Source: Ascidia mentula (lineage: Eukaryota > Chordata > Ascidiacea > Phlebobranchia > Ascidiidae). Taken from it: a stretch of DNA of 64,000 bases. Where the stretch lies: contig OX387197.1 of NCBI GenBank assembly GCA_947561715.1, forward strand, positions 377,001-441,000. The letters run 5' to 3'. Below are positions 1 to 64,000 of the stretch, one piece after another (within the stretch, counting starts at the first letter, position 1; the number at the start of each line of letters is the position of its first letter). The position numbers and the translations under genes are program-made. Under the pieces are notes generated by a model. That model saw only the letters and a program-made list of their open reading frames with translations, made no database searches and had not been told where the DNA came from.

Positions 1-1
1 C

Positions 2-929
2 GTCAACGATCAACTTCAACTCATCTTCCGAACGCTCGGGACTCCGACTGAAGAAACATGGAAGGGGGTTTCCCAACTTCCAGGATACAGGTGGGAAAGT
101 CCCCTGTTCCCGTGTACTCAACTATGCAAAAATATTTTGAAGTGTTTATATTTGCCAACAAAACATAAAAAGCAGAAATATGCAGTTACTTTTTCCAATG
201 TCAAAACAACTTTTTACTCCACCTTAACCGCGGCCGTCACCAAACCGTGATTCGAACTCAAAACTGTTGTTTTGTTGATTATTTCAATATATCAGACAAC
301 CAATTTATTGTCTACCCTTAGTACACACGCCAAGCGAATGTACCCCGGTGAAACGTACAGAAGCATCGCTCCCAGGTTGGAACAAGATGGACTCGATCTC
401 ATTTCAAAACTTCTTGAGGTAGAAATCTTTATTTCCCTCAAATGTTTTTCAAATTATTTTTAAACGAATGTAATTTTAAAAACAAAGTCAATTATAATTT
501 AGTGAGGGTTTGAACAAGATACCAAGTTATTTCTGCCAAATGATTTTCTGTCTGTTTCATGTCAAACCATTACAGAAAATAAATGTTAACATTTTTGTCG
601 TAAGTTCAACCCCAAGGAAAGAGCGGAAGCACAAGGCTGTCTCCTTCATGAATTCTTCAAAGTTCTTGGACCAAATGTTCACAAACTCCCAGATAGTAAG
701 TCTCACAAACTTTTCTTGCGTTTTAACAAAAGTTTTTTTATCTAATTGCTAAATTTATGTGAATCAATGTTTTTTCAACACCATCCCCTCATGCGTGACA
801 ATCATGGTTTGTTGTTGCTTAGCAACGTCAATTTTCACCCTCCCCGGAATTAATCTCATCAAAAACCCGGGAAGTCGAACGTATCACCATGGCAACCAAA
901 ACCGACGTCGCCAATCTATGCTGTTTTGA
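2..929 (+). CDS. CDK17: CDK17-like PCTAIRE cyclin-dependent kinase, 3' exons only
   Basis: C-terminal end of a cyclin-dependent kinase of the CDK16/17/18 (PCTAIRE) group; the 5' part lies before the window. Four exons join in frame: 2-90, 322-418, 605-695 and 823-929, with GT-AG sites and phases 2, 0 and 1. The protein reads through the kinase C-lobe: FRTLGTPTEETW (the LGTP motif after subdomain IX), APRLEQDGLDLISKLLE, then HKLPDTTSIF, which is typical of this group. It ends RRRQSMLF followed by TGA at 927-929; human CDK17 ends in the same way, so CDK17 is preferred to CDK16 or CDK18. These kinases are cytoplasmic serine/threonine kinases activated by cyclin Y-type partners (family knowledge). 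The group call is firm; the choice of paralogue is inference, because tunicates may have one pre-duplication gene. Confidence 0.9.
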
Positions 930-2441
930 TGACGTCATTCACGTTGATCCACGTGACTCAGTATTTACAATTTTTGCACAAAATTTACCCCACCCTATCG
1001 ATTGTGACGTCACAATAATTGGGGTTTCACGCACTGTGCCCTGACCACGTGACCTTGTGGATGGTCGCGTTTTGGGGAAATCCCCATGCAAGTGCCATAA
1101 CAAAATGAGTTGAAAATGCTTCCACGTGCAGAAATCCTAAAATTTATAAATGAAAATAGGAAATGTTGCAAAAACTTAACTGGCAAGAATTTTGAAGGTT
1201 GCCATAAATGCGGAGACTGCAGTGGTACGGATTGGTGTAGTCGCTTATAGTTTCTGCCTTTAGTATTTCTATGTTGCATCGATGTTGTCAACGCAAGATT
1301 TGTACTGCGATGTTGTTCCCCTAATTATAAATTAATTTATCCCACTGCTGCCACCAAACGGATAAAATTCATAACGAGATGTTAGCATTTTTCTTGGTTT
1401 GCTGATTTGTGTTTTGCGTCAATTTAACAAAATGTTTTTTACATTGAATGACGGCAACAGAGAGCAACCAATGGCGTGTTTTTATTTTTCGAACGTGCGA
1501 TTGTCTTCGATTGTTTATTTCAAAACACTGTCCTTCCCTGTGACGTCATCTTTGCTCTATTTTTCTGTAACAATCGTTTCACGCATGGTGCAAGAATGCT
1601 TTTTATTTCGTCACTTTAGAATGTAATTAAAATGAAATTCCACGCCTCGAAGGTTGAGAGTTCAAATCCCACCCAAGTCAGAAATGACAATCACATGATA
1701 TTCTAGGAATTAATCTGGTAGTATGACGTAATGACTAGTTGTTTGACGTCATAAAACAAGTTTTTACTCATTTATTTTATGGTCCAGTGTGGCGTAGAAC
1801 ACATTTGCTGTTTTATACGAAAACATTTTTGTCATCAGAAAAAATATTTTCCAATAACGAAAATCTTTAAATTGGAATAATTTTGCGTGGTTTCCCCCCA
1901 CCTGACGTAATAATCAATACATGACGTCAACCAGGGGTTGGTTTATTCCAGATCCGCCATCGGAAATCAATAAGCCTTGTAAGGTTGGTGTTGTTGCGCG
2001 AATTAAAATAAAACGACATTTCAAGTTAGTTGCGTAACAATCAACAAACTGAACACTGGAGGGATTGTTTTGACAACGTCATGATTCTGATTGTCCTGTC
2101 TTTATTACGACACACGGATCTTTATTAACACAGCAGTTTCCTCTGCACGTGTGGGCGAACTTGTTACTCAAACCTTGCTGGAGGCGTATGACGTCATCCA
2201 ACTGCAACTACTTGGTGAATACAAGGTGATGAAGATTGCAATACTTCCACGAACCATGTCGTTTAACGAGCATTCTACATGCAAGGTTTAGTCGTTTATA
2301 GTGAATACTTGTCATTTTAACACGGCCATTTTGTCAGACACCACAGTGTTTCAATTGCATGGGAAGAAGTTGGGGTTTATTTCGCAACATTATTACCTGC
2401 AATGCAAACTATTTCAAAAATATTTGGAACATACTTTGAAG
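930..2441. other. Intergenic region with repeated TGACGTCA palindromes
   Basis: No coding exon is supported here; the short open frames show no family similarity. The stretch holds six exact copies of the CRE/ATF-type octamer TGACGTCA (930, 1005, 1541, 1744, 1922, 2189), plus near matches. A short segment around 1650-1675 resembles a tRNA T-arm (GAGTTCAAATCCC), but no full tRNA could be built. Confidence 0.5.
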
Positions 2442-3122
2442 CAGGGGCGCACAACCTTGTTACTATTGCCGGCCGCAACACACACACCACTGTGTGCTAA
2501 CGGCCGCCACTGAATATACTGTTTTTTCAACGATATACTCCTGATAATTACGACAAGTTGACGTGAGCAATATTAGAAAAGAATGGAAATGATTCAATAC
2601 ATGAAAAATGTGCACTATTTATTATTTACATTTGCCAAATTACGTATGTTACAATGTAATGAAATGTCGAATTATTTAATAGCTGCCTTGTTCTTGCACG
2701 CTAGGTTCACGTCTCCATCATAAAATAATCCACTTCCCATTTGGGATTAAACGCCATTTTCTCTTGTTTTAACAACCTTTTCTGCGACATGACTGATTGA
2801 TTCCACTGTTTAGCTTTTCGACAACTGTACATGCGTACATGACAATTCACTGATATGCTGTCAATGTTTTATGACGTCACCATCCCTATTGCTTCGGTTG
2901 CTGTGGCTGCACCAGTTACTACTCGCTACAGCGAACGAATGTGTACAACGCGGAAATGAAAATGGGCCCAATTAAAAGCTTAACTCTTGAGACCGCTGGA
3001 AAAACAAGTTTCAGAAGCAACAACGGCCGCCAATGCATATATTTTGATATAAATGTGCACGGCCGCAAAAAATAGCGTCCGCGGCCGCATGCGGCCGTAC
3101 GGCCGCAGGTTGTGCACCGCTG
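2442..3122. mobile_element. Non-autonomous hAT-type DNA transposon (MITE)
   Basis: Terminal inverted repeats are CAGGGGCGCACAACC at the left and, read from the right end inward, CAGCGGTGCACAACC. Both are followed by GGCCGC-rich sequence. An identical 8-bp target-site duplication CTTTGAAG lies at 2434-2441 and 3123-3130. TIRs of the form CAGNGGTGCNCAACC with 8-bp duplications are characteristic of the hAT superfamily. At 681 bp with no transposase frame it is a deletion derivative moved in trans. The right end carries a run of interlocking CGGCCG palindromes (3080-3106). Confidence 0.9.
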
Positions 3123-3545
3123 CTTTGAAGTAATGAACAATTGAGTGCACTGGTACTAGGAACCACTTCTTTCGAAGCAGCTTGAATAAAATTAAAAACG
3201 CAACATGCGAAAAACATATACCATGAAACTACCCATAATTGTGTGGTTTCGTATTACTTTCTTTATGTAAGTGACATGACGTAACAATGTCGAAACCACA
3301 AAGTTTTGTTGCAATGTGAAGCACGATGTATGTGGGCAAGTGCACGGTGTTAATGCACTTTGCCCTGCTCCGATAAGCAACAGGAACCCAGCGAAGGCAG
3401 ATTGCAAGACAAACAACTCGAAACCTGCGTGTACTGTGTCAGCACTACGTCACGCATCACGTGACACCTCCGCGCCTAGTTTCCGCTTGAGAAAGTGAAT
3501 AGAGGTTTAGGCTTGGGTAACCAGCAGTCAGTTCATTGCAGAGTT

Positions 3546-4280
3546 ATGGAGAATATCGACTGGTATCATGGCTCGATCAGCAGACATATTGCCGAGGCAT
3601 TGCTTATGGCTAATGGCAAGGATGGAAGTTTTTTGATGAGGGATGTACCAGACGGAGCTTACTGTTTGTCTGTGAGAAGCAGAGACGCTGTGAGACATTT
3701 TAAAATCGAGCAGACGAAGACTGGTATCACATTTGCACACTCAGAGTTTGACGACCTGGATCAACTTCTGCAGATGTTCGCGAACCAAGTTATTCTGTGC
3801 AGTCAAGTTGGGAGTTTGTCAAAAAACTTTGACCAGGGCACTCTTATAACATTGAAGCACCCTTACCCAAAACAAGTAGAGGAACCCGATAATTATGACG
3901 AAACAATGATGATGCATTCGACAATTCATGTCAACGCCACATTGGACGACTTGAAGCAACAAACAAAGGTGATTCCCCTCGCTTCAAAGTCGGGCTTTTT
4001 GACGAAACAAGGGGGGAATATTAAGACTTGGAAGTTGAGGTGGTTCGTGGTGGTCAGAAATGAGCTGAGTTACTACGAAACCTGCTCAAGCGATCGACCA
4101 ATAAAGACCATCAACCTCGAGGAGTGTTTCAAACTTTCCACCTGCAATATTCCGGGGAGAAATTATTGCTTTAAACTTGAACTTCCTGGAAGAACCTGGT
4201 ATTTTTCCGCCAATTCCGAAGAAGATTTGAAGGAATGGTGCGCAATCATCGACTGGAAAATGAAGCGAAACCAAAAATAA
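3546..4280 (+). CDS. DAPP1: DAPP1 (Bam32)-like SH2-PH adaptor
   Basis: Adaptor that links tyrosine phosphorylation to PI3-kinase products at the plasma membrane. The 244-aa frame is uninterrupted, so the coding region appears intronless; vertebrate DAPP1 is about 280 aa. The SH2 domain is near residues 5-95 (WYHGSISR, then GSFLMRD with the phosphotyrosine-binding Arg, then HPYPKQVEEP just after it, as in DAPP1). The PH domain is near residues 148-240 (GFLTKQGG, KTWKLRWF: the basic beta1-beta2 signature of PtdIns(3,4,5)P3/PtdIns(3,4)P2-binding PH domains). A tyrosine in DNYDE sits where DAPP1 carries its regulatory phosphotyrosine. The ATG at 3546 follows TTCATTGCAG/AGTT, so an upstream 5'UTR intron or spliced-leader acceptor is possible. 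An in-frame extension to about 3495 lacks an ATG. Confidence 0.92.
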   Translation: MENIDWYHGSISRHIAEALLMANGKDGSFLMRDVPDGAYCLSVRSRDAVRHFKIEQTKTGITFAHSEFDDLDQLLQMFANQVILCSQVGSLSKNFDQGTLITLKHPYPKQVEEPDNYDETMMMHSTIHVNATLDDLKQQTKVIPLASKSGFLTKQGGNIKTWKLRWFVVVRNELSYYETCSSDRPIKTINLEECFKLSTCNIPGRNYCFKLELPGRTWYFSANSEEDLKEWCAIIDWKMKRNQK

Positions 4281-4432
4281 CAATCGTGTATTACGTCATA
4301 ACGGATGTTGCGTGACAAGCAGAACGTTACCATTGTCTCAATTCTCATTTTCTAAAATTGGCTGTGTACTAACTGTTTTCAGTTTTTTTGTGTGTTTTGA
4401 TATCTCTTCGGGTGTAACCTTATTCGTGGTGC

Positions 4433-4438
4433 AATAAA
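4433..4438 (+). terminator. Poly(A) signal of the DAPP1-like gene
   Basis: AATAAA about 150 bases after the DAPP1 stop codon. It is the first canonical hexamer downstream and gives a short 3'UTR of normal length for a compact genome. Confidence 0.6.
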
Positions 4439-5458
4439 CTATGAATTATATTTATAAACTTCTACAAAATGGACTTCTTCTTGAACTTACATATTCCAAT
4501 TTTAATTGTTTTTTTGCTCTATGTTTTGTGAAAATGGATTTTTTTTAATCTTTGTAGCCTTGTGTTTACAGAACTACATTGTATTGCGAGTTATTTGCGA
4601 CCAGGTCATTATTTTTTCACATTATTTTGTTTGCTATTCTTTCTTCAAACAGACGTTTTGCGCCAAACCAATAAAAAATTGTCCTACATATGCTCTTTCA
4701 ACATTACTACTGTTTGCCAACAAAATTTCGATGTGTAGAAATAAGAAGAATTCAGTTTTATTTCCAATAATTTGTTGTCAACATAAAAATGTCAGCAACG
4801 CTGAACTCAAACTGAAAAGTTATTTAAGTTGCTCGGGTTTTTACGTTAAGAGAATAAGTGTGACGAATGTGTATTGGCTAACACCCGTGTATTCGCGGCC
4901 CCACGGGAGGGGGTGCAGTCGGTTCCGCGCACCAGGGCTCATATAGGCCTACCTAGAAAAAGGAGCCCACGATCGCCATTGTTCGTTTTAAACTAAGGGA
5001 TTTCTATTGTGAAGGCTGCATGGATTCCATGGATTTCCGACCATATTTTTTTCTCATTTCTAGTCTCACCATAGAATAGGTGGTTTTGGTTGCGTTGGTT
5101 CATCTTAATGCTTATATTCTGGCGTTTTAGTGACATTTCCATATGACAATAGTAGAGTTTGGAAAACTAACAAAAACATCACTATATGAAAAATAATTGT
5201 CATTCCCCAAAATCTGCGGAATAAATTCCAGACGTTTCCAAACCACAATGTCATCGTCGAACAAGGGTAAATATAGAACACAACAAAAGCGTCCAAAATT
5301 ATTTCATTTTACCAAAAAAAAGTCACGTTTCTCAAATGGCTGGCTCTGAGATGCTTATGTCATCGCAGATACGGTTTTGCGCTATGCTGATATTTACATG
5401 AATTCATAAAAATCACAACTAGCAAACGATTAAAAAAAATGAAAGTCCCTGTTGGCAA
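4439..5458. repeat. Intergenic DNA with a GC-rich dispersed repeat
   Basis: No gene is supported; the open frame at 4506-4946 has low-complexity F/C-rich content and no family match. A GC-rich segment at about 4890-4950, read on the - strand (GCCCTGGTGCGCGG...), matches the segment at about 11905-11950 on the + strand (GCCCTAGTACGCGG...). It is therefore part of a dispersed repeat, probably an end of a decayed transposon. Confidence 0.4.
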
Positions 5459-5716
5459 GGAAGATACTTTTGCACCGGGTCACAAGTTTTATTCTAACTT
5501 GATCGACATACAAGCCTATGTAACATAGAAATCTGTGCGAATATTAACGCTACGATTTCGTGTAGTATTTCAACTCAAATTTATAAACAAAAATAACAGG
5601 CGGTGGCCCTGTTCACGCCTAATCATTAAAATTTTGCACAGATTTCTGTTTTACACAGACTTATATGTGGATCAAGTTTGGAAAAAATTTGTGACCCGGT
5701 GTAGTAGTATTTTCCG
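5459..5716. mobile_element. Foldback MITE with long terminal inverted repeats
   Basis: About 90 bp at the left end pairs with the reverse complement of the right end at high identity; both arms contain CACCGGGTCACAA, ACTTGATC and AGAAATCTGTGC. The direct repeat GTTGGCAA flanks it at 5451-5458 and 5717-5724 (8 bp). There is no coding capacity. The 8-bp duplication would suit a hAT-like or related cut-and-paste family, but the superfamily is not certain. Confidence 0.75.
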
Positions 5717-5888
5717 GTTGGCAAAGCACATATGTTATACGTCATAATGGTGCCAAGTCATGCGTGCGGTCAGTGAGTTGTGTGCACTCTCTGTTATATT
5801 TGTACACAAGAATGAAACAGCGGGAATTTAGCTGGTCATGATTGCTATGGAATAAAAATTGGTGAATTTCAGTTTGAACCAAGAAGCG

Positions 5889-8800
5889 ATGGAGACGAAC
5901 GTGCATGTTTCCAGGCCTACGTTTAGCGACGAAAATTTCCACGAAACTTACAGCTTGAATGAAAAAAACAGGCTAAGTTTTCGGCAACGGCTTAGTAACT
6001 ATGCCCAGACGCAATGCTCCGTTAGCAGGTGAATCGTTTTGTCCGTTGCCTTTTTGCGTTACTATTAAAAAAAAATTGTATAATATAAATGCATGATGGT
6101 GTTTTATTTGTCACACTTTATTTCGTGTGTTTGTGTTCATGTGCATAGTAGTTTTTGCAGCAACTACAAATACTTTTGATTTATTATCTGGTAAACTTTT
6201 GTTTCAAAATATCAACTTCCAGGTTTTGGAAAACGTTTGTCAGCTTTTTCCCGGTGTTAGTTTGGCTTCCAAAGTACAAGAAGAAATATATTGTTGGTGA
6301 TTTGATCGCTGGCTGGACGGTCGGTGTCATTAGAATTCCACAAGGTTTTAAATTAATGGATTCTTTAGTTTTATTCAAACTTTTTAATATTGACGGAATC
6401 TAGCCCAGTATACAGAAGGTTGTAGAAATACATGAATATATTCATGTAAAGTATTGATGTTGACTAAGTTGATTGAAAGTTTTTAGTCCATTGCATATAT
6501 TGTAGGAATGGCTTATGCTCTGCTGGCTGGTGTTCAGCCCGTATTTGGTCTCTACAGCTGTTTCTTTCCCGTTCTACTTTGGTTCGTCTTCTCAACTTCC
6601 AAACACACGTCTGTTGGTGAGTTTTTGTTCAATTCATTTAAGGAACAAATTTCTCATAAAGAAAGAAGTGTATTTGCTGCAAATATTTTTCAGCATGTCT
6701 TAAAAATTTTGATTGTGGGTGAAATTTGTGTGAATTTTGTTTTATTGAAGCTGCAAAATATTTCTTTCCAGGTACGATGGCTGTGGTTTGTTTGATGATT
6801 CAAAACTTGATTGATCTTCAAATCCGCGATATTGTTCCTTCATACAACGGAACACAATTATTGTTGAACGGAAAACCTGTTGACCTTGAACAAATAGACC
6901 CAAAGTACATTATAACAGGTCAATATATAATTTTTCCGAAATTATAGGTCGTTATTAAAAGAAAACTTCATAAGTTCTATAAAACTAGTGATTTCTGTTG
7001 TTGTTGATGACTAAGTTTGAAATTTGCAACTCATCCAGCTGAGGCAAACTTTGTTGATAAGAAAAAGAATAAAATATTTGTTTTAGAATTTAAATTGTTG
7101 ATTTGCTCTGGCCTCTAATTTATTCACAATTAAATTTTATTATTCCGGAAACTTAAAAGGGAGTAAAGGAAGATCAGTGCCAGTGAGTGATCTTTTATTT
7201 ATTTAACAGAAATATTATTTTTGCCTTGTTATCATCTGTTTCTATCTTATTCAAATAGAAACTGCCAGTCACCTAATTGCACAGGCCGACTCCTGCAGTC
7301 ATTCTTGACATTTTCTCTCTTATATTTTAATATTAGTAATTGTTGGGAACAACAAACTTTACATAAAAATTAAGGTTTTTCTGCAGACAATTCCAACCAC
7401 CAAGTTTTAAATGACACGAGTTATTTGGCCGACACACTTTCCAAGCTTGAAGCAGACAAGATTGAAGTTGCTTGTTCTGCAACTTTGCTTGTTGGAATTA
7501 TACAGGTTTGTGTAATTAACGTTTGTAGATGGTTTGTTTGCTTTTAACTTTGTGACATTGCAATCAGCTTGTACAGGTTTGTTTTGGGCTAAAATAAGAT
7601 TTTTTTGGTTTTGCACAAATTTTTGAAATTTTGAATTCCAAACATTTGTTGTTGCAGCTGACGATGGCTTTCCTTCGACTTGGTTTCCTCACAACTTTGC
7701 TATCGGATCCAGTTATTCAAGGTTTCACCACAGGATCCGCGTTTCATGTTATGATGTCACAAGTGAAGTATTTGTTTGGGCTCGGAAAGTATGTTGGAAA
7801 GTACAGCGGCCCGTTTGCTCTGTTTAAGGTTTGTTGTGTTATAATGTTTACAATTCTTGGTTTTAATTAAGAACAAGAATGTCCAACATTGAGACATTGT
7901 ACTCTGGTAATATTTCTGGTGGTTTATTTTAGATTCTTGGTGACATCATCACCCATTTACCTCAAGCAAACGTGACTGATGTCATAATTACCTGTATTGC
8001 TCTCCCCTCCCTCCTAGTGGTGAAATACTTGAACGAGCGCTACAAACAAAAACTTCGAAACATTCCGATACCGATAGAACTCATACTTGTTGTCGTGGCA
8101 ACCATTGCATCATACTTTGGTAACCTTGACGACCCACCATACAATGTGAACATAGTGAAGACCATTCCAACTGGGTGAGAGTTCAACTTATATTTTTTAC
8201 CACAGAATTTTTTTTAAAAAGTTTAAGTAAGTTATAGCAAGGTAATGGCATTCCCGGCACACAAGTTCCAGGCAATGTTTGTAACAACAGGAAACACATG
8301 TTAATTTTCCTTGGTTCTTGTTGCCAACAGAACATGTTGTTTCTCACAATATTTACATCGCACTGACATCACAACTCCCCGTATCCGCTCCCAACATCAT
8401 GCTGTGGGATTCCGCCTGTTACATCTGTTACACAGTGCTCACTCACAACCTGTTTGCACAAACAAGTGATAAATGATCACAAACATTAGACTTTATGTAA
8501 CTCACCTGTTTACACACGCTGGCATGTGTGCATAAAATCTGACATGGCTTGTGTTTGTATGAAAATCAAAACAGGGCAGAAGTTTGTGTTTATAATGTTG
8601 TTCCATACCATAAACTTACATTAACAACAATTATGCTTTCATGTAAACATGGGGTTTAGTTGGAAAGCAAACATTATTTCTCATGACAATGTTGATATAT
8701 TTGCAAGCTGCACTTGATGGTGATTTGTTTTCAGCTGATTTTATGTCAACTCTTCTGCTCCTGTCCATTCACAAAAAATGGAATTGCTTTAAAACATTTT

Positions 8801-11288
8801 ATATTTTAAGAGAAATTGCTTATTTACAAACAATGCACGTTTATTTACATATTGAACCATTTCTTACTCCCGACAGGTTTCCAACTTTTGCGCCTCCCTC
8901 ACGAATAGATTTGTGGGGGGAGATGGTGAAGGATTGTCTGATAATGGCATTTATCAGTGTCGCGATATCGTTGTCTTTAACCAAGATTTACTCGGACAAG
9001 CATGGATATGATGTTGATGCAAATCAGGTGGGAAATTTATTTTTGACTGACACGGTTTCAGTATTGGTCAACTCTGCATGATAATAAAAATATTGCTAAA
9101 AGTTTGAAAAGTTTCAAATAAATGATCCACAATCTTGCAGGAAATATTTGCGCTTGGAATTTGCAACACGATTCCTGCTTTTCTCAGTTCGTTTGCAGTC
9201 GCTGCCTCATTATCGAGAACTGCCATACAGGAATCAACCGGTTTGTATTTTGCCACTAACGTTATCACCGCTACATTTTGGTCAAGATTGACTGTTTAAA
9301 AAAATGACGGCAAACGTTTTTTGGGAGAGCAAAGTGCTAACAATAGTATATTTTTTCTTTTCAAACTTATGAAAGCTCCCAAAAAGTGTCAATACTAAAC
9401 TAGTTTAACAAAATTTACCTTTCTTCACAAACAAAAACTTTCCGATTCCTCAGGTGGAAAAACTCAGTTAGTGAGTATCCTCTCATCCGTTTTAATGCTG
9501 ATTGTTCTTCTATGGCTCGCTCCATTGTTCGAACCCGTGCCAAAATCGCTACTAGCTTGTATTATTATCATTGCACTCAAAAGTTTGTTCAAACAATTCG
9601 TGAAACTGAAAGAACTTTTCGCTGTCAGCAAAATTGACTTCGTGAGTTATTTTTTTTTAATGTTGTTTAGTTTTTTTAAGCAAATTTTTGTGAATTTTAA
9701 GTTTAAAAAACATATCAGTCAAATTGTCCATAATAATATTTGTTGAAATCTTTTATTTAACTCTGTAAATGTTGACCACACTATCTATATGTTTATGAGT
9801 GGAAACAAAAACAAGTTAATCACAACTTTGCATAAATATTACTGATACTTATAAAGGGTTTGCTTGTTATGTTATCCATTCTCAAGCTGTTTACATGTTT
9901 CAGAGCATATGGGTTGTCACATGCTTTGCTGTGGTCGTCCTTGGAGTTGACCTTGGCCTGGCAGTAGGTGTTGCCATGGCGATCGCAGCTCTCATCTTCC
10001 GCATCCAGCATCCTAAACATGCGGTTCTTGGAAGAATAATGCACACTGACCTTTACGCCGATAGCAAAAAATACAAGGACGCGTATGAGATTCCAGGAGT
10101 GAAGATTTTCCATTACGCCGACTCAGTCTCGTTCACGAACAAAGATGCGTTCCGAAACTCACTTTATAAAGCTGTCGGGTAATTCATCAGTTTACACTCA
10201 ACTTTTCCTGTTGCTTCCTTTATTATATTGTTACCGCATATATTTTGGTCCCAGTTTTTTTCTATACTTTTTTTTTATTTTGTCAGATTACATTTTTCCA
10301 CTTTATGGAATCTTAACTTATTTTTTCTGCAGTCGAATTGTGTATGTCAGAAAAATATTATGACAAATGACTTATTGTTTTTCTTAAGTACCTTATCATT
10401 CCACATCAACAAATATAATGCAAAACCCTTGCAATAATGATCTTTTATATTCAAGAGTCAACCCGAGCACTGTTTTGACCAAAGTTGAGAAACAGAGGAA
10501 GAAGGGGGTGAGGTTGGCGGCTGACAGCGAAACTGTGAGTTTCTTACTATCTTTGCAATAATTTTAAACATTTAACTCAAGTAACTTTTATTTTCACTTG
10601 CAAGTTTTTTTCTTTTATTTTCTTCAGAGATTAATCAGAATGGAAGAAATCCAAGGTTCTGGGCAGGGGGTGAGTTTTAATTAAATTTTAGCTTTGGAAG
10701 AAAATTATTTGAAACTTTATGATTCCAGACATCCAGCGACAAAGTTAGAAAACGATCAAACTTGTCCCCGGAAGGTTCAAAATTAATTATATATTTATAC
10801 TAATATTTTTATTGGTGAAAGTTGCTAAGAAGACAATCGAACATTTTATTTTATAATATTTTTTGCAGCAACTTCAATCCTGAACAATCCCGTTGCTCTC
10901 ATGGGATTCAGTGTGTTAATCCTTGACGCCACCATGTGGAGTTTTATCGATTCAACAGCTTCCAGAGAAATCATACAAATAATTGTAAAGTTTCAGTCAC
11001 TAGGTGTCAGTGTTCTTATTGCCGGGCCATCAGGTAAGATTGTGATGTTCACCATAAATTTTTCCACAATACCATTGTTACGTCATTGTAGGAAACGTCA
11101 TAAACACCCTAGACGGGTGCGGCTTGACATCACATTTGTCACGTGATCGTGTATTCGTCACAGTTCACGATGCAGTTGTTCATGCGGAACGTCTCGTCCA
11201 ACGACAACTCAAGCGTAACGACGAAAGTTTTGAAGAACCTTTTTCTTCAATGCCGGGATATCCGGGATTCGATTCACTTGCACTGTGA
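5889..11288 (+). CDS. SLC26-family anion transporter/exchanger (SLC26A5/A6-like)
   Basis: Complete gene, 16 exons, 764 aa: 5889-6028, 6223-6344, 6506-6616, 6772-6918, 7387-7505, 7658-7828, 7933-8174, 8877-9027, 9141-9240, 9454-9641, 9904-10178, 10456-10534, 10628-10669, 10729-10774, 10869-11033 and 11092-11288. All phases agree. The N-terminus has RPTFSDENF (compare RPxFS in prestin). The membrane core contains [22 protein letters not shown] (sulfate-transporter signature, given here only in outline), the [16 protein letters not shown] motif and [11 protein letters not shown]. In SLSRT the Ser-Arg pair corresponds to the central anion-binding residues known from prestin structures. The cytoplasmic STAS domain runs from SFTNKDAF through [15 protein letters not shown]. 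Such proteins exchange Cl-, HCO3-, SO4 or oxalate at the plasma membrane. The A5/A6 side of the family is suggested by similarity, but the exact orthologue is unresolved. Confidence 0.93.
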
Positions 11289-13004
11289 CGTCATAAGGGC
11301 GTCTGTTGCGTTATAGTTCAAATGCAGTAACTGTACATTTAAAATGGCTTCGAATTGCTGTGAATTTGTTAATTTTTTGTAGCCAGGAGTACATGGTGCA
11401 TTGTGTAAGCTGCATACAGATGGCTACTGTTTCGACCTTGGTCAATTAATATCATTGGCTCCACTTTGCATATCGTACTAAGTGCATGCTGCTTATTAAA
11501 CGTACCTGGTGCAAATATAGTGTTGTTGGTTGGCTAACTGTTTAAACCCAACCTGTACATTGAGATTTGCATAAATTCAAATAATTCTTGCACCAGAGTT
11601 ACGTTGGACGCTAAAAAAAACGAGAAATGCATCTAGTTAACCTGTTAACATCAACCAATTTAAAACTTTAAGGGGTTGGGGCTGGTAGTTTCAAGGTCAA
11701 CACCTCACAGCTGCTCACAAAACGTGGCGATGCAAATAAGTTGTTCACACCAGGTCCATCGAGAGAGAGAAATAAGTGTGTCGGTGCGAGAACCTTTTGT
11801 AATTTAGATCACATGACGTTATCGGTGGAGACCCAGGCTTCTACGATAGAAATCACTTAAATCATGGGCCCCCATTTGTTGTTCATGGGCCCACCTTAAC
11901 GAGGCGGGGGCCCTAGTACGCGGCACCGGCTGCTCCCCCTCTCTCGTGTAGTCTGCATTCAGGTTTCAACACTCCCTTATTTCATTTTTTCTCTTGTAAA
12001 TCGAAAATGCTTCATAATTATTGCAACCGAGTAACGATTCGGTTTTGAAATCTCTGAAGTATTTTGAAAACTTTTATTAATGATACCCAGGGTCCACGAC
12101 TCATTGATTTACATTACTTAACTATGCAGCAGGAGATTTAGGTTTTTCGTTTGTCTGTTTCGTGTAAATTTAAATAGGTAATTTCTACGTAATTTAAAAA
12201 CTCACTCTACACATACGGTTGTATTAAGTGCAGCCTTCATTTGCCACGAATAGTTGCTGTTATGCAAAGTGAAGAAGTGCGATATGGTAAACCTGAACTT
12301 TTTACTTCACAAGTTGTCCGAGAAACAACCTTGAGGATATTTAGGAATTTATATAGATAAGTTTGAAGCAGACGGTTTGTCCACCATGCACGGGACGCAG
12401 AGATTGAATTATTCGCTTAGCTTATGGAAACTTTAGAACAGGTTTCTTTGACAACATCATAAAAAAATCATTGTTAAGTTAGAAATGGGACTTGGAGCCA
12501 AGTAGGAACCAGAATATCAGATTAAACCCAGGCATGTTCGGATATAATTAACGCAAGTATTTTCTGACTACGTTTTTTACAAAAACATTTTACAAAGAAG
12601 ATGTTCAACGAATGTAATCTTCAAACTGGTTTGTGATTATAACAGAGATTGAAACAACGCACTGGAATATATTGTGGGCGGAAATGAGTCCCCGGTAGTT
12701 GGTGGTCACTTACAAATCGATCGAATAGTTCAGATTATATAACATCATATTTACGAGTTCAAGGTCACCTTTTCAATGCTTGAACCCCACGTGTTACACT
12801 AAACAGCAATGTTAAATATATTAGTCGAATGGTTATATATGATTCGGAACATTATGTTGTTTGCGAACTAAAACAATTCCTTCATCACAAACAACTTTTT
12901 CATGAAAACATCTACAACACCACTGTATGGTTCAACAATTTAAATGTGCTGAGACACCTTGTTTGATTTGTCGTCGTGTTCGTTGAAAGCACACAGGTCA
13001 TATA
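11289..13004. repeat. Intergenic region with dispersed repeats and a rearranged hammerhead-like piece
   Basis: No gene is supported. Three repeats can be seen. (1) 11399-11475 matches the hammerhead element at 44223-44311: its first part is the reverse complement of the ribozyme's 3' half and its last part (ATTGGCTCCACTTTGC) is in direct orientation. (2) 11565-11725 is about 85% alike a segment at 18725-18870 in the same orientation, so the pair flanks the LDLa-GPCR gene. (3) 11870-11950 is GC-rich with GGGCCC motifs and is related to 4890-4950. Confidence 0.5.
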
Positions 13005-13978
13005 GGGGAGACCGGGGATAGCTCGGACGGTTTTGGAAAAATTGCTCATATTTTTTTTAAATTATGAACCTCATTCTTAAATTTTATTTTGTTGTAAGTA
13101 GTAAAGCATTGCTCAAAAAACAAAAGGTTTTTCGTTCGTTTTAGCTCACTAAAAATGTTTATTCAGCCCATTTTTTAAACAGGTCTCAAATGTCCGAAGT
13201 CACCCCGGTACCGGGGTAACATCGGACGTGACTGGGGATATCTCGGCCAGCCAGTTTTAACAGACATTTTTTTTGTTTATTTAACAAATAACTGAAATCA
13301 AACTTGGCGCAATATCAGCTTTGGGGCATTAGCGCATAAAATATCATTCAAGCTTTCAGGAATCGGGGCGTGGCCACTTATCGTTTCGACCCTTCCACAC
13401 GTTCATGCTTTGGGTAAATCGTATACGTTTAACGGCAGCACGGATATCATAGATTTTTGAGTCAACAAACGATTTTTTATCTTTGGGACTTTTTCTTACT
13501 GCCAAAATTCAATCATTTCATCCAGCCTCTGTTTATTCTCTACTATGACCGATAATTTTCATAAAACTCAAAAATTGTTGCCTTCTCGCGATTTTTTGCC
13601 ATGATGTCCGAAGTATCCCCGACCACGTGACGACATAGAAATTTCTAAACTATGGCCGTATTTTTAAAGGTTACACAAAATCATCATTGGCCTATCCAAG
13701 AATACATATTTGATTATGCAATCAACCCAAAATTACTGCATTTTGATTAACTGTGACAGATATATAACCTTCCACATACATATTAAAAAACTTGGTTTCA
13801 CTGATAAATTGACTTTTTCGATTATAACTTTTTAAGCAGACATGATTTAATTCCAAAGTTCCTGTTAACGTTTGATGGAGACATAAAGCTTTTGTAAAAG
13901 TGTCTTAACAATACCTAACTGTGACGTAAAATACCTGGTCCGAGGTATCCCCGTGTCCGAGGTATCCCCGGTCTCCCC
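13005..13978. mobile_element. TA-target MITE with subterminal TCCGAnGTATCCCCG repeats
   Basis: Terminal inverted repeats begin GGGGAGACCGGGGATA and match at both ends for about 24 bp with one difference. The element lies between TA dinucleotides (13003-13004 and 13979-13980), consistent with a TA duplication as in Tc1/mariner-like elements. Inside, the motif TCCGARGTATCCCCG or its complement recurs near both ends (around 13190-13260, 13600 and 13940-13970). That is typical of multiple transposase-binding sites. The 974-bp element has no transposase frame. The superfamily is inferred only from the TA target. Confidence 0.8.
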
Positions 13979-14184
13979 TAACGGACAGTCTATACCAAGT
14001 TATGGTTATGCAAATAATGGAGTGGGTTGAAAGAAAAGCAACTTCCCTATTTTGATTTTCTGACAATTTGTCCCCTAAACTACCTTCTGGAATTAGTATA
14101 TATTCAGCAGACATTTTCGTTCACAGTTCTTAGTTATTTCATAAAATTTGTTATTTTGCAGCTAAAACACAGATATCGTAGATA

Positions 14185-17100
14185 ATGTTTAAGTTATTTT
14201 TGATATTTGTGTTCATCGGATGGGCGGAAGGTGAATGTCCGGGTGAGGACACGAGTCTGGCTCCTCTTCCCATTACTAGTAAGTTCTGCTGCCCTGTTTC
14301 TACTCTTGTTGGCCAAGCCTATTTGTATCATTGAAATGCTACGTGGTATTCCAGAAAAATTAATCTCAAAAGGATAAAAATGCAACAACCACAAAGCAAA
14401 CTGTCCAGCAATTTGAATATGAAAAAGCGCCTTGTTACGTCATAAGCTCAAATCAAACAAACAATTAATTTAAACAATGTGTAAATAACTTGACATTGTC
14501 ATTACAAACGATAAATTGTTACTTACAACAGGAGATGAAAATCTACCGGTTTGTGAAGCTCCGTATCTTGACCCCAACTGCACTTGTCCTACGTCCATGT
14601 TCGAATGCGCTTGCCACAAGGTCGGTAAATGTGGGTCCAATCAAGCAGGATGTATTGTGTGGGATTGGTTGTACGACGGAATTAACGACTGTGGAGATTG
14701 GAGTGATGAGTTTAGTGGTGTTTGTCCTGATGGTAGATTCCAGTGCGATTGTTTTAACACAACTTGTCCAGGAAGTTATGGTTGTATAGAAAAAGGTTTG
14801 CATTGTAATGGACAAAGCAATTGTCGAGATTTAAGTGATGAGATCAACTGCACATGCCCAGTAGATAAATTCGAATGTGCTTGCTACAAAGCTAAAAACT
14901 GTGCAGTTAAAAATGGCTGCATTAGCAAAACTTACGAATGCGATGGTTTTGATCAATGTGGAGATGGCAGCGATGAGTTTAACTGCACATGTCCGGCACA
15001 TATGTTTGAGTGTCCATGTTTAACCACCAGAAACTGTGGCGACTGCATAAGTAAATCCCTTATATGTGATGGACATATTGACTGTGATGACGGTAGTGAT
15101 GAGGTTAACTGTACGTGTCCAGTGGACAAGTTTGAATGTCCATGTTACAAAACTAAAACTTGTGCCTCCGTTAGAGGTGGTTGTATTGAAAAATCTCTAC
15201 AATGCGATGGATATAATACCTGTGGAGATTGGAGTGATGAGGTTAACTGCACATGTCCAGCGGATACGTTTGAATGTCCTTGTTACAAAACTAAAAACTG
15301 CTCTACAGGGTATGGTTGTTTAAAAAAATCTTGGCAATGCGATGGACATAATACCTGCGGAGATTGGAGTGATGAGGTTAACTGCACATGTCCAGCGGAT
15401 ATGTTTGCATGTTCATGTTACAAAACTAAAAACTGCTCTACAGGGTATGGTTGCATCAGTAAATGGCATGAATGTGATGGAATTAGTCAATGCGAAGATG
15501 GTAGTGATGAGGTTAACTGCACATGTCCAGTGGACAAGTTTGCTTGTTCATGTTACAAAACTAAAAACTGCTCTACAGGGCATGGTTGCATCAGTAAATG
15601 GCATGAATGTGATGGAATTAGTCAATGCGAGGACGGTAGTGATGAGTTTAACTGCACATGTCCAGTGGACAAGTTTGAGTGTGCTTGTGTTGGATTGAAA
15701 CAATGTAGAAATGATTTAAAATGCATTGATCGATCTTTGTTGTGTGACGGAAAACCTGACTGTATTGATGGAAGTGATGAGACACATTATACATGCAACT
15801 GTTCTGGTACTCACGCCAGATGTCCATGTAATCCAAATAACACGCAATGCTCTCCAGACAGTAGATGTATACCTTTTACATGGATAAATGATAACTTCGT
15901 AGATTGTGTTGGTGAAAGTGACGAAGTTTGTTCATTTTCTAACATCACATGTCAATCTTGTCATGTGGTTGCTCTAACTTGTCCAAGTGAAAAGGAAGCC
16001 AGAAATCTCATACATACGACTTATCCACATACGTGCAATGAAGTTGTTAGTAAAACGTGCGCTACTGATGTTAATAATTGTGAAGTTCATAAAGTGGTTT
16101 GTACAATTCCAACATGTACAAATCTTACTGAGGTATGCCGAAATGTGTTTTTCTGCGAAAATCAACAACTTATATCAAGCAACTACTTTTGTGATGGAAA
16201 AAGTGATCTGATTAACAATTGTGGCGACAAAAGTGACGAAGTTCAACATGGGTTTGGGTTTAAATGTTCTGGATCATCAAGAAAAGGTGTTTGTGTTTTA
16301 CCTCAAACCAACGTCTACGATTCAGTGGCTCAATGTTCTGACAGTTCTGATATTTGTTTCCTCAATGGACAGTTTAGATGTTTCCAGTGTTTGGACAGAA
16401 AGCTGATAGTTTCAAGCAAGCAAGTTTGTGACGGTGTAGTGGATTGCTTTGATATGTCAGATGAATGTTTATGCGAAAATAAAATATTGTGTCGCGATAT
16501 ACGAGGAGATTGTCCCCAGAACCAAATGCATTGTAAGGACAGTTCTACGTGTGTGGACCAAGATAAGGTGTTGTGTAACACAAGTTTACAATGTGTTAAC
16601 CAAACTAACACAAAATACTGTTCAACTGCTGTTTCACGCAACGAGTGTGTAGCAGATGACAGAATTTACACTAATAATAATATAGACAACGAGCCCATTT
16701 GTGTTAAACTGATGAAGAAAGAATTTAGTCGGTGGTTTCAAAGAAAGGACGCAAAACAATTCTTCCCATTGTGGTGTGATGGATCTATCAAAGATTATTT
16801 AGGTTTAAAAGGGGAAGAATATTGCCCGAACAGGTTTAAATGTTTCGCTAGTGGGGAAATCAACATAGAATCACATCGAGTCTGTGATGGAATTATTGAT
16901 TGTGACGACATAACTGACGAAGTTTTAGAACTTTGTAACAATACCAGCTACTACTGCAAAAGTAAAGGAAAGATTTCCATCGATAGGAATCATGTTTGTG
17001 ACGGAATAATCGACTGCGATGACGTATCTGATGAAAGCAGGTGTCGTTGTGAAAATACCAGGTTTTATTGCACCAATAAACAACCTTTGTCTGTTGAAAT

Positions 17101-18370
17101 GAAACTTGTACAGAACGGAATTAATGACTGCTCAGACGGAAGTGACGAATGTGTTAATTTAGCTGGAAACGCATTTGCAGACGTCAACGAAATGATCGCA
17201 AACCCAGTTTATCGAGGTATCTTCTGGGTGACAAGCATCTTAGCACTGGGAGGGAATTCGTTTGTATTTGTTACAACCACACGAGACTTAAAAAAAGCTG
17301 GCAATGACCAGAATTTGTTCATTAATACAAGCGTTTTTATTCTTAACCTCTGCGTGTCTGACCTTCTCATGGGAGTTTATCTACTGGCAATCATAATACA
17401 AGGGACTAGATATTCGGGATCTTATTGTTTGTTTGATAAAGAATGGAGATCAAGTAGCTTGTGTTCAGAACTTGGAGCACTTGTAGTTGTATCATCAGAA
17501 GCATCAGCTTTCACTATGACAGCTATGACCACATTTCGACTGATATCGGTTTATAAGCCGTACATTATACGAAACGTTAGTGTTACTAAAACTGTGATTG
17601 CTGAATTGTCTTGTTGGACATTAGCCATTTTGTTGGCAACCGTTCCTTTGCTCAACGCAACTTCTGAGTACTTTGCCACTGATGTTTGGTTTCCAAACAA
17701 CTTTTATGAAACCGATTTCGTATCAAGAGAAAACATGTTGTTACTTGCACAAAGAATTTCCGCATCAGAACCAGAGTCTTGGTACGATGTTAAACGTACA
17801 ATTGAAAACGCCTTTCCACGTAACTCTATCAAGGGAGAGTTTGGATATTATGGTGAAACGAGCGTCTGTATGCCACGTTTGTTTGCAACAACCAATGAGT
17901 TTGCTTGGGAATATTCAACATTCCTTATCACAATCAACTTCCTCATGTTCATCTACATGGTGGTTGCTTATTTTCTTATTTACAAGCGAAGCAACCGCAT
18001 GAAAGGATCCAGAAGCACTGATGGCAGCTCCAAGATGCAGAAGAGAATCAGCAGGTTGATTTTGACCGACTTTTGTTGCTGGATTCCAATTTGTGTGATG
18101 GGATTTTTGAGTGTTGGAGGAGTGAAGATGCCAGGAGACGCTTATGTGTTGAGTGCTTGTCTGTTGCTTCCAATCAACAGCGCCCTCAACCCCTTGCTCT
18201 ACTCCAAAGCATTGGAAGAGAAATTGCCTAAGATGAACAATTGGCTCGTATCCAAAATATCATCATTCCATACAGCAAGGAATCGTTCTTCTCAAGCGTT
18301 CGATTCAAGTGTTAAATACAACCCCCGTGCTGAGCAGGATGGCGGGGAAGTGATTGAGCTTGCTGGATAA
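14185..18370 (+). CDS. LDLa-repeat rhodopsin-class GPCR (RXFP/GRL101-like)
   Basis: Two exons (14185-14278 and 14532-18370) give 1,310 aa. Exon 1 encodes a signal peptide (MFKLFLIFVFIGWAEG). The ectodomain of about 900 residues has some 15 LDL-receptor class A-like modules, each ending in CxDGSDE-type acidic Ca-binding residues. The 7TM domain starts near residue 925: TM1 GGNS, TM2 NLCVSDLLMGVYLLA (close to LGR/RXFP receptors), FRLISVYKP in place of DRY, TM6 DFCCWIP and NPLLY in TM7. RXFP1/2 and the snail receptor GRL101 combine LDLa modules with leucine-rich repeats and this 7TM class; no leucine-rich repeats are seen here. Modules 3-9 have eight cysteines instead of six and are strongly alike at DNA level with a period of about 135 bp, indicating recent tandem growth. 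The ligand is unknown. Confidence 0.9.
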
Positions 18371-18719
18371 TGTGATGTTCTTGTCAAGCGTTGCTTCATT
18401 TATAACTTTTTTTTGGATACCAAGAAAAATTATTTTTTTAATTAGCAATGACCAGTAAACCTCTACAACCGTTTATTGTTAAATCGGTTGTAATTTGTAA
18501 GTTATTACTTGCTCAAGATCTTTTGTTGAAAAGGTAACTTTGCGTATCTGTATTAGTAAAACAAAATGAAGTGTAGATTATTTGCTTTTGTCAATTGTTA
18601 GTAATATCGGTTTGGTTTAAATGTCCTGATTAAATAATCATGTGGTGTGGAACAACAAATACTAAAATCAACCCAGTGAACGTTTCTCAGGCAAGAATTT
18701 AGACAGATGCGGCTTGATA

Positions 18720-18875
18720 TTTGAATGAATTCGAATAATTCTTGCACCAGAATTACGTTGGACGCTAAAAAAAGCAAGAAACGCATCTAGTTAACCCGTT
18801 AACATCAACCTAATAGTTTAGGGGCTTGGGACTGGTCGTTTCAAGTACAACACCTCACAGCTGTTAACAGAAACC
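18720..18875 (+). repeat. Dispersed repeat, second copy (pairs with 11565-11725)
   Basis: Shares AATAATTCTTGCACCAGA, CGTTGGACGCTAAAAAAA and CAACACCTCACAGCTG with the copy before the GPCR gene, in the same orientation. No terminal repeats were found. The pair may be copies of one interspersed element or a trace of recombination around the gene. Confidence 0.65.
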
Positions 18876-19664
18876 TGAAAACGTAAACAGAAATCACACG
18901 TCACAAAACGAGTAAACAGGGCAACGCAAACAGGAGACGTTCAGGTTTCAACTCTTAAAACTATTACTAGGCATCTTAAAACTATTACTGTTACACTGCT
19001 ATTATTACTGAGATTCTACAAGCTATTCGCCGACTTGGGATTTATTCTCACAGCCTGATAATAAACTGTTTATTCGGATACAACGGTTTGCTGGTGAGGT
19101 TCAAACCTTACAGGCTCAAGCTACTTTTTTCGCAAAAAAAAGTTGCAAAATTTACCCAATGACTTCGCAAAGAAAGTTGTGAGCAGTTTTTAGATTAATT
19201 ATTGTACATGTGCTTTAGGACCTATATTAATATTAATTCCCCCAAATCAAGTTTAGAATGTTATTAACATTAAGCCCGCAGAAGTTGACCTGACGGAACC
19301 GGTCGCAGTTCCTCGACATCCTGCACTCACTCGATGTTTTTTCTGAAAGGGGGTGGTGTAGCGACTACTGCGTATTTATCGAACCGTGACATGCGTCGAT
19401 TGCCTTTTTCTACGTTTATTGACCACCCTTATTCTAGCAGAATTCTGGCAAAATAATTTTGCAAATTTGCCATATTTTACAAGGTACAACAGTCATTTAC
19501 TAAAAATTTGTGTTTTTTGATTAGAATCAAATTACAGGGGTCAGCAAGCAGTTTAAACCTCAAATCATGTTAAAAAAACCTTGTCGCAGCTATATCAATA
19601 AAAAAAATCGCCTCTTTTGCGATTTTCGAAAAAAAAATTTGCGGAAAATCTTCCCTATAATTCA

Positions 19665-19928
19665 AACAATTCTGCTAAGCGTTATGGTAATAGGTGCCAA
19701 AATTGACCAATATCAAGAGAACGGAAATTTAATGCTCTACAACATGCAAACATATTTGAAATTAAGATGGCGGACGACTTCCAAATCTCCCATTAAACGT
19801 GACCCTCTTTTCGCGGTTTAGCATAATGGCGGCATGCGAAAAACTTCTCTAATTTAAACAACTCTGCTCAGCGTTGTGGTTTAAATACGTGCCAAAATTG
19901 ACCAATATCAAGAGAAATTTAAACTGGT
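19665..19928 (+). repeat. Tandem duplication, unit about 190 bp
   Basis: Two similar segments (about 19668-19735 and 19858-19922) contain CAAACAATTCTGCTAAGCG / AAACAACTCTGCTCAGCG followed by GTGCCAAAATTGACCAAT. No gene is supported between 18,371 and 19,930. Confidence 0.5.
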
Positions 19929-19929
19929 A

Positions 19930-21120
19930 AAATGTCCACGTCACAAACTGATCACCCTGTTTCCTGAAACTGGGAAAGATCTTCTACAGCCCCAAAATTA
20001 TCGCCCGATAACTTTGCTAAACATGGACTATAAGATCGCCTCGAAAGTGGTCAACGCAAGAATACGCGGTGTTGTATCCAAGGACCAACACGGCTTCCAA
20101 CCACACCAATATATGTGGACAAATATCCGGTTGCTGTTCGACATGATTGAGAGTACGGACCATTACCGTGTTTCTGGGGCAGTACTGTCTTTAGATATTT
20201 ATAAAGCCTTTGACACTTTAAGATTTTTTAATCAAAACTTGAAACGATAAAGAAACATACCTTGGTTCAAAACATACAACGTTAAAATGCAGCGACGAGA
20301 GTTATACTTCAATTGCTTTTTGTCTCTCGCTCAGTGTCCTTGTCTTATAGTTCTCGTTCTCTGTTCCCCTCTTTTAGCTCAAGGCCGTGCGGTATTTATA
20401 ATATAAACGAAATAAGAAAAAATACCGATGTGGACAGGATTATAAAAAACGTCGATGTGATTATTAAACGCAAAGCCGATTTGCACATATGTCAGAGATT
20501 AACCCATATGTCGGAGAGAGCGAAGCAATTAACCCAAAATACCATATGCGCACGTACGCTAATCAATTTGCGCAATATAACAGAAAATAACATTTAATAA
20601 TAAAGTTTTGCTGCACCACTCTCCCCAACTTTGTTCGTGCTCTGCATTGAATGTCTGGTAACAGCGCTTAGACAGGGCGACTTAAAAGGAATACGCCTCT
20701 ACGATAAAGAATACAAAACATCCTTATTTGCAAAACATCCCATTGTTTTTACACAAGGTTCGGATACTGATTTCACAAAATTCATTCAAATTTTAAAGGA
20801 CTTTGGTGAAATAACTGATTGCAAAGCAAATATGGAAAAATTCTCTGCCTTTTTCGTTTGCCCAAATCGCTCAAACCAACATAAACCCTTTCAACTGACT
20901 GGACTTCAATGGCTACGGACTTCAGAAAATACAAGGATGAGGATATAATTGAATTGAACTTTTCCTCTTTCCTTAAAAAGCGAACATAGTAGTGAACCTT
21001 TGGGCGACCAGAGGAATAACCCTTATCGGGAAGATAACAATAGCCAAGAGTCTCATTATACCCATATTGACTTATAAATTGTGCGTATTATCAGTCGTAA
21101 TCCAAAAAAAATACACTTCT
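19930..21120 (+). mobile_element. Degraded LINE (L1/Tx1-like) reverse transcriptase remnants
   Basis: Two pieces of a non-LTR reverse transcriptase lie in order. The first (about 19930-20250) reads NYRPITLLNMDYKIASK, KDQHGFQP, TNIRLLFDMIE and LSLDIYKAFDTL, the conserved RT regions of L1/Tx1-type LINEs. The second (about 20605-21120) reads PLSPTLFVLCIE, KTSLFA where FADD is expected, and TRGITLIGKITIAKSL, a thumb-region motif of these LINEs. About 340 bp of unrelated sequence separates them. The catalytic FADD reads FAKH and several frame changes are present, so it is long dead. No endonuclease domain, tail or target duplication was found. Confidence 0.8.
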
Positions 21121-21775
21121 AAAATTCGCGTGAAGCTCTATAGCGTTTAAGGGCGTAAAGGGGATATGGTTGATATTTGTCCAATTTAAGAAGGTGCGCG
21201 TTTTTTTAGAAGGCCAAATTTGATTTTATTCGATAGCAGGAGTGTGCAAGTTTGTTGGTTCAAAATGATTTCAACGGCATACGTTTGTGCAAGGTTTTAT
21301 GGCCGAAATGTATTCGTGATGTGCGCAAAACATGGGAAAATAAGGGTGGTATGGTTTTTGTTTTGCAAATTTGACAATGTGCGCGTTTTTTTAGAACTTG
21401 GTTTTCTGGCAATTAACTGTAAGTTTATTGGATTGCAACCATGTATCGACCTTGTCAAATTCAATATTTGCATATTTCTCCAAATCCTCTTTGCCAGTAA
21501 AACCATTGTTGTCCATGACGCAATTTAAATGATTATTGTGCATATATCAATAAAACAGCAATAATTATCTTCTGTGTGTCCCTAAACCAAGTTTTGAAGG
21601 TCATCAGCCTTAATACACATATTGAGTGATTTGCTTTATTGCCCACCACAATTACTGTGGCTTGTGACCAATGAAGGTCCACTAGTATATATTATTTGAA
21701 GGGGAAAAAATGATTGCAGCTGCATTGGACAAAACACAGAAAGAGTGTCCAGGCCTGTTATAGAGGGCGCTATGG
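21121..21775. other. Intergenic, nothing recognised
   Basis: A repeated phrase (GTGCGCGTTTTTTTAGAA near 21194 and 21380) suggests a degraded tandem or dispersed repeat. No coding exon is supported. Confidence 0.3.
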
Positions 21776-24700
21776 TCAACGAAGACGTGGCAAAGGTTGA
21801 ACAGGCACTACAAATACTACAAAAATAGAGAACACAAGGAGTGCAACGATTCGGATGATGAGGTATATATCACATGTTTTTTTTTCTGCAAAACAAAATC
21901 TAGTTGTTACGTCATCTAATAGCATTATTTCTGCTCCTCTGAGAAAAACAGTAGCTTTTGACGATGGCCAAATGCACTGATTGGATTCCATTATTTTTGC
22001 TACAATACTTTTGTTTTTATTAAATAATTGAAAAAAAATTAAATAATATGATAAATTTTGAACTAAAATACACAAAAATTCATCATCAACAGATAAGAAC
22101 TCCCACAATCAGACACATCACAAATTATTATCCAGTCCGACAATGGAGTTGTTACGTAACCAATAAAACATACAATAAACAGCCAATTTCTGTCCACAAA
22201 AAAAAATACGTATGTACCTTTAATAAATTACAACCTAATTACTTTGGTTCTACGATTATTTATATTTTTACATAAATAATTATTATTTATAATAGTACAA
22301 AGTGTTTTTCAATTCACCTTCTATATGAATCATCAATGGTTTACTATATGGTCCTTTCCCAGCTAAGTTTGCAACTCTCATTTTCACCCAGTAATATGTG
22401 TTGACATTTGAAACATCGACCTTTCATTTAAAGCAAAATATTAAAATTTTGTAAACATCAAGAATTTTTATTGCTGTGTACCTTGAAGACAGTTTGTGTT
22501 GCATGAACATCATGTTCAATATTTGTAACCGACGAACTTCCACTAGGTGGTGTTGGAGTATCTGCACCATCATATAATTCTTCTTTTTGCAAAAGTATCT
22601 CATAGGTTACAATTTTTGCTCCATAATACCTTTTTTGGAATCCCTGTGAAAGTAATTTTTTTTAAAAAGCTGTTTATAAACTTGTCAAGTGTGCTATATT
22701 AATGCATGAAATTTAATTGTTCCTTGCAGCAAGGGTTGCTCCCCAGGCGTACTATATTTTGAAAATCTGTTTTTCGGGCACAATTGAACATAACTTTTAT
22801 TCACCGACGCTTCACCTGCTGTTTAGCTAGGCTTTATCGAAGTTGTTGTGTTTGAGGAGTGACCTCAACAGAAGTGAAGTATTTAATTCCTTATGAAGCC
22901 AAGCTGTATGGGAGGGGAATTGACCGTGAATAAAATGTGTGTTTAATTGTGCCAGAAGATTATTAAAATATTTGTCATAGCATAAAGAAACCAGTTTAAA
23001 GCTTGGGAAAAGATATTTGTTTCTAAATACACTAATTTTTGCTGAACACATCCTGTTACCTCCCAAGTTACAACCAGTTTTCCCTCTTCATGATTTCCAG
23101 ATATTCCTGTAGGTGCTGATACAGGAGCTGTGAAAATAAGGATGCAACATACATTTTCAGCTTTGTATTTATTACTTCATAGCAAAAGTCTTAGGGTAAA
23201 GTGCTTTCATAAAGAAAGCCCAGTCTGTACAAATAAAATCAAAAAGTGTGCATATTAACCGAAATGGTCAGTAAGTTGTTGTTTGGGCAATGCTGAAAAG
23301 TAAATTAATGCAGGATTTATCGACAACCTCAGGTGGTGTGAGTAATAACATTCGATACTTTTTTTCTGAAATTGACTTTTTTCCAACGCCACTTATTGTG
23401 CGTGGCACAGGTGGAAACTTCACAAATAAGAACTGATGATGCTTTTAGCGAATTATAAGGTTCACAGGCTTCGCAGCCAAGGCATTGCAGCCAAGCTGGA
23501 TCAGCCACTTTTTCCCGACAAGTCGGAGCGAGATCTAAAGAATCAAGCTCCCGGTGAGGTTTGAACTCACGACCCTGGGCTAACCAGGCCCAACGCTCTA
23601 CCAACTGAGCTACAGGAGCTTAGTGGTTTCACGGGGTATATTGTGGTCAAGGTACACTGGTGCGCAAGCGCACAACTTGCCAGGCGACCTTCACAACGTA
23701 GAGGATCTCTACCACCGTAATCAGTCAACGCAGAAGTAATGCCATGCTTTCGCATAGCATGCGCAAAGGGCCTGCGCAGTGGGGCGATCCTGCCTTGATG
23801 CTATGCGAAAGCGTGGTATTACTTCTGCGTTTAGCGAAACATGTTTTCTTTATAATAAACTGCTTTTTGACACAAGGTTATACTTTGTATTACAATTTTG
23901 GTTGAGGCTTCACAAATTTATTTAATTGTTTCTTAGTAAAGGCATTTACAAGATTTACTAAGACACATTCAAAGATTTTTTTGATTGTTTGAAAACCTGT
24001 TACTTTACTATTATCTTGAATTTCACATTTCTGGGTACATTTACCTCCAGCCATGGTAATGTTCCATTCGGTTTCTGCACTGGCTTCACTTTTTTCCATC
24101 TTGTTCCATGCATAAACACGATATGAGTAATAATTATATGGAAGTAAGTTATCAACTGTGCATGATGTTGTGTTTGTAGAACAAGCTTGACTCCATTCTG
24201 TGTCATATTCTCCTTTCTTTTCAGCTTCATAACTAGTTATGGAGGCTCCATTTGATTTAGGTTCGTTCCATGTAACAAGTTGAGAGTTGGACGATGATAA
24301 CATTATCTTCACATTGGTTGGTGCACCAGGTGGGACTAGAATACAATTGGGTCTTATAAACAAACTTAATATTAAAATCATATTTGTGAATATTTAAAAA
24401 TATTAATGACTCTGCATTATAGTTTTAGCGAAAAGATAAAGAATTAATGCTTTCCCAAATTGTACCGAAAACATCAACACAGATTTGTTTACAATCAGTT
24501 GAAACTTCAGTAGCTGCACAACATTCATATTCCCCAATTTGTTGACTTCCAACATCACGCAACTGGAAAAAAGTATCATATCTGAAACAGCAAAAGCGAC
24601 AAAATTGCTTTATGTACTTACCTCCAAAACTCCACCAGTAGCTTTGTAGTGAGAATCAATATTGCTGATTGTTTTGTTATTTTGTTTCCAGCTCCATGAA

Positions 24701-27700
24701 ACTTCCAATTTTGTGTCATGTTTTTCAAAACATTCAAGTTCAACTGCATCCCCAGCTTCAAGTACTTGGGTTGTCGAATATTGGATGATTACAGTTGGAG
24801 CTGGAAACAAAATTAATATGTGGGTAAACCAGCTTCCTTGGATGTATATTTCTCTATTTTCTGTGCAGGTTTTTAGTAGATGGAAAAACTGAGTCAAAAT
24901 TTCAGTATGCAGAAAATAAAATTCATGGCTGCAAGCATTTTTAACCCTCGCTTCTGTAACTGGTTATCAAGCCACAAACACAAATTACCCGGACAAAAAT
25001 TAATTAAAGATCTGATATTTTATCCCAATATCACAGTAAATATTTTTTTCCGATTTTTTTGTGAATCAGAAACATATTCTAGAAAGCCAATCGATACAAT
25101 ATTTCAACTTGCCAAAAACTTGAAGTTGAGTTTTGCAAGAAATTGATCCAAGTTTGTTTGTAACGACACAAGTATATTCTGCCTCATCTGATGTTGTGAT
25201 ATTCATAATTTCCAATAACTTGTTGTATATTTTGGGTCTGTAAAGACAGCAAGAATTCAATGACTTTTATAAAACAAGGAAGACCTGTAGAAAATGAAAA
25301 ATGTTGATCAAGGCCAATCAACCACAACTTTTACTGTGTCTTAAAAATCTAATAATAATTACATACTTATCACTACTGCTGAGTGAATCAAAACCCTTCA
25401 ACCATTTAATTGTTGGGGGAGGTTTTCCTGTTGCATCACACTCCATTATGACATCACTGTTCATTACAACGTTCGTTATCTTAGGTAAGGGTTTATGAAA
25501 TGTAGGTTTGACTGCAAGGAAAATTGTTGGTTGTTAACAAATAAAAATTTACTCTGTATCATTTCTCTGTAACCTCTAAAAACTATGTTTATACATACAG
25601 AAGTAATACCATGCTTTCGCATAGCACGACAGGATCGTCCCACTGCACAGGCCCTTTATATTTGGCGACAGCTCTAATATTCTGATCATGCTGGATCAGC
25701 CACTATAATGCCTTGGCTGCGAAGCCTGTGAACCTTATAAATATACAAAATTACTCACTTGCAACTGCAAAATGTGCACTTGAAAAAAGGTACCCAATAG
25801 AATTGTAAGCAACACACTGATACATTCCTTCATCTGTAACATTGACTGATTGTAATGTTAGTTCACTTCCCCCGTCTACATTACTGATAACAATGTGATC
25901 TGTGTTGAAAAGTTCTTCTCCATCTTTCAGCCATGTATAAGAAGCTTGTGGTTGAGCAGATGCTGAACATCTCATACTGTGAGTTGATGAACGATCTGCT
26001 ACCTCAGATGATATTTCCTCACTCCACTCTGGTTTGACTTCAAATATGTAACAAAAGAATTTTAAGCTTAAACTGTATTAATTCTTAATATCCGTCAGTA
26101 GATTTGATGTTGAATGTACTGGGGAAATTTAATTATGTATTTTATCAAAAATTGTCAATAAAAATGATAAACATACGCAATACTTCAAGTCTCCCTCTGG
26201 CCACAGTATTGTATATATTACTAGCTTCACATATATAAGTTCCAGCCATGTCCTCTGTTATATTGTGTAGCAGGAGTTGTCCTGATTCTGTGATTTGGTG
26301 ACCATCAGGTAACTTGGGTTCAGCTACTTTTTTCCAATGAATTCGTGGAGTTGGGCTGAAATGTGAAGGTAATACTTGGGAATTAATCATGTTTCATGGA
26401 TTTGCATGGATTGATTCGTGACTTACTTTCCTTTTGCCAAACATTGGATAAGTGCAGATCCTCCTTTTATTGCTCTCGTTATTTCTGAAGGTTTTATCAG
26501 AAAATCAACTGCTGATGGTTGGTTGCTTATTGCTAAAAGAAGGTCACACAATGATTTCTTTCAAAACCTAATGTTGTCATGATAACTGCTTATAAACATT
26601 TCACTACAAAACATTCAATGACAGTCTACATACATGTTTCTGCTTAAACTACTCCATATTAATCAAGAAATTAATTCTTACCCAAATATTGAACCTCCAA
26701 CCGAATAGGACTTGATTTTTGTTCAAACACTTCCCCACTCATTGCCCAATTCCATCTCACAACACACTTGTATAACCCAGTATCTGCTTGTGTTGGTTTA
26801 ACAAAATACAAACTCCCATCAAGTTGAGACACATAATGAGTTTTGTCATTTTCAACAATAGATTTAAATCCATTTATATTTACTTTTTCCCAGCAGAACT
26901 CAACTTGATTATCTGAAAATCCACACAGGAAAACTTAGTGATGCAGATATTTAAATTCACCTGATTCATCACGAGAACTTCAGTTTTAATTTGTAAATAA
27001 AACAACTTTTTCCAAATAAATCAACTTACTTGGTGCATAATTTGTTTTAGGACAAGAAATGGAATCTCCAACCCTGATGGCAATAGTTACTGGTCTTGTA
27101 TTTTCATGGGGAAAAGGATAGATGTCTAAATGAATTAGTTGTACAAGTACTTCATATTGAATGTTGCAAAAGTTATCAAGACTAATTCAAGAAAACTCAC
27201 ATGCGAATGTAAGGTTGCCATAGTTACTGACAACGATGCCGTCATCACATGTGACGACACAATGGTAGCTTCCCTGGTCACGTGGTTGTGGGTTCGAGAT
27301 TGTTAACTTCCCGCCCAAATTATGGCATCGAGATCCACCTGTCAATCACGGTAGATACTTTAACCACCTTACGGACGGTCGAAACGGGATTTCCCCGGTT
27401 CATCGTGATATGGTTAAACTAGCGTTTCGGACATGTTTGTTGGGAATATCATTGTTTCCGAACTAAAATAGTTACACGTCCTAAAGTGTCGAAATTCACG
27501 GTCTTTAAGAAAATCTGCCAAAAAACAATATGCTTTTAGTGGGTAACAACGTTTTTGGCGTAAATAAACTAAATATTAGAGTTATAATATTGCAAAGTCT
27601 TCGTGAAAACTTAAGTTGAGTAGCCTCGCATGAAACGGGGAAATCCCGTTTCGCCCGTCCGTGAGGTGGTTAAAGTATCTACCGTCAATCACAATTTCAT

Positions 27701-28748
27701 TCAACCAATAGTTTTTGAACATTTGAAATTAGAAAGGCAACTTTGGAGTTGAGGTTTACTTGTTGAATTAATGAAAGAATTGTCAAAACAATGAGATTGT
27801 TTACAACTGATAAATTATATTCTCTCTCAGGTGAGTAATTTGTGGCATCTTTGATAACCGCGGGTCGGTTATGTCGGTTATATCTAAACCAAATAAACTA
27901 CAGACTCCCATTGGGTCCATTTTGTTGCGCCAGACCTTGCACTATCGCAATATTGGCGTTATTTTGGCTAAACCAAGAAAAGGGTTTCGCAATGACAACC
28001 GAGGAACTTTGAAACTGGCCAGATTCACCCTGAAATTCGGCATTTATCGATGTTTTACCAAAAATAAGCAGGTTGTTGCAAAAAACTTTATCCTGGATTC
28101 TTTTCAAATTGTAAGTATATACAGTTAGGCATTTTTTATGTGACGTCACTTACCGAAGTTACACGCAATGACCAAATCATTATCGACAACAAGGTACAAC
28201 AGCAAGGAAATTTGTCTCCACTTGAACAATGAAACCCACCTTGAAGGTAAGGGTGTTAGGTTCCTCATTATCAGTAACCCTCTTTTGTACCCTCTTACCC
28301 TAAAACAGTTTAGGTGTGTTTTTTCGGTAACGTGTAACCTTGCCTAATGACGTCAAATTGACGTATTTTCTGGCGTGACGTCACAGTGTATCGGGACGGT
28401 ATTGAGGGTTTTCCCTATATCTGGAACATTGATCCAAATTGCTACCTACAGTTACATCAGGAGTTTCTAATGTTTCACTAAACAACTTACTTGTTTTCAA
28501 GGGTTTGTTGTCCTTCCTCCACGAATAAATCGGATTATTGAGGTTAGTTTTACACTTGAACGTAATATCAGCTGTAGAATGAAGTGGAACAACTTGATCT
28601 TGCGGTTCAACTTCGAAAACATTTCCTGCTGCAAAATATACAAAAAAGTGTTGTAAAATAGTTTCAAAAAAACTCCCATACCTTGGCATTGTGATGTCAT
28701 AAGCAGAACAAAACCAATAGATGTTACACAGTGGTGGAAACTAAACAT
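21776..28748 (-). CDS. L1/contactin-like cell adhesion receptor, copy A (6 Ig + 2 FN3 + TM)
   Basis: Complete 17-exon gene, about 837 aa. Exons in reading order: 28682-28748 (signal peptide), 28491-28628 and 27201-27338 (Ig1), 27030-27125 and 26682-26912 (Ig2), 26427-26532 and 26177-26355 (Ig3), 25759-26037 (Ig4), 25367-25511 and 25113-25237 (Ig5), 24622-24800 and 24466-24562 (Ig6), 24045-24335 (FN3-1), 23060-23127, 22482-22643 and 22318-22420 (FN3-2), 21776-21885 (TM and tail). The lengths sum to a whole frame. Six Ig then FN3 is the layout of L1CAM/neurofascin/neuroglian and contactins, and Ig2 has SQLDGSLYF like L1 proteins. Canonical L1 proteins have 4-5 FN3 domains and a tail with an ankyrin-binding FIGQY; here there are two FN3 and about 10 cytoplasmic residues. 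The Ig5b exon uses a GC donor (GCAAGT). The last exon is the least certain. Role: probably cell-surface adhesion or recognition. Confidence 0.85.
23450..23830 (-). mobile_element. tRNA-like foldback SINE inside copy A intron
   Basis: Lies in the intron between the FN3-1 and FN3-2 exons. It contains a tRNA-like module, then a body ending in an inverted pair (CGCAGAAGTAATGCCATG... and its complement, 23729-23830). TTAGCGAA flanks it on both sides (about 23437 and 23830), consistent with a target-site duplication. The same family recurs at 25598, 53580 and 57465. Ciona is known to carry a composite tRNA-derived SINE (Cics-1); identity with it is likely but was not checked. Confidence 0.75.
23547..23619 (-). 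tRNA. tRNA-like module, anticodon loop CTGGTTA (Thr GGU-like)
   Basis: Acceptor stem GCTCCTG/CGGGAGC, D-arm TAGCTCAGTTGGTAGAGC (a good A box) and T-arm GTGAGTTCAAACCTCAC (B box) all fold. There are two nucleotides rather than one between the D and anticodon stems, giving an extra base. That and the repeat context argue for a SINE promoter rather than a working tRNA gene. Confidence 0.45.
25598..25742 (-). repeat. Truncated copy of the tRNA-like SINE family, tRNA part missing
   Basis: Matches the body of the family (CAGAAGTAATACCATGCTTT..., GGCCCTTTATATTTGGCGA, GCCTTGGCTGCGAAGCCTG) in the intron between the Ig4 and Ig5 exons of copy A. The tRNA-like module is absent and the order at the right end is rearranged. 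Confidence 0.7.
27350..27683. mobile_element. Mutator-like MITE with 9-bp target duplication
   Basis: Near-perfect 47-bp terminal inverted repeats begin GGTAGATACTTTAACC and contain GAAACGGGATTTCCCC. GTCAATCAC is duplicated at 27341-27349 and 27684-27692. Long TIRs with 9-bp duplications fit the Mutator-like superfamily. It lies in the intron after the Ig1b exon of copy A. The homologous intron of copy C (about 52055) holds the intact empty site CTGTCAATCACAAATTC, so this insertion followed the A/C duplication. There is no coding capacity. Confidence 0.9.
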
Positions 28749-31090
28749 GTTCAGGTTCGGACTGTTCTTCGTTGAGCCACAGGTGTTCTTAAGCCCCAGC
28801 ATGACGTCAACGTGGTGGTTCGTTCGCTGGGGTTCAACACCTTCTATTACTTTAAACCTAAACCTAAAAAGTATGAATAAATGTTTCTGTAATGTTAGCG
28901 GAAATTGTTGTCATTATTTGGAAGATTTTATTGAAACACAAATCGTAATCGAGTCCCGGTTTGATTCCAAAATAATTTCTAAAGCGTTAACAAAGCTGTA
29001 CAGGGAAATTACGACGCAAATTTACGCGAATTCTTCACAGAAAATCCTGACTTTATCACCCACGGAGGATGGCAGTGTGCCGTAGGATCGCAGCAAGTCG
29101 AAATTTGGTGGCAACCGAATCACACATCCTGAACATTCACTAATACAAAAGTACAGTTGGTCCATGCAAATTATTTGTCACAAATTCATGACAAATGTGG
29201 TATAACATCAACAAGGACAAAAAGGTTAGTTTTGTAAGTTGGTATCTCATCATTTCACCAACGCTACAATGTTTGCAGTAGCGAGGTGAACGTCACCAGC
29301 TCATCAGCATACAAGTTTGGGGTTTCAATGCACAGAGTTCGATCACAAGTCTGGCGTATTACTTGCAACAATTTCGATCAAAATTGCAGTCATCGCAACA
29401 TTTAATTCGCATGAGTGCCTATCGTATGTTGGCAACATTTAATGCACTCAAATCATTTACACATATAAAAAACAAGCATTTTAAAGTTTATATCATAAGT
29501 TGCATGTATACAATTTAAAATTCTAAAATATTGAAATTTGGAGTCCCATCGATACAGCAATATGACTTTTGCTATAAAAAGACAACATCAATTCCACAAA
29601 ACATTGACAGGTTGTAGCGTAAGGGTGCGTTTATTAGGAGATAAACAGCTCACTGCTGCCTTTTAACGGTTAAATTACTTGTGTAGAAAATTAACCTCTT
29701 CTACATGACTTTATAATTTCGCTTGAACACGGAGGTATGACTTCCTGTGAGTCAGTGTTTCACCCAAACTTTTTTAACACGGAATACCGCACGGTTTTTA
29801 AAATCAGGAACATCAAAAAATTGCGGCTTTGAGTAATTATAATAATATTGGTAGCAAACCACATCGTTCGTTGGCTGTAAGACTGAACGCCAAAAAAAAT
29901 ATGTGCAAGATTTCTATGTTTCTAAATGCTGTGAATTACTTTGTGTTGATGGATCTATGCCGATGGTCGTACGGATGTAGACCTCAGGCGCTCGGCGGTC
30001 TTAATCTTATTTAAATACATTATACTAAATTTTTTTAAAAAAGATTCATTGCTTTGAAAAATGTTTGCGTTTTCAAAGTTTCTTGGTCGGTTTCTGGTTC
30101 ATGTCAAAGAAACTTTTCTCTCGATAAAAAGAAGCCAAGCCTGCAGTTGAGCAAATGTTGTGAGACCAGACCTAGTGGTGGGACACAAGCCGATCTTAAG
30201 AAAAATATTGTCTTGTCGCATTCTTTTGCTTAATATTTAACTACACAATAAATCAAAGTTTGCTTCACTGCACAGCGCCAATTTAGTTTGCGTAAGAGTT
30301 GGTTTGTTTATTTTATTTTAGATTTGTGTCAAAACTGTAGTTGTTTATGTTGTTGTAATAAACTTCCCAATGCTCAAATGTTCCAGGAGTTTGGAACCCA
30401 CAAATTACGTAACCAAAAATGTGAAAAAATTCCAGTTAAAGATCGTCATTTTTCATGCAGTTGCAGATCGTCATTTTTCATGCAGTTGCAGATCGTCATT
30501 TTTCGTGCAGTTGCAGATCGTCATTTTTAATGACAAAACAATGAAAATAAGCGGTCCTGTTCGGTATATTTGATATTTAAACCGAAATCTTGGTTAGCCA
30601 GTAAATGTTTCCTTACATATTCATCTCAGTGCGTTCGTTCGTTTGCATTTTATAAAATAACAAAATCAAAGTTAAATACGCTCACACACGACGAAGGGAA
30701 AGGAGAATATTTGTCATCTGCTCGCTGAACGCCCAGGCATCGGATCCGTGGTCACAACATATACATGGTGGGAACGAGTGTAAAAGTACTACGTTCATAA
30801 GAAGTTGGCAATGAGTATCAAATTATTATTTATTAATGGCTACAATTGGCAAAGGCTCGTCCAGCAAATATTATTGACCAATTTTAAGCACTGAAATAGA
30901 GATATTTTAAAATGCAAATGGTTGCAAATGGGGAGTTAAAATGTTATGACAATAGGTATGACGTCAACATAGCCGTCTCACCATAATGAATCCCTAACGC
31001 TCAAATGTTCCAGGAGTTTGGAACCCACAAATTACGTAACCAAAAATGTGAAAAAAACTGCAGTTACAGATCGTCATTTTTCACTGAACA
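28749..31090. repeat. Upstream region of copy A with a 25-bp minisatellite
   Basis: No gene is supported in 28,749-30,360. At 30441-30535 a 25-bp unit (GATCGTCATTTTTCATGCAG plus TTGCA) repeats about 3.8 times. The same phrase, preceded by CTCAAATGTTCCAGGAGTTT, occurs once at 31000-31080 directly before an orphan Ig exon. The minisatellite therefore grew from duplicated intron sequence of the receptor family. Confidence 0.6.
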
Positions 31091-31096
31091 ACTTAC

Positions 31097-31231
31097 TTGT
31101 ATCCAATGGTTGGTTGTCTTTCCTCCACGAATAAATCGGATTATTGAGGTTAGTTTTACACTTGAACGTAATATCAGCTGTAGAAGCAAGTGGAACAACT
31201 TGATCTTGAGGTTCAACGACGAAAACCTCCG
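31097..31231 (-). pseudogene. Orphan Ig1a exon of the receptor family
   Basis: An isolated copy of the first Ig half-domain exon, with AG acceptor (GGTGACAG) and GTAAGT donor kept. It is open throughout (VEPQDQVVPL, DITFKCKTNLNNPIYSW), phase 1 at both ends, and one codon shorter than in copy A. No signal-peptide exon or second Ig1 half is found beside it. It could be a relic of a lost gene copy or an alternative first Ig exon for copy A, which lies downstream on the same strand. Confidence 0.75.
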
Positions 31232-32585
31232 CTGTCACCAAATAAACAAAACATTTGGTGAAAAATACGCTACCAACCTGAGTAAATATCCAAATGCGTT
31301 GTCACTTTGCTAATGTTCGAGACTCTGAAATAAACAGAGCGATGATTAAACTAACTTGCCGAAGCATGCGGGATTTACACCAGCCGGCGTCATGCCGTGA
31401 CGGCGTGATTTTCTCGCTTGAAGGGGCTGGCGGTGGAGTTAAATCTGATTTAACTTTTCCGTCAGCCGCGATGAACCGAAGCTTGTTTTCGTCGGGTATT
31501 TGACTTGTTAGGATTAAATTTAGGTGGTTTTAGTGTACTCAGTAACAATTATTATTGAAACACAAAGTTTAATGTTTAAGTTGCCCTGTGACTGACAACA
31601 ATAACATTATGAGGTCAGTTGGCAAGACAAAACCAGTGCTGTTGTAACAAAGTTATATATCGACGCCTCCATCTTTCCGCACCGCGAACCGCGTCTGGTG
31701 TGAATTCCGCTTCCTACTTCAATGACCCCCCAATAAACTTTTGCGTCGGTTTTTGTAAAAGTTAATTTTTGTCCAATTATCGTCATTTGCCCAATAAAGA
31801 CTTGGTAAAAGCCCGACATGACTGAACAAACTTTGACACTTCTGACACAATTAAACGCATACGAGGCCCCGGTTGCATTTATATTGATCCCAGTTTAGTG
31901 ATAACCCCTTTCAAGTGACTTACCTACACAGAGCCTCACACTTCCTTCAATTTATTTAATTTAAAGAATTGTTAAAGTTGTTCACACTGAAAAAATACAA
32001 AAGTTTGAATACCGATAAAATCATGAGGGGGGAATCACCGTCCGTCGTAGAATCTCAGTATTTCTTAATATTTTCTACGCATGAGGATGTACTGAAAGAT
32101 GCCAAGTTCGTCTTTACCCTAAACAGCTTCAACCCCTGCTCTAACTTCTGCTCAAACCTCTGTCTGATCGTTCATAGAACGAAGCTGCCCCCCTCTGTGG
32201 CCAAACTTCCGTCATAACTTTTTGTTTCGCAACTTCGTCACAACCGAGCTGAAGGCAGACAAAGTCACCCTTGGTTAATGATTGCCACGAGACCTAGTAG
32301 GTTCCCTGGTCGTAATATCCACACCCAGAACTACTAAATAAATATTCTGTTTGAAAAAAAAACTTTTGCCACCACACGTTGACAACTTGTTTAACTTTAC
32401 TTAAAAAAGGAATAACTTAGAAAAGGAATCATAATTTAACCTTTCCATCCCGTGCATACAAACAACTCAAATCATCTTTGCATCACTAAAATTATTGAAA
32501 ATGTAACGCACTTTGATCAAACAAACGCTTTTTTGAGAATAAAAAGACTGGCCCATACTGTTGTTAACATTGTCATGTTTCATGT

Positions 32586-32640
32586 TCGAAAAAACGTTTC
32601 GGCAAGAACTTATGTCATCATCCGTCTGACTGACGCGGTT
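32586..32640 (-). ncRNA. Degenerate hammerhead-like motif (Penelope type)
   Basis: On the - strand GGATGATGACATAAGTTC is followed by TTGCCGAAACGTTTTTTCG. The GCCGAAACG part equals that of the better-kept motif at 35241. The CUGAUGA core is changed to CGGATGA and stem II no longer pairs, so it is not expected to cleave. Confidence 0.4.
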
Positions 32641-35240
32641 GGTGTAGCTCAATTATTATATGGAGCTGACCTGACTGACGTCATTGATAAGGCTCGCGGG
32701 TGGTGACGTTACGTTATGTTGTTATAGGTCACACACCACTAGATGCGGTAAGCGACGCAAAACGCAAAAAAAACACATTAAACATTGAGTAGAAATAGTG
32801 GTACAGAAGTCTCCTGCTGATGGAGTCGCTGTCCATACAACAACAACAACAACTTAATGTGGACGACACTTCTGCACCAATATTTCTTTTTTTTTATTCT
32901 GCGCCCATCCATACCGAATTATCACCTGAACAAACTCTATATAAAGTCATGCACAGCCTACTATCGATCTAAAACGTGTCAAATTGTTAGAACTGAGGAA
33001 GTTTGCTTGTTATAACAAACCACCTAACGGGTTTAGTGGGTTTTATGAATTTATGTCATATGTTGATGCATTGCAATGATGTAAACTTGAACCTGCTTGT
33101 GATGAAATGTCAGACTTTGCAACGTTCTATTTGCGCGAACCTCCATCTCATGCCACGTATTTAATTGTGTCGACGTTGCTCAAACATAGCTGGCCCGAAT
33201 AAATACCCGTCAAAATTTACGATGGAACTGACGTTGTCCCTGATACCAAATATGGGCAATTTACGTGGATGTAAGAAATGTTCGGTTCTTAGAGTTAACA
33301 TCACCACAGTGAGCTTTCAAGTGTGGATTTTTGTGACCAAACACACATTTCTCTTATTTAATGGGTGTTAAAGCTTATATTCTTCCTTTTGATATCCTGG
33401 GACTTCACATCATCACATGTATAGCGTGACGTGTTACTAAGCAACCATGAACGAAATTTCAACTGCAACGATTTTTAATAAACCAGCATCCACTTACTTT
33501 GGTTTAATTTTAGTTATATTTTGTGTTGAAAAAGTTGACCAGGGGTTCTATAATGTAACTTAACCAACGATGCGGAAAGTTAAGGTGAACAACATTCCCA
33601 GCAACATGACGTAAGCAGTTTAATCACGTGATACGGTGTGTGGTGAGGAGTGGAGGAAGATAGCGATTAACATTCCAGCTTTTCATTATTCGACACGAAC
33701 TGCGGGAAACATATTCAATGTTTAATCCACGTTCAAACACACCGAGAACTCGGGTGTAAAACAAACAACAATTAATCTCGTACCTCCGAACCACAATCGT
33801 GTTGAAACGTGGTGTGTGCGAACAAAGGTGGAGTTTACTTGTGGGCTTTAAACTTTGGGCGAGAACTTCATCTACCTGATCCAAGAAGTTGTGAAATTAG
33901 AGTATTTGTTTAATGTTGTAAACTTTGTACGGGTAATTCATCTTTTGTTCGCTTTTATCATGGCAACTTTCCAGTGGTACGAGGTTATTTCAAACACTAG
34001 ACACGCCCATGAACCACCCACTGATTCGTCAGAACACAAACAGACGTGACCTCAGTAACATTCTGTTTGAACTTGCAGAGTGTCGGTTGGAAATAAAATC
34101 CTTTGCAAGCACAGCCTGCTGCAGATCAACATTCATATCAAAACACAAAGTGCTTGAAAAGAAGTTTGTGGGTTTGTTTGTATCGGATGTTTAGTAGCCA
34201 CCCGACTTCCACAAACAAATGTTCACAAGCACAAAAGTACAGCTGGTCAAATACTGGTTTAGAATATAACCAAAGAAGATGATGGCAAAATCATGCAACA
34301 ACAACATAAAGTAAATTCTGTTTGCACCAAGTTCATCAGCACAAACAAAGTTGTTACCAATACAGGTTATGGTGAACTGGAATGCAACGTATTTCTCTTC
34401 CGTGTTTCTTATATATACCCTGGTGCTTACCATCATCATATGTATGTAGGGATGTGTAACTGGGCTACCATCAGTGGGAAGCATTTCACATGGCCAGTGT
34501 TTGTGGTCATTCATTTGTGGTAAAAGTTGTCCGAAGCGGGCAACATAATGAATGTGTTTTAAATAAGATTGCAGACAGGACTCTCCATTATTGGAAGTGT
34601 TTGCTATTTGATCACGTGACTGTTTGTACGAACCGAAATGTTAATTTCAAGGAATAAATTTTAGTTCGTATCGTCAGTGTTTTCGATGGTGTGTAAAACT
34701 GATGGCACCAGTCAAAAGGTTTATGACGACACAATCACCCCCACCTACGTCAATGATCCACAATAAACCTTTGTTGTGTAACTTTCACCTTCTGTTAGGG
34801 TTTGGACAAAACGACCATTTTATCCCTGATGGCTCACTCGACGACAGAACAATGTCACCATTGGTAATGTTTGCCCAGAATGGTTGAAACCGTATGTTGA
34901 TGCATTGCAACCTTGGGTAATGACTGTCCAGAATCCTGGTTGCATCCCGGTTGTAATATCCGCACCCAGAACTACTTTTAACACCTTGAGTTGGATCAGT
35001 TGGCAAATTGTGAAAAAACTAAGATCGTTATAACACCATATGTTATCTGTGCATTTATCTATCAAGCATTAGGTTGATTAAGTGGTCTAATTTTTGAAAA
35101 ACCTTTTGAAATCACATGTTGGTAACTTGTTTAACTTAGGAACAACTGTTAACGAATTTGCTCACAATTTTTAGAACAAAGAGACTGGCCCGTTGTTAAC
35201 ATTGTCATGTTTCATACGAAAAAACGTTTCGGCAAGAACT

Positions 35241-35285
35241 TTCAAACTGATGATGGCAAAAATTTTTGCCGAAACGTTTTTCAAA
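35241..35285 (+). ncRNA. Hammerhead ribozyme motif (Penelope-like, short stem III)
   Basis: CUGAUGA at 35247-35253, stem II GGC/GCC with an A/T loop, GAAA at 35271-35274, then CGUU. Stem III is the self-complementary ACGU, as in the dimer-forming hammerheads known from Penelope-like retroelements. Stem I is weak (about 3 bp). A reverse-oriented fragment of the same motif precedes it at 35213-35240. Activity is doubtful. Confidence 0.55.
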
Positions 35286-36007
35286 CATGACAATGTTAAC
35301 AATAGTATGAGCCAGTCACTTTGTTTAACTTTATTTAAATAATAATAAACCTTTCCACCCCATGCATACAAACAACTCAAAACATCTCTGCATCACTGAA
35401 ATTATTGAAAATTAAAAACGCACTTCGATCAAACAAAGGCTTTTTTGTTTTAAATTTTATAAAACTTCTGGATTTGTCTCTGACTAAATCTTCAGATATG
35501 TCACCAAACAAATAAAATATTTTCTGTTTTTGGTTCCTTATATATTCCCCTCCCACACGTACCGAGTTTGTATCATCAGTTCAAACTCCATAAAAAGTCA
35601 ACCTACTATCAATCTAAAACGTGTCAAATTGTTAGAACTGAAGAAGTTTTGTGGTTGTTATAATAAACCACATTACTGGCCCAGTGTTTTTATGAATAGT
35701 TGCATGACATTTGTGTCATATGTTGATGTTTTGTAATGCTGCGTGTTTCAACGTGCTTAGTGGCCAATGTTAATGTAGTTGAACTTCAACATCAGGTGTT
35801 GTTTAAACTGCTAGTTACACCTACATGGCCAAACACAACGCTCTACAATAAATCAACAATAATGTTTACGATGGAAATCGTGTTGCAACTCGACGCAATC
35901 TTCCTTTTTTACTATTTTGCTTTCGACACCACTGACACGTCCCTGACAAGTTCCTGACACACCCCCGACACGCCTCCTGATGATTGGAATGACGTCACAA
36001 CAGCTCA

Positions 36008-36085
36008 TTATTATTATTATTTTTTTTTGACCACACCGGGATTTGAACCCAGGATGTCCTGGGCACGAAACCCGATCAGGTTATT
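36008..36085 (-). mobile_element. 5'-truncated tRNA-derived SINE
   Basis: On the - strand the sequence reads as a tRNA 3' half (CCTGGGTTCAAATCCCGG, a T-arm) and then an A-rich, (TAA)n tail. The duplicated segment has an uninterrupted site (CAGCTCATTAGCATAC near 45346), so this is a clean insertion of about 77 bp made after the segmental duplication. It is too short to be a tRNA gene. Confidence 0.75.
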
Positions 36086-37768
36086 AGCATGCAAGTTCCA
36101 CCGAACTTCGTTTCTCTACCCCCACCTAACGGCAGAAACATACAAGGTTTCAAAAAACGCCAAGTTCTCCAATAACCGTGAACATTAAACTTGTATAGAC
36201 ACATGTTAAAACTACTGAGGATGTTTAATCAGGAACCATTACGCACATGTCCTGACTCCAACCTTAGGTTTATTGCATCTGTTCACAATCCCTGCCAACC
36301 AGACCAGATTTTCCAACACATAAATTATAACAAAACATGTAGACTTGCGATGACGTAAATTACGCACTGTCATCTGTATAATTGTTATTATATCTGGTAT
36401 AGTATATATGTATAAGATGTGTTACACAATGTGATATTTAAAATCCCGAACGTTTGAGCGCTGTTTACTATTTTCCCTCGCCTAAAATCTCGGACATATC
36501 AGGGGAATTCCCTACCACATATCTCAACACTATCATAGGATCGCATTCACCCGCACTTGAAGGTGATGAGTTGCCACCGGTCGCACCAAACAATAATCAG
36601 CAACCCAACCTCATTATAACCGTTCACAAACACAAACCTACATCAGGTTTAAACCACGATGAATAAAATCAGCAACTCGTCATGCATAAAAAAATCAAAC
36701 TTGTAATAAAGATAGAAATAATCTGGAGTCATGCCAGTTTGTTGCAAATACAAGATTTCAGTATTAGTGGAATGTTTGTGGAAGTGATGGCACCATCTTA
36801 CTTTACAATAGATTTTCACTTGTTAAAAAACCTGCTCTGTCACCTAGCGACAGATGTCATTTGAAGTCAATTTAGAGAGGAATTAATTTTAATGCAAGTT
36901 AACGAGACATATAATAAACATATAAGTTTTAGGTAACTGCAGTGAATCATGCAACATTCAAAGTAATAAAGTCCTGTTTCGCATGAGTAGTTATCGTGTG
37001 TCGATTCAACCATTGGCCATACTTTAAATTATTTCAATACAGACTGTTTGAATTACTCGGCAACTTGATATTTCGATTGTTCGGTCTGTATGACGCAACA
37101 AAGCTGAAACTAACTTGTATTTTTATTTATTATCAAGTTAGGAATGATTCCACAAGCTATAACACAATACCAGCACAAGAGAAACACGGCGAAAAAAGGC
37201 AATTAATCCGCATAAGTGCAAATATAGAAAATTAGGCTTCTTCTTTATACCTCAGCAACAACGCATGTATACAACCCTTATTCATTGGTAATTGCTTTGT
37301 TATGCATGTGAAATAAGATGGGTATTCCCCGTAGACGAAGTTTATTTAAATAAAAACACAATTATGCGGGTTAAAGGTTACCGATTGCTTGTATTGCGGG
37401 TTCAACAGAATAAAAGCAGCAAAAAATTAATGGTAGTCGAACAATTCACAACAAGAAATAAACACAGCCGAGTAATTACAGGCGATATTGTTTCAAGTTC
37501 TGGTCTCAGCTTAGCTGTTGACCTTGATTTTGAATCCGCGTAAAACACGAAGGCACGACATTATGACGTAATAAAGGACAGTTGCGTTGCAACCGGTATG
37601 AACAAAAATCATAGACAGCATATACATAGACTTGATAAAGCTAGAGAAACGTTGATACAAATGAAAATTCTGCAAGGTCGCACACTCTGCCATAACAACG
37701 TCCAAATTTCAATGTTTTGTTAAACGTGTTTTGTGTTTTATTTTCATACACTTTAACATTCTTTTGAT

Positions 37769-38113
37769 TTACTTTAATTTTTTACTTAAAAGCGTGGGGG
37801 ATTGAAGATTTGGAAATGACAATGACAATGAGTTTTCCTTCAATGAAGGCGTAGTTTGGTCGAAAGTTAGATATGCGATTCTTCTCTTTCGTTGATAAGT
37901 CTTACCAGACCTGGTCAGTGGATCAGTCAAGGGATTTCTTGCCATGTCAATTGTTACCTTTGCATCAGAAAGCGGACATACCACATTTAGACTTTGTATC
38001 AAAGGTTGATGTTCATGGTAAGGGTAAATGTCGGTTGAACCACTTGAGCCATCAAGCTCTTGCATGACGTCATCTTGGCAGTCGGATATCCTGGATTTAC
38101 AAACTCTATTAAT
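37769..38113 (-). CDS. Candidate terminal coding exon of an unknown gene
   Basis: An open frame of about 110 codons, rich in Ser/Thr/Pro with acidic and basic patches (SDCQDDVMQELDGSSGS, ARNPLTDPL, KTYQRKRRIAYL), ends at a stop at 37769. A possible AG acceptor (TAAATCCAG) lies at its start and a possible GT donor (GCAAAG/GTAACA) in the middle. No family is recognised. Composition resembles a cytoplasmic tail or an unstructured regulatory region, but chance cannot be excluded. Confidence 0.25.
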   Translation of the reverse strand: MNRVCKSRISDCQDDVMQELDGSSGSTDIYPYHEHQPLIQSLNVVCPLSDAKVTIDMARNPLTDPLTRSGKTYQRKRRIAYLTFDQTTPSLKENSLSLSFPNLQSPTLLSKKLK

Positions 38114-38273
38114 TTAAACCACCACATAATAAGTTGTAATTATTAAAACAACATAGCTCTATTCGCAAACATATGTGGTATAATTATAGATGTCAGGCGC
38201 ACCCTAAAGACCGATTGTTTTGTTTTTCGGTGACCCAAGTTACATGCTTGCAAAAATATTCGAAAATAAGAAA

Positions 38274-38572
38274 ACATGGTATCCTTTGATGTGGCGTCAG
38301 TGTTCACCAATGTACCGACATCCCTAGCACTTTTATGGCAGGCTTTAAAAAAGACGACTATCTCGAGGATAGAACGCTTTTATCCCAGGAAGACATTGCA
38401 AAAGAAGGACTTTTTTACGTTTCTTGTTAGAATATTGTCAACAAGTTTTCCCATATCCGTTGTAGTTGTCAAGAGAAATAAGTTGCCACTTCTGGTCAAG
38501 CATTCGGTGACATTCGGATACAAAGTTGCCTTTGATGTGTTAATGACACAGAACATGTACTTTCAGGAGTAA
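38274..38572 (+). mobile_element. Penelope-like element reverse transcriptase fragment
   Basis: Contains VSFDVASVFTNVP, the hallmark first-Asp motif of Penelope-like reverse transcriptases (SFDVVSLFTNIP). The fragment is short and broken. It lies just before the palindromic insertion at 38919, which carries hammerhead motifs of the kind known from Penelope-like elements, so the two may be related. Confidence 0.75.
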
Positions 38573-39061
38573 ACAACAACAACTTGTTGGAAATGTTGTG
38601 CATCCAGAAGTGTGTTTATGCCCCAATCACGTGATATCACAACCAGTGTTGCGTGTCCTTTTTATTTATGTGCCACTAAATGTTTTTGTGTGGTTTACGT
38701 TCGATGAAGTCGTGCTGTATGGCAGACCAAACTTTGGAAGAATAAAACACGTAAATTTATACCAGGAGATCAATCCTGTTCAAATTGTGGAATGCCTGGC
38801 AGCAAAATTAGCACAATCTAAGTATAGACGAAACAATGATACAGGCTGGCAAAAATTTCTAGAATTATTTTTGGAGCAGAATCTTTCAATCTTTAAAAAT
38901 GTTTTATAATTTTATTGTCGATGAAAAAACAATAAACAACACCGGATCGGTGAACCAAGCCACCCTGGTAGGCTGTCGATCGATACCGTATCTGTAGTAG
39001 CTGAGTAAAACTTTTAAATCAATCTTTCAGACAGCTCTTTTAAAGATGTTTTTATTTTTGT

Positions 39062-39105
39062 CAGAAAAATATATTTCGCCCTGAAAAGGGCATCATCAGT
39101 TTCTG
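39062..39105 (-). ncRNA. Hammerhead ribozyme motif, left arm of palindrome
   Basis: Mirror copy of the motif at 40157-40200. On the - strand: CAGAAA, CUGAUGA, a stem-loop with GCCC/GGGC, GAAA, UAUAUU, UUUCUG. Stem I (CAGAAA/UUUCUG) is perfect, and AUAUAU allows only a tiny or an intermolecular stem III. Confidence 0.7.
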
Positions 39106-39509
39106 CAAAGTGTACAAAACAACGTAAAATAACGAAGTAGAAGTCTGCCACATTAAGGAAAGTACCTTGATAAAAATTAAAAAACTTAAAAAAATTAAAA
39201 ATTAGATAATGCAAATGAAAACCTGGATATGTAAGAAAAGAACTAGTAACTGACTGCCAGTATAATTCCAACAAAAAATATGTCGCCCAAAACCTGACAA
39301 AACTCGCGAGCAAGTCCAACATCTAAATGTACACGTCACACGATATACGACGCCAAAAAATGCAACGAACCGTAAAGAGGAAAAAACACTACAAAGAAGG
39401 GAACACGAGGTTCGAACTTGACAATATTGTCCGCCTAAAGGCTCAAAAGTTCGAACCTCGTGTTCCCTTCTTTGTAGTGTTTTTTCCGGTGTTTCTAAAA
39501 TGCACAATG

Positions 39510-39862
39510 TCGCTAATGTCGCTAATGCCCCGTTTTGTGAATGATGCTGCTAATGCCCGCTTATGTGGCTAATGCCGCTAATGTCGCTAATGCCGCTAAT
39601 GCCCGCTTATGTGGCTAATGCCGCTTATGTGGCTAATGCCCGCTAATGCCCGCTAATGTAGCTAATGCCGCTAATGCCCGCTTATGGAGCTAATGGCGCT
39701 TTAACATTAGCTACATTAGCGGCATTAGCGCCATTAGCTACATTAGCGCCATTAGCTCCACAAGCGGGCATTAGCGGCATTAGCTACATTAGCGGGCATT
39801 AGCGGCATTAGCGGCATTAGCGGCATTAGCGGCATTAGCGGCATTAGCTGCCTTAGCGGCAT
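39510..39862. repeat. Minisatellite of 9-bp GCTAATGCC-type units that flips orientation
   Basis: Up to about 39,698 the units read GCTAATGCC/GCTAATGTC/GCTTATGTG; after GGCGCTTTAACATTAGC they continue as the reverse complement (GGCATTAGC). The array is therefore itself an inverted repeat at the centre of the large palindrome. Variants (TGCCCGC, TGTAGC, TGGAGC) are mirrored only in part. Confidence 0.85.
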
Positions 39863-40156
39863 TGTGCATTTTAGAAACACCCTGTTTTTTCCTCTTTACG
39901 GTTCGTTGCATTTTTTGGCGTCGTATATCGTGTGACGTGTACATTTAGATGTTGGACTTGCTCGCGAGTTTTGTCAGGTTTTGGGCGACATATTTTTTGT
40001 TGGAATTATACTGGCAGTCAGTTACTAGTTCTTTTCTTACATATCCAGGTTTTTATTTGCATTATCTAATTTTTAATTTTTTTAATTTTTATCAAGGTAC
40101 TTTCCTTAATGTGGCAGACTTCTACTTCGTTATTTTACGCTGTTTTATACACTTTG

Positions 40157-40200
40157 CAGAAACTGATGATGCCCTTTTCAGGGCGAAATATATTTTTCTG
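40157..40200 (+). ncRNA. Hammerhead ribozyme motif, right arm of palindrome
   Basis: Stem I CAGAAA (40157-40162) pairs with UUUCUG (40195-40200). Core CUGAUGA is at 40163-40169, stem II GCCC/GGGC with a 6-nt loop, GAAA at 40185-40188. Cleavage is predicted after U40194 (UU). The stretch AUAUAU forms a 2-bp hairpin or, as a palindrome, a stem III between two ribozymes. That is the dimeric form described for Penelope-like hammerheads. Confidence 0.75.
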
Positions 40201-40288
40201 ACAAAAATAAAAACATCTTTAAAAGAGCTGTCTGAAAGATTGATTTAAAAGTTTTACTCAGCTACTATAATTTTATTGTAATTTGTTT

Positions 40289-41521
40289 TTACCTTACGTC
40301 GCAATGTTGGTCTTTGTAGGAGGGGACTTTTTGGGAGGGGTCGTTTTGGGAGAGGTCTTTTTGTTGTTTTAATTTCCACCACAAAACAACAACTAATACA
40401 GCAGACAGAATACTGAACACCGAAGTTATTGTAATCAAGGAAGTTGAACTTTCATTGCCTCCTGTAAATACAGTGACAGATCAAACAATACTTAACTTGT
40501 GATTAAAATTAACTGTTGGTTATATTGAAAGGATAAACCTGCATTGCTTACCTACATTGCTTAAAAACCAACTGTTTAAATTACCGTAGTTTTCGATACA
40601 AAGACATCACATACCATAATATAAATAAATCATAATTCATACCTTGTATATGAATCATCACTGGTTTACTATATGGTCCTTTACCAGCTAAGTTTGCAAC
40701 TCTCATTTTCACCCAACAATATCTGTTGACATTTGAAACATCGACCTTGAATACAAAGTAAAATTAAAATAATAAAATCATTTAAAATCAAGAATTGTTA
40801 ATGTCGTGCACCTTGAAGACAGTTTGTGTTGCATGAAAATCAAGTTCAGTTTTTTTAATCCAAGAACTTCCACTAGGTGGTGTTGGAGTATCATTACCAT
40901 TGTAAGAATTCTCCTCGTGTAAAAATATTTCATAACTCATAGTTTTTGCTCCAAAATATTTGTTTGGAAAAACCTGATCGTAAATGAAGGAAAGTCTAGT
41001 TATGCATTGAAAATTTGCAGCAAACATAAACATTAGAGGCTCCCACAACATGAGATAAAGTATTGGATAGAAATGAAAAAATAAATATTTACCTCCCAAG
41101 TAACAATTACATCACTAGAGTTGTTGACATTAACTGATATCACTGTTGGTTCCAACACAGGGGCTAAAACATATAATTATTACTTCGAGCAGCAATTCGT
41201 TTGAGCATGAACATTTAAAATAACAATTACCCCCAGTAAGTGTCAAACTTCTTTCACTTTGATCACTGGCCTCACTTTTTCCCATCTTGTTCCATGCATA
41301 AACACGATATGAGTAATAATTATATGGAAGTAAGTTTTCAACTGTGCATGATGTTGTGTTTGTAAAACAAGCTTGACTCCATTCTGTGTCATATTCTCCT
41401 TTCTTTTCAGCTTCATAACTAGTTATGGAGGCTTCATTTGATTTAGGTTCGACCCATGTAACAAGTTGAGAGTTGGACGATGAATACATCACCATCACGT
41501 TGTTTGGTGCATCAGGTGGGG
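40289..41521 (-). CDS. L1/contactin-like receptor, partial copy B (FN3-FN3-TM exons)
   Basis: Five exons in reading order: 41231-41521 (FN3-1), 41093-41163, 40812-40973 and 40643-40745 (FN3-2), 40289-40461 (TM and tail). All are open with correct splice sites and phases. The last encodes a membrane helix (ITSVFSILSAVLVVVLWW) and a tail of about 30 residues with QKDLSQNDPSQKVPSYKD. Homology to copies C and D continues about 200 bases upstream of FN3-1 and then breaks near 41760, so the Ig exons are missing. FN3-1 starts in phase 1, so the Ig6 exon of copy C upstream on the same strand could splice into it. B could therefore be an alternative 3' end of the C/D unit rather than a separate gene. 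Confidence 0.75.
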
Positions 41522-42199
41522 CTGGAACAAGAATATGCCCACATTTAACAAATTGTTTAGGCAACAAAGTAGGGAATTATTAGTAACGTTTTCACTGCAA
41601 ACAATTTTAGACAATATTATATCAGTGGACACATGAGTTTATACTTCAGGTAGAAATGCCTAGTTCTAATTAAACAAACAACATATTTGTATAAACTTTA
41701 TGGTTGCCAGGCCATTGTTACATTGATTTATTACCAATGTAAGCATAAAAAATGAATTACCAATGACATACGTGTATTAACAAAAGCTAGCCTATATTAA
41801 TTTTTAATACACTGGCTCTTGTGCTTTTCCAGATAATAAAATTGATGGGAAATCTTTGAGTGCAGTTGGGAAGCTGGATGTTTACAACTATTTTTGCCAG
41901 AAGAGCCGTTCTCGTCAACCCTTGCAGTTTTGCAGTGTCCATGTCATTTTATGTATCTCGTTAATTTTTACGTGCGCAGTAACTTGCAGAGCATGCAAAA
42001 TATAAGTGACTTAATTCTTATTTGTGCATTATTTTGATTGCTGAGCCCAAACAAGGCAGGAATTTAAGTACCAAAATTATTTATTGGGTATACGTAAAAT
42101 AACCCAAAATAGTAATATGGTTCTTTATACCAAAAGAAAAAGTTTTGGGGTTCTCAACGAAAGTACCCAAAACTCGAGGTCATATCTACCCAAGTTTGT
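41522..42199. other. Breakpoint region between receptor copy B and the segmental duplication
   Basis: Homologous to the intron before FN3-1 of copy C up to about 41760, then unrelated. No gene is supported. Confidence 0.4.
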
Positions 42200-44222
42200 T
42201 TAAAGACCCCCAACAAACTTCATTCACCCAAAAAAGATTTGGTAAAAACGACACGACTGAACAAATTTTGACACTTATAACACAACTAAACGTATACCCT
42301 TTGCTTTTATATTAATACTAGTTTAGTGCTGACCCCTTTCAAGTCACTTACCTATACATAATGCCTTACTCTATCCTCTTAATTCAGTTTATTTAATTTA
42401 GAGTATTGTTAAAGTTTTTCACGCTGAAAAAAAGTTTGAAAACCGATAAAACAATGAGGGGGAATCACCGTTCGTCGTAGGATCTCAGTATTTCTGAATA
42501 TTTTCCACGCATGAGGAGATAGGCGTGTGTTTATTCAACCATGAATCAATATGTTCACCTACCTAGGGTCGCACACGTATTAAATGATCTTTATTATAAT
42601 TACAACTGTTACAATCCGGATTCATTTAAACTTAAACTGATTTTAAACTTTGCTGTGCGTTGTGATCCTAAAGAACTTCAAACCCTGCTCTAACTTCTGC
42701 TCAAGCCACTGTCTGATCGTTCATCGAACAAGGTTGCTTTTTATATGTTCATCCCTGGACCCCCTGTGCAACAAACTTCTTCAAAAGCGAGCTGAAGGAG
42801 ACAAAGTTGCGCCGGGCTACTCTGTTTGCACATAACACCATCTTACACTCTGTGTTCAATTGTGTGGACACTGTTCCTACATGAGTGCCTACAATCAATA
42901 TTTGCTTCGAGTTCCGTTGTGCCTGATATCCAAATATGGGAAACACGTGGATGTAACAAATGTTCGGTCCTTGTGTAAAGTTTCTCAGTGAACTTTCAAT
43001 TGGGATTTTTGTGACCAAACACACATATCTCCTAATCAATTGATGTTTGATGCTTATTTTTTTCTTTTATATCCTGGGACTTGTAAAGCGTGATGTGTTA
43101 CTAAGCAACCATGAAGAACGCATTTCAACTGCAACGATTTTCAATAAACCAGCAATCTACTTACTTTGGTTTATGTTCAGTTATTTTTTGTTTTAAAGAA
43201 GTTGACCAGGGGTTCTATAATATAACTTAACCAACGATGCGGAAAGTTAAGGCGAACACAATCCCCAGTAACATGACGTAGACAGTTTAATCACGTGACA
43301 TGTTGTGTAGTGAGGAGTGGGGGACGGTAGCGATTAACATCCCTGTCTTTCATTGTTCGACACGAACTGCGGGAAACATATTCGATGTTTAATCCACGTT
43401 CAACCACACCGAGAGCTCGGGTGCAAAACAAACAACAATTAATCTCGTGACTCCGAACCCCAATCATGTTGAAACGTGATTTGTGCGAACAAAGGTGGAG
43501 TTTACTTGTGGGCTGCAAACTTTGTGCGGGAACTTTACCTACTTGTTCCAAGAAGTTGTGAATGAAGTGTATTTGTTTAATGTTTTCATGATGGCAACTC
43601 TCCAATGGTACGAGGTTATTCACCTGATACTAGACACGCCCATGAACCACCCACTGATTCGTAAGAACACAAACAGACGTAACCTCAGTAACAATCTGTT
43701 TGAACGAAACTTGGTGCAAAGTGTTGCACAAAGTGATCAAAATGAAGTTTGTGGGTTTGTTTGTATCGGACGTTTAGTAGCCGCCCGGGGCAATACAAAT
43801 GTTCACAAACACAAAAGTACAGCTGGTCTAATAATGATTTAAAAAATATAACTAAAGAAGACGAAGGCGAAATCATGGAACAACACAAAGCAAACTTTGT
43901 TGCACCAAATTCATCAGCACAGACGAAGTTGTTACCAGCACAGGTTATGGTGAACTACAATGCATCGTATACTTCTTTTATATCCTGGTTTTTACCACCA
44001 CCATATGTATGTAGGGATGTGGAACTGGATTATCACCATTGGAAAGCATTTCACATGGTCAGTGTTTCCTGGTGATTTTTGTGGTAAAAAGATGCCCGGC
44101 AATTAAATGAGGCAGACCTGGTGTCTCCAATATTGATTCACGCAGGCATTGTTTGCTATCTGATCACGTGACCGTTTGCACAAACAAAAATGATAATTTA
44201 AACTTTACGACAGAGGAATAAA

Positions 44223-44311
44223 AGCTGCACTGATGAGACCTTTTAGGTCGAAACAGTGGCCATCTGTCTGCAGCTTACACAATTCATATTATTGGCTCCA
44301 CATTGCTTATC
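44223..44311 (+). mobile_element. 89-bp mobile element made of a hammerhead ribozyme plus 37-nt tail
   Basis: GAATAAA is duplicated at 44216-44222 and 44312-44318. The paralogous site in unit 1 (34652-34658, GGAATAAATTTTAG) has one copy and no insert, so this is a discrete insertion. Nearly 60% of the insert is the ribozyme; the rest ends ATTGGCTCCACATTGC. It has no coding capacity, no tRNA promoter and no poly(A) tail. A rearranged relative lies at 11399-11475. Confidence 0.85.
44224..44274 (+). ncRNA. Type I hammerhead ribozyme, all core residues intact
   Basis: Stem I GCUGCA (44224-44229) pairs perfectly with UGCAGC (44269-44274). Core CUGAUGA is at 44230-44236. Stem II is GACC/GGUC with a UUUUA loop (44237-44249). 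GAAA is at 44250-44253. Stem III is ACAG/CUGU (closing A included) with a 7-nt loop. The cleavage triplet is GUC, so scission is predicted after C44268. Every conserved catalytic position matches the hammerhead consensus, including G and A of CUGAUGA and GAAA. Confidence 0.88.
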
Positions 44312-44432
44312 GAATAAATTTTAGTTTGTATCGTCAGTGTTTCGCTGGTGTGTAAAACCAATGACTCTATTTAAAAAGGTTTATGACGACACAATCACCC
44401 TCCACCCAGGGCAATGACCCCAATAAACCTTT

Positions 44433-44558
44433 GTTGCGTAACTTTCACTCTTCGTTGCGTAACTTTCACTCTTCGTTGCGTAACTTTCACTCTTCGTTGC
44501 GTAACTTTCACTCTTCGTTGCGTAACTTTCACTCTTCGTTGCGTAACTTTCACCCTCC
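44433..44558 (+). repeat. 21-bp minisatellite, six units
   Basis: GTTGCGTAACTTTCACTCTTC repeated six times with almost no variation. The paralogous site near 34775 has one unit, so expansion followed the duplication. Confidence 0.9.
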
Positions 44559-46360
44559 GTTAGGGTTTGGACAAAACGACCATTTATATTTTATCCCTGA
44601 TGGCTCACCCGACGACAGAACAATGTTACCTTGGGTTAATAATTGCCCAGAAATCTGGTAAGTTTGCTCGGTCGTAATATCCGCACCGAGAACTGGTTTT
44701 AACACCTTGTGTCGTAACAGTTGGCAATTTGTGATGGACACTATATGTTATTCGGACATTTATCTATCAAACATTGGGCTGAATAACTATTCTGTTTCAA
44801 AAAAACTTATGACATCACATGTTGGTAACTTGTTCAACTTTATTTAAATAATAAAAACCCCGAGCAAGGAAACAACTTAAACCATCTTTGCATCACTCAA
44901 ATTATTGAAACTTAAAACGCACTTTGATCAAAAAAACGGTTTTTTGTTTTTAAATTTAAGAAACTTTTGATATTTTCATTGTTTTATTTTTTATTCCCCT
45001 TCCACACGTACCGAGTTTGTATCATCAGTTCAAACTCCATAAAAAGTCAACCTACTATCAATCTAACACGCGTAAAATTGTTAAAACTGAGGAAGTTTTG
45101 TGGTTGTTACAATAAACCACATTACTGGCCTAGTGATTTTTATATATAGTTGACATTTGTGTCATATGTTGATGTTTTGCAATGCTGCGTGCTTAGCAAC
45201 TTCGACATCAGGCATTGTTTAAACTGCTTGTTACACCTACATGGCCAAACACAACGTCCTAAAAAACGCCCTGACGGATTTTTCCTTTTTTACTTTCCAC
45301 ACCCCCGACACGCCCCCTGATGATTGGGATGACGTCACAACAGCTCATTAGCATACAAGTTCCATCGAACTTCGTTTGTCTACCCCCACCTAACGGCAGC
45401 TACATACAAGGTTTCAAAAAACGCAAAGTTTTTCAATAACACGTTTCCCGACTTCAACCTTAGGTTTATCAAATCTGTTCACAATCCCTGCCAACCAGAC
45501 CAGACCAGACTCCGACACATAAATTACAATACAAAAAACAAGAATTGCGATAACGTAAATTATGCATGGTCATCTGTACAATTGTCAGTATATCTGGTAT
45601 AGTATATCGGTATAAGGTGTGTTACACAATGAGAGATTTTAAATCCGGACGTTTAAGCGTTGTTTATTATTTTCTCTCACCTAAAATCTTGGACATATCA
45701 GGGGAAATCCCTTTCATAGGATTGCATTCATCCGCTCTTGAAGGTGATTGGTTGCCGTCGGTCGCACCGAATAATCGTCAACAACTCATCACTTTATAAC
45801 TGTTTACAAACCTACATTAGGTTTAGACCACGACCTATAATCAGCAACTCATCATGAATTAAAACAAACTTGTAATAAAGATATAAATAATCTGAAGTCA
45901 TGCCTGTTGGCTGCACTTACAAGATTTCAGTCAGTATTAGTGCAATTTTTGTGGAAGTGACGTCACCATCTTACTTTACAATTTTTTTTGGTTTCGCAGA
46001 AAATAACCTAAGGTCAACAAAGCACTTGTTTATAAAACCTGCACTGCCACCTAGCGACAGATTTCATTCAGAGTCGATTTAGAAAGGAATCAATTTCAAT
46101 GCAACTTACCGAGACATATAATAAACAAACAAATTTTAGTGGTTATCGTGCGTCATGTAAAAAAAACGTAGAATTTGCAAATATTAAAACAAAAAATAAT
46201 TTACAGGCGAAAAAAATATAAACGCATTTCGGCTTAGCAACAGTCTATGCATCGGTGCATCACTGGTTGCTTTGTTACGTTTGTGGTTTAAGATGGGTAT
46301 TTCCCACAGGCGTGACTTATTCAGATACAGATATGTGGAGTAAAGGTTACCAACTGCTGG

Positions 46361-46885
46361 TAAACAACTTCCACGTGTTCAAGACCTCAGCGATGAACGC
46401 ATTTGTAAGTTGAGTGGCCATGATACCAAAGCAAGTGCAGTAATTTGATGATTGGCAATACTAGTAATGCAATGACATAATGTAACCATATATGGAAGAT
46501 AGTACCCGACATATATGACTGTCATACAATACATTGTTACCTATTCGCTGGAGGTTTGTCTGGATTGAATGTGAAAGTGTGTTGCGACAAAAACACACAA
46601 CAAGTTGTTATATACTGCCGGATATTACGCGCATTGTTATTTATCATTGACACATCCACTGTTATGAATGTGAAGCGTTTCAAGAAAGTTTGGCAATGAT
46701 CCAACTCTTTCTCCAGCAATTGGGTTTTATCGGAGGCAACTTCGTGTCCAAATCGAAAGTTTGGACAACACAGCCTTGATGGCGTCTTTCGATGTGACGT
46801 TGGGGTGATAGTCTTTTTTTAACGTCATGTATGATGCAGAAACAGTCCCACAAACAACAAATTATGGGGCTTGGTAGACAAATGT
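46361..46885. other. Spacer, nothing recognised
   Basis: Between the end of the segmental duplication and the RPS18 fragment; no exon, TIR or array is seen. Confidence 0.3.
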
Positions 46886-47105
46886 TCACATCTTCTTGGA
46901 CACACCAACGGTACGACCACGTCTACCAGTGGTTTTAGTGTGTTGGCCGCACACTCTGAAACCCCAGTAGTGTCGAAGACCTCGGTGGACACGGATTTTC
47001 TTCATTCGTTCCAGATCCTCGCGGAGCTTGTTATCGAGCTGTTTAGACAAGACCTGACTGAACTTGCCGTCGCGGACATCCTTTTGTCGATTGAGAAAAA
47101 ATAAA
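46886..47105 (-). pseudogene. RPS18: 5'-truncated ribosomal protein S18 copy
   Basis: Encodes the last about 70 residues of RPS18, a small-subunit protein: [60 protein letters not shown]. Similarity starts abruptly at FLNRQKD, nothing before it matches, and no promoter or start codon is in place. The conserved ARG in VRG reads as Cys. It is either a truncated retrocopy or one exon left by a rearrangement; no poly(A) tract is evident after the stop. Confidence 0.85.
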
Positions 47106-47424
47106 CGCAAAAATACCTCCTATGTGAATACTTTTGCAAAAATTGTACAAATAAGACACAACTATAATGAATAAGAACAGACTTTAGGCAGCGAAAAGGC
47201 AGCAATAAACAAAGCAGGCATTATTAACTTCAATCCTTTTTACAAGAGTAGTTTACATGGCAACCGACAGAAGTAGAATCAGAATTATGATGATTAAACG
47301 CCAGACTGCAATGCAAGCAGTCTGTTTTACGGTAAATATTAAAATCTTATTGATCTATTGCGAATAATTGTGGTATCATTATAGACGTTTTTGAAATATG
47401 GATGCAAGCTGGTAAATCATAATT
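47106..47424. other. 3' flank of copy C, nothing recognised
   Basis: Non-coding; no clear poly(A) hexamer on the - strand immediately after the stop. No repeat was identified. Confidence 0.3.
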
Positions 47425-50400
47425 TTATGGATTATTTATTTGTGAATAACTTGAATTTCTTGTGGTTTTGTGGCAATTTTTTTTTTCCTTTTGCCAAATT
47501 TTTAAAGCTATCACCACAAAAAGTACAACAACAAAAGGCAAAATAAAGAGCGCCACAAAAGCAGTATCTGTGGCAGTCAACCTTTCATTGCTTCCTGTAA
47601 ATACAGAGACAGATCAAACATTACTTCAGTAATTGGAATTAACAGTTGTGTATCGTTAAGAGAAAAGTTACCTGCATTGCTTCAAAACCAACCATGGAAA
47701 TTAGTGTAGTTAAGTACACAAATACATCACATACCATGATATAAATAGATCATGTGTTCATACCTTCTATATGAACAATAACTGGTTTATTATATGGTCC
47801 TTTACCAGCTAAGTTGGTAACTGTAGGTGCTGATACAGGAGCTGAAAAATTTAGGTCTTAAGTCAGTTTATAATTGTAAAAATAGTTGCATTTACCTCCA
47901 GTCATGGTAATGTTCCATTCAGTTTCTGTACTGGTTTCACTTTTTCCAATCTTGTTCCGTGCATAAACACGATATGAGTAATAATTATATGGAAGTAAGT
48001 TTTCAACTGTGCATAATGTTGTGTTTGTAGAACAAGCTTGACTCCATTCTGTGTCATATTCTCCTTTCTTTTCAGCTTCATAACTAGTTATGGAGGCTCC
48101 ATTTGATTTAGGTTCGTTCCATGTAACAAGTTGAGAGTTGGACGATGATAATATTATCTTCACATTGTTTGGTGCATCAGGTGGGGCTGGAACAAGAGTA
48201 TGCCCACATTTAACAAATTGTTTAGGCAACAAAGTAGGGAATTATTAGTAACGTTTTCACTGCAAACAATTTTAGACAATATTATATCAGTGGACACATG
48301 AGTTTTATACTTCACATAGAAATACATGGTTCTTTTAAATTTACATAAACTTTATGGTTGCCAGGCCATTGTCACATTGGTTTATTACCAATGTAAACAT
48401 AAAAAAATCCTAATTACCAAGAACATCCAAATATATTTGTTTACAATCAGTTGAAACTTCAGTAGTTGCACAACATTCATATTCCCCAATTTGTTCACTT
48501 CCAACATCGCGTAGCTTAAAGTAAATAATTAAAAACATCAGAAGCAGCAAAATCCACGAAATCATTTAAATAAAACCTACTTCCAAAACTCCACCAGTAG
48601 CTTTGTAGTGAGAATCAATATTGCTGATTATTTTATTATTTTGTTTCCAGCTCCATGAAACTTCCAATTTTGGGTCATGTTTTTCAAAACATTCAAGTTC
48701 AACTGCATCCCCAGCTTCAACAGTTTCTTCAACTGATCGTGATGCCTTGTTGTACTCGTTGCCTCCAACTCTACTTTACATCAACTGCTAATTATTTGAT
48801 TATACTGGATAAGAAAATTACTTTCGCTTCAGGCTGTATTTTAAACTTAAACTGATGATTTCTTTTTCGCAAAGTGAGTTTTCACAACGATTCGCCAATG
48901 CAATTATTTGTGCTTTGTTTTTTTTTTTGTTTTTTTTTCTAAATTACTGTGCTTTATTCAGCAATTATGATGCTTTCTTTATTTTTTTGCAATTTATTCT
49001 TGTAATTTTTTTCTGTGCCTCATTTTGGAATTATTGTGTTTGTTTTCTTTTGAAACTAGCGTAATATCTGCTTCCTAGAAATCAGTGGTGCTGGCGGTTG
49101 ATAAAGGATTTTTGTGTCCTATAGTCAGCATCACCCGCTGTACACAAAATATGCACATTACTTTATTTTATTTTAATTCGCGGAAATAAACTGACTGACT
49201 GACTGACTGATGTGACTTCTGTTTGGTCTAAAAGTGAAAACAATTTGGGCATTTTGTGGGTGCAAAACTTGGACTAGGAGCAAAAAAAGGAAACAAAAAA
49301 TCGATTTTGCAGCACCTGATGAAGCGTGATTAACTGCGCGAAAGCTTGTGTTTAAAAAAATATTTAACAGTCAGTCTACCAAAACAGTGCACCTGAATGT
49401 ACTAAAGCTATAAACCTGAGATTGACACGGAATATTGAATATGTTTATAGTTTAAATAAGAGCAACAACTCTATTGCTACATTAATCACTGCAACCCATA
49501 TTTCATTTTATGTTAAACTATTATGTGTAGGTGATGTCACTGCCCATAAAGAAATATAAGTAACACAAAGTCATGCACCAGTGATTTTGTCTTCTTTCAG
49601 TGAACTTGTCTTGGCCGAGTGCATTAACCTTGTAGTCAGTTGCTACTGTTTGTGGTGCTTTGAGGGGCTGTGTTGTTTAATTGTTCTGATACATTTAGAT
49701 AACTTAACAGTTTAAATACTTCATCATATAATAACTATCTTGTAAAATGTGTGATTTTAACGGGTGTTGGTCATTTCAACACTTACTGAAAACATGAAGT
49801 CTTGTGCTACAAGATCGAAACCCAAGAGGATTTGTGACAACACATGTATATTTCCCCTCATCCGATTTCACAACATTGAATATTTTTAAACGACCATTGT
49901 CTATTGTGTATCTGATGAAGAAAATGTGGTTGATGCATTATTTGTTAACAAAATAAAAATAACATGTCATTATATAGTTTTTAAAATACCGAAATAATTT
50001 GTATTAGTATTTTAAAATGTCTGTCTTTATGTAGATGTCACTGATATACATGAAATGAATTTATAATTGCTAAAATAAATGAATGCAGGAAAGTCAACTT
50101 ACTTCTTAGTGTTATAAAGTTGTTCAAGTCCTTTCAACCATTCAATTTCAGGTAAGGGAAATCCTGATACATTACAAACCATTGTGACATCACTATTGGT
50201 CGAAGCTTTAGTAATTTTATCCATTAGTGTAAGGCATGGAATTTCCTCTGCAAAAACATAGTGAAAAAATGCAACCATATATCTGTACAATCACACACTA
50301 TTACAGAAGAATATTTTTGACATGCATAAAAAGACACTATTATGGAAAACATACTTTTAATTGTAAGATGTGCACTTGAGAAAAGGTGTCCAATAGAATT

Positions 50401-53400
50401 GTAAGCAACACACTGATACATTCCTTCATCTGTAACATTTACTGATTGTAATGTTAGTTCACTTCCCCCATCTACATTACTGATAACAATGTGATCTGTG
50501 TTGAAAAGTTCTTCTCCATCTTTCAGCCATGTATAAGAAGGTTGTGGTTGAGCAGATGCTGAACATCTCATAGTGTGAGTTGATGATATTTTAACATTTG
50601 ATGAAAAAATCTGCTCCATCCATTGTGGTTTGACTGCAGGTGAAAAGCCAGAGTTATTTAATTTTTATGTTTAATTCTGTTAATTTTTCTGCCCTATAAA
50701 ACAACAATAAATTTGATCACAATTTAAAACGTGGGATTTTCTTATCTGCAAACAACCATCACTGCCTTTTATAATTACTGAGCATGAATGTTTAAGCAAA
50801 TTTTTACTTAAAACACTTACATTGTGGCTGCAAATCTCCTGTAGCCTCTATCGAACCATGTTTATTGTTAGCTTCACATATATAAGTTCCAACCATGTCC
50901 TCTGTTATATTCTGTAGCAGAAGTTGTCCTGATTTGGTGATTTGGTGACCATCAGGTAACTTGGGGTCAACTGATTTTTTCCAATGAATTCGTGGAGTTG
51001 GGCTGAAATGTGAAGGTAATTAATTAATTTTCTTGCAACATTAACTAATGCATGGATTAATTTGTAGCTTACTTTCCTTTTGCCAAACATTGGATAAGTG
51101 CTGATCCTCCTTTTATTGCTCTTGTTATTTCTGATGGTTTTATCAGAAAATCAACTGCTGATGTTTGGCTGCTTATTGCTACAAGAAGGTCACACAATTA
51201 CTTCATAAAATTTTCTGTTGTCATGACAACTGCTTGTAATTTTACCATATAACATTCAATGATAGCCTACATGACATGTTTCTAAAGTGGCTAAATTTAT
51301 ACAATCTGTGTTTTATTTGAATATGATAAAAGGTACAAAGAAATCTTTTGCAAAAACTTGTTTTTGAATTAAAGCTTGGTTTTAAAAGTATAACTTACAC
51401 ATGTATATAACTTTCAGGTTTATTGGACTTGATTTTTGTTGAAATTTCACCCCATCAACCATCCAACTCCCTCTCACAACACACTTATATAACCCAGTAT
51501 CTGCTAACGTTGGTTTAACAAAATACAAACTCCCATCAAGTTGAGACACATAATGAGTTTTGTCATTTGCTACAACAGACTTGAATCCATCAGTATTTAC
51601 TTTTTCCCAGTAAAACTCAACTTGATTATCTAAAAATCCACACAGGAAAACTTAGTGATGCAGACATTTAAATTCACCTGATTCATCACGAGGACTTCGG
51701 TTTGGATTTGTAAATAAAACAACCTTTTTCCAATTCAATTAACTTACCTGGTGCATAATCTAATTTAGGACAAGAAATAAAATCTCCAACTCTGGTGGCC
51801 ATAAATAACTGTCTTGTATTTTCTTGGGGAAAAGGATCGATGTCTAAAAAGAAATAATTGTGTTTTTATATTGAATGTGGCGAAAGTTATCAAAACTAAA
51901 TCAAGAAAACCCACATCCGAATGTAAGGTTGCCATAGTTACTGACAACGATGCCGTTATTACTTGTGACGACACACTGGTAACTTCCCTGATCACGTGAT
52001 TGTGGGTTTGAGATTGTTAACTTCCCGCCCAAATTATGGAATCGAGATCCACCTGTCAATCACAAATTCAGTCAACCAAAAATTTCAAGAGTTGAAATTA
52101 GTTTTAGAATTAAGTTTTACTTGTTGAGTTGTTGAGAGAAAAAAAAAATTTTGTTTTGCCAAAACATTGAAATTACGTAATGCACATTGTTAAAAGTGAT
52201 ATTGGTTGAAATTCTCCTTACAGCTATCTAATTATGTTGTCTCTTTGGATTTAAACTTTTTTAGTCTTTGATGATCACGACTTTGTGCAGCATCTAGTTT
52301 TACTTGTTAAGTTATAAAAAAAAATTTATTCAAACAATAAGATGGTTTTCAATTGATGAATTATATTCTCTCTTGGGGGAGCACTTTGCGGAATCTTCGG
52401 TAACTGCTGTTAGATGATTTTGTCAATACCCGGTATATTTGATAACCGCGGGTTGATTATTTCTACACCCAAGTAAACTACAGACACCCAGTGGGTCCAT
52501 TCCGTTTCGCAAGACCTTGTACTGTTGAAATATTGGCTTTGATACGACCTCATTTTGTGCACTGTACAATTTTTTATCTAAACGAAGAAAAGGGTTTCAC
52601 AATGGCCACCGAGGAACTGTGAAACCGGCCAAATTCATTATGAAATTCCGCATTTATCTAAGTTTTACCAAAAAAACAAGTTGTTGCAGAAGAAGTCATC
52701 CTTAATTTTTTTAATTTTGCAAGTATAAACTTTTTGGCAACTTTTCATTTAAATTTTGTGAAAGTTTTTACATGTTTCACATATTAGTTATAATTTGAGG
52801 GAAAATTCAAGAGCAGGAACAAAGTTATTCGCATTCACATTTTGATAATTGATGGATTTGTTGTGAATTGGATTCCTTGCTTTCATATCGGGGTCATCCA
52901 AATGTTAAACAAATGCACCGAGATGATATGGGAAAGTTTATGTTCTTGACATCTCCAGTTCTAAAATTAATTCACAAACAGTGACGTGGGTGTGCAGAAC
53001 TTACAATTGCGTTGATCATCCGTCAACAAACTGCGCACGACCCAAGTTAGGGGTCCAGTGTTTTACTGCATGTAAATATGTCTAAAACACATTAGTTTGA
53101 CGTAGGTTTGTATTAAACCATAATTGTATAGGGTTGTTATTTCGTTGCTGTTGTACCGTACGGCATCAAATCATCTTACGCACGAATCACCAATATGACG
53201 CGATAGGTGTGGATTTTTGATAACGTGTAACCTTGTCTAGTGACGTAATTTTTGGCGTGACGTCATAGTGTGTCGTGGCGGTATTTGGGGTTCTGGGACA
53301 TTAACCCAAAAAGTTTCCTTCAGTAACAAATCGTCATTTTTCACTGAACAACTTACTTGTATCCAATGGTTTGTTGTCTTTCCTCCACGAATAGATCGGA

Positions 53401-53494
53401 TTATTGAGGTCAGTTTTACACTTGAACGTAATATCAGCTGTAGAACGAAGTGGAACAACTTGATCTTGAGGTTCAACATCGAAAAAATTCCCTG
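47425..53494 (-). CDS. L1/contactin-like receptor, copy C (Ig1-6, FN3, collapsed FN3, TM)
   Basis: Exons in reading order: 53357-53494, 51915-52052, 51748-51843, 51399-51629, 51073-51178, 50821-51002, 50355-50633, 50103-50247, 49787-49911, 48581-49227 (Ig6a, interrupted), 48418-48514, 47896-48186 (FN3-1), 47764-47841 (fused FN3-2 remnant), 47425-47594 (TM). No signal-peptide exon lies before Ig1; copy D's Ig6 exon is directly upstream in the same phase. Without its 468-bp insertion the Ig6a exon would be 179 bp as in A and D. With it, the frame meets a stop soon after entering the insert, unless a new acceptor near 48770 (TTGGAG) is used, which stays open (NEYNKASRSVEE) into Ig6. The fused exon joins the start of FN3-2 to its last strand in frame. 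The tail is about 30 residues (KIWQKEKKNCHKTTRN). Confidence 0.75.
48741..49208 (+). mobile_element. Retroposon inserted inside the Ig6a exon of copy C
   Basis: Interrupts an exon that is continuous in copies A and D. The right end reads AATAAACTGACTGACTGACT, a (CTGA)n tail after an AATAAA, as at the 3' end of some LINE-derived elements. The left end is ragged and any target duplication is short (TGATG). The 468-bp length keeps frame, but the inserted sequence contains stops on the receptor strand. Confidence 0.65.
49311..49352 (+). ncRNA. Hammerhead motif in a Penelope-like remnant, copy C intron
   Basis: AGCAC (stem I), CUGAUGA at 49316-49322, stem II GCG/CGC, GAAA at 49340-49343, GCUU, then GUGUU. 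Stem I pairs with one G-U. Stem III is the self-complementary AGCU. It lies between the Ig5b and Ig6a exons and was present before copies C and D split. Confidence 0.6.
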
Positions 53495-53579
53495 CTGTCA
53501 AACAAAAAGATGAAACGTTGTAAAATAATTTAAACAATCCATTTAAACAAAACAACTTTAGGCAATATTATATCAGTGG

Positions 53580-53966
53580 ATTCACAGGCTTCGCAGCCAA
53601 GCTGGATCAGCCACTTTTCCCGACAAGTCGGAAAAGGTCCCCTGACAAGTTGTGCGCTTGCGCACCAGTGCACCTTGGACACAATATACCCCGTGAAACC
53701 ATTGAGCTCCTGTAGCTCAGTTGGTAGAGCGTTGGGCCTGGTTAGTCCAGGGTCGTGAGTTCAAACCTCACCGGGAGCTTGATTTTTCAGATCTCGCTCC
53801 GACTTGTCGGGAAAAGTGGCTGATCCAGCTTGGCTGCAATGCCTTGGCTGCGAAGCCTGTGAACCTTATGATCAGAATATTAGAGCTGTGATCGCCCAAT
53901 ATAAAGGGCCTGTGCAGTGGGGCGATCTTGCCTTGCTATGCGAAAGCTTGGCATTGCTTCTGCGTT
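53580..53966 (+). mobile_element. tRNA-like SINE between copies D and C
   Basis: Same family as 23450. The flank TATCAGTGGA/TATTAGTGGA is repeated at both sides. Copies B (41625) and C (48287) have the uninterrupted TATATCAGTGGACACATG, so it is a young insertion in the intron joining copy D's Ig6b to copy C's Ig1a. Confidence 0.85.
53706..53778 (+). tRNA. tRNA-like module of the SINE (Thr GGU-like)
   Basis: Same cloverleaf as at 23547-23619, with GTTAGTCCA in the anticodon arm, which breaks one stem pair. Part of a SINE rather than a convincing tRNA gene. Confidence 0.4.
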
Positions 53967-54118
53967 ATATTAGTGGACACATGAGTTTTTACTTCAGGTA
54001 GAAATACCTGGTTCTATTAAACAAACAACATATTTGTATAAACTTTATGGTTGCCAGGCCATTGTTATACCATTGTCACATTGATTTATTACCAATGTAA
54101 ACATAAAAAATTAATTAC

Positions 54119-57100
54119 CAAGAACATCCAAATATATTTGTTTACAATCAGTTGAAACCTCAGTAGTTGCACAACATTCATATTCCCCGATTTGTTCACT
54201 TCCAACATCACGTAACTGAAACAAATAAAAACATTAGAAGCAGCAAAAGTCACGAAATCATTTATGTAAAACCTACTTCCAAAACTCCACCAGTAGCTTT
54301 GTAGTGAGAATCAATATTGCTGATTATTTTGTTATTTTGTTTCCAACTCCATGAAACTTCCAACTTTGTGTCATGTTTTTCAAAACATTCAAGTTCAACT
54401 GCATCCCCAGCCTCAATAGAATCTTCAACTGACCGCGCTGAGACTTTTGTTTGGTCTAAAAGTGAAAACAATTTGGGCACTTTATTGGTGTAAAACTTGA
54501 ACTAGGAGCAAAATAAGAAACAAAAATCTCGATTTTGCATCACCTGATGAAGTGAGATTAACCTCGCAAAAGCTCATGTTAATAGAGATATTTAACAGTC
54601 AGTCTATCAAAACAGTGCGCCAGAAACTACTTAAGTTATGAACCTGAGACTGACACGCCATATTGAATAATTTGAGTACGGTTCTAATACATTTAACTAA
54701 CTTAACAGTTCAAATTCTTCATCATATAATAACTGTCTTGTAAAATATGTGATGTTAACGGGTGTTGGTCATTTTAACACTTACTGAAAACTTGAAGCCT
54801 TGTGCTACATGATCGAAATCCAAGAGGATTTGTGATAACACAAGTATAATTCCCCTCATCTGATTTCACAACATTGGATATTTTTAAACGAGCATTGTCT
54901 ACTGTGTATCTGATAAAGGAAATGTGGTTGATGCATTATTTGTTAATATATTAAAATGTCATTATATAGTTTTTAAAATAGCGAAATAATTTGTTTTAGT
55001 ATTTTAAAATGTCTTTATGTAGATGTCACTGATGTAAATAAAACGAAATTATAATTGCTAACATAAATTAATGCAGGAAAGTCAACTTACTTCTCAGTAT
55101 TATAAAGTTGTTGAACTCCTTTTAACCATTCAATTTCAGGTATGGGAAATCCCGTAACATTACAAACCATTGTGACATCACTATTGGTGGAAGCTTTTGT
55201 GATTTTCTCCATTAGTGTGAGAAAAGATGGAATTTCCACTGCAAAAACATAGTATATGAATGCAACCATATATCTGTACAATCACAAACTATTACAGGAT
55301 AAGATTTTTAACATGCATAAAAAGACACTATTATGCAAAACATACCTCTAACTGTAAGAAGTGCACTTGAGAAAAGGTACCCAATAGAATTGTAAGCAAC
55401 ACACTGATACATTCCTTCATCTGTAACATTTACTGATTGTAATGTTAGTTCACTTCCCCCATCTACATTACTGATAACAATGTGATCTGTGTTGAAAAGT
55501 TCTTCTCCATCTTTCAGCCATGTATAAGAAGGTTGTGGTTGAGCAGATGCTGAACATCTCATAGTGTAAGTTGATGATCGATCTGCTTCCTCAGATGAGA
55601 TCTCCTCAATCCATTCTGGTTGATCTGTATATAAAATAAATTGTTTGGTTGCTTGAAAATATAATGATCCCAAATAAACAATGTTATAAAATAAAAGTTG
55701 CTAATGAATAATTTTTATGTTGGATGCATATTTACTATGCACATGAAATATACAGATGAAATTGTTTATCAACACAACAGAAACATACAGGCAACTATAA
55801 GTTTTCCTCTAGCCAGTTCTGTGTCATATATGTTCCTGGCCTGACATACATAAGTTCCAGCCATGTCCTCTGTTATATTTTGTAGCAAAAGTTGTCCTGA
55901 TTCTGTGATTTGGTGACCATCAGGTAACCTGGGGTCTGAAGCATATTTATACCAATGAATGAGTGGAGTTGGGCTGAAATACAAAGGTAAAATACTTTAA
56001 AATTAGTCTTGTTTCTTGTTCCAACAACTATTTATTTGTGTTCATGTAGTATGCATTTCATTTGTGGCTTACTTTCCTTTTGCCAAACATTGGATAAGTG
56101 TAGATCCTCCTTTCATTGCTCTTGTTATTTCTGAAGGTGTCGTTAGAAAAGAAGGTGGCAGTGGCCCGCTGCTGATAGCTAAAAAATATATATATACCGT
56201 ATTTTACGGACCATAAGGCGCAACTTAAATCCTTTTTTTCCTCATAAATTGATCGTGCGCCTTATAAGCCGGTGCGCCTAATGCATGGATCAAGTAGTGC
56301 TTTATTGCCTACACTCAAAACCAGTACCGATACTATTATAAATAAACCACCGTCTTACACAATAAACTACGGTAAAAGCAACTAGCAACTGTGATATTCA
56401 TACTATTGTGACTTGCTTACATTTATTACGTAACAAGTTTTTGTTTAATGAGCTTTATACGGTAACCCATACTCCTTAAAATACGTTGCGTTCTATAGCC
56501 CGGTGCGCCTTATGTATGAACAAAAAACTAATCAAAGCAATTTATTGACAGTGCGCCTTATAATCGGGTGCGCTTTATGGTCCGTAAAATACGGTAAGTT
56601 GATTTTAAAAGCATAGGCTGTTGTCGTAAATTGATTATTATTGTATGATATAACAATAGAGTGCATGTTATAATTTTATTACCTTACTGTTGTATTGCGG
56701 GAAGCAAATAAACCTTTTCATAGTTCAGGCTTTGGTCAACAATGGCGTCACAAATTGTTGTGTAATTATATCGTTTTGTGTCCTACAGTTGACCTAACAA
56801 CAGGGCGTTTTGGATTCGCCGTATATTCAACGTGTGTTGCAATGTGACTTGCGCCTGTGGAATTACTGCACACCTCAATATCTAATAATTGCGTTCCTGG
56901 CGTTATTTGCGTGTTTGCTTTGCCTATAAAACCTGCGCACCTTTTTGTACAAATACACTTGAACTGTTTGTGACTCAAGAATATAATAACAATGCTGCAG
57001 GAAAAGATTGACATAAAATGCATTGGTTTAGAATCTTTAACAAAACGCGTGTTGCGCTGCGGTAAGTTCTTTTGTTGGAAAGTTTTTTGTTCAGGCAAAG

Positions 57101-60100
57101 CAGAAATTGTTGAAGAATAAAGGAATACCAAGAACCAAAATCAAAATTTAGTTTAGGCCAGTAGTGGTTCTTAACCGGGGGGCGTCAACCAATTCTCATG
57201 AGGGGCGCAAGCTCTATACCAAAACTTAATTTTTTGTAGTGACTTTAATGTCCTATGCTGTCTGTTATATATTTCTTACAGTTTCGGAACAAAAATCTTT
57301 TACTTTAAATAAAAAATCCGCCTGTGCAGTTAAGTTACTGTTACGTCACAAAGCAAGCATTGCGTCACAAAATACCTTTCGTGATGATTCATCTGTTTCG
57401 TCACAAACTGTTTATTGGTCCCGTAATGTTTTAGTTTAAATAAGCAAACTTAAATTGATACGTAAGGTTCACAGGCTTCGCAGCCAAGGCATTGCAGCCA
57501 AGCTGGATCAGCCACTTTTTCCCGACAAGTCGGAGCGAGATCTGAAAAATCAAGCTCCCGGTGAGGTTTGAACTCACGACCCTGGGCTAACCAGGCCCGA
57601 CGCTCTACCAACTGAGCTACAGGAGCTCAGTGGCTTCACGGGGTATATTGTGGCCAAGGTACACTGGTGCGCAAGCGCACAACTTGTCAGGCGACCTTCA
57701 CATGCGTAGAGGATCTCCACCACCGTAATCAGACAACGCAGAAGTAATGCCATGCTTACGCATAGCAAGGCGGGATCGCCCCACTGCGCAGGCCCTTTAT
57801 ATTTGGCGATCACAGCTCTAATATTCTGATCATAAGGTTCACAGGCTTCGCAGCCAAGGCATTGCAGCCAAGCTGGATCAGCCACTTTTTCCCGACAAGT
57901 CGGAGCGAGATCTGAAAAATCAAGCTCCCGGTGAGGTTTGAACTCACGACCCTGGGCTAACCAGGCCCGACGCTCTACCAACTGAGCTACAGGAGCTCAG
58001 TGGCTTCACGGGGTATATTGTGGTCAAACCTCACCGGGAGCTTGATTTTTCAGATCTCGCTCCGACTTGTCGGGAAAAAGTGGCTGATCCAGCTTGGCTG
58101 CAATGCCTTGGCTGCGAAGCCTGTGAACCTTATGATCAGAATATTAGAGCTGTGATCGCCAAATATAAAGGGCCTGCGCAGTGGGGCGATCCCGCCTTGC
58201 TATGCGTAAGCATGGCATTACTTCTGCGTTGTCTGATTACGGTGGTGGAGATCCTCTACGCATGTGAAGGTCGCCTGACAAGTTGTGCGCTTGCGCACCA
58301 GTGTACCTTGGCCACAATATACCCCGTGAAGCCACTGAGCTCCTGTAGCTCAGTTGGTAGAGCGTCGGGCCTGGTTAGCCCAGGGTCGTGAGTTCAAACC
58401 TCACCGGGAGCTTGATTTTTCAGATCTCGCTCCGACTTGTCGGGAAAAAGTGGCTGATCCAGCTTGGCTGCAATGCCTTGGCTGCGAAGCCTGTGAACCT
58501 TATGATCAGAATATTAGAGCTGTGATCGCCAAATATAAAGGGCCTGCGCAGTGGGGCGATCCCGCCTTGCTATGCGTAAGCATGGCATTACTTCTAAATT
58601 GATACGTATTATGTTTATATCATGTTGCAGTGTTTACCTAGCTAGCTTATTTAGGTAGGTCGACAAAAACACAATTGCTTTTGGTATGAAACCTATTTAC
58701 AGTTTGGGGGGGGGGGGGGGGGCGTAAGGCACAAGTCCGTTACTAAAAGGAGGCGTGATAGAAAAAAGGTTAAGAACCACTGGTTTAGGCGAAGAAAATC
58801 GCCTGGAATTAACGGCAACTTGTGCGTCTGGCAGCTATATTGGATTGATGTGCGCGTTTACTGCCTCGTTAAGACTCTCAATCAAATAATAAACGTTTTC
58901 TCCTAATTCTCTGAGTCACTTCAAAAAGTTCTGCGAAAGATTTTAAATTTACGAAAATTTTCTAAGTTAGTTGTACTTAGTTGTTTTCTAACTTAGTTGT
59001 TTTCTAACTTACTAACGAAAATCATAACAGATAAGCTTTAGTGTTCGTCTACTTTCAGTTTCAACATGATCAAGATTTATTCACCGCAGTAAAAACGCTC
59101 ACAACAGCGAAAGTTGGTGACAGGCGTGTAATTAGTTGCCGTTATGTTTTTCTTCGCCTATTCAGATTTTTGGTGCTTGGACGTTACATTCTTCGGCAGT
59201 TTCTGCTTTGCCTAAACGTAAGAGTTTTCCCACAATAGGATTTACGGCTGCGCTGCACACGTTTTAGGAAATAACTCCTATTTAAACCAATGCATTTTCA
59301 GCCAATCTTTACCTGCAGCATTGTGCCGTCAGAGCCATTGTTGACGCAAAGTTGGAACTATGAAGCCTAAACAACTCTATACTATGTGTCACCAACTTCA
59401 GGCTAAGCAGAAAACAAGATCTAATTAGGTGCAGAAACAGGTTCAAGGGAACAAATAAACAACTCTAAATAAGCAGTAATGTTTCATGCAATGGCACAGA
59501 CTTGTGTAAAGGAGTTCTACAACACCAACAGTAAACCTTGAGATAGAGAAGGCAAGTTGCCTACGAGGCCGAATTGCTATCAAGACTAAGTCGGTCTCTT
59601 TGAGCGCGAGGCCGACACTTGGATGCATAAATATACAGCAAGAAACAATTCTTACCCATATATGAAACTTGTAACTGTATTAAACTTGATTTTCGTTCCC
59701 ATGTCACCTCATCAACCACCCAACTTCCTCTCACAACACACTTGTATAACCCAGTATCTGCTTGTGTTGGTTCAACAAAATACAAACTCCCATCGAGTTG
59801 AGACACATAATGAGTTTTGTCATTTGCTACAACAGAGTTGAATCCCGTTGTATTTACTTTTTCCCAGTAGAACTCAACTTGATTATCTGAAAATCGAACA
59901 CTTTTCAAAAAATTGAAATTTTGTTTTAATTTTAAGAAATTAATTTGCAGTTAATTATTGCAAAAAGATCTGAAATCACATTTAGTTCCCACTTGCCTTT
60001 AATATGTCACAGAATATTTTTTTACCAAATTACGTCACGAAGGAGGTACGGTTAAGTTATGACGTCATAACTACCGTGGTTTCGATTAGAAAATATAACA

Positions 60101-63100
60101 ACTGCATTTGTGATTAACCTTAATTTGTTTGCAATTAACGTACCTGGTGCGTAAAGTGTTTTTGGACAAGAAACAACACTTCCAACTTTATCCGGAATAA
60201 TGAATTTTCTCGGATTATCGTGGGGAAATGGATCGATGTCTGAAACAATTAATCATGACGAATGTGTGGAGGAAGTTATCACGACTGAATCAACAACTCA
60301 CATGCGAATGTTAGGTTTCCGTAGTTACTAACAATGATGCCGTCATCACTTATGACGACACACTGGTAACTTCCCTCGTCACCTGATTGTGGGTTTGAGA
60401 TTGTTAACGTCCCGCCAACAGTTTGGAATCGAGATTCACCTTGGGAAAGTAAGATGTTTTGTTTGAATATTTATTTGAGCAGTAGGATTGATTTTAAACT
60501 TGAACTTTTTATTTTGTTTTTCCTATTTTACAGTTTGGGGGGGGGGGGGGGGGGGCGTAAGGCACAAGTCCGTTACTAAAAGGAGGCGTGATAGAAAAAA
60601 GGTTAAGAACCACTGGTTTAGGCGAAGAAAATCGCCTGGAATTAACGGCAACTTGTGCGTCTGGCAGCTATATTGGATTGATGTGCGCGTTTACTGCCTC
60701 GTTAAGACTCTCAATCAAATAATAAACGTTTTCTCCTAATTCTCTGAGTCACTTCAAAAAGTTCTGCGAAAGATTTTAAATTTACGAAAATTTTCTAAGT
60801 TAGTTGTACTTAGTTGTTTTCTAACTTAGTTGTTTTCTAACTTACTAACGAAAATCATAACAGATAAGCTTTAGTGTTCGTCTACTTTCAGTTTCAACAT
60901 GATCAAGATTTATTCACCGCAGTAAAAACGCTCACAACAGCGAAAGTTGGTGACAGGCGTGTAATTAGTTGCCGTTATGTTTTTCTTCGCCTATTCAGAT
61001 TTTTGGTGCTTGGACGTTACATTCTTCGGCAGTTTCTGCTTTGCCTAAACGTAAGAGTTTTCCCACAATAGGATTTACGGCTGCGCTGCACACGTTTTAG
61101 GAAATAACTCCTATTTAAACCAATGCATTTTCAGCCAATCTTTACCTGCAGCATTGTGCCGTCAGAGCCATTGTTGACGCAAAGTTGGAACTATGAAGCC
61201 TAAACAACTCTATACTATGTGTCACCAACTTCAGGCTAAGCAGAAAACAAGATCTAATTAGGTGCAGAAACAGGTTCAAGGGAACAAATAAACAACTCTA
61301 AATAAGCAGTAATGTTTCATGCAATGGCACAGACTTGTGTAAAGGAGTTCTACAACACCAACAGTAAACCTTGAGATAGAGAAGGCAAGTTGCCTACGAG
61401 GCCGAATTGCTATCAAGACTAAGTCGGTCTCTTTGAGCGCGAGGCCGACACTTGGATGCATAAATATACAGCAAGAAACAATTCTTACCCATATATGAAA
61501 CTTGTAACTGTATTAAACTTGATTTTCGTTCCCATGTCACCTCATCAACCACCCAACTTCCTCTCACAACACACTTGTATAACCCAGTATCTGCTTGTGT
61601 TGGTTCAACAAAATACAAACTCCCATCGAGTTGAGACACATAATGAGTTTTGTCATTTGCTACAACAGAGTTGAATCCCGTTGTATTTACTTTTTCCCAG
61701 TAGAACTCAACTTGATTATCTGAAAATCGAACACTTTTCAAAAAATTGAAATTTTGTTTTAATTTTAAGAAATTAATTTGCAGTTAATTATTGCAAAAAG
61801 ATCTGAAATCACATTTAGTTCCCACTTGCCTTTAATATGTCACAGAATATTTTTTTACCAAATTACGTCACGAAGGAGGTACGGTTAAGTTATGACGTCA
61901 TAACTACCGTGGTTTCGATTAGAAAATATAACAACTGCATTTGTGATTAACCTTAATTTGTTTGCAATTAACGTACCTGGTGCGTAAAGTGTTTTTGGAC
62001 AAGAAACAACACTTCCAACTTTATCCGGAATAATGAATTTTCTCGGATTATCGTGGGGAAATGGATCGATGTCTGAAACAATTAATCATGACGAATGTGT
62101 GGAGGAAGTTATCACGACTGAATCAACAACTCACATGCGAATGTTAGGTTTCCGTAGTTACTAACAATGATGCCGTCATCACTTATGACGACACACTGGT
62201 AACTTCCCTCGTCACCTGATTGTGGGTTTGAGATTGTTAACGTCCCGCCAACAGTTTGGAATCGAGATTCACCTTGGGAAAGTAAGATGTTTTGTTTGAA
62301 TATTTGTTTGAGCAGTAGGATTGATTTTAAACTTGAACTTTTTATTTTGTTTTTCCTATTTTACAGTTTGGGGGGGGGGGGGGGGGGGGGCGTAAGGCAC
62401 AAGTCCGTTACTAAAAGGAGGCGTGATAGAAAAAAGGTTAAGAACCACTGGTTTAGGCGAAGAAAATCGCCTGGAATTAACGGCAACTTGTGCGTCTGGC
62501 AGCTATATTGGATTGATGTGCGCGTTTACTGCCTCGTTAAGACTCTCAATCAAATAATAAACGTTTTCTCCTAATTCTCTGAGTCACTTCAAAAAGTTCT
62601 GCGAAAGATTTTAAATTTACGAAAATTTTCTAAGTTAGTTGTACTTAGTTGTTTTCTAACTTAGTTGTTTTCTAACTTACTAACGAAAATCATAACAGAT
62701 AAGCTTTAGTGTTCGTCTACTTTCAGTTTCAACATGATCAAGATTTATTCACCGCAGTAAAAACGCTCACAACAGCGAAAGTTGGTGACAGGCGTGTAAT
62801 TAGTTGCCGTTATGTTTTTCTTCGCCTATTCAGATTTTTGGTGCTTGGACGTTACATTCTTCGGCAGTTTCTGCTTTGCCTAAACGTAAGAGTTTTCCCA
62901 CAATAGGATTTACGGCTGCGCTGCACACGTTTTAGGAAATAACTCCTATTTAAACCAATGCATTTTCAGCCAATCTTTACCTGCAGCATTGTGCCGTCAG
63001 AGCCATTGTTGACGCAAAGTTGGAACTATGAAGCCTAAACAACTCTATACTATGTGTCACCAACTTCAGGCTAAGCAGAAAACAAGATCTAATTAGGTGC

Positions 63101-64000
63101 AGAAACAGGTTCAAGGGAACAAATAAACAACTCTAAATAAGCAGTAATGTTTCATGCAATGGCACAGACTTGTGTAAAGGAGTTCTACAACACCAACAGT
63201 AAACCTTGAGATAGAGAAGGCAAGTTGCCTACGAGGCCGAATTGCTATCAAGACTAAGTCGGTCTCTTTGAGCGCGAGGCCGACACTTGGATGCATAAAT
63301 ATACAGCAAGAAACAATTCTTACCCATATATGAAACTTGTAACTGTATTAAACTTGATTTTCGTTCCCATGTCACCTCATCAACCACCCAACTTCCTCTC
63401 ACAACACACTTGTATAACCCAGTATCTGCTTGTGTTGGTTCAACAAAATACAAACTCCCATCGAGTTGAGACACATAATGAGTTTTGTCATTTGCTACAA
63501 CAGAGTTGAATCCCGTTGTATTTACTTTTTCCCAGTAGAACTCAACTTGATTATCTGAAAATCGAACACTTTTCAAAAAATTGAAATTTTGTTTTAATTT
63601 TAAGAAATTAATTTGCAGTTAATTATTGCAAAAAGATCTGAAATCACATTTAGTTCCCACTTGCCTTTAATATGTCACAGAATATTTTTTTACCAAATTA
63701 CGTCACGAAGGAGGTACGGTTAAGTTATGACGTCATAACTACCGTGGTTTCGATTAGAAAATATAACAACTGCATTTGTGATTAACCTTAATTTGTTTGC
63801 AATTAACGTACCTGGTGCGTAAAGTGTTTTTGGACAAGAAACAACACTTCCAACTTTATCCGGAATAATGAATTTTCTCGGATTATCGTGGGGAAATGGA
63901 TCGATGTCTGAAACAATTAATCATGACGAATGTGTGGAGGAAGTTATCACGACTGAATCAACAACTCACATGCGAATGTTAGGTTTCCGTAGTTACTAAC
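54119..64000 (-). CDS. L1/contactin-like receptor, copy D (Ig exons, 5' end beyond window)
   Basis: Exons in reading order: 63970-64000 (partial Ig1b), then 63812-63907 and 63324-63554 (Ig2); 62135-62272, 61977-62072 and 61489-61719 (second set); 60302-60439, 60144-60239 and 59656-59886 (third set); then 56073-56178 and 55789-55973 (Ig3), 55346-55624 (Ig4), 55091-55238 and 54785-54909 (Ig5), 54277-54455 and 54119-54215 (Ig6). All are open with GT-AG sites. Each three-exon set is 465 bp, phase 1 to phase 1, so repeats can be spliced in frame. After Ig6b there is no FN3 or TM exon of its own; the next exon on this strand is Ig1a of copy C, in matching phase. D probably supplies the N-terminal half of a larger D-C receptor, or has lost its 3' end. 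Confidence 0.75.
54539..54580 (+). ncRNA. Decayed hammerhead motif, copy D intron
   Basis: Paralogous to 49311-49352: CACCUGAUGA is kept but GAAA has become CAAA and stem II pairs poorly. Not expected to cleave. Confidence 0.5.
56197..56594. mobile_element. TA-target MITE in the Ig3 intron of copy D
   Basis: Terminal inverted repeats CCGTATTTTACGGACC...AAGGCGCA match at both ends over about 28 bp, with TA on each side. Internal repeats of GTGCGCCTTATAA recur four times. Length 398 bp, no coding capacity. It begins 19 bases upstream of the Ig3a acceptor side of the exon at 56073-56178. Confidence 0.85.
57554..57626 (-). tRNA. tRNA-like module, array unit 1
   Basis: As at 23547-23619, with GTCGGGCC in the anticodon arm. 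Acceptor, D and T arms pair. Confidence 0.4.
57924..57996 (-). tRNA. tRNA-like module, array unit 2
   Basis: Identical to the module at 57554-57626, 370 bases on. Confidence 0.4.
58339..58411 (+). tRNA. tRNA-like module, array unit 3 (opposite strand)
   Basis: Same sequence as units 1 and 2 in inverted orientation. Confidence 0.4.
58706..64000. repeat. Tandem block of about 1.83 kb, 2.9 copies, joined at poly-G tracts
   Basis: Copies start at the poly-G runs at 58706, 60537 and 62370; the third is cut by the window end. Spacing is 1833 then 1835 bp. The copies are almost identical (one difference seen, A/G near 60474/62307), and the poly-G runs are 17, 19 and 21 long, which explains the spacing change. 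Each unit holds the right end of the hAT element, about 850 bp of intron and the Ig1b-Ig2a-Ig2b exons of copy D on the - strand. Duplication is therefore later than the hAT insertion. Confidence 0.92.

What the first reader, a model, noticed from the sequence alone, without database searches (positions are those of the whole stretch)
44223..44311. A minimal hammerhead ribozyme that has moved as an 89-bp element
A complete type I hammerhead (stem I GCUGCA/UGCAGC, CUGAUGA, stem II, GAAA, stem III ACAG/CUGU, GUC cleavage site) makes up most of an 89-bp insert. GAATAAA is duplicated at both sides, and the paralogous segment (34652) has one copy and no insert. Hammerheads are known in Ciona and in retroelements such as Penelope-like elements and retrozymes. 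A free-standing element this small, with no coding, tRNA promoter or poly(A) tail, is not something I recognise. It might spread as a self-cleaved, perhaps circular, RNA copied by a LINE or Penelope enzyme (inference).
Basis: partly seen in the sequence, partly recalled or inferred. Interest (0 to 1): 0.92.

Follow-up and report, generated by a model that had tools for sequence, protein, structure and literature searches.

The report
Truncated Penelope-copied hammerhead retrozyme
The 89-base insert is a broken-off end of a family of about 283-base non-coding jumping elements in a sea squirt, each carrying a self-cutting RNA motif, and the way the copies end suggests strongly that the enzymes of Penelope-like retrotransposons copy them.

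Summary
The hammerhead and the 89-bp insertion are real (44223-44311; TSD GAATAAA; empty paralogous site at 34652), but 89 bp is not the element. It is a 5'-truncated copy of a ~283-286-bp non-coding unit (here RZ1) with one type I hammerhead, present about 1,900-2,800 times in the genome (chromosome lengths match Ascidia mentula). Insertions are monomers or tandem arrays, often two head-to-head 5'-truncated arms, mostly between 9-16-bp TSDs. Outer 3' ends sit near two points, 17 (S) and 45 (L) bases past the cleavage site. Of 32 two-armed loci in an L-selected sample 26 are S/L, 6 L/other, none L/L; six more are all S/L. Penelope-like element (PLE) copies of the same genome show the same anatomy (10 of 11 examined). 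That two-start-site 'tail' is published as a PLE signature. Copies run across the cleavage junction, so the template was circular or an uncleaved multimer. Cleavage, circles and the partner PLE (family E weakly suggested) remain untested.

The parts
44223..44311 (+). 5'-truncated single 'L' arm of the RZ1 retrozyme unit (unit positions u238 to u45, u1 = first base after the cleavage site)
44223..44275 (+). type I hammerhead ribozyme, predicted cleavage 44268|44269
44285..44311 (+). 27-bp 'tail' between the short (S) and long (L) 3' ends of the family
   Evidence: genome-wide counts
44216..44222 (+). left target-site duplication GAATAAA
44312..44318 (+). right target-site duplication GAATAAA
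34652..34658 (+). single GAATAAA of the paralogous empty site
11397..11477 (.). second, diverged RZ1 insertion in the window: two small head-to-head arms, minus arm ending near S, plus arm near L (ends judged by eye; no exact TSD longer than 6 bp found)

Best explanation
RZ1 is a non-autonomous, non-coding retroelement of the metazoan retrozyme kind that is mobilised in trans by Penelope-like elements. Proposed cycle: a copy or array is transcribed; the hammerhead cuts multimers to ~283-nt monomers, which are ligated into circles (inferred; known for other animal retrozymes). A PLE protein binds the circle at a hairpin just 3' of the hammerhead, cuts both strands of AT-rich DNA some 9-16 bp apart and starts reverse transcription internally at two neighbouring points, near u17 (S) from one target end and near u45 (L) from the other. 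Each cDNA runs across the ribozyme junction, sometimes several times round, then stops; the two cDNAs join head-to-head, mostly at short overlaps, between target duplications. The window insert is a one-armed L product that stopped at the 5' end of the hammerhead. Shown: unit, copy number, tandem periods, arms, two preferred ends, S plus L in most two-armed inserts, TSDs, the same anatomy in PLE copies of this genome. Inferred: cleavage, circularity, PLE protein binding, which PLE.
For: Copies: 1,914 matches to the 33-nt hammerhead 5' half and 2,810 to the 20-nt 3' half, <=2 mismatches, backward-read control patterns 0. Ends: 1,437 places carry the sequence just past S and 292 that just past L, so roughly 49% are lost before or at S and 41% between S and L (patterns differ in length, so approximate). 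TSD >=9 bp in 37 of 52 loci versus 3 of 520 mismatched flank pairs; these TSDs are 81% AT, window 63%. Two-armed loci in that L-selected sample: 32 = 26 S/L (S = u10-30, L = u38-62), 6 L/other, 0 L/L. Six further complete pairs, three picked because neither arm showed L in the pattern lists, are all S/L. PLE copies: S/L ends, TSDs 10-13 bp in family A 3 of 3, B 3 of 3, C 3 of 3, E 1 of 1, D 0 of 1 resolved; ORFs of A, B and D carry RVT_1 and GIY-YIG. Array units: 0.25% divergence within a strand (32 pairs), 0.07% between opposite arms (19), 1.68% between arrays (611). [quoted passage not shown] PLE terminal repeats act in trans (PMC3846280 passages).
Against: No RNA, circle or cleavage data. 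The isolated hammerhead's MFE fold is an alternative (-17.5 against -15.2 kcal/mol; hammerhead probability 0.003), and stem I has no loop or bulge for the usual tertiary contact. The catalytic core is not more conserved than the rest in 113 RZ1 copies (1.6% vs 1.3%, p 0.52). Six of 32 two-armed loci have a second end that is not S; three of these (L037, L042, L064) have TSDs of 10-16 bp, so the S/L pairing is not without exception. 15 of 52 loci show no TSD >=9 bp; the window's own is 7 bp. None of 42 held loci around GIY-YIG matches shows clear sequence kinship with RZ1 outside nested RZ1-type copies; tail similarity to PLE family E is marginal (shuffle p about 0.02, uncorrected for 4 families; RZ2 vs E p 0.15; RZ2 vs C p 0.02). 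The published in vitro PLE needed the first 172 nt of its ORF, did not need hammerhead cleavage, and showed no strand difference in start site (PMC11167929).
Confidence: 0.82

Rival explanations
1. A free-standing 89-bp mobile element whose ends are those of the window insert.
For: The window copy and 8 of 39 other top copies start within six bases of u238.
Against: 31 of 39 extend at least 11 bases further upstream into the shared unit, with 5' ends scattered (for example u63, u94, u133, u172, u210); tandem arrays have 283-286-bp periods; clustering near u238 is partly made by the query starting there.
Confidence: 0.02
2. A SINE-like element mobilised by a LINE through ordinary target-primed reverse transcription.
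For: 5' truncation, TSDs and twin-primed inverted arms also occur with LINE machinery (general knowledge, no call).
Against: No poly(A) or simple-repeat 3' end in the flanks read, no Rfam tRNA match at this place, two preferred internal 3' ends about 28 bp apart, tandem units crossing the 3' end, and the same S/L anatomy in GIY-YIG PLE copies of the genome. LINE families of this genome were not examined.
Confidence: 0.05
3. The template is not a circle but an uncleaved multimeric transcript of an existing array; the hammerhead is a passenger.
For: Both templates let cDNA cross the cleavage junction; in the studied Anolis PLE hammerhead mutants did not affect insertion in vitro (PMC11167929); RZ1 arrays that could give such transcripts exist.
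Against: Only about a tenth of hammerhead places run on past L (292 against 2,810), so few loci could give multimers; each array is near-homogeneous in sequence and unit length, as copying one small circle would give, although a homogeneous parent array would give the same; other animal retrozymes are abundant as circles (PMC7229834).
Confidence: 0.3
4. RZ1 is a deletion derivative of one particular PLE (a PLE counterpart of a MITE), not a retrozyme of independent stock.
For: Same kind of ends and a hammerhead in both; the RZ1 tail resembles that of PLE family E over 15 bases.
Against: No clear sequence kinship with RZ1 in the 42 held loci around GIY-YIG matches, which are a part of 134 matches; PLE hammerheads seen there have other stem II and stem III sequences.
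Confidence: 0.3

Closest known systems
Metazoan non-LTR retrozymes (Cervera & de la Pena 2020, PMC7229834; parts 1-4 of 6 read)
   Same: Small (283-286 bp) non-coding unit, GC 47%, one type I hammerhead per unit, tandem copies, TSD longer than 4 bp, co-existing with PLEs.
   Different: Hammerhead without stem I bulge for the loop-loop contact; many RZ1 insertions are head-to-head two-armed; [quoted passage not shown] Expression and circles untested here.
Penelope-like elements with a 'tail' (Frangieh et al. 2024, PMC11167929, parts 1-2 of 4 read; Adineta Penelopes, PMC3846280, passages seen)
   Same: Two adjacent internal RT start points, tail of similar length (28 here; 25-44 in PLE copies of this genome; 30-40 in the paper), TSD around 9-14 bp, inverted 5'-truncated arm, tandem copies, AT-rich targets, hammerhead.
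   Different: RZ1 has no RT or endonuclease; its unit is about a tenth of the length of the 2,870-bp PLE unit seen here; no clear sequence relation to the PLE loci held.
Plant LTR retrozymes (PMC4918200, search listing only)
   Same: Hammerhead-bearing non-autonomous retroelements thought to move as circles.
   Different: Those have LTRs, type III hammerheads, 4-bp TSDs and Gypsy-type mobilisers (as stated in PMC7229834 and in passages of PMC7761336).

Membership tests
Metazoan non-LTR retrozyme | type I hammerhead in each unit | tested here: met
   100 of 113 hammerhead copies with intact core by a loose pattern
Metazoan non-LTR retrozyme | 170-400-nt non-coding unit, GC below 50% | tested here: met
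   283 bp, GC 47%, longest stop-free run 81 aa in a trimer, for the one genomic unit used
Metazoan non-LTR retrozyme | occurs as tandem dimers to multimers | tested here: met
   arrays with up to six hammerheads on one strand; 292 places carry sequence past L
Metazoan non-LTR retrozyme | canonical loop1-loop2 tertiary contact | tested here: not met
   stem I is 7 perfect pairs without loop or bulge; the paper itself counts mussel retrozymes that lack most of these nucleotides, so I do not treat it as defining
Metazoan non-LTR retrozyme | expressed as self-cleaved, circular RNA | not testable with these tools
   no RNA data
Penelope-like element | encodes telomerase-like RT (and GIY-YIG endonuclease) | tested here: not met
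   unit non-coding
Penelope-like element | two 3' ends separated by a short tail | tested here: met
   PLE copies of this genome
Penelope-like element | inverted 5'-truncated arm and TSD of about 9-14 bp | tested here: met
   32 of 52 loci two-armed, 37 of 52 with TSD >=9 bp; the window copy itself is one-armed with 7 bp
Penelope-like element | sequence kinship with a PLE of the genome | tested here: inconclusive
   only marginal tail similarity to family E; none elsewhere in 42 held loci
tRNA/LINE-type SINE | pol III promoter and A-rich or LINE-like 3' end | tested here: not met
   no Rfam tRNA match at 44.2 kb; 3' ends are mostly ..ACACAAT or ..GCTTATC; non-tRNA pol III promoters not tested

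The most novel reading that the evidence does not exclude
Metazoan retrozymes are parasites of Penelope-like elements, and their insertions follow a rule with few exceptions, one cDNA started at S and one at L, that also holds for the PLEs themselves: each of the two cut target strands primes at its own start site on the circular RNA. The retrozyme circle would then be the smallest known PLE substrate, a ~283-nt RNA with tail hairpin and hammerhead but no ORF.
Probability: 0.6. Interest if true: 0.68.

Novelty: new variant of a known kind. Interest (0 to 1): 0.52.

Why it matters
Animal retrozymes make very abundant small circular RNAs (PMC7229834), but what moves them has been left open: that 2020 paper calls PLEs a strong candidate, a 2024 review still says LINEs or PLEs (PMC11722881, passages). 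The end anatomy here ties one such family to PLEs by a signature published as unique to PLEs, and the usual one-S-one-L pairing gives a concrete, testable statement about how PLE enzymes prime the two target strands. In the listings of searches and the passages I read I saw no paper linking retrozymes with the PLE tail; I did not open most of the listed papers, and the library holds few subscription papers.

Tried and rejected
Rejected: free-standing 89-bp element; LINE/SINE route (no poly(A), two internal ends); simple satellite amplification by unequal crossing-over (dispersed copies with TSDs); hammerhead by chance. Looked for selection on the catalytic core in RZ1 copies: none seen, as expected of recent dead-on-arrival copies but no support either. 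Looked for a partner PLE by sequence: none clear; the 4,477-bp tandem at C52 with a family-E end turned out to be a segmental repeat without an ORF of 120 aa or more. Family D (L076) and RZ3 (L076) ends could not be resolved. The automatic TSD search for PLE family A was caught by an internal palindrome; the outer ends were read and the TSDs redone. The stem I pairing count was mis-indexed and is not used. L-end flanks partly match the template's next bases (ATAT, 49-67% at positions 2-5), which may be microhomology, end heterogeneity or AT-rich targets; not pressed. Clavelina lepadiformis was considered as the host; none of the chromosome lengths searched for appears in its paper (passages); two older PLE-hammerhead papers are not held.

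Full report
Observation. The hammerhead lies at 44223-44275 as described, inside an 89-bp insert (44223-44311) between two GAATAAA copies, and the paralogous stretch near 34652 has one GAATAAA and no insert. A strict structural descriptor finds it once in the window and never in 5.12 Mb of Markov sequence. Rfam reports nothing here at gathering thresholds; with relaxed limits the best match is RF03152 (29.8 bits, cut-off 56.3).

Genome. The window is G000:C1:377001-441000 of a 195.8-Mb assembly in 79 contigs. Its mitochondrial COX1 reads in the ascidian code (AGA/AGG at conserved glycines; that they are conserved is my reading of the protein). The nine large contigs match the chromosome lengths of Ascidia mentula kaAscMent1.1 to within 0.01 Mb, though the published total is 197.0 Mb in 95 scaffolds (PMC11109543, passages). 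No paper in the held library holds 'hammerhead', 'ascidian' and 'retrotransposon' together.

The real unit. Of 1,697 first-look candidates the tool scored 40, giving 45 matches. The 40 full matches are the window's own copy and 39 others, which I fetched (L048 is the second arm of one of them). In 31 of these 39 the family sequence goes on at least 11 bases upstream of u238, the point that matches 44223; in the other 8 it stops within six bases of it. Aligned to one genomic unit (L012:601-883, rotated so that u1 is the first base after the cleavage site), insertions are single arms or tandem arrays of 283-286-bp units, often with an inverted, 5'-truncated arm, head-to-head. The window copy runs from u238 to u45: a 5'-truncated single arm. 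A 33-nt hammerhead pattern with up to two mismatches is found 1,914 times in the genome, control 0. A diverged second family, RZ2 (L074:7084-7345), has 1,888 first-look candidates, 40 scored.

Two preferred 3' ends. The outer 3' ends of the arms fall near u17 (S, after ..ACACAAT) or u45 (L, after ..GCTTATC). I classed u10-30 as S and u38-62 as L, since BLAST may run a few bases into the flank. In 52 loci (window included; the rest chosen for containing L in one arm or as multimers, so not random; L020 and L021 look like copies of one duplicated segment) 32 are two-armed: 26 S/L, 6 L with another end, 0 L/L. Of the six, L012 looks like an S arm over-extended into its flank, L020/L021 show no TSD, and L037, L042 and L064 have TSDs of 10-16 bp with a second end that is not S: real exceptions. 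From the pattern lists on C1 I fetched seven more head-to-head pairs. L107-L109 were picked because neither arm showed L in the listed exact matches; the other four showed an L arm there. Six are complete and all S/L, TSD 7-14 bp; the seventh (L111) was cut by my own coordinates. Whole-genome counts need no such choice: 2,810 places cross the cleavage site, 1,437 carry the sequence just past S, 292 that just past L, controls 0. The patterns differ in length and tolerance, so the shares (about 49%, 41%, 10%) are approximate and do not by themselves fix the exact end points.

Target duplications. TSDs of 9-16 bp occur in 37 of 52 loci against 3 of 520 when left and right flanks of different loci are paired. 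They are 81% A+T (window 63%). The window's is 7 bp. Head-to-head junctions show short overlaps in 29 of 40, two are flush, nine have a gap.

Template. The insertions found run from u17 or u45 back over u1 into u283 and beyond (the queries select for this, but there are thousands). A self-cleaved linear monomer (u1..u283) cannot give them; a circle or an uncleaved multimer can. In 37 complete units from 15 loci, units of one array are nearly identical (0.25% on one strand, 32 pairs; 0.07% between opposite arms, 19 pairs) against 1.68% between arrays (611 pairs); L059 and L060 are one locus, so its pair is counted twice. Arrays keep their own unit length, with one 286 among 285s in L080. This fits rolling reverse transcription of one circle; it does not exclude a transcript of a homogeneous parent array.

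Penelope-like elements of the same genome. A GIY-YIG search gives 134 matches with 150 of 382 candidates scored, many in open frames of 700-890 aa. Three translated ORFs (families A, B, D) carry RVT_1 and GIY-YIG over their cut-offs. One locus holds two minus and three plus copies of 2,870 bp, head-to-head and 99.9-100% identical, the retrozyme arrays' architecture on a larger scale. Hammerhead-like motifs stand shortly before the 3' ends of several families. Of 11 two-armed PLE copies examined (some truncated), 10 have one short and one long 3' end with TSDs of 10-13 bp: families A (3; tail about 44), B (3; 38-42), C (3; 31-34), E (1; 25); D (1) was not resolved. RZ2 (1 of 1) has a 26-bp tail and a 12-bp TSD; RZ3 was not resolved.

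Meaning. Frangieh et al. [quoted passage not shown] RZ1 has that kind of ends, and S and L lie within a predicted hairpin (u12-u59; S in its 5' arm, L at a bulge opposite). PLE terminal repeats have been seen to act in trans on unrelated sequence (PMC3846280, passages). The best explanation is therefore that RZ1 is copied by a PLE enzyme. Cervera & de la Pena 2020 (PMC7229834, parts 1-4 of 6 read) named PLEs a strong candidate for animal retrozymes on the grounds of shared hammerheads, tandem copies and co-existence; the shared end anatomy is, as far as my searches go, a new and more specific argument.

Partner. None of the 42 loci around GIY-YIG matches that I held shares clear sequence with RZ1 apart from nested RZ1-type copies. 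The RZ1 tail aligns with that of family E over 15 bases (shuffle p 0.02 uncorrected, four families tried; RZ2 against E p 0.15, RZ2 against C p 0.02), and the tail lengths are closest (25 vs 26-28). This is a lead only.

Against. No RNA evidence. The isolated motif prefers another fold by 2.3 kcal/mol, and lacks the usual stem I-loop II contact. Its core is not specially conserved in recent copies (100 of 113 intact by a loose test). The Anolis PLE needed ORF sequence in its RNA and did not need ribozyme cleavage; it showed no difference of start site between strands, unlike the S/L pairing seen here in DNA, which itself has exceptions.

Verdict. The insert is a truncated piece of an abundant retrozyme-type family of a known kind, with a new, well-supported tie to Penelope-like elements.

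Noticed in passing
window 38919-40265: Another two-armed element without an ORF of 150 aa: 394-bp inverted arms (97% identical), a hammerhead-like motif in each arm (39099 minus, 40163 plus), 14-bp TSD TATAATTTTATTGT; end difference about 78 bp, longer than the other tails.
   Followed up: partly
window 49300-49520: Hammerhead-like 3' region that by eye resembles PLE family D of the genome.
   Followed up: no
window 53706-53779, 57553-57626, 57923-57996, 58339-58412, 23546-23619: Five near-identical tRNA-like matches, possibly a tRNA-derived repeat.
   Followed up: no
window about 44434-44560: Short tandem repeat TTGCGTAACTTTCACTCTTCG beside the insert, of which the paralogue near 34780 has about one copy.
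   Followed up: no
L106 (G000:C52:19505350-19510150): A 4,477-bp tandem segment with a PLE family-E end and no ORF of 120 aa or more.
   Followed up: partly
L065-L066 (G000:C67:6132001-6151000): Five 99.9-100% identical 2,870-bp PLE copies, two minus and three plus, head-to-head, with an 886-aa RT/GIY-YIG ORF: looks like one recent event.
   Followed up: partly
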